Source: Lineus longissimus
Lineage: Eukaryota > Nemertea > Pilidiophora > Heteronemertea > Lineidae
Reading direction: 5' to 3'
Assembly: GCF_910592395.1 (NCBI RefSeq)
Contig: NC_088312.1
Coordinates: 4,772,001-4,836,000, forward strand
DNA: 64,000 bases
Shown piece after piece: positions 1 to 64,000 of the stretch. The notes under the pieces were generated by a model. It searched no databases, was not told the DNA's origin, and saw nothing but the letters and a program-made list of their open reading frames with translations. The stretch's first letter is position 1. The number at the start of each line of letters is the position of its first letter. The position numbers and the translations under genes are program-made.

Positions 1-58
1 CGTGAAGCTGCACTTTCTCTCCTCAGTCCGCAGCTGACCCTCCCCATGTCCCGCAAAC

Positions 59-68
59 TTTTATAAAA
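59..68 (-). promoter_or_regulatory. Palindromic TATA-box candidate
   Basis: TTTTATAAAA reads as TATAAAA on both strands. On the minus strand it is followed about 25-30 bases downstream by a GC-rich stretch and a TCAGCT initiator-like word near position 35. A CRE-like GACGTCAT lies at 182-189, upstream in that orientation. This is a reasonable core promoter layout for a transcript running off the left edge, possibly an internal promoter of the PRDM1-type gene. No transcript evidence can be seen, so it remains a motif-based guess. Confidence 0.3.
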
Positions 69-294
69 CCTCGGTCATTAACAGCGCAAACTGAATGCCG
101 CTAATCACAATCAAAATATTTTGGAAAACTTACAAACTTTAATTTCTAAGAGTGACCAGTGGCGGTAGTTTTGCCGTGGGCGACGTCATTATATCAGTTG
201 CGAGACCCCAACAGGGCCAGTGAACTCCGGCTACTTTTGCTTTTCACCGGTTTACACTCGGACCAGTTCTAAATGAGATATCTGCATGGTGCTC

Positions 295-454
295 CTATAA
301 ATGCCGCTCCTGCTCCGGTGTCGTCTTTGACCGAGAGAGATCTCCTACTTGGGCTTTGATAATGTTTGTTTAGTGTATTGTGCAGCGTACGACGGAGGCA
401 TTTGGAGGTGCGTTGAGAAGCGGAAGCTCTTGCAGAACTGTTGTTGTTCAAGAG
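295..454 (+). promoter_or_regulatory. Possible plus-strand TATA and first exon
   Basis: CTATAAATG at 295-303 is followed by a CpG-richer stretch ending at a donor-like GAG|GTTAGT at 454/455. This could be a TATA promoter and untranslated first exon for a plus-strand transcript, with the CRE-like word at 182-189 upstream. No coding frame of any length is linked to it, so the call is weak. Confidence 0.2.
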
Positions 455-3010
455 GTTAGTGATGCCATGTGAATTAGGAGCAAGAGTTTGGTCAAACCTG
501 GAAAATAGTTAAACGGTGTAATCGAAAAATATTTTAAAGAAGTCTAACATTGTATGTTTATCTCTATCTGGGTTGAGCATCAAAATTCCATCAGCGATAT
601 CACACGTTTTTTTACAAGATGTACATTAGATCACGTGTCGGCAGAGGTAGACCTACGCTGTGGTATCTCAATGGTATAGTCAAATAGGGGAGTTTTGAGG
701 GGTTGTCACCCGATTTCCTGACAACTCCCGAAATGCTGATCCTTGCCTAACTGATCACCCTCACCCATGAAAGGGAAGATATTGAAATCTTGACCACATT
801 GTCAAAGTAGATTGTAGTGGATAGACTGCCGTCAATGGTCATCTATCATACTTTAAATGGTTACTAAACTTCACAAAGAAAACATTGTAAATTACTGAAG
901 AAAAGTAATATATCCAGCTGACAAAGAAGCAAGTCAGACATGACAGCGATCACCCAGCGGAGAAAGCACATTTAGAAAATTTCTTTTTCCGGTACTGCTG
1001 AGGAAAATCAACCATCCCTCTACATGAAGTTAATGGGAGTTAATAAGTTTCTCCCACGATTGACACTACACGATTTCCAGTCGTTAATTAGTTCCTGGGT
1101 TCAAAGGGATACGACAAAACACTTGACTGGTTTAACACAGGATTGCGACCTCCATACGCTTGAATTATCATTGTCAAGGACTTTGCTAAACTTGATGCTT
1201 CAGGTTCAAAAGTTTTTGAGATTTCCTCTTGAATTGGACAGTTATGGAGTAACGATTGTTGCTTGATACCTCGGGTTGTTCCCACCCACTTTCAGCCTTC
1301 CACTAAAGAAATTAATAGCCCGCCTTGTGTCTTGCTGACCTCACAGACAGAGACATTGAAATATTGACAAATGACACCATCTTAACCCATTCATGGAATG
1401 TCAATTGTGATTCAAAGTCCAAAGTATCTCAGATACATACTTTGTCAAAATGGGACCCTATGTCACCAAGAACCTGTCATTTAAAGCATAATATTGACAA
1501 ATTTTGTAGCTGTTTTAGCCTTTTTTTATCATGAAGTGCCATATTCTAATGAAAAGAATTGTAGTGATTAAAAAAGCAACGTTCAAAAATAGCTTTCACT
1601 CGTTGTCCGAGTCGGGGCCATATGGGCATTGGGGACCCGAGGATACACAAAGGCTGGACACCACTGAGTGATAGCATCACAGAGATAAAATGTGCGACAG
1701 AAAACAAATTAGTGGTTGTTGAAAAATAAGCTCAAACTGACCAAACCACTGATAAAGCCATTACAAAGAAATCTCTTTAAAAATAAATTTCACTACTTTT
1801 CCCCAAAATAAATTACACTTCATTCCCATGAGAAGTCAGCTGGTTAGCTCCGCAATCTGACGGGTGGAGACGGGATATATCAGTGCGAGACAGAGCTCGT
1901 ATCACTACAAGATATGCCACATATCTGATGGGCAAGTCGTGCCCCCTCAAAGGTATTCTGCCCAGGATAATGGACCCAGGAACAGATGGTGAGGGGTATT
2001 TCTGGCAATGTGACGGGTTATCAGCTAAAGATCGTGGCATCATTAGTTTGACGTTACCACACTATCTAGCGGTAATCAGCACAGCCGACACATTATGGTG
2101 TGAGGTTGATGTGAATGATTTCAACAATTGATCATCTTGGAGGACAAACGTCAAAAACATCATTAGATCAGCAGGCTTCTCAAGAGGAAATTGTTTACAT
2201 CAAAAGTATAATTTTGGACTTTTGGGTCACATTGGCTCAATATCATAAGCGCGTTACTTCTAATGAGTACTGCAGTCGGAACTGGCCAGAAACTGAATCG
2301 TATCAAACACCTACTCAAAGAGAAGGTTCATGACAAAAACAAGGATAAAATAAATTACTAGCAGAAATTAAGACTCAAATCATGTATTCTCTCTTTGAAC
2401 AGTTCTTGATAAAATATTCCTTATCAACTAAAACTAAACTATCCGAGGCACTTCCACCTTGATTTCGAGCATTTCCTGATACCAATCACTGCTTCCCTGT
2501 CTAGGTCGAATTCATGATCAAAGCACAACCTTTTTAAACAACTTTCAAATCCAAAGTTTAACATATCAGCTCGTGAGTCAAGAAATCCAGATCAATTCTA
2601 CTCAATGAATCAGGCCTTGAGGTCAAAATATGAGTATGTTTTTCTCATCTTTCAGGTTTTAGTAAATACTGTTATCACGTTGTTCAATGAGACATGTCAT
2701 TCAGTATCCATACCAAAAGGGTCCAGTACGTCAGACAACAAAAATCAGACTTCTTTAATCGGTTAAGAATTTTCTAATGAAAGATAACTCAATGAAATAA
2801 AATGACCAGAATATTAAGTTTTGATTATGTGGAAGAGATTTTGGGCTGAACTGCCACGCTTTTCCACGACAGATATGTGACCATCTGCACTGAAATTATG
2901 GATGTGTCACTCTCTAAACAAAAGGAACAGAAAGTTGAACCTTGTGCATTAAACAAAACACTGAATTTTAACGAACTAAATGTATCTTAAAATAATTCAA
3001 AATAACTTAC
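455..3010. other. Non-coding stretch left of the PRDM1-type exon
   Basis: I see no exon with coherent splice sites and family-like content here. In particular, no PR-domain exon, which should be the next one on the minus strand, is found before the window ends. Open frames near 1813-2131 exist on both strands, but neither resembles a PR domain or a zinc finger. The stretch is best read as intron of the PRDM1-type gene. Confidence 0.5.
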
Positions 3011-3177
3011 ATCAGCCAGTTTTAGTGAGGGCTTGAGGACAAGGTTTCGTGGTAGTGAGGCGTGTGCCCGGTTGGCTACCATGTCTGGACATGGCCTGTC
3101 TTGTACGATATAGGTGCAGATGCGGTTAAAGTCAGCCTCCTTTAAACTGAAGATGTCAATGCCATCTTCCATCACGT
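3011..3177 (-). CDS. prdm1: Exon of a Blimp-1/PRDM1-type factor
   Basis: A single 167-bp internal exon on the minus strand has an acceptor (ttttcag) just above 3177 and a GTAAGT donor just below 3011. It enters in phase 1 and leaves in phase 0, giving 55 whole codons. The peptide contains VMEDGIDIF, then EADF, CTYIVQDRP and ASLPRNLVLKPS. This matches, in order and spacing, the segment of vertebrate PRDM1/Blimp-1 just before its PR domain (MEDADM, EAEFEEKCTYIVNDHP, ASLPRNLLFK), and the exon break falls at the same place. The ATG inside the exon aligns with the shorter vertebrate start and may be the initiator. PRDM1 proteins are nuclear transcriptional repressors with a PR/SET domain and C2H2 fingers. 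Those parts must lie beyond position 1, so the gene is partial here. Confidence 0.85.
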
Positions 3178-4522
3178 CTGAAAAGAGAAAGTCGACAAAA
3201 CCTATCAATACAGTAATTGACTGAGTCAAATGAAAGATTTTCTTCCAACATCATCATCATCTTTCATTGTGCCTAGAATGTAAAAATGATTAAAAATATA
3301 TGTAAAAGTAAAAAGTTCTAATGACAGATTATTTAGATATTGTTTAGATGCTGGCTTTGGTGATTCAACCATGTATGATGACTATAGAGCCCTGCAATTT
3401 GACATAAGAGTTGAAATTATATAATCAATAGCACTATACCTTTTTTTATACCTTTGTCCCAAGCCTTGCCCACACACTTGTTGATCATGCTGACGAACGA
3501 GAATCCAGCCAGAGATTCCACCTAACTCGGAGGAGCAAGTGTCACAAACTGACTCAGATATCCTCGCAAAATATTTATAACTATAACGTCCCAAGAATCC
3601 CAGTTGATTTTGCGAGTTTGTCAAACACATACCTTGCAGGATTAAATGATTGCACAATGATAAGGTGGTCATTATTAAAATGAGTTCCAACGCAAAAAGA
3701 CATGAAATTCCAGTGTTTCATGTGCTGAGATCTACATCTGCGTTGGGTGAAACAATTCTTGATAATGGTTTCATCCTAACTGTTATGAATACAGCCATGC
3801 ATTGGTGACAAATTGTAAAAACTTATTTGGTCTTGCTTGATGGAAAATGACCACACGCTGGCTTCATCATTTCATTGTTTTGACTCAAGTCTGTTTCACC
3901 GATGCTTGGCTGGATTCAGCTACAGACTCTGCAAAAAATATTCAGCTATTGTTGCCAACTTAGCATGGATTCTATCATAGTCCATGAAGCTGCCAATAAC
4001 TTCATCGTATTTGACTTACGCGATTTGGCGAGATGTGAAATTCTGCCCACAGGGTCAAGACAAATAATGCGATGATCACATCGGAGATAAGATTTAAACG
4101 ACGTCATGGCGCACCGACGCTGCAAGGTGCTTTGTTTGTACCAAGTGGACAGTATAAAATGAGGATGGAAAGCGAAAAGTTGACAAGTTGGCAGGATCAG
4201 GTGTAAGGTTCGGGGTTGTGGTCCTTTGTCAAATTTTTGGACAAAAGTTAATGGTCTGTCATTTTGGCCCTCGAGATGGGAAAACGTTCATTACAATGTT
4301 AGGGGGCAACAGTCAAAAGGTGACGGGCCATGTCAAACATCTGTGGTGGACTTGTAGAACTTTTTTTCACTCTCTGCAGGTTTTGATGGGTCTGGGGTCC
4401 TTGAGACTCAGATCTTACTCATTAATTGCTTACGAAGATGAAGGAAATACTTTTGCAATAAAGCGAGAGCACGTTGGCTAGTAAGAACTTGCAATAAAAC
4501 TTCCAATTGGTTCTGCTCAAGG

Positions 4523-4720
4523 GAGGTGCGTTGGCACAGTGGCAGAGTCACTAACTTTAATTGGAAGGTTGTGGGTTTGAGGCTCGGCTAGCGCCGCAAA
4601 AGGATTTCTTTCACTAAAGACACCAAAAAGGAAACCACTACAAACTTGTAAAAGAGTGGCCCTTAGGGAATTCATGGTTTAGAAACAGCTTTTAAACGGT
4701 TAGAAACTTATGGGTGGTGG
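4523..4720 (+). repeat. tRNA-derived SINE-like element
   Basis: GTTGGCACAGTGGCAGAG near 4530-4547 resembles a polymerase III A box. GGGTTTGAGGCTC at 4573-4585 resembles a B box, at tRNA-like spacing. The tRNA-like head is followed by a non-tRNA body without a clear poly-A tail. It does not fold as a functional tRNA (weak acceptor stem), so a SINE head is the better reading. The right boundary is a guess. Confidence 0.45.
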
Positions 4721-5777
4721 GACATCTATTCCTTCATAGTGTGTCACCAGCCATCCAGGTCTAATTTCGAGGATTAATCAGCAAACATAAATTTTGAATT
4801 CGCTGTGGAGATTAGATCTTGTCAAAGTCAACTGCAAGGAAAGTTATGTCAAATTGGTGAAAAAAGCCAGAAGTGGCCAATAACAGAACCTCAGTATTTA
4901 AATTTGATATATAAATCAAGATCACCTGATGGGCCCTTTCCAACTTATGGACCGATAGTATCATGTGTGCATCCACTGACTCCACTTGGATGATCTGTTC
5001 ATTACTTCAGCACCAGCGGGCAGCACTCAAAGTCTTGCCCCTCAATAAAAAACTTTCCAACAGCAAAATAATAGGAGGTGACATGTTGGCATTCCAACTC
5101 AACTATCTTTGAACAAACTGTGGTGCGGAACATGTTCAAATACTGCTGTAGGAATGACAGTTTAGTGGAACTGCACTTGAAATTTATTGCGTCCCAGCAA
5201 AGCTGCGATGCGGGATCAAACCACTCAGAAAACTTCTCTGTCAACAAAATTTCAAAGGACAAGTCATTTCACTTAATATCAAAGATTTTGAAAAAGTGAT
5301 AAGATTGTAGACACATTCTCCAAAGACATATTCCTTAATATTAACTTGCTTAACCTAGAATATCTCTGTAACACACTTTTGGAGAGTTGATGTTTAGAAG
5401 GTGCAAACTTCACCTTAGTTAGATAAGTTATGATTTGACTTAAAAGCAACTTGTCATTCATCAACTTCAGACTTTTCTGGAGAACTTTGAACAATATGTT
5501 GAAATAAAGAACTTACCTGGGTGTGGCTAGCAACAAAATTCTACAACTGGTTCACTTCTCCAACAAAATCACCATCTTTCATTTTGATAACACAAACGAA
5601 TGCAATTTCTATTTAAAAAGTTTTGAGCATTGGGAACTGTCTTAGAACAGTATGATTAGAGTTGTGATTTTCGGTACCCAGCTAAAGTTGTAACCAGACT
5701 AAGTATACTACTACTACTTAAATAGATTGTGTTACCTAGTTAGTATGTTATTCATCATTTCCATGAATTCACCTTTT

Positions 5778-5921
5778 TTGGAAGGATATGTGATGCAAAA
5801 TGTCTCAAGAGGTAGCTAACATTTGGTGATCTCTGTACCACCAAGGAATTTTGGAAGGATATGTGATGCAAAATGTCTCAAGAGGTAGCTAACATTTGGT
5901 GATCTCTGTACCACCAAGGAA
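5778..5921. repeat. Perfect 73-bp tandem duplication
   Basis: The block starting TTGGAAGGATATGTGATGC at 5778 is repeated at 5851, with identity through 5921, giving a period of 73 bases. No divergence is seen between the copies, so the duplication is recent or an assembly artefact. It has no coding content. Confidence 0.9.
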
Positions 5922-6559
5922 GGAAAAGGAGAAATTCCCTATTAGCTGCGAGGTCAAGGGTTGTCCTTTGTCCATTTTGGTATTTTTCCTTTAGTTACAT
6001 ATACTTCCTCATTACATTTACCATCCTCAGGTGAAACCCCACAAAGGTTAGGCACAAATATCAAGGCTTGTGGCATGACAAAGGAATACCTTAAAACAAA
6101 TAATAGTCGACGTAATAATAATAATTTTCTGACGTATATTTGTACCGAATGCCAAAGGTACTTCCTTAAAGAGTTGGGCTTATCATAACTGGGCCCAAAA
6201 ATAGATTCCGAGATTGCATTCTTTTGGTGCAAAGTTCTAACAGACTCTCACAAGACTAATTTCTTCTTCTTTTTTAAGAGTTTTGAGTTTGATCCATTCA
6301 TACCGGAGACTCGTCACAATGTCTGAATAACTCTTAATCATATGAATTACAGGCATGAATTATGTCTTTGGTACTTTGGTACTAATTTTAAGAAAATGTA
6401 CGTCTATAGTTTGCATAACGCCACCTGCCCAACATATTTACTTTAAAATCCATTTAAATCCCTCGAAAACCAGAGTTCTTTTTATTGGATGGATCTTCTG
6501 CTAAATAGATAACAGGAGTTCACATGGAAAGTTTCCGTGGTTCGCTAACTCCCCCCAGC

Positions 6560-6930
6560 AGAGCCTACAACAATCTTATTAGTCAATTAGCCTGTGACGA
6601 GCCGTCTCGTTCCACGCATTGCCGATCAAGCATTGTCGTTTTTTGTCAAACAAAATGGCCGTGGCAGGTAAAGAGGGTAATCATGCTAATTACGCCAAAT
6701 GAGAGGAAGCGTAGCGCTGGTTTTGAAAGTTAGTCAATACGTACATAAATTGTAGAATGTCTGTTACACAGTATGAGGGCCTGTGCAGGCCTTTAGAAAA
6801 CACCATTAGACTTTCAGTGGCAAATGTTCTGTTAACTTTCACTCAAGTTTCTTGTTAATTATCTATCCAATCAGTGTAATTAGCCAAATTATTGGATAAT
6901 TAGGGAAGACCTATTGGAATAGGATCTTAG
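6560..6930. promoter_or_regulatory. Candidate enhancer block with homeodomain words
   Basis: Within about 370 bases there are several TAATTA/TAATTAG-type cores, two CCAAT-like words and an ATTGG-ATAATTAG stretch, beside a CpG-containing segment (6590-6720). Motif clustering is seen directly. Regulatory function and any link to the PRDM1-type gene are inference. Confidence 0.2.
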
Positions 6931-9678
6931 GATCATTTTCTTAAATCTTGAGTCTATTAAGGCCTTCTAGATAAGGGTTGTTAGCCTTTCAGTGACAAAA
7001 GTTTTGATATAGATAAGTATTTGTTCTTTCACATGGCAGATCTTTTGTATCATTTCTATCAATATTTTTGAAAATTTCTGTGCATTCAAGCCAACCCTAT
7101 ATTGACATTGAGTGACAGAAAGTCCAAGTATCCAACATAAATAGGAAACGAAATTCTTATGAAAACAGGATGTGAAAACTACACCAAAAACAACAAATAA
7201 CGACTTTACATAGAAAAGGTGAAAATACTTATATTGACTAATTTTTGTGATAAATATAATATTATTTGTCAACAAGCCAGTGACTTTCACAAGTTTCTAT
7301 AGACAGACATCCCTGGTGTTTATCTTGCCTAACAATGAAAATGATAGGAAAGGGAATTACCACATTGAAACATATAGCTGATTAGTAGGCCCTGGCTGGT
7401 CAAAGTTGACATCTAAATTTCAAAATGACAATACAAGTCTCAAGAGCAATAAAGAATTTTATTGTAGTTCTTGAACCCCACTCATCATAAATGAATTTTC
7501 TTGATAAAATTTGATACATGGACAATCACATATTAGAGAAAAAGAAGCCAAAAAAGTACAAACCAAATGATTTTGAAAGCAAATCTCAGAAACCCTTCAA
7601 AAATGTCCAATGTCTAAGGAAGCCATGGGCAATTGAAAACTAGTGTCATCCAAAGATGAAATCGGAAAGCCATCTCAGAATAATCTGTTTGAGTGAAGTA
7701 CTTTTCAGAACTTCTTAAAGCAAATTAAATATGACTTTTGCATAATTAAAAATACTCAGGTCAAATATTTAATGGCAAATATGATTATAACAAAGCAATA
7801 GTAAAGAAGATGACAACCAGTTAATGGCTATTTTGCATAATATAGATATCACATTGTACCAAAAAGCCAAGTAGGCCTGCATGTAGATATCGATATTGAA
7901 AATACCAACATTATCAAGAATAATCCATACTTGACATTATCAATATTGCAAGAAAAAAGACATTAGGCAAAATGGCATTAAACCATAAAACTGTCCCATA
8001 CATTTTCACCAAAATGAAAACTGAATAAACAACTGCAAAATAAACCTTCTAAACAAAATTTGATCTGGTCCTACCTCTTTTCTTTAAGAGTGCCGGTAAT
8101 CCAAAAAGAATAAAGTTTTGTAGTTTCATCTGTCCGTTGACAGATTCCGTCAAAGAGAGGTCAGTGTGTAAAGGTCCTGTGAATATAAGTTGGACAGAAG
8201 TGCATCCTTATCATAAGTCAATAAGACTTTGGACTTGTCATGAATGTGGAAGTTGGGGCCAGCCCGGGTTTGTTTTCACTTGTGGCTGGGGGAGATAATA
8301 TCAGATAATGTCCCATTACACCGCAATGTCCTCCGATGAGTCTATTCTTAAATGAGGGTGAACGCACGCTCGAAACTATTGTCATACCTGTGGTTGGGTG
8401 AAGCCATTTTCCTGGGGTGTAAGGAACTGTGAAAAGATGTTACTGATCTGAAAGTCCAGTCCATCCTGAGTTGATCTGTCTGACATACACATTTTGTACA
8501 CAAAACTACTTAACTATGTATAGGTCATCAGGCAAACAAGAGCAAAATTATGACAAGACAAACTTTACGGTCTGCAAACTAAGAATGTGTTTTGTAAAGT
8601 TCCGGTTTGGACCGCCGGACTTGTATTGCGCGGTTCATTTCAGGCCCAGTGACTTTGTGAGCAAAGATGGTCACGGTTTTAAGGACAAATGACAAGATAA
8701 TTGATACAGTTCTTCACAGTTAATCCAATGGTGAATCTTTGGTAATCTTAGTTTCTTTTGAAGTAAAAGTTGTTTTTTTTCCCAAATACCTCGAAGTGAA
8801 TATCCCGTGAAAATGTGTTTAACTGATTTTTGACTGTTTTGTTCAAAATTGCCTTTGTTCACTGACATTAGACAAGAAAAAGACTTTTCATTCAGTTACA
8901 GACAGCTTGTTTCCAAAAATAGTATTCATCACACTATACATGCATACCAGCTTTGAACACCCTCCCTCCCTGATCAGACATTCTCACAGCTAATTCAACT
9001 TCAAGTATCATAAATTCTTATTTGTCGTTTGCCATACTTTGGCAGATTTAGTTAATATCTGGCGATATGCTTGGTGCCCGTTAGGGCTATAGCAGCAGGT
9101 ATAGGAAGATGAATACTGCCCCTGTTATACCACTGATGTAAAAAACTTTCCTTGCAGAAAGACAACAGTGTCTTCAGGACTCATGATAATACTGGTTTAG
9201 AATCAATAAAACCAGAGAAATACCGCCGTTCAAAGCAACTTAAAAATGCAGAAAGGGAAATTAATAAACGTTAAATCAAAGTAACTGAGATATGAAAGTT
9301 GGCTCGGAGTGTAGCGTAAACATCGCGAAGTGTCCGATGATTTCTGTTGCCATAGTAATGAAACAGCCAGCTATTAAGAAACAACTTAATCGCCAGGTAA
9401 CGGAAATTAAGACAAGAAATTGATTGCAAACTTCAGATACTTTTGATGTATTAAGATAATAAAATTTGGAGCTACCAAACAGCCAATCGAAATTTATTTG
9501 CTGCGTCTCTGGAAATGGTCGTTTTGGATCGTTTTCTAGATAAGGGAAATGTTCGTATTATGAATTATTAAACTACTAAAAGGAACTTGCTACTAATGCT
9601 GTAGCGACAGTTGCTTGATTTATCGCAGGTTCCTTGTGGAAAGTCACCATTAATTGACTCATGGATTGACAGAGGACT

Positions 9679-10199
9679 TCAATACAGGAATAACGGAGCG
9701 ATAAATGCGGGAGAAATTGATTTCATGGCTGATTCATTGAGTCTTGACAGGGAAGCCATGAGTAAGTGATTGCCCTCAATCAGACAAAAGTCATCCTCAT
9801 CAAATCCGGTTGATACCGGACGGCTTGGCTCAAAATGGCACCAAGTAAATTCAAATGTTCCTTGAGAAAGCTTAAAGATTTTGTCTTCATTTTGTCTCGG
9901 TTCTTTTGTTTCTGGCCTAACCACACTCTACCAGTTCCCCGGTTCATTTGTCGAACACTTCTGTATCGGCAGTGGCACTAAATCATGGTAGCTGATTCTT
10001 ATCGCAGAGGAAAGTTTTTCCACAAATTCATCAAATATTTGCACAACCTGGTTAGATTCGTCGGGGGACAGATTGCCCGGGAAAGCAACTGTTTGAATAA
10101 TGATACGAGAAGCATTTAAGGGGCCAGGCAAGCTGTACCAGTTTGTGATACCAATCCAAAAGTCATTCTTTCCATTTCTAATCATGCCTCTTTCTTGTC
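9679..10199 (-). pseudogene. Protein-like frame with one in-frame TAG
   Basis: On the minus strand one frame stays open from about 10199 to 9679 except for a single TAG at about 9925-9927. The peptide looks protein-like (NWYSLPGPLN, FPGNLSPDES, YHDLVPLPIQKC before the stop; FTWCHFEP and SRPVSTGFDEDDFCLIEG after it) rather than low-complexity. I do not recognise the family and see no good flanking splice sites. It could be an old retrocopy, a transposon remnant or chance. Confidence 0.3.
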
Positions 10200-13100
10200 A
10201 CTGATGTCACTTGAAAAATTACATATCTTTTTATCATTTTGAGCATGACATGTACAAGTGAAATTAGTAGAGGTAACCTGGAACCAACTAATTCTTATCT
10301 AAGATACAATTTTTCAAATCATGTCATTAATATTGATAAAGCATTTTAACAGATTTTGAGATCAGATTCAAGGGTTTTGTTGACTGTCTTTCGGTTTTTC
10401 CTGCATTGTTAAAAATCGTGCATGAAATATTTCATTCCTATTTTTGAATTTTTCCACTTTGTCTTGGACTAAGAACAGGATAACTGCGTTCAGCCCAGGC
10501 CTTTAGTTGGTAATACAAAAGTAAAATGAGAAACATCTTTGAAGTATGAACTCCAAACTGGTAAAATTTCACAAATCCTCAAAAATATAAAGACGATAGG
10601 TTTTTCAAATTCAATTTAAATACTTGGCATAGCAGAAAAATACCTGAACCTCCAGGGCATCATTTGACCATTAAACACCAGTGATTACTGCTAATTATCC
10701 ACAGTCCATCCAGAAATGGCTGCTGTGTCCTACCAGCTATGCGACTGTCCTTTCACACCTGGGGTTAATGACCTATCAGCAAAGATCCCACAGCACCAAA
10801 CATATCATTTACCTCATTTATCTGATATCATGAATACCTAAAAACCTCTTACTCCGCAGAGATTTCCCTGTAACTTTATGCTGCATTAGAAAACAACACA
10901 AAGGTTTTCATGTCCGTGAAATCAAATTTGGTTCCGCACAGCAAGACTATGGTTACTGGCCAAAATGTCTTCTAAATTTGCATGAAAATAACAGCATCTA
11001 TGAAATTTTACAATCTTTTTATTTTCACCGCTGCGGTATTTATCACAAGCAGGAAGGATGAGGGGTGATTATCATTAATTATCATCATCGGGTGATTAGT
11101 CGATGGACTTTCTTCTAAGTTGAGGTAATGGAATGGAGGTGATAATACCTCTGGGGTTGAGAGGATCAAATGATGCTGTAGGAGTTGCTACCCGGTACAC
11201 ATCATCTTAAGTTTGAATCCCAAGTAACCTGAAGTTATTTTGAATATGAAGATACTATTTTTGAGATTAGAGTTTTTTTGTTTTTTTTTTGTTATTCAGA
11301 CGGTACTAGTTTGATGCTTATGCCAAGCTATTTAATTGGATAGAGAAACTTCATAATTTAAGAATTGTAGCACATTACAATTACAAGAAAATTTGTAAAC
11401 ATATATATATTTACCTGCATATGAGGCAAGCATAGACAATCAAATATGTTTACATTTTTTCCCCTTGACTTATCCTAGTCAAGGCATTTCAAAGAAAGTG
11501 TAGTTGCATGTCTTGTCAGAGACATTTTGTATGCTTTAGTAAGTTCTCAACAAAGTGAAAATCCACAGCGTTCCAACTTGCTGTAAACTTTTTTTTAGAT
11601 GAATACAAGATGCGCATTGACGTATTTCCTTCTTAAAATCATCGATCTGCAAAACTGCGTTTCTCAGATGAGCAAACAACCGAACAGTTTGGTCTGGCCT
11701 CTCACCCTCAACAATGATGATATCAACCAACCGCAACCATGCAGTCACTGTCATAACTTTCGGGTTCCACTGTGCATTAAGAAAAGAGACAGTAGACATA
11801 ACATAAGTATCCATTCCTCATGATATGCCTTTCATTTTTCAAAAAAAAAGAATTTCAAACAATTGTTGGGGAGATGCTAAGCAGACCTCGCCATAATCAT
11901 AATGTGTCATAAAATTTTATTATTCAGGGATGGATCATAAAGGTGCAAGGCATCAACAATAGGACATCCCAAATCAAATAATGACACATCTTTATGACAC
12001 TGCATTCTGCCGGGTATGTCGGTGTCAGGCATGCCAGTGTCTTCTTTTAAAACCACCTTCTACTCTGGTGGAAAAGAGAGGAACTAAATGTCTCCTTAAA
12101 ATCACAAATGATTCATCACAAAATACAAGCTGATCCGGATCATTTTTAGATGCGTTCAGAACTGAGTGTAGGCAAGGACTTTGTTTTGAAAATGGGTCTT
12201 TTATGCAAAAGGCCCCCAACACCCCTATCTTGATGATTAGGAGGATGTGATAAATTTATTCCACCAATGATGAGTAAGGGAAAGGAAATTATTCTCTATC
12301 TAAAACAATGAATTGAAACAGAGAATTGTACAGAATCATGCAAACACCTTCAATCATTTCCTCGCCCTCCTACTGAACACACTGAATTCTCACCCGCAGG
12401 AAACAACCCACTCTAATAGCTCATAGTCTATTTAGACAATGTTACTGAAATAAGGACACCATACCGTAAAGGAAGGCCATCATTAAACCGTTGTTCCCAA
12501 GGCTGTCCCAAGAAGAGGTGCCCAAGTCACTAAAGCAAGCACTGCACGTGCACTTCCACTTCTAAATCTCCCTTATCCATATTCAAAACTTTCTGTGATC
12601 AGTTCCTGTTGTTTTTGACCAACCGTCACTGGCTTTGTTAAGCTGCCTTGCCCATATGATGCCCGGCTGGTCCAAGAAGGTTTAATCGAACGGGAGGGCA
12701 CTTAGACACAAGTCTTAAAGAACAACTCTGCAAACAATTTACATATTGACTGTAGGCAAGAGAAGCAATTTAAAAATCGATGGGGGTCCGATTCATGGTT
12801 TCTTATGCCCGCTTCAAGCGCGGAGGGTCTGCATCGTTCACCTGGTAACTAGGGGGAGACTAGGATGCACAATGTTACCCTCAGGGTCACAATCATTTAG
12901 GATCTGGTGTTTTATAAGACTAGAGAGTAATTGCCGGTTTTCACAACACTTTTCACCTAAATTAAGCAATTGTCACCTCCACGTTTTGTCCCCGTTCTTA
13001 ATAATTGGGTATAGGATTTCAAAACAGACCTTCACGACAAAAACCCGTGTCATGTTAGATAAAGCGTGTAAAGGGAACAATCTCGGTTGAAAAGTGTAAA

Positions 13101-16100
13101 TCTCAACTCTTAGTCCCTCAACTTATGCATCATTAGGCTCGGTGAAACGAATTACATCAAATCAGGGGTTGAAACGATTTGATTGGTTAAAGGGAATCTT
13201 AAAGGAACAACTTGGGCATGGGATTCAGGTGGCCAAGGGGATAATGTGCCTACTCGCCACCATGCACTTCCAAATAACCAGAACTTTCCAAATAACTAGA
13301 ACAAGGGCAAGTGTACATTATCAATACCACAACGTAGAACGATTCGATCCAAGTTGGAGTGAATTTCTTTCCCTTAATCACTCTTTATGGTTTTGGAATT
13401 GCCATCAAAAATCCACAATGGCGCCGTCTATCAAAAAGTCACCCTAGCGTGAACAAGAACAATTCAAGAAAAGCGAGAGCCTCTTCACTTGGTTGACTTA
13501 TCACAAACGCTTGCCATTTTCAATGGTTATTTACAGTGGATAATAAAGTGCTACAAAGAGGAACATGACGTTATTTCTGCAAAGGGAAACAGGGGATTCT
13601 TCAGAGAAAAGTTATTCACATAACAATATTTTGTAGAATAATGGCCTACTTGACCCGGTGGACCTATATTGTACCCAAAGGTTTTGGATGTCAACGTTGA
13701 GAATGGGGGTGAGTTGAGAGTTTTTGGAGCAATTCAAAAGAAGTTTAATGGTTACACTTTGGTTTTTTCAACTGCTTTTATCTGGAGATACTCAGGGCTA
13801 GCCAAGTCTTTTTGGGTCCAATAAAAATCGAAATGGCTTGGATCCACTTTTTTATTGTGCCTGAACTATATTTTATAGGATTTGTTATAGATTATTATAT
13901 TCTTAACCCCTTTGAGAAAATGACCCAGGCAATCCCAATTTGAAACCCTGATGAGGTCCATACCCGGAGACCTGTGACACTCCAAATTCATTAATTGGTA
14001 ACAGAAGTAGAAACTGCTGATGCTCACTCAATCGACCATCTAAAGAGATGTCAGTGTTGTATTGTGACACAATCTTCACCAGTAAATGAATGCTACTACA
14101 GCCTACTCAGATGTCTCAAGTATGTGTTTCCATGCGCTGAGAAGTAACGCCACCAAAGGGCGGAATTACAAAACGCCTCTGATAGGCGATAACAACTTGA
14201 ATGATTATTATCCGGGAGGTAAGCGCTGGCATAAAACAGCAGGAGTTGGTGTTCGGTGCCATACTTGAACCTAGGTTAAGTTGGCCGGATAATTGGCCGG
14301 GTAGCGCACATCACAACAGGTTACTCCACGTTTGTGACGCAGCAGGACAAAGCTGATCTAAGAAATCCAATTTACCCCCACTCGTGTTTAAGAATATTGC
14401 CTTTCGATGTGAGATATCGATCCGTGAAACTTGGCATAATCGCAATAAGCACATTTTTCTCTCAATCAGTTTATAATCCTTCAAAATGTTCTATTAAGTT
14501 CGTTTTCATATTTAATCCAGCCAGGATTATCTATGCTCCAGTGAACTTTTAGGCGGCAATACAAATCTGAAATTATTCATATTCGTGTCATTTACAAATA
14601 TTCAATACCTCATAAGCCTCTTATCTTTATCTTTTTCTCTGATGCGCGTGCCAATGCTGGGGAAAAACATCACTTCTGAGAAGTGTCACTTAAAAAAGAA
14701 CAAAACTTGGTCTAAACCTCCTTCAGGATATACAGTAATCTGAATACCTTATGTGCATTTTGTTTAGAATTTCAACATTCCTAGGAATGGGATCTATGCA
14801 AGGCATTCCCAACATTAATAGTAAACAGAAAAGTAGATATCATTATTAAAAATTTTTGAGAACTTGTTTGGTCAGGACTCTGGTATGGTTAGGGTACCAA
14901 TGTTGAAAAGCAGTATAACAGAGGTACAATGTTCATGAAACCATCAATGCCAAAGGTAATCAGTGTTCATAGTTTTCAACAAAATCCAAGGGTTGAGACA
15001 GACAGACCCTGTTTCTACACAACTGTAATGAGAACTATCATACTGTCAAATTAGCTGCAAAAGCATTAGAACCACTAAGAGAATCGTCTGCAGTGCCCAA
15101 AATATTGCAGGGCAAATTTTATTGTGCGTGAACAGTGCCACTCCCAGCGGGAGCTGGTGGTGCAATATGGAGAAAGATGATGCTGGTAGCTGGGTTTTGA
15201 ACCCACCCTCGAACCATCATAGGGGTGGGGATATAAGGAGACAAAGAGGGGTAAAAGGATCCACACAAAGCCTGGTGTCCACAGTTAGAAAATGTTTGAT
15301 AAAATGGCAATTGCATAGATCTCGATGATTCTTGTAAGAACAGAGACAAAGAAGGAACTTATCTCGCTTGTCCCAGAATATAGGAAACATGGATTAGCAT
15401 TGGAGCGAAAGTATCCCACACTTGGGTTTGGAGATGCCAGGTTCTTTTGAGTTTAAAGGGTGGATAATTGACTGAAAGGTCCCGATACAATGGACCATAT
15501 GTTCTGGTATGATGATCAGGTTTAAAAGGGAAGGCTGAGTTCACACCTCGCCTATCATGATACGTTATTAACAAAGCAAATTATCTGCATAGAAAATGAT
15601 GAAGCTGTGTAATTATGGAGTACACCAAAATCCGATTTTGTCATTGAAACTGAAAGAATGTCGTTTTCATATGTTAAATATGAGATAGCCGGGGAGGTGC
15701 TAAACCGGCATTATTAACAGATATTTTGAATAATTCCGAATGACGCATGATTCAACTCATTTTTAACCTGCCGTTTTACAAAAGGATGTTTTTGTCCACT
15801 TTCTCCCAATAAATCTCCGCCCTATTAATTTCTGGCACAATTGATAATGATGACAATTCTCTGAAAATGTGAGAGAACCTGAATTCTCACTGCTGGACAT
15901 TTCCTTCAATTCATTATTTACCACAATAAGGGAACTTTCAAATAAGATTTTGCCAAACCCTTAACATTTCCTCAAAAATAAAATCGGACATGGCTGCTGA
16001 CATGAAACCAGTGGGAAGAGAAATGAAAGCAGAGGTTAAGACGACTTAGTTAAACCTTTTCAAACTTGTTATGTTCAAGGATTTTCATAATATATCATAA

Positions 16101-19100
16101 AAACATCTACAAAATATAGTGGAAAACATTACTTAGATTTGAACAGATTTCTCACGGAATGAGCTTAAAAGAGTTAACTAAGGAGAGATCGACAAATGAA
16201 AATTTGACACTACATTTTGACAGGTCAGGTAAGTTCATGCAGGTTCAGAAAGTAGAAAGTGAATAGCGAAAATGCTAATTGTTGATTTTGATCTGATAAG
16301 GTGTATAATAGCTCTATATTGGACTTTATAGCTAATAGGAGACATCCAGCTGCTAACAAGATTATAATTTTATGATCACACTAGGATGTCTATAATAGGC
16401 ATTTCAACTCAAAGGTCTGGTATATGAATGAAGCCAAAAGTGAAAGGCATTGGCAACTAAACACATTTATGGCATCATGCAGTTATATGGTGATTTTTTT
16501 GAGACTTTGGGAATGGTTTGAGTAGGTGCTTCAATTAAGGAGACCTTTCTCGGTTAACTGATGACAGTATGTTGACTAGGTTCGGGCAAATCACATCAAC
16601 AAATGTTTGAGAGAAGCAGTGGAGACTAAGTGAGCCTTTTTTCTTTTCCATGGAGCAGCATAGAAACCAACTCAAGAAGTTTTCTTCATCTGCTCAATTA
16701 ATACCTTTGATTATCAGCTAATATCTGAAATATCTATTACCGGAAATCAGTTTCTCATGATCTCAGTCTTCACATGTCAGGGGCCAACAAATCATGCCAA
16801 TCTTTGGTAAGCAATAAAGGAGTGTAAACCAATCCGATGGGCTTTTGTGTATCAGACACCTCACAAGATTGTGCGCTTTGGTTGCATATGTTACCAGGGG
16901 GTCCCCCTGCCCGCTTGCCCATCACTAGGAGAACTTGACAAATTTAAAATGTATTGACATATATAATTATGCTATTAGACGCTTATCTGATGATCCCCTT
17001 TAATGTCCGAAGATTTTGGACAACGCTCCCTCATTTTGGTGTCGCTTTTCAACTGGTGAATGGACCTAATGTCCACAGCAATTAGACCCTTGGTCCCCAA
17101 GCTCCTTTGGGTTAACATCGGTTGTGATGGACTCAAGACAGGAAGTATTTATTTCCCTAAAAGACTGCAGCAGCAAATTAATCCAACCAGTGGATAGAAT
17201 CAAGTGGTCCCTATCAGCTATGCTAATCATTTTTGACAACACCTCAAAACTATCTTTCTGGTATTTATAAGTTTTGAACTTCAGCAGACTTTACCGCAAA
17301 AGTCCAACAAAAATATGAAACAGACTCATGTTATGTGACTGTATGATAGTGATAACTGCACGGATGAAATCCTTTAAAATCTCCTAGTTTAGCACCCAAT
17401 TCATTCAGCAGTAAAAAAATATTGCTGGTTCATTTCACAAGTTGACTGAACAACAGTTGTAAATCAGATTCAAAACCTTACATCTATGTGCAGACAAACA
17501 TACGATGAAACACACCTTAGTTCCATCTGGAAGCTGAGCATGCAGGCCTACCTTTGAAATTCACGACCATCCTGAATGTGCTGCAACAAAAATCACAGGG
17601 GGTTGCACGTCAGAGAATGGATAAATCGAAATGCCCTATTCAATTTCCTGGTTAAAAAACTCCCCCAACAGATGGGTAGGAGAAAAAACAATTTTGCATT
17701 ACTTTAATCTGATTGCCTCGTGTGACTTCCAACGTAGGTACATGGATATCAGCTGAAACTCAGAGAGAAGCCGTGCAATCGACTGTCCTGGGATATGTGT
17801 GATGTGTATGGTCAGCGACAGTATTCCACAAACGATCATCTCACTTCATTGTATTGGAGCATTGGCGAGAAACCAAACTTCCAAACATGGTTTACTAAAT
17901 TCGTAAAATGAATCACTTTTAGCTTCGTACATGAGCAGTTTCAAATCGTAATATCAGACAGTATTGTCAAAGAAACTATGCCCCTCGGCAGAAAATTCGT
18001 GCAATTGCATGACTAGGGGATGAACCAATCTAGCCAGAGTGAGGCTAGAAAGAGAAAGTCGTTCACCTGGAACATGCTCTAACTGGACTTGATTGTGAAA
18101 CACAGCGGGCATAGCGCCGAACACGACAGCTTTCATTGCAGGAACAAAACACTATCACTTGGCCAAGCGCTGCTTACAGTGATACGGTATTGAAATATGA
18201 AATAGCAAACTTTATCATGAATAAGAAATTATTACTATTAGAAAATATTTGTGTTATATTTTCACTTCAACTTGGCTTAGGGTGAGTCTGCATCCGGTGT
18301 ACAGTAGACACACATATGTTGCCTCAAGGTAGAATGAAAATCATTTTAAATGGTGAATAATATACAAATACTCAAATTTTTACTAATTGTCAACCTTTCT
18401 AAATAGTACACAAAGCCTAAAATGGAATCTAAAGTTTTCAATTGTGATTAGGAATTTCTTTTATAAAGCCAGGAGCACAGGATATGCTTTCATGGCATGA
18501 GGTATCTGTAGAAAAAATCCAATATTGTGGGGGGTTTTATGAATTGTTAATGATCGAGAAGTTTTTGACTCATTGTGCTAAATTGTGATATTTTTCCAGT
18601 GAGCTGATGATAATGGTGAAGGAAATGGCCTTGTTATTCAGAAAATACAAAAACTTTACAATATAAGATATAGGTTCAATTTTGACCTACTGCTAATGAA
18701 ATCATTAAATATACAAAAAAATATTTTCAATGAAATAATTTGGCAGGGAGAAGGTAAGAACATACCTCAGCCCTAAGGGCAGGAAACTTATTGTAGTTAA
18801 GAAAATAAACTGAAAAGGGAAAGGAATTCTTAACACCTGCTTCCAGCTGAGAAAATAAGAACCATTGAAAAGAAAGAACTGCAGACACCGCAATTAGTGA
18901 CAGGGACTTTCCTCCTCATTTAAGCACAAGAATTTCTCAACAATACATCTACAAGTCATAATTCATAAAATTTGTAAGGTGGCTATTCAAAGTTGTGTAC
19001 ACTTGAGGCAGGTTCAAGTTATAAGCCGATAGTTGAATGGTTCATGGACGGAGAGGATTTTGTCTGTTGTAACATTTCTATGCCTACTTGTGGCTCTCTT

Positions 19101-22100
19101 GGTTCCCATTTTAAATTTGATAATGTCGAACATTCTATACCATTTTAAGGTAAATATCATCCTTTAACGCCTCTTTATAATGTGGGTAATAATCAGGGTC
19201 CTTATGAATCAGGCCTCACACAAAGAAAGTGAATGAAAAAGTGATAAGGTGACTATAGCCAGTCATGTTAAGCGCCTCAAGCAAAGCGTATAATGAACAA
19301 GAATATGTTTGTTCGTTGTGAAGCTTTGACTGGACCAATTATGGATCAAACACTTTCAAAGGTTCTTGAGTGGTCCCAATTTGCTATCAACTGGCTGGAC
19401 ATGATTTTGAACAACCAACTTGTTGGTGGGGACTATCAAGATTATAGGTCTGTTAGTTTCAGACAATGCTATGGCAATAATATCTTCCTTCTTTCACTGC
19501 AGGGTGCCAAATTTACTGGATAGCATGAAATGACCGGTTTGTAATTCTGATCATCCGGTACTCCATTAGAATTGGCTAGATGGTCATTAGTGAATCATTG
19601 GGCATCTTATATATATTTGCTCAAAGAAAATATTATTTGTGCTTTGTATCTTGATTTCCCCCCTGACCGACTCCTCAAACTTGTACTCCAACTCCTTGAC
19701 TCCAACTACAAACATGATTACCAGGTTCGGTTCAAGTTAAGCTGAAACCAATGTATCTTTAAGATATATATGATTCATTCAGTTTGTTCATTTTATCTTT
19801 CTGTGGAATGGGCTCGAAATTGGTGACAATGATCACAGGCCTTTCCATAGAGGAAATCTCCACCCTTTACTGCTGCAAGCCAATGACATACAGCCATACC
19901 AGGAAGAATCAAATTCTCAAATTAATAGGATTTAAAAAAAGTTTGATTCTTATAAGTCAGAACCTGCAATCTCTAGTAGTCTCAGGCTAACTTACACTTT
20001 GGGTTCCTCTAATCAAACCCCATAATTCTTTGTTTTGATTACAAGAAATTAGTACTTCAGAATAAAAGTTACTTGCATGAGCACAGTACCTTTCCGGACC
20101 ATGGTTCGAACCCACAACATCTAGAAGTGTTCGACATGATGTTACTCTTGCATCAATCATGCTCTAATTGCCTAATAATCGTTTATCATGAGTGCTTTCA
20201 CACTGAATTGACCACTCCCGATAGATTCCCGGAAATTACCCTTTTGGTTCTTTACAATAAAAGTCTCGCTTAACGACTAACTTGCATTGGAATTATAATT
20301 ACCATTGCAATTATTTCAGGAAGGAATCAAGGACAATTATCTTTGGAAAATTTATGAAGCGTTTCAGTTCCGTGATGAAAACACTTTATCTGGTCTGTTT
20401 TGATGAAACAACAAGAGTAAAATGCAAACTTTCACGGTCGAATACCGATAAAATCACTCTTGACATAGCAACACTTAAAGGTGAGATGGCATTATCAAAC
20501 TTCACAGATGCAACCTCTGGTAGCTTTGAACTATAAAACACTAGATGTCGGTGACCATATCAAATGTAGTTTTAAGCAACTGATACCGAACAGAGGTTAT
20601 TTGTCACCTTACACTGCGAAAGGGGAGCTGAAGTGTAGTAAAGTATAAGGTAATGATCAAAAAAGATAACTTCAAGAACTTTATCACAAATGGACAATAG
20701 AATGTAAAAGTGCTACGGCCATAGGATTAGGCCAAAACTGAGGCAGCAATCAAGGCTTTGTAGCCAAGGTTTTTTAGAACTGTACATTATTCTATCATTC
20801 ATTACCATGATGCAAAAGTGTTGTTTATTTTATGATTCAGGACGAATTTAAAAATTATGTTTGATCATCCACAACTGATGATAAAATTGCATGGATTTGG
20901 CCATTCTCCTTTAACTCATTTAAATTCTGGGGTTGTTTCATTGATTGATGTGCACTTTAATTGCTAGCCTGATCACTTATAATCAACAGCCACTTCCAGT
21001 GTTTTTACTGAAAACATGATAAATAGTCACAGCGGACAAAAGAGAATCTCACTCAAAACATCATAAAAAAAGTAAAACTATGAAAATTTTAATCACTATG
21101 TTTTTAAAACAACCACAAATTGATGATGTGGTTTAATTAAAATAGCCATCGGTTAAGCCTAGGGCTAATGTATTCATTTTCTAACCGGGCCACTTAACGG
21201 CAAGTTGGACACCAAAGGACTTTTTCAAACGTTCCATTTCACACTGGTTTTTATGAAAAGTGGTAAAATAATCAATCTTTCGTCCATGGTGCAAGCTGAC
21301 CTGGGAAAAATGGGCGGGATTTGTGAATTTCACCTGCTGTTGCATATTTTAATATTCAATTAGTTGCTTGACAAAAGATGACGTACGACCTGTGTAGTAC
21401 ATTGTCTCCAACTCCACTTGAAACTTTTCAATAATTTGACCTAGTTTTATCACCAGACTGGTCAATCAATTTTTTCAATTATCATGTCAATTTAATACAG
21501 AAAAAGATCAATATTGATAAAATTAGAAATACATCAAATTTCAAACCACTGATGTTTTTATGTTTGAGAAAAATGTGGTGGTGTCCAAATTCTTATGTGG
21601 CTATTGCTGAAGAGCTATAAGATACAGACAAATATTTTTTGGAAGGGAGGAAATTAAATGAATTAATCCACCAATGTCTTGTTGTCAACACTTTGTGATG
21701 ACAGGTGAAAATTAAACAAAAAAGTACCTCATAAATTTCTCTGAAAATGGCAGATGAAGACCAACTAAGACCGATATTCATTGTCTCTAAAAAGTCTTAT
21801 TCTCTTTTCCATCCACACCATATGTGAAACAAACCCATCCAAGAATTGCATTCAAACCAATGGTGCCATCTTGTCTGTCGTAACTTTCTAAAAATGTTCC
21901 AAATAAAAGATCTACAAAAGAAACTGAAACTACTCGAAATCTATTCAATGTGACATCTTGTATCCCATTCAGATGACAAATGCGCTATTTAACTTTTTGA
22001 AATATTTCTCATTTCAACAGTAACCGTTTTGCAATCAAAACATCTTGCTTTCCGTTTTGTCAACAATGGATTCGTTGTCAATAGGTGGCATGGACATATG

Positions 22101-23550
22101 CTAAAATGCCCATCTTTTCTTCTCAGATCGGTCTCGTGTCCATGTCCTTATGTCAGGGAAATCTTGCATTCAATCTTTAAGTCGGAAGCCTTGTCACTTC
22201 ATTCCTAAATGATCGAAAAGCTCTCAATAGATATTGTGAGAGAAGAACAAAATCCACCTAAATAATTTTATCTTTACGTTTCTGATGATCATATTACAGA
22301 AGGAGTGAGGATGGGGCATTCTTCCATCTTAGATGGACAAAGGGCACTCCATCGTAGCATATGTTGATATTTGTCCTCCACGGACCTTTGGGACTAATTA
22401 TTAGCTAATGCTGGTGATGGAAACGAGACCGCTGACATGCAAACTCTTTATAACAGATTAGAGTTCCATTTCAATGGTTAAGACCATTGTATCATTTTCG
22501 ACTCCGACTTGCACTGAGACAATTACATATTGACGTAGCTAATGTACTGGAATTGTGTGTCTTGTTTAATTGAAAAAAATCAGCTACCCTTTGTCAAGAT
22601 GCCGTAAAATTCTCATTGACAAACCATAGTCAAGATGCCACAATTTTTTCTGTTGTTATCATTTGGTGTCCTGTTACAGGTTTCATTATTTTGACATCTA
22701 AGTTGTGACTTTCTGTTGTAGAAAAATCACTGCTGTATGGTTTCAGGATGATTTTGTGAATTGATAATGGCTCATTGTTACCAAGTCAAATGTTGATTTT
22801 GTTGAAGATTTGGTGGTTGTCGCTGTATTACATGGAAACCTCAAAACTGATTAGTGTAAATTAACCAATCCATGGTGTAGGGTGCATCACTTGCCATATG
22901 GCTTCAGTGGCAAAAAAGGTCCATTAGAGACCAATCCTGGATTTTTTTCTCTAACACTAGCTGTCTTGTCATAATGAATGACCAATTAATTCTGTTCCAA
23001 TTCGTTGTAAAAAAAATAGTCTGAAACTGATTGCCACTGTCATAATGTAATGTGCAATAATTGAATTTTCATTATTCAGTACCGAGGACTTCATGTATCT
23101 TGGTAGTTTTCAAAATCACTACATCTCCATAAACCATTTGAATGAAATTTATTGCAAAAATCTTACCAATTGCATGAAATATGAACTTCTTTGTCCTAGA
23201 ATAAGGCATTATACAACTGGCTGAAACATAAGGGGTGGGTCCAATTTCTCATTTAGATGTGTAAGAGAGGTCTCATATAAGGCCAGCTCTCAGTCATAAT
23301 GTCACTACATTGCCAAGCAAATTAAAACCTCAAAAGCGACTTTTTAAACCAGCTTTGCCTTTTGGTAAATTTGAATAGTTTGATCTCTCGATGTTATCCT
23401 GCATTCTTCCTCGTTGAAAATTGGAAGGTGGTATTAGAATATTGGAAACCAACCAGCTACAATTAAATATTTAGAGGGAGTTGCTCCTTTTTCAAAATTG
23501 GGCAATCATCATCAAAGCCAAAACGGCCAAGGACTCAAAATTTTACAAAG
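10200..23550. other. Long non-coding region
   Basis: No exon could be supported in this 13-kb stretch. Open frames are short and lack paired splice sites or recognisable domains. Pieces worth noting are a TATCATTAATTATCATCATC block near 11070-11110, a B-box-like GGGTTTTGAACCC at 15192-15204, and a tRNA-like segment at 20093-20175. There is also a word cluster at 22300-22470 and one AAGTGAAAG (16438-16446) matching the Blimp-1 site consensus. The rest is AT-rich sequence with nothing I can name. Confidence 0.5.
20093..20175 (-). repeat. tRNA-like SINE head fragment
   Basis: On the minus strand a tRNA-like stretch contains a perfect B-box core GGTTCGAACC (20103-20112) and, about 50 bases before it, an A-box-like region. 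An acceptor stem is not apparent, so this is more likely a SINE remnant than a tRNA gene. Confidence 0.35.
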
Positions 23551-24168
23551 TCATTTGAATGTGAGAAAATGTAACAAGTTTAACCAATTAGATGTTTGTA
23601 CAATTGTTAGCCATCTTTCACCAACTGTTTGCATCACAAAACATAACAAAAAAATGTATAGACTTTTCAAAACAAGTCTTTGTGAAAACTGAAATAGGCC
23701 ACAAGGAATTTGTTCGTACATGCGGGGCATAATTATGGAGCATGGCAATCCCCAGACACCAAAAATGAAATTTTCACATTGGAACATTTTAAACTTTAGA
23801 AAACAGATGACCCCTTTTTGCATATCATGCTGATTTACAGAAAGGATTTCTCGAAAGAAATTTAGGATTCGACATGTAGGTACGGGCATGCAAATTAGCC
23901 AAGACCGCATCAAAATGGCTGTCGCAGGTGAGGGAACAGCCACCTCCCAGTTTTTCACAACTTTTTGGAAGGAGAGAGATACGATACCTCCCATTTTTAC
24001 TGGCGAAAAGCCGAGCCCACGCTGACCTAATTTCAGTGATTGTTTTCTGCCATAAGGTCTCACCATCTGAATAATAGGATGTCCTGTTGTTAGCATCTGT
24101 GGGCAGTCATCCCTCTGTCTCCTACAGTGCCCCCATACTGGCCAAATCAGGGGATGTAAAATTAACAT
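23551..24168 (-). other. Unexplained 205-codon open frame
   Basis: A 205-codon frame is open on the minus strand, longer than expected for DNA this AT-rich. The peptide has no recognised domain, an irregular composition and no flanking intron signals. It has some transposon-like flavour (WPVWGHCRRQRDDCP near the start) but no catalytic signature. It is not called as a gene. Confidence 0.2.
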
Positions 24169-27100
24169 TCAAACACTATGATTAGGGGCCTACGGCCAAA
24201 GAAAACTCTGAAATCTTCTTTCGCACATCTTGACAGTTTTTGTTTCTTTTTTTATCTGTTGGAGTTTGTGTTTTTTATAGAATGTTTGCAAAAAGTTAAT
24301 TCTATACAAATTCCTCTCGGCAGATTTCTCAATTCTCAAGGTGGTCCAAAACCACTTGGTGGTCTAGAGGATTTTCCAGCAGTCATGCCCACAGCAGATG
24401 ATAGATTCACAGTCCTTCATTCAAAGCAAATTATGATCATTTGAAAAACAATGGAAAATTTACAGTGAAGAGCCCAAATATGAGACTTCTTTATTGGACA
24501 GACAGACTACTTTTTAAAAGAAACTAAAACCTAAGGCTCTCTTTATTGCTTCCTGAGCTTTGGAGTAAACAGGAACCTATTGGGATTATATCAGTGACTT
24601 TCAAACTTAATTTGCTAAACCGCCTAATCGAAATCAAAGGTGCTTGTATGCACATTAACAGGAATGTCAAACCTGTCAAAGGGACTGGCATAAAAGCTGG
24701 TACTGTGAAAAACGCCAGGTTTCTAGCAGCATATTTTCAGGCACATAGTTCATACCCAACTTACAACTTTCTGAAAATTCATTTAGAAGAAGATACTGGC
24801 AAGTAAAGTACACAGCAATAAAATTTTGCTCAAGGCTTATATCATGGTCTGCTATCTGGCAGCTATATGGTTCTGGGCCACTGTCATTTAATACCACAAG
24901 CAATGAAGCATGCCTCTAGGTCTCGTGTTTGTTTGCCCAGGCCATCCCCAGCAAGAACCCATTCTCTCCCACTGCCCAACTGCCCTTAGGGGAGCATTTT
25001 AGATCTAGCCAGGATGCCCAATTCTGCTTCACTTGCAAACAGGTTAAACTCAATTAGCAGTAAAAAAGTAAATTTCATATGAGGCAGTATCAATTGTAAA
25101 GAATACCCAGCATTAGCGCAGCCCTGGGGATTTCTAGAAATGTTGGGCAAGTTTTGGATCTGTTCCGACCAAGTGGACAGACAACGCCTGAAGGGTACAT
25201 CAGGGGGTTACGCCCACTCAGGTTATGGCATCACTTAGAAACAGGTTGAAATGCCATAGCTACATTGTATAAGCAAGAAGAAAATGAAAGATTTCGGTGG
25301 GACAGACACCCATGTAGCAGAAGTAGGATGCAATGAGGTCACTAACTAATGATGTCTATTGCAATACACATGTTTGTCTTCCAATTTTAGAGTAAAAATT
25401 TCTGTTCATGACAACAAACACTTTTTATAATGACCTTAGCATTTGTTAAATGCTTCTTGAGGAACTAAATGAGAAAACATATATAAAACTCACACAACCG
25501 AGTATCGATAAATCAAGTACAGATTACAGTAACCTTTACCTGCTACTGCAAACAAAAACTTGCTAATAACAGAATGTTAGAGTACATCGAATATCAAGAA
25601 AAAAACCCATCAAATCATAATATCAATATCGTATGCATAACTGCCTTGAGCAATGGGTGAAAATTGATATTCACACAGATCTGCGGTATTTTGATCAAGG
25701 TTGGTGTTTTTTACCGATATTTTATGTTCTTTTGATGTTTGCTTTCATTGCCCGGCTCAAGTTAACATGGCAGTAACCTTAATCAACTGTGTATATTATG
25801 AATGACAGAAAATATTCTAGTAAATTGGAAGGGGCTATAGACCCTTAAAAACTCCCCTGTTTGAACACTGCTGGCATCGCCCTTGCTGACATCCATTCGG
25901 TGAAGCTTCAACAAAAGCATGGGCTCTTCCAGTTCAAACCTCTTTGAAACCTGTTGATGTCACGTCTTGACTTTGACCTCAAACATTCTTGTGCTATGGT
26001 AGCGGGATAAGATAAGCAGTTTATTTTTTAAGCAAAATGTGTCTGCCTATACCTGCTGCTGCAGGCTCATGGGTCCTTAAGCAGTAATGCCAGCTACCGA
26101 TAAAAATAGTCAACTTGAGGTTGTCGGCTGTAAGTGCAGGAGATGATAAATCACATCTGATCATGTAGACAGTGCTGCTCAAAGCAGATCTGCAGGTATA
26201 TGCAGGTGATTATGGAATTACCTTATTTACTTAATTTTAATATAACATTTTTTATTTCAAATAAAAATTTGTTTCTGGAAATCACAACCGAAAAACCATA
26301 CTTTCCGAACAAAAACAACATGATGATAAAAGTTTTATGAGATGACGTACATTCATCTAATCCAAGAGAACAGCTTTCAAAGTGGATGTTCATGGTCCCA
26401 CAGGGAACCTGGAAATAATTATTCTCATGGAAGAGTACAGCTTTCCAATCAGTAGTTCCTATTTGGAACCTGGAAATAGTTTGTCTCCTCCAAGAGAACA
26501 GCTTTCAAATTAGAAGTTCACCCTCCCAATGGGACCTGGAAATAACAAATAAACTGCTGGGAGCTGCCGAAGGTGTTAGCAAGGAGGAAACTTTCAACCA
26601 CATAGCAGAAAATGAGGGTATCCTTATTGGATCCTTTCACTATAAGCAATCATTAAAAAGAGCAAATTGACATTAAACACAAATTTGTTGGTCTAATTAT
26701 TCTGGTTGATTATTTTCTTTAATTGGGGAATGAGGTGGGATGTACTGGGCAACCTGATAACCAAAATGGTGGAAGACTTAATTGATCACCCCATGTTGTT
26801 GGTTGGGACATGCATGCTGTATAAGTTATCTGTAGTTGAAATGTATAGCAGTTTGTTTTTTTCAGGAATTGAAGATAGATTAAGCCTAACCGAACTGTTA
26901 ACCTGGGATGTTGTTGATATCAAAAATGAACATCTGAATACCGTACCTTGAGAGACGTCTTCATGTCTATCTTGATTCCAATGAGCCCTCATTGGCTTTT
27001 GACAGAGACCAACTTTCTGTAGGTTCCTCTGGTGACTCAAATCACTTTCAAAACTGCCAAACATTATCCAAGTTTCATCTCAGTTCTCAATTCCTCTTAT

Positions 27101-27627
27101 CATCATCATTTTCATCTTCATGGTTCATTTAGAATCTTGGCCATTCAAAGGACTGTATGTGAAGAGTCAGGAATTTTATTTTATGCTGCAAAATGTTGAA
27201 TGATTGAGAGAAATCATAGTTACGAACTCCATAAAATGTCCCCATTTTTGCACAAATTCTGTTCCTCTTTTTGCTTTTTATGATTAACATCTACGTGCCG
27301 AACTGGTCTGATATTATGATATGATCAATGATTGAATGAATTTCAACTTGTAAATTTGTGAAAAAAAATGAAAACAGCAAAACGTACATGTGCAAGTACT
27401 ATAGGGCCAACACACCAACACAAAAAGCCACATGCAATGTATCCTAATCTAATCATGAAATATGCAACACAATCTGCATTGATATTTCATAAGATTTTCA
27501 TGGCGTTTATCAAAAATATGAAAATATCAAACGACAAAGACTCATGTACATGCAAGACCACAACATAGACATGCACTATATCGAAGAAATCCGTGATAGA
27601 ACAAGGCGTAAATCTCTGGTCACTTAC
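24169..27627. other. Non-coding region with a short tandem repeat
   Basis: No coding exon is supported. The stretch includes three imperfect copies of a ~62-bp repeat at 26361-26546 and otherwise AT-rich sequence. Confidence 0.5.
26361..26546. repeat. Three-copy degenerate tandem repeat
   Basis: Three diverged copies of about 62 bases each start near 26361, 26427 and 26488. Each contains AAGAGAACAGCTTTC or a close variant and ends in ACCTGGAAATA. Divergence suggests an old local amplification. No coding potential is apparent. Confidence 0.75.
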
Positions 27628-27790
27628 CTTTAAGAGGCGAGTTATCCTCACTCACAACGAGAAACGTTAAACTAACATCAAATCACGAGAATCGAGCAAT
27701 ATACTCAGTTACCATCACTAAACTAATTTGAAAGTTCGGCTTGCGATGTAAATAGCGCTTCCTTGCAATCGGATCTGATTAGAACGCTCG
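27628..27790 (-). other. Possible untranslated first exon
   Basis: A strong donor (CTTAAAG|GTAAGTGACC) lies on the minus strand at 27628/27627. The ~160 bases before it are richer in CpG than the surroundings and contain no long open frame, only short upstream ATGs. This looks like a 5' untranslated exon. By strand and position it could belong to the PRDM1-type gene whose coding exon is at 3011-3177, which would imply a first intron of about 24 kb. The upper boundary is a guess. Confidence 0.3.
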
Positions 27791-27849
27791 ACCTACAATA
27801 GCGATCAAAGCTAGCATAAAAGGTAACGTTCATCGGTGTTCATCGGCGG

Positions 27850-30800
27850 GCCACCTCCCTCATGTCATTTCCAAGTGCCACAGACAGTGACACAATTGCC
27901 TCATTTGAATATTAAAAGGTGCAATGATATGTTACAACTTTTCTTTTATTGGTTGATTGCGAGGGTCTTTTCTCAATATCGTCCTGATATTCGCACATTA
28001 GATGTCAAATTTTCAAATTTTTGTTTGACCAGCTTCACACACACACTTGTCAACATAGTTTATATTTTCATTTCGATTAAGTGTTCATGGTAACCTTCAA
28101 GATTTGTCTAATTTAATCAAACAGATAAATTTTCGTTAGGAACAAAATACATCAATGCTTAGAATGAATGAAAAACTTATTCAAAGTTAACCCCAATTTT
28201 TTCACCATAATTTTTTCAAGGTTTTGAATTATATAAGATATACATGTATGGTGCAGTTTGCTGGTAGAATAATCTTAAGGACAATTTTTTGACTGAGGAA
28301 TATATTATCATAGCTTTGGGACAAAAACGTTTATTTTTGTGATTTACTAACAGTTCACATAATACTGTTTTGGAGTGTTGCTGTAAAAAATTTATTCAAA
28401 ATTTATATGCAGAACAAAACATAGTTTATCTCATTCATTGTAAATTTTGGTTCTCTAAATCCCGATATTTGTTAAAATTCTTTTGAAGGGAAGTTTATGA
28501 AAAACTCAAGAAACTGATTAGTTATTATTATTTCAATTAAAAATTTAATTGTTAAAACCTTTTCTTTGGTCCTTCTCTTTGGGTGACAGACAGCTTAGAA
28601 AATATAAAAGAGGACATTTGAAAAATAACCCAGCATGAAGGCAACGCCATCAGAAGGAATCCAACATCTGTAAACGCAGACAACAAAACCGAACACAACA
28701 TTTTTACTTTAAATTTCCCATCGTATTATGACCAGATACCAGTCGAAACAGCAGGATACGAAATTCGCATCAAAATCTAGATGGTGGTCAAAATTTGAAT
28801 CGACAAATAACGCACATGTATGATAATTGGTAGACATTGTTGCCAAATTACGGCATGGTATCAGATTGTTCTTTGGCGCGTCCCACACAGTCTAGTAATA
28901 CTGCAAAGGTCCTGATCCACATTGTCAGAAAATTTAAGGACCCCAATTTGAGATTTTTGGTGTTGGGTCGTTAATACAAATTGAAGACGGTGGGGTTGGC
29001 TTCAGTCACACAATATGTCGTCAGGGTTGGTGGACTTTTGTTTTACATCTTGAAATTTGAAAGGATTCACTCGGACCAGATGGTGTTTGTCTGTTAAAAT
29101 TAGGCTCTGACATAGCAACACGGGACTTTGTCCGTCGTTGTCATAACGGACCCCAAAATTATGTCTACGAAGTATCACCATACAATTATTTCTAAAGACA
29201 AGATTTAGACGCATTGGCACTAATAGTACATTTATTGACGACACCAGGCTTTCTTTCAAATGAAATTCTAATCTCCGGATTAATATTAAGAAACCCGATC
29301 GTTGAGAAATAGCTCAGCATGGAGTAATAGCCCAGTGATGAGTAGCTAATTCTAGAATACAATTAAGAATTCAATATCTCTTTAATTATCACAATGCATG
29401 TTCATCAGATTGAGAAATTATTTCAAATTTGTTAAAGATTTAGATTTTTCAGAAAAATCTTGCAAAAATAAGCCAATTAGATGCTTAAGCAGTTGGAAAC
29501 TATTTTAGACATTCCCTCTTTTTTACATAACAGTGCTTATTCCTCAGGGCCGTAGCTTAAGGGGGGGGGGGGGCAAACGCCCCCAAGGATCGCCAAAAAC
29601 CAAGTTTTTCAAGCAGATTTTGGTTGGTTTTAAGAAATCCGTTGGACAAGGTTATGGAAATCAAAATTAACTGCTGAATTTTTACCTCTCTTTTTCAGGT
29701 AGGATGAGGTTTCATGAAATAGGATACGAGGTCCAAATCATACACTCAAAAGCTATGAAAAAAACAACTCACAGCAACCTTGAAAATCGGATTGCAAGCA
29801 ATGGCACTTTCTGGTTCCTTCATTAGTCCATTGTGTCATTACTTGGTGCAAAATTTCACACCTATTTCGCATGAAAATTGATTCCACCCAACTTTCCCGT
29901 GGTGCATTCAAATTCGAAATCGTATCAAAGGCATCTGTATTCTAATTTTTATTGATTATGATACCTGCTGGCTGCGAAACTGCTAAAGTTCATTAGAGAC
30001 TGTTGATACCATAAAAGTGGTGAAAATTTGCCCTGTTTCATTTAGCCCTGGGCGCTACCAGTCGCTAGCACTGCCTGTGGCTATTGCAGAAGCTAGAGGC
30101 ACAGTCATACTGCCCAAGGGCTTGGACCACTGCCTGTTGTTGGCCTGCGGCCATCAACAATTTCCAACTATTAATTTGAAAATGTACAAGCCTTTGTTGA
30201 TCTATTATCTCCAGTGGGCCTTAGGATTTGATAATTTGCCTCTAGTTTACGCCTTTGGTTTATTCAGTCGTCAACATAGCAGGATGTTCGAGCAAACTTC
30301 GCGCCCTCTCTGCTCCGTTGCCTAGCAGGAAGTACATCTTTAGGGGTTCGGGCTCTCAGTGACATTGTTCGCCTAGTCCATCCTATTAAGGGTGTGACCC
30401 CTGGCGGCTGGCACTGATTTTTCTCTTGAGTTTCATTTCCTTGTATTGTGGAGTTGGCGTGATTCTAGTGAGCCATGTGTGACTTTCACAAGCACTACAC
30501 CACAGTTTCTTTATCCTCATCGATGTTTTGTAATATGACACACTGCACGGTGACTGGATAATGAGTAACGACAAGCTCACTTTTTTTTTTACCTTTCATT
30601 ATGGAGACAACTGCCTTGATTGGGTCCGAAATTGCTGGAAGACTGTTTTGAAACTAAGCATCATTATCAGATGACAAAATTTGAATCATAATGCATAGTA
30701 CATTTTGAAGTCCTCCCAAACTTTCCAAATGAAAACGGCTTATGTATTTTCACAACAACCTTCATTTTCTCCAATGTTTGTAAAAGTTTCTTGTTTTTAC

Positions 30801-33379
30801 TGAACATATTTATGAATATGCCCCAAATGCATCTTTCTACCAAGGGTCACACAGCAATTTGAAGTCTACGATTGGCAAACATTCACCACAACCCACCAAG
30901 AATTCCTCATAAAAGAACTAGAAAATTATAAATTTTGCCTTTGAAATAGACCACACGAAATCTCATATTTATTTCAATAAATTGAAAACTGTTACTTCCC
31001 AAAATGGTTAAAAGCAGTAAGCGGATACCCTTGGCTTTCAAAAAGGTCAGAAGTGCATAGATGAAGATTCCTTTACATGTTTAAGATTTGAACGAAACCT
31101 GGTGGAAAGGAAAATATCATTTTCACTTTTAAGTGAGCAAGCTAATGTCCAAGTTTAATGTGATCAAGTGATAATCTCTGACTTCCTGTGTTACGAACAC
31201 AAGTTTGAAATGTTAAACCTTTGAGGTACAACCAATGATCATTCAAAGCCTTCAGGCCATACTTTCTGATCAGCGTTCACTCGGGGCAATGGTTTTGGGC
31301 TAACATGTGCAAAATGAAAACGGTAAAATTTGTTTTGCCTGAAGGTTGGGAGGAATCCGTCATTGCCTGTCAGTTTGCAATACACCATCTGGTTTTGCAA
31401 GTTTTGCGATGAATTTCTTGCATTCATTTGTGTGTCAAGGGTTCTAATAATTATGGGTTTGTGAAAACAGAACATGCTTGTTACTAAAATGGCAGGCAGT
31501 TAAATTTCATTGCATTATAACTTGGAAAGGATATTTTTCAAAGCTTTTTGTTCATAATTGATTATTTTCATAATGAAAGCTAAATGTACAAATAAGCAAG
31601 TATGGATTGATTTTAATATTTGGAAAAAAAGTATGGTTAAGCGGAGATGTTAACCACTCCAGACTGCTGGTCCAGGGCACATTTACTGCTGCCAAGAACT
31701 GTGCTAAATTACAATTTTTTCCAGCAATTTGGATGACGCATTCTTGAAGGAAACACGCGAGTTAAGATATTTTGGTTGGTTTGAGGGTAGCAACTCGTTT
31801 TTTCCATCAACCGCTAAATCATCTTCACCAAAGCGGCAGTTTTTTCCAGTTTTGCTACCTTTTGGCCATTTTGCCTGCAGTTAAGTTTTGTCTAGGGTGG
31901 CCGCCCTAACTCTATTGGACAGCTGCCAACTACGACCAAAAAAAAGGAAATATTCTTTCTCACAAGTGGCCGGCTCATTCTTAGAAGGTTCACAATGCAG
32001 AGGTCACTAACACTATATGAAATATTACTGATCTTATTCTAACAAGTGTCTGGCCCCTCAGGATGATCAAACTGCAAACATGCACCATGCGGGGTAAACC
32101 ACATAATCTAACTCAGTCGACTGAAACTGGTGCTTATCAGCATTTAGCGAACCATGGTTTTTCAACAATGGTAACTGTTTCGAAATATTCCCCGTGAAAT
32201 ATTGGCCGCGGAATAATGGAACTCAGACGACGGGGAGCATGTCCTCCGGAGCATTGGAAAGTCTTAGAAAGCAAAGAAAAAGAAATCAACTCACAGCGAT
32301 CAAGGCAGAACTAATCGCATTTAACGAGATAAAATAGTTTTCAGTGGGCTGGAAGGCCCGCAGGAATGATCCCGGGATGCCATGTTTTATACCAAACTGC
32401 GTCAAAGTTCTTGTAGCCTCAAGGAATATCATTGCCGAGCTTTATGCAGATTAGCAACCTCTGATATTTTTGGCATTTGAGAATGTGGCAATGTGATTAT
32501 CAAGCATTTCCATATTGAGAGTGCCCTCTATACAGGAATTTTATAACTTTGATTTTTTTTCGTCCAGGGTGGCATTAATATTTTTCATTGCATGTACTTT
32601 TTTCTGACGACCACACTTTAGACTTGTTGTCCAAAGCAGTTTCTATTCAACGGACTTTAGTGTCACATTTGCCTCTGTGCATCCAATCACTTGGCTCAAA
32701 CTTGTATTTTTGAATTTCATTCTGTAACTAAATTGTTTGAATTGAGGTCAAATCGCCAAGGTGGTATTTCATTTAAACATGCCGCAGATAAAGCCAAAAT
32801 TCAATTGCCTAAGAATGGTCATAATAGATGAAGAAATAGCCCAGTTGTAGGCAGTAATTAGATGAAAAGCGGCAATATTCGCTAAAATGTACATAATTTA
32901 TGTGGACCATTGATACTAACACCTCGACATTGTCGCATTGTATGGATCGTTTTCAACACATGTCAAACGCATTACTCTTACAGGTTCACAGCACGAGTCC
33001 GCTTCCCTGAATGGCCGCAAATGTTACACCACGCTGGCTGGATAGAGCTGTGTCTTGCCAACCATATTTTACAGATTTGCATTTGGTGAAAATCAAGCTT
33101 TGGACAAATGCTAGCTGTGTCCGCCACTGACTGTTTTGAATTGGCTGATAGAAAAAGCTTGCGGGCTAATCATAGTTATTGCTATTTTATGCTTCTAACT
33201 GAGAATGTCCAATACACATTATTTGCTCAGTTGAATGATGCTCTCAGCAGCAGAGAGATGAAGAGCTTAGCTGGTTGCTGCAACAGCCGCCTTTTAGCCA
33301 ATGAGCTGATTACTGGATTGCTTCTGAGTTTGCTGAGGTTGCATTAGCATGAGCAATAGAGTGCATCACTGCAGTTTCT
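27850..33379. other. Non-coding region
   Basis: No supported exon is present. A 13-base poly-G run at 29561-29573 sits inside a GGGCCGTAGCTTAA...CGCCCCC context that looks like the end of a dispersed repeat. The remainder is AT-rich and featureless to inspection. Confidence 0.5.
29537..29600. repeat. Poly-G dispersed-repeat end
   Basis: A GGGCCGTAGCTTAA word precedes 13 consecutive Gs, followed by CAAACGCCCCC. The G run and the following C run can pair as a short hairpin. The arrangement resembles the ends of dispersed elements in marine invertebrate genomes, but I cannot assign a family. Confidence 0.4.
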
Positions 33380-33635
33380 AGTCACAGATTGTGTTGGCTT
33401 ATAACACAACACCCAGATTCTGATTGCTGCACAAACCCAGATTGTGATTGCTGCACCACTTAGATTGTGATTGGTGCACCACCCAAATTGTGATTCCTGC
33501 ACCGTAGATTTAGGCTGCGGCACCACACATTGTGGTTCCTGTGAAGCAGATTTTGTCGGCTGCACGGTGGACTGTGACTGCTGCATCAGTGGCAGTAGAT
33601 ATAGTGCACCACACTTTTTGGCTGTAGCACTACAC
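33380..33635. repeat. Degenerate ~25-bp minisatellite
   Basis: About nine diverged copies of a unit related to CAGATTGTGATTGCTGCACCA are arranged head to tail. Unit length drifts between about 23 and 28 bases. One strand is open in one frame over part of the array (repeats of Q-S-T-V-Q type), but indels break the periodicity, so this is not called as coding. Confidence 0.7.
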
Positions 33636-34484
33636 CACTTTTAGTTTGGCATCTCTGTCCAAATTCCGGCTTTGAATTCGTATTACCCCCCTTTTTTCAA
33701 CATACATCTGCCTCTGAAGAAGCGCTGAGCCAACAATACAAGAAACACTGTCATGAAGAAAGAAATGGACTAATAAAAAAATTGTATATGCACTATAATG
33801 ACTTTATGAGTGGATGTGATGACAAGCGTTAGACACAAGATTCAACACACCATTTCCAAGCTGACATGCTCCATTGTGGTGTATTTCCTGGTTTGACAAG
33901 TTGCAAGTTGTCGGGATAAAGGACCGACAGATTGAAAGCAAGACCAGTGTTAGTATGTTGTACCAGTATCGTCTTCGATAGGCAGCGCCAAAAAGAAACG
34001 ATGCAATTTTCTACACTTTGCAGCTGCTGATCTCAAAGCGAGCTGTCATATTAGTAAATAGTAAAAGGAGAGGCGAATCATTCGACAACTTTTTTGTCGT
34101 ATTAATAAAAGTAATCCCAGTTAAGGTTTCTTGTAGTGGTGTCGTGTTTCTGAGGCATTCATATACAAAGGAGCATATGACAGTGACCTTATGCAGATTA
34201 TTATCTTCTTGATTTCTGACTCTGATATGTGGGGGCACTGGGTTTGGCGTTGTGCTGAAGATTTTTGAAACTGTGACAATACTGGCACTGCAGCAAAATA
34301 ACGTTCACTGACAATTATTTGGCTTCAGTATTGTAAGTTTTACTAAACTAATCATCACAAAATGCAAACGGTTTAGAAAAAGACCCTCCGAATGTGGTGG
34401 GAAAATGTACATCAATTTCTGTAAGCTAATGAGGAAGAAGTCTGCAATTTGCATTGCTAACAAAATTAAGCCACTCACATGACA

Positions 34485-34526
34485 AAAAGGGTCACAGGTC
34501 CCTTCACTAGGTTAGGTGACCCTTTT
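34485..34526. repeat. Perfect 11-bp inverted repeat
   Basis: AAAAGGGTCAC (34485-34495) and GTGACCCTTTT (34516-34526) are exact reverse complements separated by 20 bases. This could form a stem-loop or be the remnant of a small inverted-repeat element. No T run or gene end is nearby. Confidence 0.7.
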
Positions 34527-35869
34527 ACAGGAGAAAAGGGGTCGGGGTTATGACCTACTGTCTGATTATCAAATGAAAATAATTCTGACCATACACGATA
34601 ATTGGTGCCACTTCCTCGTGAACTATGGGACTATTGAGAAGAGGATGATTCTTACTCGTAAATGCTATCACCCACTCCCGGATGAAAGGAGCGTGGGGTC
34701 GTTTACGAGAATCGATGAGAAACAATTACGCTGCTTAAGATTCGCCCCAGATGGATATATGGGACAGTGATGAGCTGCATTCAGGGGACAAACCAGCACA
34801 CTTAGACACCCAGCAGGCGATCGATATCGTTTCTCCTTCGAAACCCCGGTACCAGGCGTCACTCCATGGGGGTCTGTATGGCATCTGAGACTGGAGTACC
34901 GAAACCACCTGAATTGATCCCAGTAACGGGACAACCATCTCGAAGGCTCAACAACAACTGCCACGATGAGAAAGTAGACCCTGTCAACCAAATTATGGTT
35001 ATCAGAATTACAAGTTTGTAGTTTTGCAAAGAAGCGTTTTCAAAGCAAAGCTGACCGCTCACCACACCCCCTTTTAAATTCTATTTAGGCAGATATAACT
35101 GCTTATTAGACATCCCTTGTGAAGTTTTGGGAATCTTCTTCAATTCTGTAACATGCAATTTGCAGCACAATACTAAGAAATCTTCGCGGGCTTGTTGATA
35201 AAGAATAAAAACTTTGATAATAGGAAGATGCTCCTTGGAATCCTTAGATGTCAAACCGGTGAACAATGATCCCACTTATTTTTTGTATCACTCCAGACAT
35301 ATTCAGGACAAAGATACCTACTACAATTTCTTTACCAATAACAATTTACAGTGTTGATTTTCCTCCTGAATTTGACTAAATTTACTAGTTTGATCACCAT
35401 CTGCGAGGTATTGACAAAAGTGGCAAATATTTCAGATGCCTACAATTTGAGAATTGAGTACTGCATTTGGATAAAATTTGACCTCCCACACCCAAAATCA
35501 AAAGGCAAAGAACATGCAGTTGTATGTCATTTTAGTGTGCTATCACTACAAGCAAATTATGATCAGGACTGACAAGAATCACATCAGTGAAACCTGAGTT
35601 CAAATTATACACTTGTTAGCAATTCCCTTATGATTATTTTCTTCATGATTGTGACAGGAAGGATGGACATGCTGGCATTGAAAATTAAGTAGCTTGGCAA
35701 TTTTCACTTAATCTCTAACAGTGGAGGCGGACCGCAACTAGCACTAGGTTAGGAGTTGAGTAGCCTGTTTTATTCACTAAATTACCATTATGGGACTCCA
35801 AACTACTTCCTGGCAAAATAATCTTGGTCATCTGTCACATAGGACAAAAAGGGGTTCCTCTCAGTTTCA

Positions 35870-36540
35870 CCACCCTAAAGAAACCACCTGAGCCCCTGGG
35901 GTCCAGTTGCAGTATGTCAATACTTTCCCAGCATAAAGTTACCACCCTTAGTAAAGGGGACAAAGTCATGTTTCCTTTCGCTATCAAAGCTCACAGAAAA
36001 CATCTCCGCCCCCTACAGTTCCATTTAGGTGGTGGGCTGTCCAGCGTTGTGTAACCTACGCCGGTAAGGGAACAAAACAAGTTCTCCTTTCCATTTTGAA
36101 TGGTTTCAAATGTGTTTGGACCTCCTGGAGTTTCTGGTGAGAGCTATCCCTGATGTGAAGGAAGGAGCAATATGCGTGTTCTTTTCAATTAGCCAAGGGT
36201 GATGAAATGCCTGAACCCCTGGAGTTCGATTTTGGCATGCAACAGCCCTTCAGTGACAAGTTGACTTGTCCTACATGGGGCAAAGCCTGCTTCATTTCCT
36301 TTTGAAGTTGGAAGACCTCCTGGAGTTTAGTTCCTGGGATGAGGACTGTCGTCAGTGTCTTCTTGGCCTTGTAGCTGCAGCGAAATGCTTCCGCCTTTCA
36401 ATTTCTAACGACAATTACAGTTCAGTCCGCCTCCTGTGGTTTGAATCAGGGTGCAGGGAACTTGTTCCCAGTGTTGAGCATCTTGTTCTGTTGCCGCAAC
36501 TGCGGATTCTGAATGCAATGTGATGTGAGGCCATGTGACA
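35870..36540. repeat. Old degenerate tandem array (~110 bp unit)
   Basis: Six diverged blocks share the word CCTCCTGGAGTTT or variants (CCCCTGGGGTCCAGTT, CCCCTGGAGTTC, CTCCTGTGGTTT). They start near 35887, 36008, 36120, 36211, 36308 and 36428, so spacing is roughly 90-120 bases. The blocks also share GGGATGAGGACTGTC/GAGAGCTATCCC-like continuations. This is an ancient tandem array, now mostly eroded. Confidence 0.5.
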
Positions 36541-37139
36541 CATGTCAATAAACATCCTATCACGCTGAGTGACCAGAATCCCACATTTGTCAAGAGCTCA
36601 ATGCCACTTCCAAAACTTTTTCCTCGCTTGAGTACCGATTGCTTCTCACTACCTTCATAATGTGCTCAAATTGTGCAATGTTTTACCAGTGCCAAGACAC
36701 ATGGTGTGTTTTTTTCCACATAAAAGGAAACGTCCTGTGTTTTCTTTACATTTGTCAGTCACGGTAAAAACAGGTGGCACCTTTCTCGAAGCTAGTTCAC
36801 TTCACGAAAGCGCCCCGCAGAGCTTGGGGAACGGACACACTGGGAATCACCAAGTCATAGAGTACCCATTGTTTCTCGCAGTCAGTGGTCCTTTCTCTTA
36901 GAAATTTCTCTCAAATAAACTCATGGAGATGAAAAAGGCCGTAGATAGGTTTCGTCAAGCGTCCCACCCTTGACTAATAAGAACAATTCATTATTCTTGG
37001 ACTGCGGAGGTAATCTTATCCCTTAGACTAATTAAAGAGACAGGATGACAATGACGTATTGAAATGTCACATAATTGGCCAGTTTTGTTTGCTGAATGGT
37101 AGAATTTGTCGAAAACGGATTTCTGAATTCATGACATAT

Positions 37140-37420
37140 GTATTGTCATTCCGCGCAATGCAGCGGATTCATATCAGTGAAATATAGACAGTTAGGGACA
37201 GGAGAAGTGAAAAGATCATAGTTTCAGGATGGGCCGGAGTGTCATTTTACTGATATGTCCGCTATTTGATAGAAGGGACGTATCAATGGCCCGTGCCATA
37301 TGCCTGATTACACAAGACATGCTATGCTAATATTGAGCTAACTTGCTCCACATGTGGATAATTAAGGTTAGATAATTATCTAATTAGCATTGATGAGATG
37401 TCGTTATCGATGTGACAGCA
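37140..37420. promoter_or_regulatory. Candidate enhancer with dense factor sites
   Basis: This ~280-bp block carries a POU-like ATGCTAAT near 37326, a CACATGTG E-box and GATAATTAAGG. It also carries a GATAATTATCTAATTAG run that combines GATA and homeodomain cores, and a TTATCGAT word. Flanking sequence at 36960-37050 adds a SOX-like AACAATTCATTATT. The arrangement resembles a developmental enhancer, but conservation is not testable from one sequence. Confidence 0.25.
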
Positions 37421-39671
37421 ATTTGATACCAGAATGCAACTAGAAGAATGGGACAGTTTTTGTCCTTTAAAGTCTTAGCTCTTTTTTGTTTTTTTTGTAT
37501 TGTGAGGATTAAAGAGGTGATTTTTTCAGTGCTTGTGGTTAATTTGCAACACCTGCTACCTAATAAGGTAAAGTGGTACAATTATACATTTACCTATAGT
37601 ACAATTGTAACCTACATGTACATATATATAGAGTAGAAAACAGCTCGTAAAACACGTTAATGCTCACATAGGCTATAATTGTACCAGTTTACCTTACATG
37701 TAATATGATTTTATTTCCAACTTCTAAAGAAGATTTTGTTTAGATTCATGAGATAATTAGGAATCACTTGCAAGGAATTTGTTTCAAGCACAATTCCAAA
37801 TATCATTGGAATCCTAACTATCTTAAATACTGACTTGAACATATTACTTGCAAATACTCCCATTTGAAAGAAAATTCTGGCTATTATCATGGGTTTTAAC
37901 AGATCTGCTTCAAGCAACATGTGGAAATAAATATACGACCTTTTTTCGTTATGTTAAAACTTATTCAAATATGCTAATGAGCATTCTGAATGATACAAAA
38001 TACAAAAATCTCCTGCCGAGTTACCCAAGATTGAGGTCAAAGAGATAGTTAACAAAAAAGTATAATTCCACGTGGCTGGTTACTAAATATGCCTCATTTA
38101 ATGCATCGTTATAAATGGTCGGGAGTCTCGTCTTGAGCTAGTAATCCCTAAAGCTCGCTATTTAGGATACACAATCATAATATCCATATCTTACACTTGG
38201 TTAGAACTAATGATAGAAAAGTGAAAACTCCATCCGGGCATGATTTGCAAGTTTGACAAAAGACTGGTCATCATTAAAAGATAAGCTCTTTTAAAATAGG
38301 CCACGTGACAATATATTTTAGCTTTCTGTACTGATGTTTCCATCAGCAGGTTTCTGATCTTAAAAGATGGCTACAGAGAACCACAGTTCATGGGAACTGC
38401 ATGCATCCCCCTTTGCTGCATCATAGGAAGATGACAAATTTTTAAATAGGTCAAATGAAAGCCTGTGACCTTGAGCAGAAGGTCAACTTATCAAACATGC
38501 AAAAAAATTAGGTGATATTTTTTACAATTTTTTGCCGAATATTTTCTGAATTATATCGGTACAATTTGCAACCATTGTAGCACTCCGAGTACTAGTAGCA
38601 GATCACATCTAATTTTCCCCATTGCTAATCAAAACAGATGACTAGATTAAGTTTTAACTCAATTTTAAAATCACATATCAATTGGACGATGGGAAAATAC
38701 AAGGACTGCTTTGGCCTAATATCCTAAACTTTGCTCCGAGCAATTTCAAAATCCAGTTCTTGTCAATATGAGCTATAACCCAGGGAAAGTATTCCTTTTG
38801 CTTGACCACTTAAGATCCATGCTTCGTGAATTAGAATCTAGACTTAACAGTGAGCAATCGTGCCACCATTGTTTACGGATGACGGACAACAGACGACGGA
38901 CGACGGGCGATAGACGAACCCAAGGACGGCCCGACCTACGGATGGACAGACCGAACAATGAACGGACGGATGACAGACAACAGAAGACCGACAAGATGTG
39001 ACGACATAAGCTCACAAGGTGAGCTAAAAATCGATTGAAGTAAAAATGCTGAATAAGCAAGAATCTTATTTTCTTTCCTAATACCATATCATAACAAGGT
39101 CAAAGAGCTGTCAACATCATTTTCTGCTGCACACCCGTTTGAATCCCATTTCACCATATTACAGCCGACATCACCATTATTAAAATGCCACCCCCTGACA
39201 CTTCATGATATTATTCATTTGTGCCTAAGGTAACACCACAGTGGGCCCTCAGGGGGATACAGCCAGCATCCACTCGAGGCGACCCTTGAGGCTTCCCCGT
39301 CACCAGGCAGGGGAAGGGTCTAATTCATGACAAACCATATGAGGGTTCTCAAATATGTTCAGTAAACCACTAAACAATCTTCACACCAACTTGGGCTGAG
39401 ATTTATATGCAATTAAAACAGTTAAGTGCATGGATTCATGTTGGTATCAGATACTCAATATTTTTTAAACCCTCACATGTATGAATAGTGTGTTCAAAAT
39501 ATGATTTTCTGATAGATTTGTATAGAATTTCAATACTGGTACTGTAAATGCTAATGATGATGATGACTCAAAATTTAAACTTTTATCCTTTTATCTGCGA
39601 TGAGGCCTACATCTAACACAATAAAACACGCAAAACCTCATCTTTTTAGGATAGAAATCAAATGTTTGCTG
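37421..39671. other. Non-coding region with a GAC-rich repeat end
   Basis: No exon is supported. Between 38870 and 39030 a GACGGAC-type imperfect simple repeat leads into CACAAGGTGAGCTAAAAA. This is a junction I associate with a dispersed element seen in molluscs and other marine invertebrates. Confidence 0.45.
38870..39030. repeat. GAC-rich tract and dispersed-repeat terminus
   Basis: The tract is built from GACGGACAACAGACGACGG-like steps and ends in AAGCTCACAAGGTGAGCT, which contains the inverted pair AGCTCAC/GTGAGCT. The combination of an imperfect purine-rich minisatellite and a hairpin terminus suggests the end of a non-autonomous mobile element. Family and full length are unknown. Confidence 0.55.
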
Positions 39672-40322
39672 TCAGGAAAACTGGATCAAGACCATTGTGC
39701 TCTACAGCTCGCAAGAGCTTAAACTAAATCCTAATCAGAAAACTGGATCAAGACCAGTGTGCTCCACAGCTCGCAAGAGCTTAAACTAAATCCTAATCAG
39801 AAAACTGGATCAAGACCAGTGTGCTCTACAGCTCGCAAGAGCTTAAACTAAATCCTATTCAGAAAACTAGATCTAGACCAGTGTGCTCTACAGCTCGCAA
39901 GAGCTTAAACTAAATCCTAATCAGAAAACTGGATCAAGACCAGTGTGCTCTACAGCTCGCAAGAGCTTAAACTAAATCTTATTCAGAAAACTAGATCTAG
40001 ACCAGCGTGCTCTACAGCTCGCAAGAGCTTAAACTAAATCCTAATCAGAAAACTGGATCAAAACCAGTGTGCTCTAAAGCTCGCAAGAGCTTAAACTAAA
40101 TCCTAATCAGAAAACTGGATCAAAACCAGTGTGCTCTAAAGCTCGCAAGAGCTTAAACTAAATCCTAATCAGAAAACTGGATCAAGACCAGTGTGCTCTA
40201 CAGCTCACAAGAGCTTAAACTAAAACCTAATCAGAAAACTGGATCAAGACAGGTGTGCTCTAACTGGATCAAGACCAATGTGCTGTACAGCTCGCAAGCG
40301 CTTAAACTAAATCCTAATCAGA
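39672..40322. repeat. 62-bp satellite array with embedded hairpin
   Basis: About ten head-to-tail copies of a 62-base unit are present, with the word GCAAGAGCTT recurring at 39711, 39773, 39835, 39897, 39959, 40021, 40083 and 40145. Each unit contains AGCTCGCAAGAGCT, a hairpin with 5-bp arms and a GCAA tetraloop. Two sub-variants (GGATCAAGACC and AGATCTAGACC) alternate in the middle, suggesting a two-unit higher-order expansion. The last copies are truncated and diverged. No frame through the unit stays open over the whole array. Confidence 0.95.
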
Positions 40323-40910
40323 AGGGTGAAATGAACTTGAATTCTTGAGTCAAAAGCTGCATGGGATACCCCATCACTACACCAAAGCAGAACTAGCATT
40401 CCATCACATTTGAAGGAAAGAATTGCACCTACCCCTATGAAATCCAGTCGCAGTCATTGACATTGGCCATTCCTTCACGTAGTAATCCCAAGAGCAAACT
40501 GCATCTCTCTGAAATTGAAAAACATACCAAAGCAAAGACGGATCATTATATAATTAATGCGGTAGGTCAGAGCTCTGAGCAATATGACAATCACTTTCGG
40601 CCAATTTGTTTTTTGCTTTATTTTCGAATAAGCAACACCCACGCCTCAGAAGTGAGACCTTAAAGGTAAAGTACACTGTAAGAACCAATTCACCCTAAGT
40701 TGGCTGGATGTACAGTGAATTACAGATGATATACAGCAAACATTCCATTGTTTCTGAAGTAGTCTACTCATATCATTAAGAGCAAATGACTTCATTTGGA
40801 CAAAAGACCTTTCCATTTCATATTACCCCTTAGCATTTTGAAAGTAAACTCAGGACAATTGGCATATGAATCCTCTGGATATTGTTAAGAAGGACCCATA
40901 GGAGAATGAG

Positions 40911-41269
40911 AAATTTTTCAGGGAGATGAAAAAGTTCTGAGGGAGGACATAGACAGCTTGAGGCTGACACTTCAGGGCAAGCCTCACAGTGGGCTGGTCA
41001 CAGCGTCCATCCTTGAGGACGCAAAATAAAAGACCCCGTTGAAAAAATTAGCCAGGTCAGGGCAGACGCCAGTAGGCCTGTTGTTTGTGGGCATTGTCTT
41101 GGAGCTGGGGCAGTACTTCAGGGCACTAGGATTGACCTTCCACCCCAAGCAGTGGCCATCCCTGATCAAAACCAGCATCTCGCTTGGACAAAACGTCTCC
41201 ATGCAGGGGGTTGATGAGTCAACGAGAGACGCTAATACCACAGATGCCCTATTCACCTGGCAAGGCTAA
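40911..41269 (+). pseudogene. Coding-like frame with one in-frame TAA
   Basis: A plus-strand frame is open for about 38 codons from 40911, is interrupted by one TAA at 41027-41029, and continues 79 codons to a TAA at 41267-41269. It can begin after an acceptor-like ttttcag at 40915-40921. The peptide looks protein-like on both sides of the stop (VLREDIDSLRLTLQGKPHSG; then ARSGQTPVGLLFVG and LGLTFHPKQWPSLIKTSI). Local GC is higher than in the surroundings. I do not recognise the family. A decayed exon, retrocopy or mobile-element remnant is likely. Confidence 0.35.
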
Positions 41270-44100
41270 TTCTTTGGTCATTACAAAAGTATGCCAATGT
41301 TTTTCAATTCAGATGATGAGAATGACACAGCAGAGGGTCAGCAATTTCCTTTTTATGAATTTTCGTGTCGACTATCTACATACCCTCGCCCTTAACCCAA
41401 TGCCAATACAAGTATGGACATTTGTCTCCAGTACAAAGTTTTATGAAGATGACAGAATGAAATGATAGGGGGGTTGCTTTTTTCATGATTAGCAAACATC
41501 ATACAGAGTACTGGTATCTAAAACAAAATTGATTTCACTGTAACTTTCCTTAAAGTTGATGAGCAAAAACCACAGCAAACATTTCCAACCAGCCAGGTAG
41601 GTCAGATTAAGTTACCCTTTCCTTTAACTGAGATAATCAGTCACATGAAGACCAACAATCTGACCCCTCAGCTCCAGCCTATTGCACTATTCTCAATTTT
41701 GATCATTATTTCGAAAATTCTATTCAATTGAGAAAGAAATGGCATCGATAAAACACACTGATAGAGATCAGTGAGATCAGTGAGTGTATAGAGCAAAACT
41801 GAAAACCTGGAAAGTACTGTCAGCATGATGGCCCCTCATCAATAGATATTGTTGGCTAATTATCTGCCTATCATTAGCTGAGAATAAAGCAACAAGGAAA
41901 GAGAAATTGTGGGCCTAGGTCAATTTTGGGAGTCACCCTCAAGTATGGGATTATGAATGAACTGTACCGAGAGCGAAAATATCTCTATTCAGATCCAAGA
42001 ATGTTCACTGCAATGTCATTGGCTTTAATGAGAGTCTTAACAGCAAGGGGGTGAATTTAGCTGTGAATGTACTCAGGCGTTATAAGGTATCTGTTTTTGT
42101 AAGTATTTATATGATAAATAATAATCAAATAGAACTGCTGGAAGCGTCTAGAGGTCTTGTCAATGACACCATGGGATCATCGTTTCAAGCAAAGGCCGCA
42201 AAGTTTTTTCAGAGTTGAACCGGGTAATCAGTGCAAGTTGAGAATGATTCCGTTACACAATTGTTCACCCCACACTATCTCCCTTTCACTGAAGTACTTG
42301 CAAACAACATATATGACTGATCTTCTCAAATCACCTAAAAAGGAAAGTGTCAGCATAAAACATGGCGTTCAGTTGGTGGTCCCTTTGACATGAAAGGAAA
42401 CGAAGTTAGACCTGTACATAGAAAGCTTGTTTGAGAGGAATAAAGTACATGTATGTTATGAACCTTTCTATTCTAAAGTTGATAAAAGCACTGATCTTAA
42501 TCATGGTTCTGTTATTGGTAACCCGGCATTCACTGAAAATATCAAAAAAAATTGAGACCAATTATTGACTCCCATTAGTTTTTTTTGGTTAAAATTGCAA
42601 GCTCTTACATGTTAAGTCTGATTTAAAGCTCATATGGCACTGATGACATCACTAATCAAGACACCTCTGTTAGGACACCCTTGAGACTGACAAAATTAAA
42701 GCTGTCCTTGAGAGGGAAGTTTCCTGATTATAGAGGTCAAATTGTTCAGAAAAACTGATTTGGGACCAAACCACTTTCGAGAGGACATCCTGCTAACAGA
42801 GGTGTCTACTAAGGGAGGTTCCACTGTAATTCAAGGACTAAGTAATGGCAATGATGAGCTACCCAACTATTACCAATCAAGGATGAGAAACAAGCAGTTT
42901 AGAATTGTGAATAAGAACAGCTAATCAACTTCTTACACTGGGTTTAAATCTTTGTCTGAACCTTGTAACAAAACTGACAATTTTCATCTCCTTTCCTAGC
43001 TGACAATTTTCATCTTCTTTCATTGCTGACCACCAACATAATAATAGTTAAGAATATTCAAAGAATATGAACCTTATCTTGAAATCATTTGCATTGTTTC
43101 GTCAAAACAGCTGTCCAATTTAAAACTTCTTCAAAATGGCCAACAATCAACTTTACTCAATGGTTACAAATCATTTAGCATACTGTCGCCACAATTACCA
43201 GCCGCTAACAAGGTGGAAATGATGGGGGAACCAGCGCCCCTCACTGGGAGGTTCAAGGGTCCACAGAGAAGGGGGTAAAGTGGCAGATAGTCTCGTGAAA
43301 CTTGATCTAAGTTAGCAGGGATTATGAGTTCAGGGGTCGAGGACGTCAAGCTGGGGTCCTGGGACCTCTACAGCTGCTTCTGGTCTGCTTCACAAATGCA
43401 ACTGTTGTTGTTATCATGCAAGACCGATTTGTGGAAATATCCCAGCAGAAGAACTATTGTTTGCAGACCAATTTCCTCCAGGTTTGGCTTTTCCACGTCT
43501 TATACTAATGCTGAGAACTGAAATTCTATATTGCACAAGTACAGGTTGCTATATGAATCAGAGTCCGAATCAAAATCAGAATGAAAAGATTCGTAAAAGT
43601 TCGTATAAGTTCAAAATTCAGAAAAACTTTCAAAGCCAAAATTTTTTTGGGGCTGATGATGTAAATTACAGCATATCCCCATTGTAAGGATATCTATATC
43701 TCTACTGTTATGATGCCACTATTATGCTATTATTGGCGTGTCCACTGCATCGTCTTTTGTAGAGCTGGTGTCTCCTGCTGATAGTTTAAAGAACTAAACT
43801 TGATGCGGTCATGTTAGGAAGTGTGGGATGACCCGATTTCATAGACCACACCACAGCTGATACAGTAAACCTGGTCGGTTACAAAATCACCCTTTAAGCC
43901 TACTGGGAGGCGGGAGGATGAAGACGACAAGAAAAGACAAAGTCACAATCAAGACCACCTAGAATGGACAATCAGGATGAGCAGGGGCGGATGGACTAGG
44001 CCTAATCATCATTTTCATCAAAAAGGGTAGCATCACCATATACCATGTGTCTATTGTACACTAGTCCATAGTCCGGGACGATCGTTGTCATGATGTACTC
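41270..44100. other. Non-coding region with a small inverted-repeat element
   Basis: No exon is supported. The stretch contains the inverted-repeat element at 42655-42832 and a short CT-rich duplication near 42990-43025 (GACAATTTTCATCT twice). Confidence 0.5.
42655..42832. mobile_element. Small MITE-like element
   Basis: GACACCTCTGTTAG (42660-42673) and CTAACAGAGGTGTC (42793-42806) are a perfect 14-bp inverted pair, and flanking bases pair imperfectly. The outer right part, AAGGGAGGTTCCACTGTA, resembles the terminus of widespread small DNA transposon derivatives. No transposase is present. Exact ends and target duplication are uncertain. Confidence 0.5.
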
Positions 44101-45339
44101 TGTCTCTGCGTTAGTAACTACTCAGCGTTACCAGTGGTTAAATTTGTGCACTCCAACACTGGGTACGTAAAGTTTGTAAAAATATGCAAACTAAAATATA
44201 TGCTGCAGTGCATAACCCATCTCCTTTTCGCTTCAATTCGGCCCCGAGCTATATTCTGAGTACACACTACAGCCTTCAGCTCCACGTGCGCAGGACTACT
44301 ACTTGCAGCTGCCTCCCTCTTTCGGTTGCTAGGGAAACCGATTGCGCAATACCATTTATAGTTGTTATCGTCGTTGCTCTTATTTACCACGCAGACCGTA
44401 CAATGCGCGGCACTGCTATGACTGGCTCCCATGCCGACTTAACGGCGGTGAACATCAGCCATCCTAAAGTCTCATCCTGTTGAGGATACATAATACGCAA
44501 AACGCCGGCTGGTCGACATAGCCATGAAATAATCAGGAGTTCATCCAAATTTTCCACACAATTTTTCACTGATTAACCTTTGAGTAACCTTTTATTTAAA
44601 ATGATGAATAAATCGACAGGTATTCGACACTACCTATTTTTAAGGTCGATGGATAGAAAAAGCTCGATACAAAAGAAGCGGCGACCTCTGGTGACGGGGC
44701 GTCGATCGGGGGAGGAGGGCATGTTGAGGGTTAAGATGTCCAGCAAGCAGGCTGTCAAGAGTTCCGCCAGTCGCCACTTTGTGTTGGTAACTGTGGACAT
44801 GCTGGCGGATGACTGTCTTGTTGATGGAATCGGAAATGATGAACAACAACAGTTTTAAGGTCATACGAGCTTGAGTACGCTATTTATTGTGAGCCAAAAC
44901 GTCTAACCATCAAGAACAAGGAGCCAAACAACATTCATAGGCCTACTTCTTGCAGTAGGCCCATGCAAGTCTAAAAGGTCGAACACCAGTAACTGCGTAA
45001 AACTGCTCGCGGTCGGGCTTGCGGCATCCACTCTATGGTTGGTTGCGACACTTTCTTTGTTCTGATCATTCCTTCAAACGGACATAAGTCCCCAAATAAC
45101 ATCCCAACTTAGCTTATTATATCAGTATACATTGCAAGCAGTTTCAATATCAATAGCGTTTTGGTTAATGTCTACTGCCTCGAGAGTGTAATAAAGGGTT
45201 TCTATGTAGGCAGCAGCAAGTAACCCAGTCAGAGTCTCTTATAGTATATCGATTAAGTCTCTCCTATCTTATATTACATCAAACTGGCCATATTCTCACC
45301 AGGACTATATTTACAAATGAAGTCACACGACCAAGACCC
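44101..45339. other. CpG-richer region downstream of the aminopeptidase
   Basis: 44100-44870 is CpG-richer than its surroundings, and both strands hold 60-100-codon frames, none recognisable or bounded by splice sites. A perfect 8-bp hairpin (GGCCTACT/AGTAGGCC, 6-base loop) lies at 44940-44961. Just below 45340 is the aminopeptidase 3' untranslated region on the minus strand, with an AATATA-type possible poly-A word near 45270. Confidence 0.35.
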
Positions 45340-48300
45340 CTAACTGTTTGCATAAGCCACCTGAATACCCTCCTGCCTATAGTCTTCGTATATTTCATTT
45401 AGCCAATCGATGACTTTCTTGCCATCATTCTGAAGCCAATCTATATTGGTTTGCATCACCTCAAGGGCCTGCTCTATGAAATATTTATGCGATCCATCCT
45501 TCTCTTTCGGGTTTTTCTCCAGCCACTCCAGGAGCTGAAATAAGAAATTATGTGTAGTTTGGTGGCGCTGGCGTGAAAAATGTAGGTGTTTCCTTTATCT
45601 ACTCGAACATTGCGATCAAAAGCATCTTGACACTCAAGATGCTGAGACTGCAACATCCCTACGATCTCTTGCACTGTCATGTTACATGCGGATCGGACAC
45701 ATTAAGGGAAAATCCACACCAACATCAATTTTTTTTTCGGACATGAATCCATGTGTTCTTTCGTCGACCCTGCCAAGAGACCCAGGATCCACCGTGTCAA
45801 GAGCGGACCGGGTGCCAGGTTGACTGACCGAGCCCAATCTAGTGTTCGTCTTGTCTGTATCGGGTTTTGACGGCGTCTTATCCCTACATGTTATTGACCG
45901 ACATCTATAGCTACAAAACATGGAAGAAGTCAAAAAGCAGTCAAAACCACACTTTGTATCTCAATCTAGTTCAGAGTTTTTGAAAGCATCCGTAGTCTTA
46001 ACTGCTATTGAACAATAAATAAATACCATATCTTGATCTTCTTTAGTCGAAAGTTTTTCACAGACTGAATCCAAGACATAGTTTCTGAAGAAAAAAAACG
46101 TGATGATATTACCTGTGTGAATATTTCCTGTAAACTACATGTATATGAAAGTAACTGACCACTCATTCTGACCCATCACGGGGCCAAACTAAGTCCGTGG
46201 TATGATGGAAGAATTACTTTATTTACAGAACACTGGTTAATTGGTAAGATATGGGCGGTTATTTCCGCATAAATAGAGGTTGTCTCAAATAGACATTTTA
46301 TGTCGTGTTATAACTCGAATAGACGTTTGGTGGCGCTTTTCAAATAGACATACACTCAAAAAGACGTTTGGTGGCGCTCGTATCTCAAATAAACATATTG
46401 TCGTGTTTTCTGATTTTTGTGTATAACTCAAATAGACGTTTGGTGGCGCTTTTCAAATAGACATACACTCAAATAGACGTTTGGTGGCGCTCGTATCTCA
46501 AATAAACATATATTGTCGTGTTTTCTGATTTGTGTGTATAACTCAAATAGACGTTTGGTTGCGCTTTTCAAATAGACATACACTCAAATAGACGTTTGGT
46601 GGCGCTCGTATCTCAAATAAACATATTGTCGTGTTTTCTGATTTTTGTGTATAACTCAAATAGACGTTTGGTGGCGCTTTTCAAATAGACATACACTCAA
46701 ATAGACGTTTGGTGGCGCTTTATTTGAGATACGAGCGCCACCAAACGTCTATTTGAGTGTATGTCTATTTGAGATACGACACAATATGTTTATTTCAGGT
46801 ACGTCTCCGTTAAAACGAGCGCCACCAAACGTCTATTCGAGTCATAACACGACATAAAATGTCAGTCTATTTGAGACAACCTCTATTTATGCGGAAATAA
46901 CCGATGGGCGGTTATTTCCGCATAAATAGAGGTTGTCTCAAATAGACATTTTATGTCGTGTTATAACTCGAATAGACGTTTGGTGGCGCTTTTCAAATAG
47001 ACATACACTCAAAAAGACGTTTGGTGGCGCTCGTATCTCAAATAAACATATTGTCGTGTTTTCTGATTTTTGTGTATAACTCAAATAGACGTTTTGTGGC
47101 GCTTTTCAAATAGACATACACTCAAATAGACGTTTGGTGGCGCTTGTATCTCAAATAAACATATATTGTCGTGTTTTCTGATTTGTGTGTATAACTCAAA
47201 TAGACGTTTGGTTGCGCTTTTCAAATAGACATACACTCAAATAGACGTTTGGTGGCGCTCGTATCTCAAATAAACATATATTGTCGTGTTTTCTGATTTG
47301 TGTGTATAACTCAAATAGACGTTTGGTGGCGCTTTTCAAATAGACATACACTCAAATAGACGTTTGGTGGCGCTCGTATCTCAAATAAACATATTGTCGT
47401 GTTTTCTGATTTTTGTAGGTGACCAGCCGACTTTAATACTAGTCTGGACCACCTTCTTTTGTTCTCAGAAAATAACACATATCAAATACATGTATAACAC
47501 AGTGAAGATGAGAATAATGCAAAAAGGAACATACTCTCGTGTCTCGTTCCATCTCTCGAGGACTATTTTAAGCGCAACACGACCTCCGACCGGATTTTTG
47601 GCCACGTTCGAGAATACCGTGTATACGTTGCTGCCACGATCTAACTCGAGCTCTAAATATCTAAAACAAATAAGAAAGTTAATGAAAGATACCAATCTTT
47701 TCAGGTTTCACTTATTCAAACAGAATCAAAGGAACCCATACATTAAACCGTAGACGAATATGTGTGGAGAAGAGGGAACAATTAAAAGGGAGCATTTATG
47801 GAGAGGGAGAAGCTTAGAAAATAAGGTCGGACTATACATGTTTTTTATAGTGATATTCGTTATATTGAACGCCAAGAACCGTTTAGAAAAGAACACAACT
47901 AAATAATTTGCATATAAGTACAGGCGATCACCTCAGAACCACCTGCAATTTCAGTACAGTATATCGGCCGAATCAGAGGCATCCTGAAGCTCAGGCCAAC
48001 ACTCGGCACTATCGACCGTGTTCGAGGGGAGGAGGATACGGCTGACTGTGGATTTTCGAGAATGACTCAGTGGCGAAACAAGGCCAGGCTTTGATGCTTT
48101 GGCGACCTCCTTGAAACGCCACTGAGGCCAGCCAGACCTGCTTACTTCTGAGCATGATCAGCGAAACCATGGAACGACGTATTCAACGTTGAGAAGTTGA
48201 TATACCATGTATCAAGATTGTTGACCATGTTGACACGTAACAAGACTTCGGTCTACATGTATTGATTAAAATGAAGTAAACAGCTCACCTCCTAAGTACC

Positions 48301-51274
48301 CATTCTTCTCTACTACAAGACAAGCCCAAAGTAATATCGTTGACAAGGGAATTATAGACGCCACCATTTTTTTGATATTCATGAAGATACATAGCATAGA
48401 CTTTGTCCCAGGTATCCACAGTGCTACTCTTTACTACTGAGCAGTAGACAGTCCTACGAGCTTCCGCCGGAATTCTGGAATCAAGAAATCGTTATGTCAA
48501 ACTAAAGCCTGAGAAACTATATTTTACCATGGCGGGCAAATACGTCCCTGAAAATGTGGTGACCGATTTTTACCTCACGAAGGCCATTACATCCCCTCCC
48601 TCACCTCTAGAGCCAAGACAAAAAGGCTTGCTGCAGGCCTATATGATGTGAATAATGTGCACGCATTTCTAGACGTTTACATACAAAGTAATTAACATCG
48701 GACCAAATATCGATCCCTGAGGAACTCCACGTAGTCAGCAGTAAAAACATCTAAATCTAAAATGACGCACGGCACATCAGATTGAGTCGATGATTACTCC
48801 AAACGATGGATCATATTGTGAGATGGATCATCATGTTAAAAGGTACCGATTCCTAATCACAGTTCTATATGATGCTTTTTAAGTGAAAAGCAAGAAGTTT
48901 GTATACACCTTGCACTGGGTTGTTTATAGCCATTCCTACTCACGGTGTGGTCGTCGCATCCTTGAACATGTCCTGTGCCTTTTTCAAACAAGGCTTATAG
49001 TCATAGTGGCAAACTGTCGCAAGTATCAGGCCCATCAGCTCCCTGAAAGAAATATGATGATCTGAATCGACATGTTCACACATTATTTCAAATCATACAT
49101 CTTAAAGGGACATACATGTAGCATGCAATATGTTGGTTTTTTACACGAATTTGACTTCCAGCTTGATAATGACTTCTCCAAACAGGATCACTGAAGAATC
49201 ACTGAACTACAGCATAGCTACAGTGCACTTGAACTGAAGGTGCATTTAAAAAAAAACAACCTATTCTATCGCAGCTGCCGGGTCACCTTACTTGCGATGA
49301 TTGGTTATGCCTTTCTCTGTCGCCACATCCCACGCATCGTCACTATACATGTGTCCAATTAACTCCAAAATGTAGGTCTGAAATGCAAAAAAACCGTTCA
49401 ATATCCGATAATGTTCCGATCAGATATGTAGAACTCTCCTGCGTCCATCTTCGACCACCAATAATTCCAATTTTTGCTCTATAAAAACGGTAATCCCGCA
49501 GTATAGATCATGGCCATGACCTTGGCCTAGTGTACGCTGAAAAATAGGTCAAACTGACCCACATTTTTGTCCGATTCCGAGACTGCATGATAAACAATAT
49601 TTACCCTCAGCACTCCATAATGATCCGTATATTGTAGTTTGTCACCGTAGCGTTCGATAGCATTAATGAAAGCAGTCCAAGGATTGGAGTCTTTTTCATT
49701 TTTGAGATAACGGGCCAACTCCAAAGATTTGGAAACGTGAAGTTCGCCGGATCTAGGTAGAAAGGTAGGATATAAGTAATGGTTGCTACGTGTACATATG
49801 TGATCTGTCGGGGAGGGGATGGTGAGAAAGTTTATGGAGTAAGTGAAGAGGGCCCAAGAGACATTTATTTAATTCGGCCGACTGCAGCGCTGATTCGAAG
49901 TCTTTAAAGGAGTATAGCAAAGTGGTAAGATAATTTCCTGATAGCATAGTATTATATAAATCGTAAAATGTATCACATTAAATACAGGAGTTCTAACTCG
50001 TTTTACGGTTAACAGAAGAATGGTTGTAGAATCCTTACTTCACAAGTAAAACTGTGTCGTAAATAATCTCAGCCCGATTTATTGGAGGGATAACCTGAAA
50101 CAGGTAAAATGACAATGTATCATCAAAATACATCAACGTATTACACAGCAGGTCTTATAAAGTGTTGAATGATGAACCTGAAATCTCCGTAGGCCTATGG
50201 TAGATAAAGACGGAGAAGTCGCGTGGGTGTCCTGATATCGTTACCAAAATATATTAGGTAAAAATATGCTGACATGGAAGAATTACCGTGTGGTCCTTGA
50301 TGAGTTGCTCTGCCAGTAACTTCCAATTCGATTCATCATAATTAACGATATAATATCCCTTCATACCGTGGTTACCAAGGATCCAGGTTGTGTCAATATT
50401 ATTGGTGAAATCCAGTTCGGTACTCAGCTCAACTAAAGAAAGAAATGTTTAGTAATGATAACATAAGGAAGATCTCAGGTGGTTCCCTCAAGAAAATCTC
50501 TCCAAAATTGACCAAAACCTTATCCGAATGCTAAAGGTGGCTCGTATAAAAAGTGACGGAAGGTTTGATATATTTCCTTTTATAGAATTCAGAGCAGTAG
50601 TGCCAGGACCAATTAATGATGGAAGTCTGTTTTAAGAAGTTTACTTATAAGTTAGTTTCCAGTCACGAAATGTACGCGTATCCCAAAAACGGGTGAACAT
50701 TCTTCATAATTAAAATCATTACCTTCCGCGCCATGCATCCAAATTGGCGGAGTTTGAACAGCCTCTCCTGTCGCATTGGTTGAGATAAACAGTGGGATAA
50801 CCCAAAGACCTCTGAAAGAAATTGTATAAAGTAAGTAATGAGGGTGGTTATCTAGTTGCAAGCAGACCCAACGTCATTCATAGACCACTACTATATGTAT
50901 TAACGTATGGCTAGCTTATCGAACCCATGTTGACGTTATGCTGTGGTTACAATATTTTGATATTAAAATATTGTATTTCTTGTGCTGATTTTTGCACAAT
51001 TCAGATGTGCTGAAGCGGATGAGCTCAGACAGCGGATGTCAACCCATGCATGTTGAGTCAAAATTTCCTTCCCGATTCCTTACCCGAAATGTGATTTAAA
51101 CTTGTCAGGAATTTCTTTCTTGGGGTCTACGAGGTAGCGCGACTGATTGAGCTTCAAGCCTGTCTCATCATGAAGGATGGTCAAGACTGGGTAGCCGGCC
51201 TGTTGGATCCAAGTAGCCATGAACTCGCCAACATCTACATTCCTTAGATGCAATTGATCGCTGAATTGAAGAGC
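45340..51274 (-). CDS. M1 aminopeptidase exons 11-21 (C-terminal domains)
   Basis: Eleven exons encode the small beta domain (exons 11-13: [21 protein letters not shown] and [12 protein letters not shown]) and the ERAP1-type helical C domain (exons 14-21). The helical domain includes [13 protein letters not shown], the [12 protein letters not shown] pair of cysteines, WDKVYAMY and the final helices LLEWLEKN and [17 protein letters not shown]. The stop codon TAG is at 45342-45340. Exon 20 uses a less common GTATTT donor. Frame and order match family members throughout. The protein ends QVAYANS with no membrane or GPI signal. Confidence 0.92.
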
Positions 51275-54200
51275 CTGAAGAAGACGAAATAAGTGGGGAA
51301 AACAGAGTATTGGTTCATCCTTTCTTGTGATAGATGCGAAATTTATATTCTTTGTAGCGTTTCCTAACCTACTGTGAAAATGTATTTCAGACGAGTATAG
51401 TATTGTACCCTGCGCATGCGAGTCGTTCCAAACAACAGACAACAAAATGAGTTGTCGGGCTCATACCACAGAACAAAATGAGTTGTCGGGCTCATACCAC
51501 AGAACAAAATGAGTTGTCGGGCTCATACCACAGAACAAAATGAGTTGTCGGGCTCATACCACAGAATAAAATGAGTTGTCGGGCTCATACCACAGAACAA
51601 AATGAGTTTTCGGGCTCATACCACAGAACAAAATGAGTTGTCGGGCTCATACCACAGAACAAAATGAGTTGTCGGGCTCATACCACAGAACAAAATGAGT
51701 TGTCGGGCTCATACCACAGAACAAAATGAGTTGTCGGGCTCATACCACAGAACAAAATGAGTTGTCGGGCTCATACCACAGAACAAAATGAGTTGTCGGG
51801 CTCATACCACAGAACAAAATGAGTTTTCGGGCTCATACCACAGAACAAAATGAGTTGTCCCCAACAACAAAGTTACGCTGGTGAGGTAGGCTTTTAGTGT
51901 GGTGGCACTTGGTCTGGCCCAGGCTATGAAGCAAGGTTCGTCTCACTAAACAGCAACGTTTACCTCATTAAACGCGTCATACAGATCATACTGATCAGCG
52001 TTGCCGAATTGATGCGTCTGAAGGAAAATCTGTACGCCATGTTGGAATTCCTTCTCTCCTATCACACCTTCCATCATCTGCAGAACCAAAGAACCCTAGA
52101 AAAGAAGGCGATGTGATCAGGGTATATACTCCAGAGAGTGCGAAATGTTATACATGTAGATATTTTGTTATAGATCTGTTGCATTCACAAAATATTGATG
52201 GCTTGTTGATCCTGCTAATCAGCGCTCGGTTACCTTAGAAAGCATTGGGTGCACTGCAGAGCCAGCCAGCCAGCCAGCCAGCTAACCGAATGTCCGCGAT
52301 CTCGACGGTAAGCTTGACCTACCTTGACGTACGTGATGGAGTCAAAGACCTGGTCGAGTTCAGATTGTCTGACCACACTGTAGTCGATGGGATGAGAGTC
52401 GTGGTAACCATCCATAAAAAAAGCTTGCCTTCGCTTATGCACGTGCGCTTCGACCTGAGGAGGATAACAAGTAATTAGCTCAAAAAAAAACGAACGGACC
52501 TGATACAAAGGAAAAACAAACTGATCGAATAGTGATTGAATACAATTTAGCGGACTTTCGACTGTATTACAAAATGTAACGCCAATGGAGTGAAATTGTA
52601 TTGAGACAACACTGATGCACAGGGCGCATTGTGATATGGCAAGGACAGAATTCATCAGGCTTCCTCCCAGGCCACTTGAACCATGAAGCCTTATCACTTA
52701 CATTACTACTTCGAAACTTGGCCACTTACCGTGCTACTCCCCGGTAAGATATCTTTTGTACTTTTAAAGGTCATAAAACTAGTCATGGCTTCGTTGATCC
52801 AAATATCATTCCACCATTTCGCAGTCACGAGATTTCCGAACCACTGTAAATAATGGATAAACCACTGAAAAGGTGTTCGTCCTTAACCATCTCGTTCTAT
52901 AAACGAAAAGTTGGAATTAGCAATGTTCTTCTCCAACCATTTGCAAGGTAATACAGCCATGCAGTGGGCGTTCTCCCCTGACTGGCAAGTTTTGACCCGA
53001 AGCAATTCTACAATTTCTAGTTCTACAATTTGATAGATAAGCAACAGCAGTTTGCAGTAATAAGCAAATACATGTACAAGTATTCGCCTCCAACCAGTTG
53101 ATAGGAAGGCCCTTCAGTCTACGGTTACTCCCCATTAAAAGCACTGATCAATCAGCAAGTATTCTTCTTCTACAAACTGATATGTTTCTCTATGACCCAA
53201 TACAGTCGAGTTAAATGAGTTCGGTACAGTACAGTACAGTAAGAATGAAGAAAGCGTTTGTACAAGTTTTAGCCAAAATAGTCAAAGAAGGGAACCAGTA
53301 TCATGGAGAATGAGGTAATGTATACTAATAGTGTGCAGCCAAATAAGTAAACATGCATGGGGAAGGAGTTGGTAAGGATTGTTTGGCAAATAAGAAAGAG
53401 GAAGGGACCTTACCTGGTGAGCTACTTCATGGATGACTACATGAGTTACAGACAATCATGTGTCGTAGTTATCACTTCCAGGGTCGAGCGTCAGGCAATA
53501 TACTGCGAAGGCGATCAGGGTCCCAGTGTTCCATTCCGCCACTAGCGAAGTCGGCAAGGCGATATCAAACGAAAAAATTCATGCCGTCAAGGAATTTTAA
53601 GACAAACCCTACCTGGTGAGCTACTTCATGGATGATAATTCCCGTTACTGTTTCCCAGGTGTTGCTATCGTCAACTTTAGGATCGAATGGCAGGCAATAT
53701 GCTGCGTAGGTGATCAGCCCCCAGTTTTCCATTCCACCCCAAGCAAAGTCGGGCACGGCGATATGGTCTAAACGAAAACACTCATATCGTCAAGGAATTT
53801 TTAGGACAGACTCACCTGGTGAGCTACTTCGTGGATGACAACTCCCGTTACTGTTTCCCAGGTGTAGTTATCGTCAACTTTAGGATCGAATGGCAGGCAA
53901 TATGCTGCGTAGGTGATCAGCCCCCAGTTTTCTATTCCACCAGCTAAGAAGTCAGGCACAGCGATGTGGTCTATGTGCAAGCAGTCGATATGATGCTGAG
54001 AAATTTATTTTCAAAACAATACTGGATTCTAACCAAAGAAATTTCTGGCAAGAGTATTCTTAGGTCATCCAGGCAACTGAGCTTGACTGCATCCATTCGT
54101 ACAATGTAGTTACATGCACATGTTTATACTAAACTTCCAAACTTAACTCCTGCTTTGAACTTAGTAGAAAATTAGGCAGGTACATGTACATTGTTTCTAT

Positions 54201-57200
54201 TGCACCGTCATGAACTAAGGTCAAATCGTTTTATTCAAATCTTACAACGAACTTACCCATCTTGGGAAGGGTGTAGTTTATCCCGGTATATTCTGTAAAC
54301 CATTCTGTCGTCTTGATTGCTGTCTCCAACGCCAGTTTGGTTTTGTCCAGCTCCTCTTCCCGCCACCAGACACGAACCTAAAACGAGTGAGGACAACTGA
54401 TCGCATTTACATTCACCGACCACTTTAACTTTCAAAAATCGTTCAGCTCAGATGAGTTGGGGTTCATTTACCTCACTTGACGAAGCTGGTCGTATCATGA
54501 AAACAACAGAAATGACAGAACTCTCGTGTGTCAAACTGAGCTACCCTCTCCTTCTTCTTCTTCAACGTTCGCTCTGCACCAGAAGGTGTTACTATTCAGT
54601 GATTATTCCACCTCCAAGGCGGGTTGCGGAGAGGTTTTTTACATGCAACTATACGGTTAGGCACAGCTATCAAGACGATCTCGTTTCTCTTTTTAAATCG
54701 CGTTGAGTGAATATCAATAGTTTTACCGAATACTGTACTGTATAGTACACGACTTTTTTAACATCAAACTTCTTCTTTTTCACTTTTTCACTTTTTCACT
54801 TTCTCTTTTCCATTCCCATTTGACTGTACACACCTTAATTCCATCCTTGGTGTACCCCTGCGTGAACTTGTAGTCCGTGATGGCGATAGCAACGAGGTAG
54901 GTTGGCATTACCGGCGTCTTGTCAAATGTATCGGCGAACCATCCATTTTCCCTGGGGAGGTTGGTTAGAAGAATGATTTTGAGAATACATGTATAAGACA
55001 TTAATCAAATGGATCACTGACATGTAAGACGAAGCAATGTTTTTTGGTCGTTTGAACTAATATCGTATATACCCCGTCCAGTGTCAATGTTGCATAGAGA
55101 AAGATTAGTTATAACTGATACTGGGGGAGAGGATATTTTGAAGGGCAGCAAGCATAAGCAATGTTCAGCCCTATCAGTTGATTATGGTTATCACGTAATC
55201 TTTAACTTACAACAATTCCGATTTGAGCTGTGGCATGTTGGACAAAGCAACGTGAGATGATCTCCTCAACACTGTGATACTGAAGGTCGCCTTCAAGGCA
55301 GGTTCGTCAAAGCAAGGGAACATCCTCCTGGCATAGTTAGGTTCCATTTGTGTTATAGCCATGTAGCTGAAAACGGAGCGAAGGGTGCAGAAAGTACGCA
55401 TGCCTTAAAGGGAGGAAATATTACGCGGACGTATCATATATATTTATACATGGAAAGGGAGTTCGTGATCGGTGATTGCCGCGCCAAATATGCGGCCAAT
55501 TATTGAAAATCGGAACATTTCACCCAAAGAGATGAAGGGAACACGTATAACAAAGGTAATGGTTAATCCAAAGGGTTACTCAAGAGAGGTTCCGCAAACT
55601 GACGAAAAGGCGAAAAGACGTTTGCAGCATAAACTTTATCATCACTTTTGCACCCAACCTCAAACAGATAATTAACTTACTGTCGTGTTCCGTTCACCAC
55701 ATATCCAGTAAGGTAGAGGCCATTTAAACTCGGCACCAGCTTGCCAGTAAAAGATACTATACTTATGGTATACTCGTCTCCTTTTTTCAGTCGTCTGTTC
55801 AGGCGGAAAGTGACAAAGCTTCTTTCTTCATCCGTATCCATGGACGTGACCTTGAATCGGCCTTGACCTCCAGATAGATGGACATCATCCTGGATTATAT
55901 GGAGGTCCATCACGTGGAGCTTGATTCTGTTTGTTGGACGGCGACATTTGAAATGAATGGTGACGTTCCCTTCGAAGTTGAAATTTGCTATCTCTTCTTG
56001 GTAAATGTCTGGTCTGATAGTCAGGTCGTAATGGATCGGAACAAGGGTGTCCTGGAGCAGGTTGTGGTTGTTTTTGGCGGGGGCATAACGCTTGTAACGA
56101 TCTATAGGATGAGAAACAGGCACATTTGCAAATTGGCTTTTCTTATGTTAAGAACTACATGTATACTCCGGACGCAGTCGATCGGCCTTGTCTCTCCCCT
56201 GTTATTAAGGATGACGACCAGACTGCCAAGGAAGTCTATAAAGAACGTCTACACTATGCATATAATCCGTTTATACCAGTATACACATAAGCAAGTAGAA
56301 GAAAACATATAGGAGAAGGAGTTAAGGTACGGTTTGTTTGTCAGTTGATGAAAAAGAAACACGGATAAGGTGATGTTAGGCTATATCAATACCTGCTGAG
56401 TAAAAAGAAGAGGACAGGTATGGAAAAATTGGCATGGTTTGTTTCTGATACTAAACAACATCAACGGTAATTTGCGTTATTTATACGGAAGGGATGAGAG
56501 AATGTTTTGATAAGTTTCAAATGAGCTGTGGTGTAAAATATAGTTATGAACATGTACGGTCATTTCCTTCGTCGGTAAGCCAGTTTCGACGTTGTCATTT
56601 TTGAAAATGACAAAAGTACTTGTCTCCTAAATCCCCTGTGCCTTTGCCCTGTCGACTGTCTAGATTCGGGAATGGAGGGGTCATGCGGAGAATTATATGC
56701 CTAATTAACTTACTTCGCTGCTGTAAATCTGGATGTGGCAATACAGCCAGAGCTAGCCCTAGAAAGTAATGAATATGAGTTAGCAGAACGGAGCCGGTGT
56801 CACATCTGTCAGTGTTTGCAATGCTTTGCCCCTAATAACTTCAGGGTGCGACATTTCAGCAGTCGCGAGGGGAGTCGGCAATATTCCGTGCGGACAACAT
56901 ATCCATACCAATGACGGCGTCTCACTTTAGCAATAGTGAAGCCGTTGGTTGGCTGGTCCTGCAGCGGATGTCAGTATTCCGTGCGTGTGCGGCAAGGCTT
57001 GTCGAATGCATTAAACAGCTACATTCCCTCAATAAACCCTTTAGGTTTGAGAAAGCCTACGTTTGTCGTTTATGACGTCATGCCCTTAGAACAACCATTA
57101 TCTGAAAGCTTACATTGTACATATATACCGTTAAATCCAGGTACATGTAATACGTCGTTAATTTGTTGGATATGTGGCAGGACTTACCGAAGAAGCACAC

Positions 57201-57224
57201 GAAAATCAATGCTTGGTAGACCAT
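45340..57224 (-). CDS. Secreted M1 zinc aminopeptidase (APN family)
   Basis: Complete gene of 21 exons, with the frame kept across every junction. Exons 5' to 3': 57224-57188, 56758-56714, 56101-55681, 55366-55211, 54951-54834, 54377-54257, exon 7 (53970-53816 or 53767-53613), 52843-52730, 52454-52323, 52095-51964, 51274-51084, 50811-50723, 50432-50287, 50094-50039, 49752-49605, 49377-49292, 49042-48944, 48474-48289, 47660-47535, 46084-46027, 45534-45340. The product is about 936 residues, normal for aminopeptidase N relatives, which remove N-terminal amino acids from peptides. It starts with a signal peptide ([17 protein letters not shown]) rather than the type II membrane anchor of vertebrate APN. 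No C-terminal GPI-type hydrophobic tail is seen, so secretion is inferred. Landmarks are [10 protein letters not shown] (~187-196), GG(I/M)ENWG (~310-316), HEVAH (346-350), the third zinc ligand Glu369, and the transition-state Tyr431 in ITYVKG. All catalytic residues are present. Confidence 0.95.
46256..46903. mobile_element. Foldback element with internal satellite units
   Basis: Terminal inverted repeats of about 82-86 bp begin CGGTTATTTCCGCATAAAT at 46256 and end with the reverse complement at 46903. The element is flanked on both sides by ATGGG (46251-46255 and 46904-46908), a likely target duplication. Inside are about three tandem units of 113-115 bp, each with two copies of CAAATAGACGTTTGGTGGCGC, and then a short inverted part. 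There is no transposase frame. It sits in intron 19 of the aminopeptidase gene. Confidence 0.85.
46909..47416. mobile_element. Second, one-ended foldback copy
   Basis: It starts directly after the second ATGGG with the same left terminus and runs through about four internal ~114-bp units. It stops near 47416 at TTTTCTGATTTTTGTAG, without the right inverted terminus. It may be a truncated element, a tandem product of unequal exchange, or an insertion sharing the first element's target site. A GTTTGGTGGCGCT core also occurs alone at 45557-45569 in the next intron. Confidence 0.75.
51440..51858. repeat. 31-bp minisatellite in intron 10
   Basis: About 13 nearly identical head-to-tail copies of a 31-base unit containing AACAAAATGAGTTGTCGGGC fill much of the intron between exons 10 and 11. 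Variants are single substitutions (TTGTCGG to TTTTCGG twice, AACAAA to AATAAA once). High identity points to recent expansion. It has no spacers, so it is not a CRISPR array. Confidence 0.95.
51964..52843 (-). CDS. M1 aminopeptidase exons 8-10 (rest of active site)
   Basis: Exon 8 (52843-52730) starts immediately after HEVAHQ with [19 protein letters not shown]. The Glu of INEA is the third zinc ligand, exactly 18 residues after the second His. Exon 9 (52454-52323) contains the catalytic Tyr in DSITYVK. Exon 10 (52095-51964) holds the helix [15 protein letters not shown]. All three are phase 0 to phase 0 and together complete the thermolysin-like domain. Exon 8 must be joined to either 7A or 7B to make an active enzyme. 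Confidence 0.93.
52260..52283. repeat. CCAG tetranucleotide repeat
   Basis: Five to six copies of CCAG lie just downstream of exon 9, inside the intron. This is an ordinary microsatellite. Confidence 0.85.
53414..53565 (-). pseudogene. Broken third copy of catalytic exon 7
   Basis: A third tandem copy lies about 199 bp below 7B and is clearly homologous at the DNA level. Its donor side is intact (HEVAHQ codons then CAG|GTAAGG). The acceptor AG is deleted (gatatcaaacg where 7B has gatatggtctaaacg), single-base gaps break the frame around the GGME segment, and a TGA interrupts the middle. It cannot serve as a coding exon. Its presence shows the exon was duplicated at least twice. Confidence 0.85.
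53613..53767 (-). CDS. Catalytic exon 7B (GGMENWG/HEVAHQ)
   Basis: This exon has exactly the same length (155 bp) and phases as 7A, acceptor cgtttag and a somewhat weaker donor CAG|GTAGGG. It encodes [11 protein letters not shown] with the canonical Met, then the SNTW variant and [10 protein letters not shown]. It differs from 7A at seven residues: 308, 309, 312, 334, 335, 343 and 344. Because the length is not a multiple of three, joining 7A to 7B would shift the frame, so the two should be used one at a time. All zinc and catalytic residues are intact. Confidence 0.85.
53816..53970 (-). CDS. Catalytic exon 7A (GGIENWG/HEVAHQ)
   Basis: This 155-bp exon has acceptor cacatag and a strong donor CAG|GTGAGT. 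It enters in phase 1 and leaves in phase 0. It encodes residues 300-351, including the exopeptidase loop and the first two zinc ligands with the catalytic Glu. The loop reads [11 protein letters not shown], so the usual Met of the GxMEN motif is Ile here. It is followed by [22 protein letters not shown]-type sequence. In M1 enzymes this loop binds the substrate N-terminus and helps shape the S1 pocket. It is the first of two intact tandem alternatives and the intron to exon 7B is only 48 bp. Confidence 0.88.
54257..57224 (-). CDS. M1 aminopeptidase exons 1-6 (signal peptide, N domain)
   Basis: Exon 1 (57224-57188) and the 45-bp exon 2 encode the signal peptide, splitting it after residue 12. 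Exon 3 (56101-55681, 421 bp) encodes most of the N-terminal beta-sandwich domain, starting at the family-typical [13 protein letters not shown]. Exon 4 carries the M1 hallmark [13 protein letters not shown]. Exon 5 has the [12 protein letters not shown] stretch and exon 6 the segment VRVWWREE to YTLPKM that leads into the active site. Donors are GTAAGT or GTGTGT types and all acceptors are AG. Exon 6 ends in phase 1, which sets the requirement met by both exon 7 copies. Confidence 0.92.
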
Positions 57225-57816
57225 GATTACTGCTGAAGAATCATGTCCATCTCTCCTCTGGCTCTGACTGCAGTCAAAACAAGTAGCCTACATTAATAAT
57301 CGGTATCCGATAGACCTTGGCCCCTCTTTGCCTAAAGGTTAGAGCCATTACATTGGAATAAGGCCATGGGAATGAAAGGCCCAGTTTTTTGTCGAAATAA
57401 TAATGTGATTTTCCATCATTTATTTATCATTCCCTTTGACAAATAGCTTATTTTTGGCAGACAAAATGCAAGATTTGGCTAAGGTGAAAACGGATTTTGT
57501 CCAAAAATGATGAAAAATGCGGACACCTTGATGAACTATTGAAAAATGGCTCTGAAATGGTGAGAGGTGGTCGCAAAAACCGGAACTTCCATTCCCGTGG
57601 CCTAAATGAAAAGACCCCAGTGAACGAATAACTACAAATAATTTCGATGATTATTGAGGACGATTTCTGTAATTATGTCAACAGCATACGATTATGTTTC
57701 GTTGGAGTGGATACTGAGTGGTTGTAGTTTGATGAGATTTGACGACAATATTTTTTTAATGTATAGATGAACATTTATGCGGATAAAACCGGCAACGGTT
57801 ACAAAACCGTAAATCT

Positions 57817-57857
<41 letters not shown>

Positions 57858-59551
57858 AATGACCATGGCCAGTACGAAACACAGTGCAACTTTTCAAGTT
57901 GCCTTTTGTGATAATCTCATGCCACACTATTTGACATCATGACAACAAGTATCTTTTTGCTAAACATAAACTCTCTTTATTGCTACGTGTACTTTGTTAC
58001 ATCTTAAACAAAATATACAAATCTATGCATTACTTTTGTGATCGTCAACATCAGTCAAGTCACCCTCAATGAAGCTGTTAGTTGGATGTACGAGCCATAC
58101 AAGAGGGCCGTGTTTAAACCTGGTCTTCAGTCTGAGGTTGAATTTGCTCAGGGAGCATGTTGGCCTTGACTCGGAGATGTGGGAGATGGGTTACACCCGA
58201 AGAGGTTAAAGAGTTGCTTCTACAGGGTGAATTATATATTAAGGTACACCTTTACCTTTCCTCCTCTTGAATTGTCTAAGTCTCACATCTTTCTAATCTT
58301 CCCAATCTGTTCAATGATCGTCATATCGCTCACAGTTCTCATCGGGCGTTTTTGAGAATGATTTGACTAAATGCAGTGACGGTTAATGAATGAATAGCTG
58401 AATCAAATACCTTTCAAGAAACTTTGCCAAATATAAAATAGTGAGTACAAAAAGACAGGATTCGTGTAGTTTTATAGTAACTTTATATTAAAAAAATACC
58501 CTTCATCAGTCCCAATCCCAAAACGTGAATGGGAACAGATATTCTTTCTGATGAAATTGTGCGTGATTCCTTTTTTATTCCTCGGTATTGCTCAGTATAC
58601 GTATAAAATGGAATGTTAAAAGGCCCCAGTCTTTTATAGCAAGTCATTAGTTAATATTAGGCTGCCCTTGAAATTTGTTTGGTTGACAAACCATACCTCC
58701 CAATAGAAAACACCACCCTTTCTCTAAATGATTTGAGTCAGGAATATAAAGGAATATTTACAGAATACCTTATTTCTTCTAAAGATTGCTTTCATACTTA
58801 AGGGTCTTTTGGAATCGCTGGAAAACGTTTGATTTGTTGTTCATAAAAGATGTCTTTGTCTATACCTATACCTACCTACCCCAAAAGTTTTTGGAGAGGT
58901 ATGTCACATCAAGCAAACAATTTCTTTAGGACAACATTACATTGTCAGCCATATTTTCTAATTCCAAGATGATAGAATGACGTAGATTCCGGCATGAGCA
59001 GTTATAAACAGGCCTATGATTTAGTAGATTTTTCCAGTACGTGATGACAGAATGCGTACATGCATATTCATGCTGTGCCAACCATAAACTTTCCGAAAAT
59101 CCTATCCCCTAGAAACAATTCTATGATAAGCGAACCCATATACTCTAACCTTTCCCTCCATGCTAGTGCTACCAGTGTAGGAAGTTGTTATCGGTATCTG
59201 CAATAACGTACTGGATTTCAACTTTACCAAATTCAATCCAACGGAAAGCCATGTAGCCAGTAGAGAGAGGCTGTTCTTATTCTCTAAAAATGAGCACAAC
59301 TAATGCTGCCTCATGTTTTGGCTAGGTTAATTACAGCACATGCCGGAAGCGCACCCTTCCACCCATCTTCATCAAAGTTAGCTCATCTACCCTAAGTGCA
59401 CATTTAGCGTCCATCTTGGTTATAGCCTAATGTCCTTTATAAAGACTTCCCACTCTCCCTGTCTCCTCGCGACACGATTCTGACACAAAACAGACGAACT
59501 GTCCGTGTCGGAGTCGTCAAGTTATTTCCGTTGTCGTGTCTAAGTCTCGCT
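57225..59551. other. Intergenic region between the two minus-strand genes
   Basis: This contains the aminopeptidase promoter side (no clear TATA box within 150 bases of the ATG), a GAT/ATG trinucleotide repeat at 57816-57857, and the 3' flank of the arginine-rich gene. An AATAAA on the minus strand at 58579-58574 is a possible poly-A signal for the latter, giving a 3' untranslated region of about 1 kb. No other exon is supported. Confidence 0.5.
57816..57857. repeat. GAT trinucleotide microsatellite
   Basis: About fourteen uninterrupted GAT/ATG units, followed by a GATAATG end. Confidence 0.95.
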
Positions 59552-60028
59552 TCAGTATCCGACAGCCATCTTGCCCTGGTTTCGGAAGGTCAGGTAACCG
59601 GTCAGGCCAATCAAGATTGCTTTGGAGACGTGATCGAAGGTGAACCTGGAAAATGTAAATTGACTGTTGTGAGCTCAAACCGTTGCCAACGTTAGACCAC
59701 ATTGCCTGAAGGTCCTACGTGACAGACCAGGTCACTTAATTGATGGCCCAAGTTGCAGTTTTCCACAGCTGAGCCAATAGAGACGAAATGTGGAGTTGAT
59801 GGTCGTTTTCGTCGAACGTCGATTTTTCACAGAGTGCATTCTCCATTTGAAATGCTTCAGTAGATCAAGACCATTGATTAGGATTGAAACCTGATAACAG
59901 ATACGCTCCTAAAACTATTTGATGTTTATTACTTACAGGCTGAGTTCGGGTATCTCATCCTTCCTCTTTTGGTAGACATCCAGTAGGTACTCTGGCTGAG
60001 GATTAGCGTATTTCTCTGGAATGGTGCG
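59552..60028 (-). CDS. Tail exons of the arginine-rich protein
   Basis: Exon 2 (60028-59937, 92 bp) has acceptor ttttcag and donor CCT|GTAAGT. Exon 3 (59645-59552) has acceptor ttttccag and ends in TGA. Phases match exactly: exon 1 ends in phase 0, exon 2 ends in phase 2, and exon 3 supplies the third base of a Leu codon. They encode 61 residues of ordinary composition, unlike the repeats. The match of frame and signals over two junctions is the best evidence that the arginine-rich frame, rather than one of the other open frames, is the translated one. Confidence 0.8.
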
Positions 60029-63000
60029 CTGAAAAGGGAAGCAAGACCATTTAAAACTTATCTGTCATGTCTAGGTCATCAATGCTTTTTCGCAAGTTAG
60101 AATAGCCCGAAAAGTTAGATTACGATAACCAATGACTTTTTCCACAAGTAAATCTTTCAGAATAAATGGTCGTACATGTTGATGACGTAGATGACGACGA
60201 CAATCTTACTGTAGAATAAGATGTTACCTCCGATTTCTTTCTAAGTTTCACTCTCTCGGGATTTATATTCCTTTCGCACAGCTAAGCGTGGCTGTAACAC
60301 TTACTCTGGTATCCACTCTCCGTTCCATCATCCGGTCACGTCTCGTGGCGTCCTTGGCTGAGAGGTCAAATCGGATAGTCTCATGTCGTCTGCTTGAGTC
60401 AAGTTTACGGAGTGCCAGCTCGGCAACGCGTCTTGTCTCTTGGCGGCGTTCGATTCTTCTGCTGTCAGTTTCAGTTTCCCGTCGGTCATCACGTCGTTCG
60501 ATGCGTACATTACGCCGTTCCATTCCTCTAGAAGCGGATTCGGTTTCGCGTCGGACATCACGGCGTTCCATTCTCCTAACATCAGGTACGTTGGCAGCCC
60601 GTCTTTCCATTCGAACGTCTCGGCGTTCCATTCTTCTAGAAGTTGCTTCAGTTTCTTGTCGGACCTCACGGCGCTCCATACGGACATCACGGCGTTCCAT
60701 TCTCCTGACATCAGAGTCACTGGCAGCCCGTCTCTCCATACGGACATCTCGACGTTCCATTCTCCTTGTGGCTGGCTCAGTTTCTCGTCGGACATCATCG
60801 CGCTCCATACGGACATCACGGCGTTCCATTCTCCTGGTGGCTGGCTCAGTTTCCCGTCGGACATCACGGCGCTCCATGCGGACATCTCGGCGTTCCATTC
60901 TCCTGGTGGCTGGCTCAGTTTCTCGTCTGACATCACGGCGCTCCATGCGGACATCACGGCGTTCCACTCTCCTAGTGACTGGCTCAGTTTCTCGTCGGAC
61001 ATCGGCACGGCGTTCCATTTTCCTGACACTATCAGGTTCACTGGCAGCCCGTCTTTCCATGCGGACATCACGGCGTTCCACTCTCCTAGTGACTGGCTCA
61101 GTTTCTCGTCGGACATCGGCACGGCGCTCCATTCTCCTGACACTATCAGGTTCACTTGCAGCCCGTCTTTCAATGCGGACATCACGGCGTTCCATTCTCC
61201 TGACATCAGGTTCACTGGCAGCCCGTCTTTCCATGCGGACATCACGGCGTTCCATTCTCCTGGTGGCTGGCTCAGTTTCCCGTCGGACATCACGGCGTTC
61301 CATTCTCCTAGTAGCTGGCTCAGTTTCTCGTCGGACATCACGGGGTTCCATTCTCCTGGTGTCTGGCTCAGTCTCCCGTCGGACATCACGGCGCTCCATC
61401 CTCCTGGTGTCTGGCTCAGTTTCCCGTTGGGCAACACGGCGCTCCATACGGACATCACGGCGTTCCATTCTCCTGGTGTCTGGCTCAGTTTCCCGTCGGA
61501 CATCACGGCGTTCCATACGGACATCACGGCGTTCCATTCTCCTAATGGCTGGCTCAGTTTCCCGTCGGACATCACGGCGCTCCATTCTCCTGACATCAGG
61601 TTCACTGGCAGCCCGTCTTTCCATGCGGACATCACGGCGTTCCATTCTCCTAGTGGCTGGCTCAGTTTCCCGTCGGACATCACGGCGCTCCATTCTCCTG
61701 ACATCAGATTCACTGGCAGCCCGTCTTTCCATGCGGACATCACGGCGCTCCATTCTCCGGGAGGCTGGCTCAGTTTCCCGTCGGACATCGCGGCGTTCCA
61801 TTCTCCTATTGGCTGGCTCAGTTTCTCGCCGGACATCACGGCGTTGCATTCTCCTAGTGGCTGGCTCAGTTTCCCGTCGGACATCACGGCGCTCTATACG
61901 GACATCACGGCGTTCCATTCTCCTAGTGACTGGCTCAGTTTGTCGTCGGACATCGGCACGGCGTTCCATTCTCCTGACATCAGGTTCACTGGCAGCCCGT
62001 CTCTCCATGCGGACATCACGGTGCTCCATTCTCCTGGTGGCTGGCTCAGTTTCCCGTCGAACATTACGGCGCTCCATACGGGCATCACGACGTTCAATTC
62101 CCCTAACATCAGGTTCACTGGCAGCCCGTCTCTCCATGCGGACATCACGGTGCTCTATTCTCCTGGTGGCTGGCTCAGTCTCCCGTCGGACATCACGGCG
62201 CTCCATACGGACATCACGGCGTTCCATTCTCCTGACATCAGGTTCACTGGCAGCCCGTGTCTCCATGCGGACATCACGGCGTTCCATTCTCCTGGTGGCT
62301 GGCTCAGTTTCCCGTTGAACATCACGGCGTTCCATGCGGACATCACGGCGCTCCATACGGACATCACGGCGTTCCATTCTCCTGGTGGCTGGCTCAGCTT
62401 CCCTTTGAACATCACGGCGCTCCATACGGACATCACGGCGTTCCATTCTCCTGACATCAGGTTCACTGGCAGCCCGTGTCTCCATGCGGACATCACGGCG
62501 TTCCATTCTCCTGGTGGCTGGCTCAGTTTCCCGTCGGACATCACGGCGCTCCATACGGACATCACGGCGTTCCATTCTCCTAACATCAGGTTCACTGGCA
62601 GCCCGTGTTTCCATGCGGATATCACGGCGTTCCATTCTCCTGGTGTCTGGCTCAGTTTCCAGTCGGACATCACGGCGTGTCATGCGGGCATCACGGCGTT
62701 CCATACGGACATCACGGCGTTCCATTCTCCTGGTGGCTGGCTCAGTTTCCCGTCGGACATCACGGCGCTCCATACGGACATCACGGCGTTCCATTCTCCT
62801 GGTGGGTTGCTCAGTTTCCCGTCGGACATCACGGCGTTCCATACGGACATCACGGTGTTCCATTCTCCTGACATCAGGTTCACTGGCAGCCCGTCTTTCC
62901 ATGCGGACATCACGACGCTCCATTCTCCCGGTGGCTGGCTGAGTTTCTCGTCTGACATCACGGCGCTCCATACGGACATCACGGCGTTCCATTCTCCTGA

Positions 63001-63601
63001 CATCAGGTTCACTCGCAGCCCGTCTCTCCATACGGACATCACGGCGTTCCATTCTCCTGGTGGGTGGCTCAGTTTCCCGTCGGACATCACGGCGTTCCAT
63101 ACGGACATCACGGTGTTCCATTCTCCTGACATCAGGTTCACTGGCAGCCCGTCTTTCCATGCGGACATCACGGCGCTCCATTCTCCCGGTAGCTGGCTGA
63201 GTTTCTCGTCTGACATCACGGCGTTCCATACGGACATCACGGCGCTCCATACGGACATCACGGCGTTCCATTCTCCTGACATCAGGTTCACTTGCAGCCC
63301 GTCTCTCCATACGGACATCACGGCGTTCAATTCTTCTGGTGGTTCGCTCAGTTTCCCGTCGGACATCGCGGCTTTCGATACGGACATCACGGCGTTCCAT
63401 TCTCCTTGTTGCTGGTTCATTTTCTCGTCGGACATCACGGCGTCCCAAACGAACGCTCCTATCTCCTTTCATCCGGGTCTCCTGTGCTGCCCGAACATCA
63501 GTGTTGAGACGCCTGGCCACATCGGCATCTGTCTTAACCATTGATATCATCACCAGTGCCGTGACGGCAAGGCCTAACATGCCCACTCTTGTTCGCTTCA
63601 T
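59552..63601 (-). CDS. Secreted arginine-rich heptad-repeat protein
   Basis: Three coding exons: 63616-60305 (ATG at 63601; 1099 codons, phase 0 donor AGA|GTAAGT), 60028-59937 and 59645-59552 (TGA at 59554-59552). The product is about 1160 residues. Residues 1-25 form a typical signal peptide (KRTR then a hydrophobic run to MISMV). Residues ~60-1030 are repeats of MERRDVR heptads separated by RRETEPAT or RRAASEPDV cassettes. Arg is over a third of the repeat, partly balanced by Glu and Asp, so the protein is strongly basic. The end is non-repetitive and includes EKYANPQPEYLLDVYQKRKD and a hydrophobic AILIGLTGYLTF. I do not recognise a family. A matrix, mineral- or polyanion-binding role, or a multi-site precursor cut at RR, would fit but is inference. 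Retention of the first intron would add 13 codons to a stop at 60263. Confidence 0.8.
60500..63440 (-). repeat. Coding minisatellite of the arginine-rich protein
   Basis: The exon is a mosaic of 21-bp units (MERRDVR) joined by ~24-36-bp linkers, forming higher-order blocks of roughly 60-130 bp. All length changes are multiples of three. As a result, long frames are also open in other registers: 1034 codons on the plus strand at 60440-63544, 676 codons on the plus strand at 60288-62318, and several minus-strand frames of 84-519 codons. These have neither signal peptides nor fitting splice sites and are treated as by-products of the repeat. Confidence 0.9.
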
Positions 63602-63616
63602 AGTTGCAAACGTAAC

Positions 63617-64000
63617 CTGAAAGTAGAAAATGAAACAATATCAAAATAAAAGCAATTTAACCTAAAATATATTTCTGACGTATACCCCCCCCCCCCCCCC
63701 CCCCACGCAGTATTCCCACTTAAACCTTAGTACATTACTATGTCACAATGTCCAAGCGATACCATATACGCCACTTCCAACTCCTACTTTATCACGCTGG
63801 AATCGAGCCATGATATCTATCTTCAACACACCACACCGTGATGACTTTCTCCACAACGGCGGCTTTTGTATCAATACCGTAATGACACAGATCGCCGGAA
63901 CAGATATACTCTTTGCAATCACAAAAAGGGACCGTTAAACATTACAACGGATAGGTATAGGGCTACCGATGCAGCCCGATTTTAATTTTGTCATCATAGT
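63617..64000. other. Upstream flank of the arginine-rich gene
   Basis: An acceptor-like tttcag|GTTACG at 63616 lies 15 bases before the ATG, so an untranslated first exon may lie to the right, perhaps outside the window. I see no convincing donor for it here. A run of 20 Cs occupies 63685-63704. Confidence 0.5.
63685..63704. repeat. Poly-C run
   Basis: Twenty consecutive Cs on the plus strand. A homopolymer of this length is prone to sequencing error, so its exact length is unreliable. Confidence 0.95.

Follow-up and report, generated by a model that had tools for sequence, protein, structure and literature searches.

Tandem copies of a catalytic exon form a candidate mutually exclusive pair in a Lineus longissimus M1 aminopeptidase gene

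In a predicted M1 aminopeptidase gene of the heteronemertean ribbon worm Lineus longissimus, the exon carrying the catalytic loop and the HEVAH zinc motif (exon 7) lies in a tandem array of three copies, two of them intact (7A and 7B) and one decayed (7C). The array is real, and its sequence makes 7A and 7B a candidate pair of mutually exclusive exons for which use of both is plausible. The window analysed is a 64,000-nucleotide stretch of the genome (assembly GCF_910592395.1, contig NC_088312.1, forward-strand positions 4,772,001 to 4,836,000), and all coordinates, including those in Table 1, are positions within it.

Table 1. Features of the M1 aminopeptidase gene and of its exon 7 array
Feature	Position	Strand	Description
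Whole M1 aminopeptidase gene	45340..57224	-	Gene model with exon 7 in alternative copies; 7B form = P0001; Pfam domains
Exon 6, upstream neighbour of the exon 7 copies	54257..54377	-	121 bp; ends in phase 1
Exon 7A, intact	53816..53970	-	155 bp; ...HEVAHQ; Ala309, Ile312
First gap, 7A to 7B	53768..53815	-	48 bp, GT...AG; in-frame TAA if retained
Exon 7B, intact	53613..53767	-	155 bp; ...HEVAHQ; Trp309, Met312; copy in the public annotation
Second gap, 7B to 7C	53564..53612	-	Homologous to the first gap; acceptor AG of 7C lost
Exon 7C, decayed third copy	~53414..53563	-	Lacks the acceptor AG and carries an internal TGA; its 1-nt indels offset one another
Exon 8, downstream neighbour of the exon 7 copies	52730..52843	-	114 bp; zinc ligand Glu369; INEAMT for the family's LNEGFA

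The host gene and its product

The gene was rebuilt from start codon to stop codon with 21 exon positions, and all of its introns, which measure 192-1450 nt when the interval from 7A to exon 8 is counted as one intron, are GT...AG. Either copy of exon 7 alone gives an open 936-aa protein. A Pfam search, for which the 7B form was the only query, returned Peptidase_M1_N (162 bits), Peptidase_M1 (222) and ERAP1_C (186), all above the cut-off. The product resembles aminopeptidase N, ERAP1/2 and PSA in its three domains and in the residues that it keeps, which in both the 7A and the 7B form are the HExxHx18E zinc site (H346, E347, H350, E369), the glutamate of GxMEN, Tyr431 and the domain-I residues Gln174 and Glu176; functions for Tyr431, Gln174 and Glu176 are presumed from the M1 family, in part from PMC10343166. 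By zinc site and domain set the protein is a predicted M1 aminopeptidase (gluzincin).

The 7B model is identical, letter for letter, to a public protein named 'aminopeptidase N-like [Lineus longissimus]' (P0001), which served as the query for an alignment of 101 relatives drawn from 120 listed proteins, 18 of more than 1150 aa having been left out. The Lineus protein departs from many near-invariant positions: the 7B form differs at 10 of 98 such columns and the 7A form at 11, the median relative at 1, and just one of the 101 relatives at 10 or more, in a comparison biased in the relatives' favour by the choice of the columns on the relatives themselves. The enzyme encoded here appears unusually divergent for its family. 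Exon 7 also reads YAA where the family usually has YRE.

Exon 7 is a tandem triplication

Tandem Repeats Finder reported an array of 203-bp period at 53492-53973 (2.4 copies), and a repeat search returned a direct repeat of 172 nt with 90% identity as well as a three-copy family at spacings of 199 and 203. Tandem repetition of this kind lies far beyond chance. 7A and 7B are identical at 139 of 155 bases and share the same phases (in 1, out 0). The third copy is approximately equidistant from the other two, with 115 matches, 29 mismatches and 17 gap columns against 7A and 117, 28 and 15, respectively, against 7B; despite its lost acceptor and internal TGA, it retains HEVAHQ and a high-scoring donor. 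The gaps are related as well, with 39 of 47 aligned bases identical and three gap columns. Three copies of exon 7 stand in tandem here as a 203-bp repeat, and one of them, 7C, is dead.

The re-derived gene model agrees with a preliminary description of this DNA on the two intact 155-bp copies, their coordinates and phases, and the 48-bp GT...AG gap between them. The tandem pair reported there is real but incomplete, the decayed third copy having been overlooked. A GxMEN-type loop and HEVAH had been assigned to both copies; HEVAH is present in both and the loop type is common to both, but the strict GxMEN match belongs to 7B (GGMEN) only, and 7A reads GGIEN, in which the Glu and Asn of the motif are present and the Met is replaced.

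Assemblies often go wrong at tandem copies, and the array might in principle be an artefact of assembly or of haplotypes. PacBio-type reads are usually far longer than such an exon array. The three copies stand at clearly different divergence, in order and within unique flanks, and P0001 is placed on a 23.9-Mb contig. For the published assembly (PMC8593623), from which the window presumably originates, the reads are given as PacBio Sequel II and a single haplotype as deposited. We regard an artefact as very improbable.

Further tandem arrays lie in introns of the same gene, at 51441-51859 (31 bp x 13.5), 46309-46719 (113 bp x 3.6) and 46958-47416 (115 bp x 4.0), which argues for a tendency towards tandem duplication at this locus. 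Elsewhere in the window, a 62-bp tandem repeat occupies 39676-40262 (9.5 copies, 94% matches), and a complex nested tandem repeat at 60263-63640 holds a long open reading frame on each strand, of 1125 and 1048 codons between stops, neither of which gave a Pfam match above the cut-off.

One copy of exon 7 per functional message

An mRNA containing both 7A and 7B encounters a stop at codon 369, one containing neither copy stops at codon 312, and one in which the first gap is retained stops at codon 356, the fifth codon of the gap. Because joint inclusion, joint omission and gap retention all lead to an early stop, each functional mRNA carries exactly one intact copy, and the anatomy of the gene forces one-or-the-other use. 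The preliminary description had anticipated a frameshift on joint inclusion and loss of the active site on joint omission, and its frame argument was borne out. It had further held that a choice is forced: the anatomy does permit just one copy per functional mRNA, but this does not imply that a choice is made, and 7A may be dying as 7C did.

As adjacent, homologous exons of like length and equal phase whose joint inclusion is nonfunctional, 7A and 7B show two features of mutually exclusive exons. At the level of RNA, the class is defined by splice-junction reads from each exon that bridge the other (PMC5740500).

Alternative routes through the region were also considered. An acceptor-like AG at 52896 (-) precedes exon 8 by 53 nt and has a score of 8.84 in a matrix built from the gene's own splice sites. 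Skipping both copies and entering at this AG keeps the frame by length (53 nt) yet leads to a stop at codon 304, joining the same AG to 7A or 7B leads to a stop at codon 375, and entering 7C through an AG at 53541 runs into a stop at codon 328; all three routes were rejected. When an AG at 53943, inside 7A, is taken as the acceptor, the frame stays open and a 927-aa protein results that lacks the nine residues (DHIAVPDFL) before GGIEN. Use of 7A from this inner AG may represent a further form.

Splice signals and the spacing of 7A and 7B

Splice sites were scored with a position matrix derived from the 19 donors and 19 acceptors elsewhere in the gene, and leave-one-out ranges were obtained from the same sites. 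The donors of 7A (8.86) and 7B (6.63) both fall within the donor range (4.06-11.61). The acceptors of 7A (-3.42) and 7B (0.19) both fall under the acceptor range (0.50-12.53), 7A by far, and the 7A acceptor is the weakest of the 21 scored; the AG at 53943 inside 7A scores 3.93, against -3.42 for the exon's own acceptor. Weak acceptors fit alternative exons, and they also fit an exon in decay. A search of 52730-54377 for inverted repeats (minimum 14 nt), which might form competing RNA structures that govern the choice, returned one, of 25 nt at 72%, which links the two flanking introns.

Introns of about 48 nt are spliced in some animals. The shortest other intron of this gene measures 192 nt, compared with 48 nt for the first gap. 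The gap contains a single yTnAy branch-point candidate, predicted 25 nt from the 7A donor, and with a total gap length of 48 nt, every possible branch point within it would lie under the limit of about 50 nt from donor to branch point given for steric exclusion (PMC7969005). PMC5740500 likewise takes a donor-to-branch-point spacing of <50 bp as its steric criterion, and 57 (9%) of the human clusters there have it. In OGDH exons 4a/4b and in alpha-tropomyosin, exclusion is imposed by branch points that lie less than about 50 nt from the donor upstream of them, at 25-41 nt in the case of human OGDH (PMC7969005); those branch points were mapped, whereas the one in the 48-nt gap of 7A/7B is predicted only. 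The predicted distance falls below the steric limit and supports the earlier suggestion that the gap is probably too short to splice. We propose that joining of 7A to 7B would also be hindered, the gap being too short to place a branch point at sufficient distance from the donor.

A different role for 7A would follow if the two copies were joined nonetheless: the resulting mRNA, with its early stop at codon 369, would be degraded, and 7A would adjust how much enzyme is made, not which substrates it prefers. The donor of 7A scores well, and joining reads are reported for 83 of 377 human frame-shifting clusters (22%) and for 18 of 20 clusters in a cross-species set (PMC5740500). This reading must contend with a gap that is short to splice beside the gene's other introns and with the weak acceptor of 7A, and we consider it improbable.

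Residues exchanged between the two forms

The 7A and 7B forms differ at residues 308, 309, 312, 334, 335, 343 and 344. Residue 309, which is Ala in 7A and Trp in 7B and stands just before GxMEN, aligns with Pro333 of ERAP2 (chain 7p7p_A; match starting at 326). This residue, together with Met260 of E. coli PepN and Tyr267 of LTA4H, has been described as a highly variable 'gatekeeper' at the S1 entrance (PMC6222927), and in PSA the small Ala315 at the gatekeeper site opens the pocket (PMC10343166). Trp at this position was found once in 232 motif matches from 230 proteins, the single case being P0001 itself. At residue 312, the Met position of GxMEN, all 101 of the 101 aligned relatives have Met, as do 230 of the 232 motif matches, and the Ile that stands there in 7A had no parallel in either set. 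Judged by these comparisons, each copy carries one unusual residue, 7B at the gate and 7A at the invariant Met.

Choice of exon would swap the S1 gatekeeper between Ala309 and Trp309, and a switch of specificity is plausible. The 7B form would have a Trp gate and a narrow pocket, as with Tyr in LTA4H, and the 7A form would have Ala and an open pocket, as in PSA. We think it less likely than not that the locus holds a full splicing switch in the catalytic centre, in which two enzymes differing only in the catalytic exon would let tissue or stage pick the N-terminal residues that are trimmed.

Constraint and decay of the copies

The same array could have arisen by exon birth and death, through slippage or unequal crossing-over, with 7B working, 7C dead and 7A recently silenced or unused, and we give this reading close to an even chance. 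7C shows that copies here die, the arrays in the introns indicate that the locus duplicates readily, and 7A combines a weak acceptor with an Ile at an invariant Met. What this reading has to accommodate is that 7A keeps its frame, donor, acceptor AG and zinc motif, and that the pattern of substitution does not single it out.

Between 7A and 7B there are 16 substitutions (dS 0.22, dN 0.086, omega 0.40); dN and dS from this pair alone do not differ significantly (P = 0.11), and an omega of 0.40 also fits one constrained and one free copy. Divergence of the gaps is similar to dS and gives a similar neutral yardstick. When synonymous sites and gap were combined, non-synonymous changes were fewer per site (10/119 versus 14/81, P = 0.08), and with a run of differences at 23-29 counted once the comparison became 6/119 versus 13/81 (P = 0.013). 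With 7C as outgroup, eight differences are derived in 7A, five in 7B, and three could not be assigned to a branch. By codon, the polarised sites comprise five non-synonymous changes (four of them in one run) and three synonymous in 7A, and four and one, respectively, in the annotated copy 7B; 7A is therefore not the sole changed copy. A 64-nt run of identity between 7A and 7B suggested gene conversion when all 16 differences were counted singly (P = 0.001), and this was set aside as weak once the run at 23-29 was treated as one event (P = 0.03).

Neutral decay was simulated from 7B with indel-to-substitution ratios of 0.10, 0.15 and 0.25, on a branch of about 0.10, that is, half of the dS of 0.22 or of the gap divergence. 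A neutral 7A would still be intact with probability 0.10, 0.055 and 0.015 for the three ratios; on a shorter branch of 0.06 the values were 0.26, 0.17 and 0.08, and on a longer branch of 0.14 they were 0.04, 0.015 and 0.003. These figures favour past use of 7A, and a copy silenced recently would look alike.

Annotation and relatives

The sole public protein found is the 7B form, which fits exon birth and death. In the protein collection, which is clustered at 90% identity, P0001 has one member sequence and no isoform suffix; a further M1 protein from Lineus longissimus, P0008, bears the name isoform X2. The main text of the genome paper (PMC8593623) contains neither 'RNA-seq' nor 'transcript'. 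A search with residues 296-375 of the 7A form found nothing nearer to 7A than P0001 (91%) among the best 120 of 285 proteins. P0010 and P0121 outscored P0001 through two copies of the region each and were rejected as closer relatives of 7A (58% and 55% versus 91%). P0121 (Strongylocentrotus purpuratus XP_011671721.1, 691 aa) is a predicted aminopeptidase N in which the M1 core (GAMENWG to HELAHQ...WLNE) occurs twice in frame, in nearly identical copies 91 aa apart, and is either a duplication of gene model or assembly or a second case of core duplication. Among the 120 protein matches listed there was no orthologue, the top identity after P0001 being 35%, and none with the exon array was found. 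The missing record of 7A is an absence from annotation and not proof of absence.

Discussion

Use of 7A is opposed by the public protein being of the 7B form only, by the weakest acceptor in the gene, by Ile312 and by the lack of an orthologous array among the listed matches; in favour of function, the frame of 7A stayed open while 7C died. On balance we hold functional use of 7A to be possible, at somewhat less than an even chance. Our best explanation, which as a whole is equally tentative, is that tandem triplication left 7B as the default exon and 7A as a still-functional alternative, minor or restricted to certain tissues, whose S1 pocket is opened. Choice of 7A would replace Trp by Ala at the S1 gate and Met by Ile in GxMEN, and the set of N-terminal residues taken by the enzyme would then differ.

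Mutually exclusive tandem exons form a large class that is already described. Tandemly duplicated exons are found in about 10% of animal genes, according to a 2002 study quoted in PMC9013439, and 236 human mutually exclusive exon events have been analysed (PMC9741552). Swaps inside enzyme cores are also known already. The two mutually exclusive exons 6a and 6e of coq-2 in Caenorhabditis elegans and other helminths, at 134 nt each, are like 7A and 7B of equal length and not divisible by three, and they exchange a part of the enzyme core beside the substrate such that the choice changes the substrate (PMC7434440). The coq-2 case differs in that the enzyme is a polyprenyltransferase, both isoforms are established by RNA and genetic evidence, and many species have the alternative exon (PMC7434440), whereas 7A and 7B are a candidate pair defined by sequence. 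In ACSL6 and ACSL1, choice within a pair of mutually exclusive exons exchanges a short gate motif and alters an aromatic residue, much as proposed for the gate of 7A/7B; these are human acyl-CoA synthetases with a Phe to Tyr change and isolated transcripts, and no zinc peptidase is involved (PMC1543647).

The preliminary description knew of no M1 enzyme with this arrangement, and our search likewise found no M1 aminopeptidase with mutually exclusive or tandem-duplicated exons in the literature covered, mostly outside subscription journals. A paper on splice isoforms of a moth APN mentions 'mutually exclusive' twice, both times of Dscam, and the word 'peptidase' is absent from the main texts of PMC5740500, PMC9741552 and PMC9013439.

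Should 7A prove to be unused, the locus would still display a tandem array of exons partway from gain to loss, in which the dead sister copy 7C serves as an internal control. If both exons are used, the gene would provide a natural swap of a specificity-gating residue by alternative splicing, which was not found for the M1 family in the literature searched, and two matched enzymes with which to test how the gate residue sets the choice of substrate.
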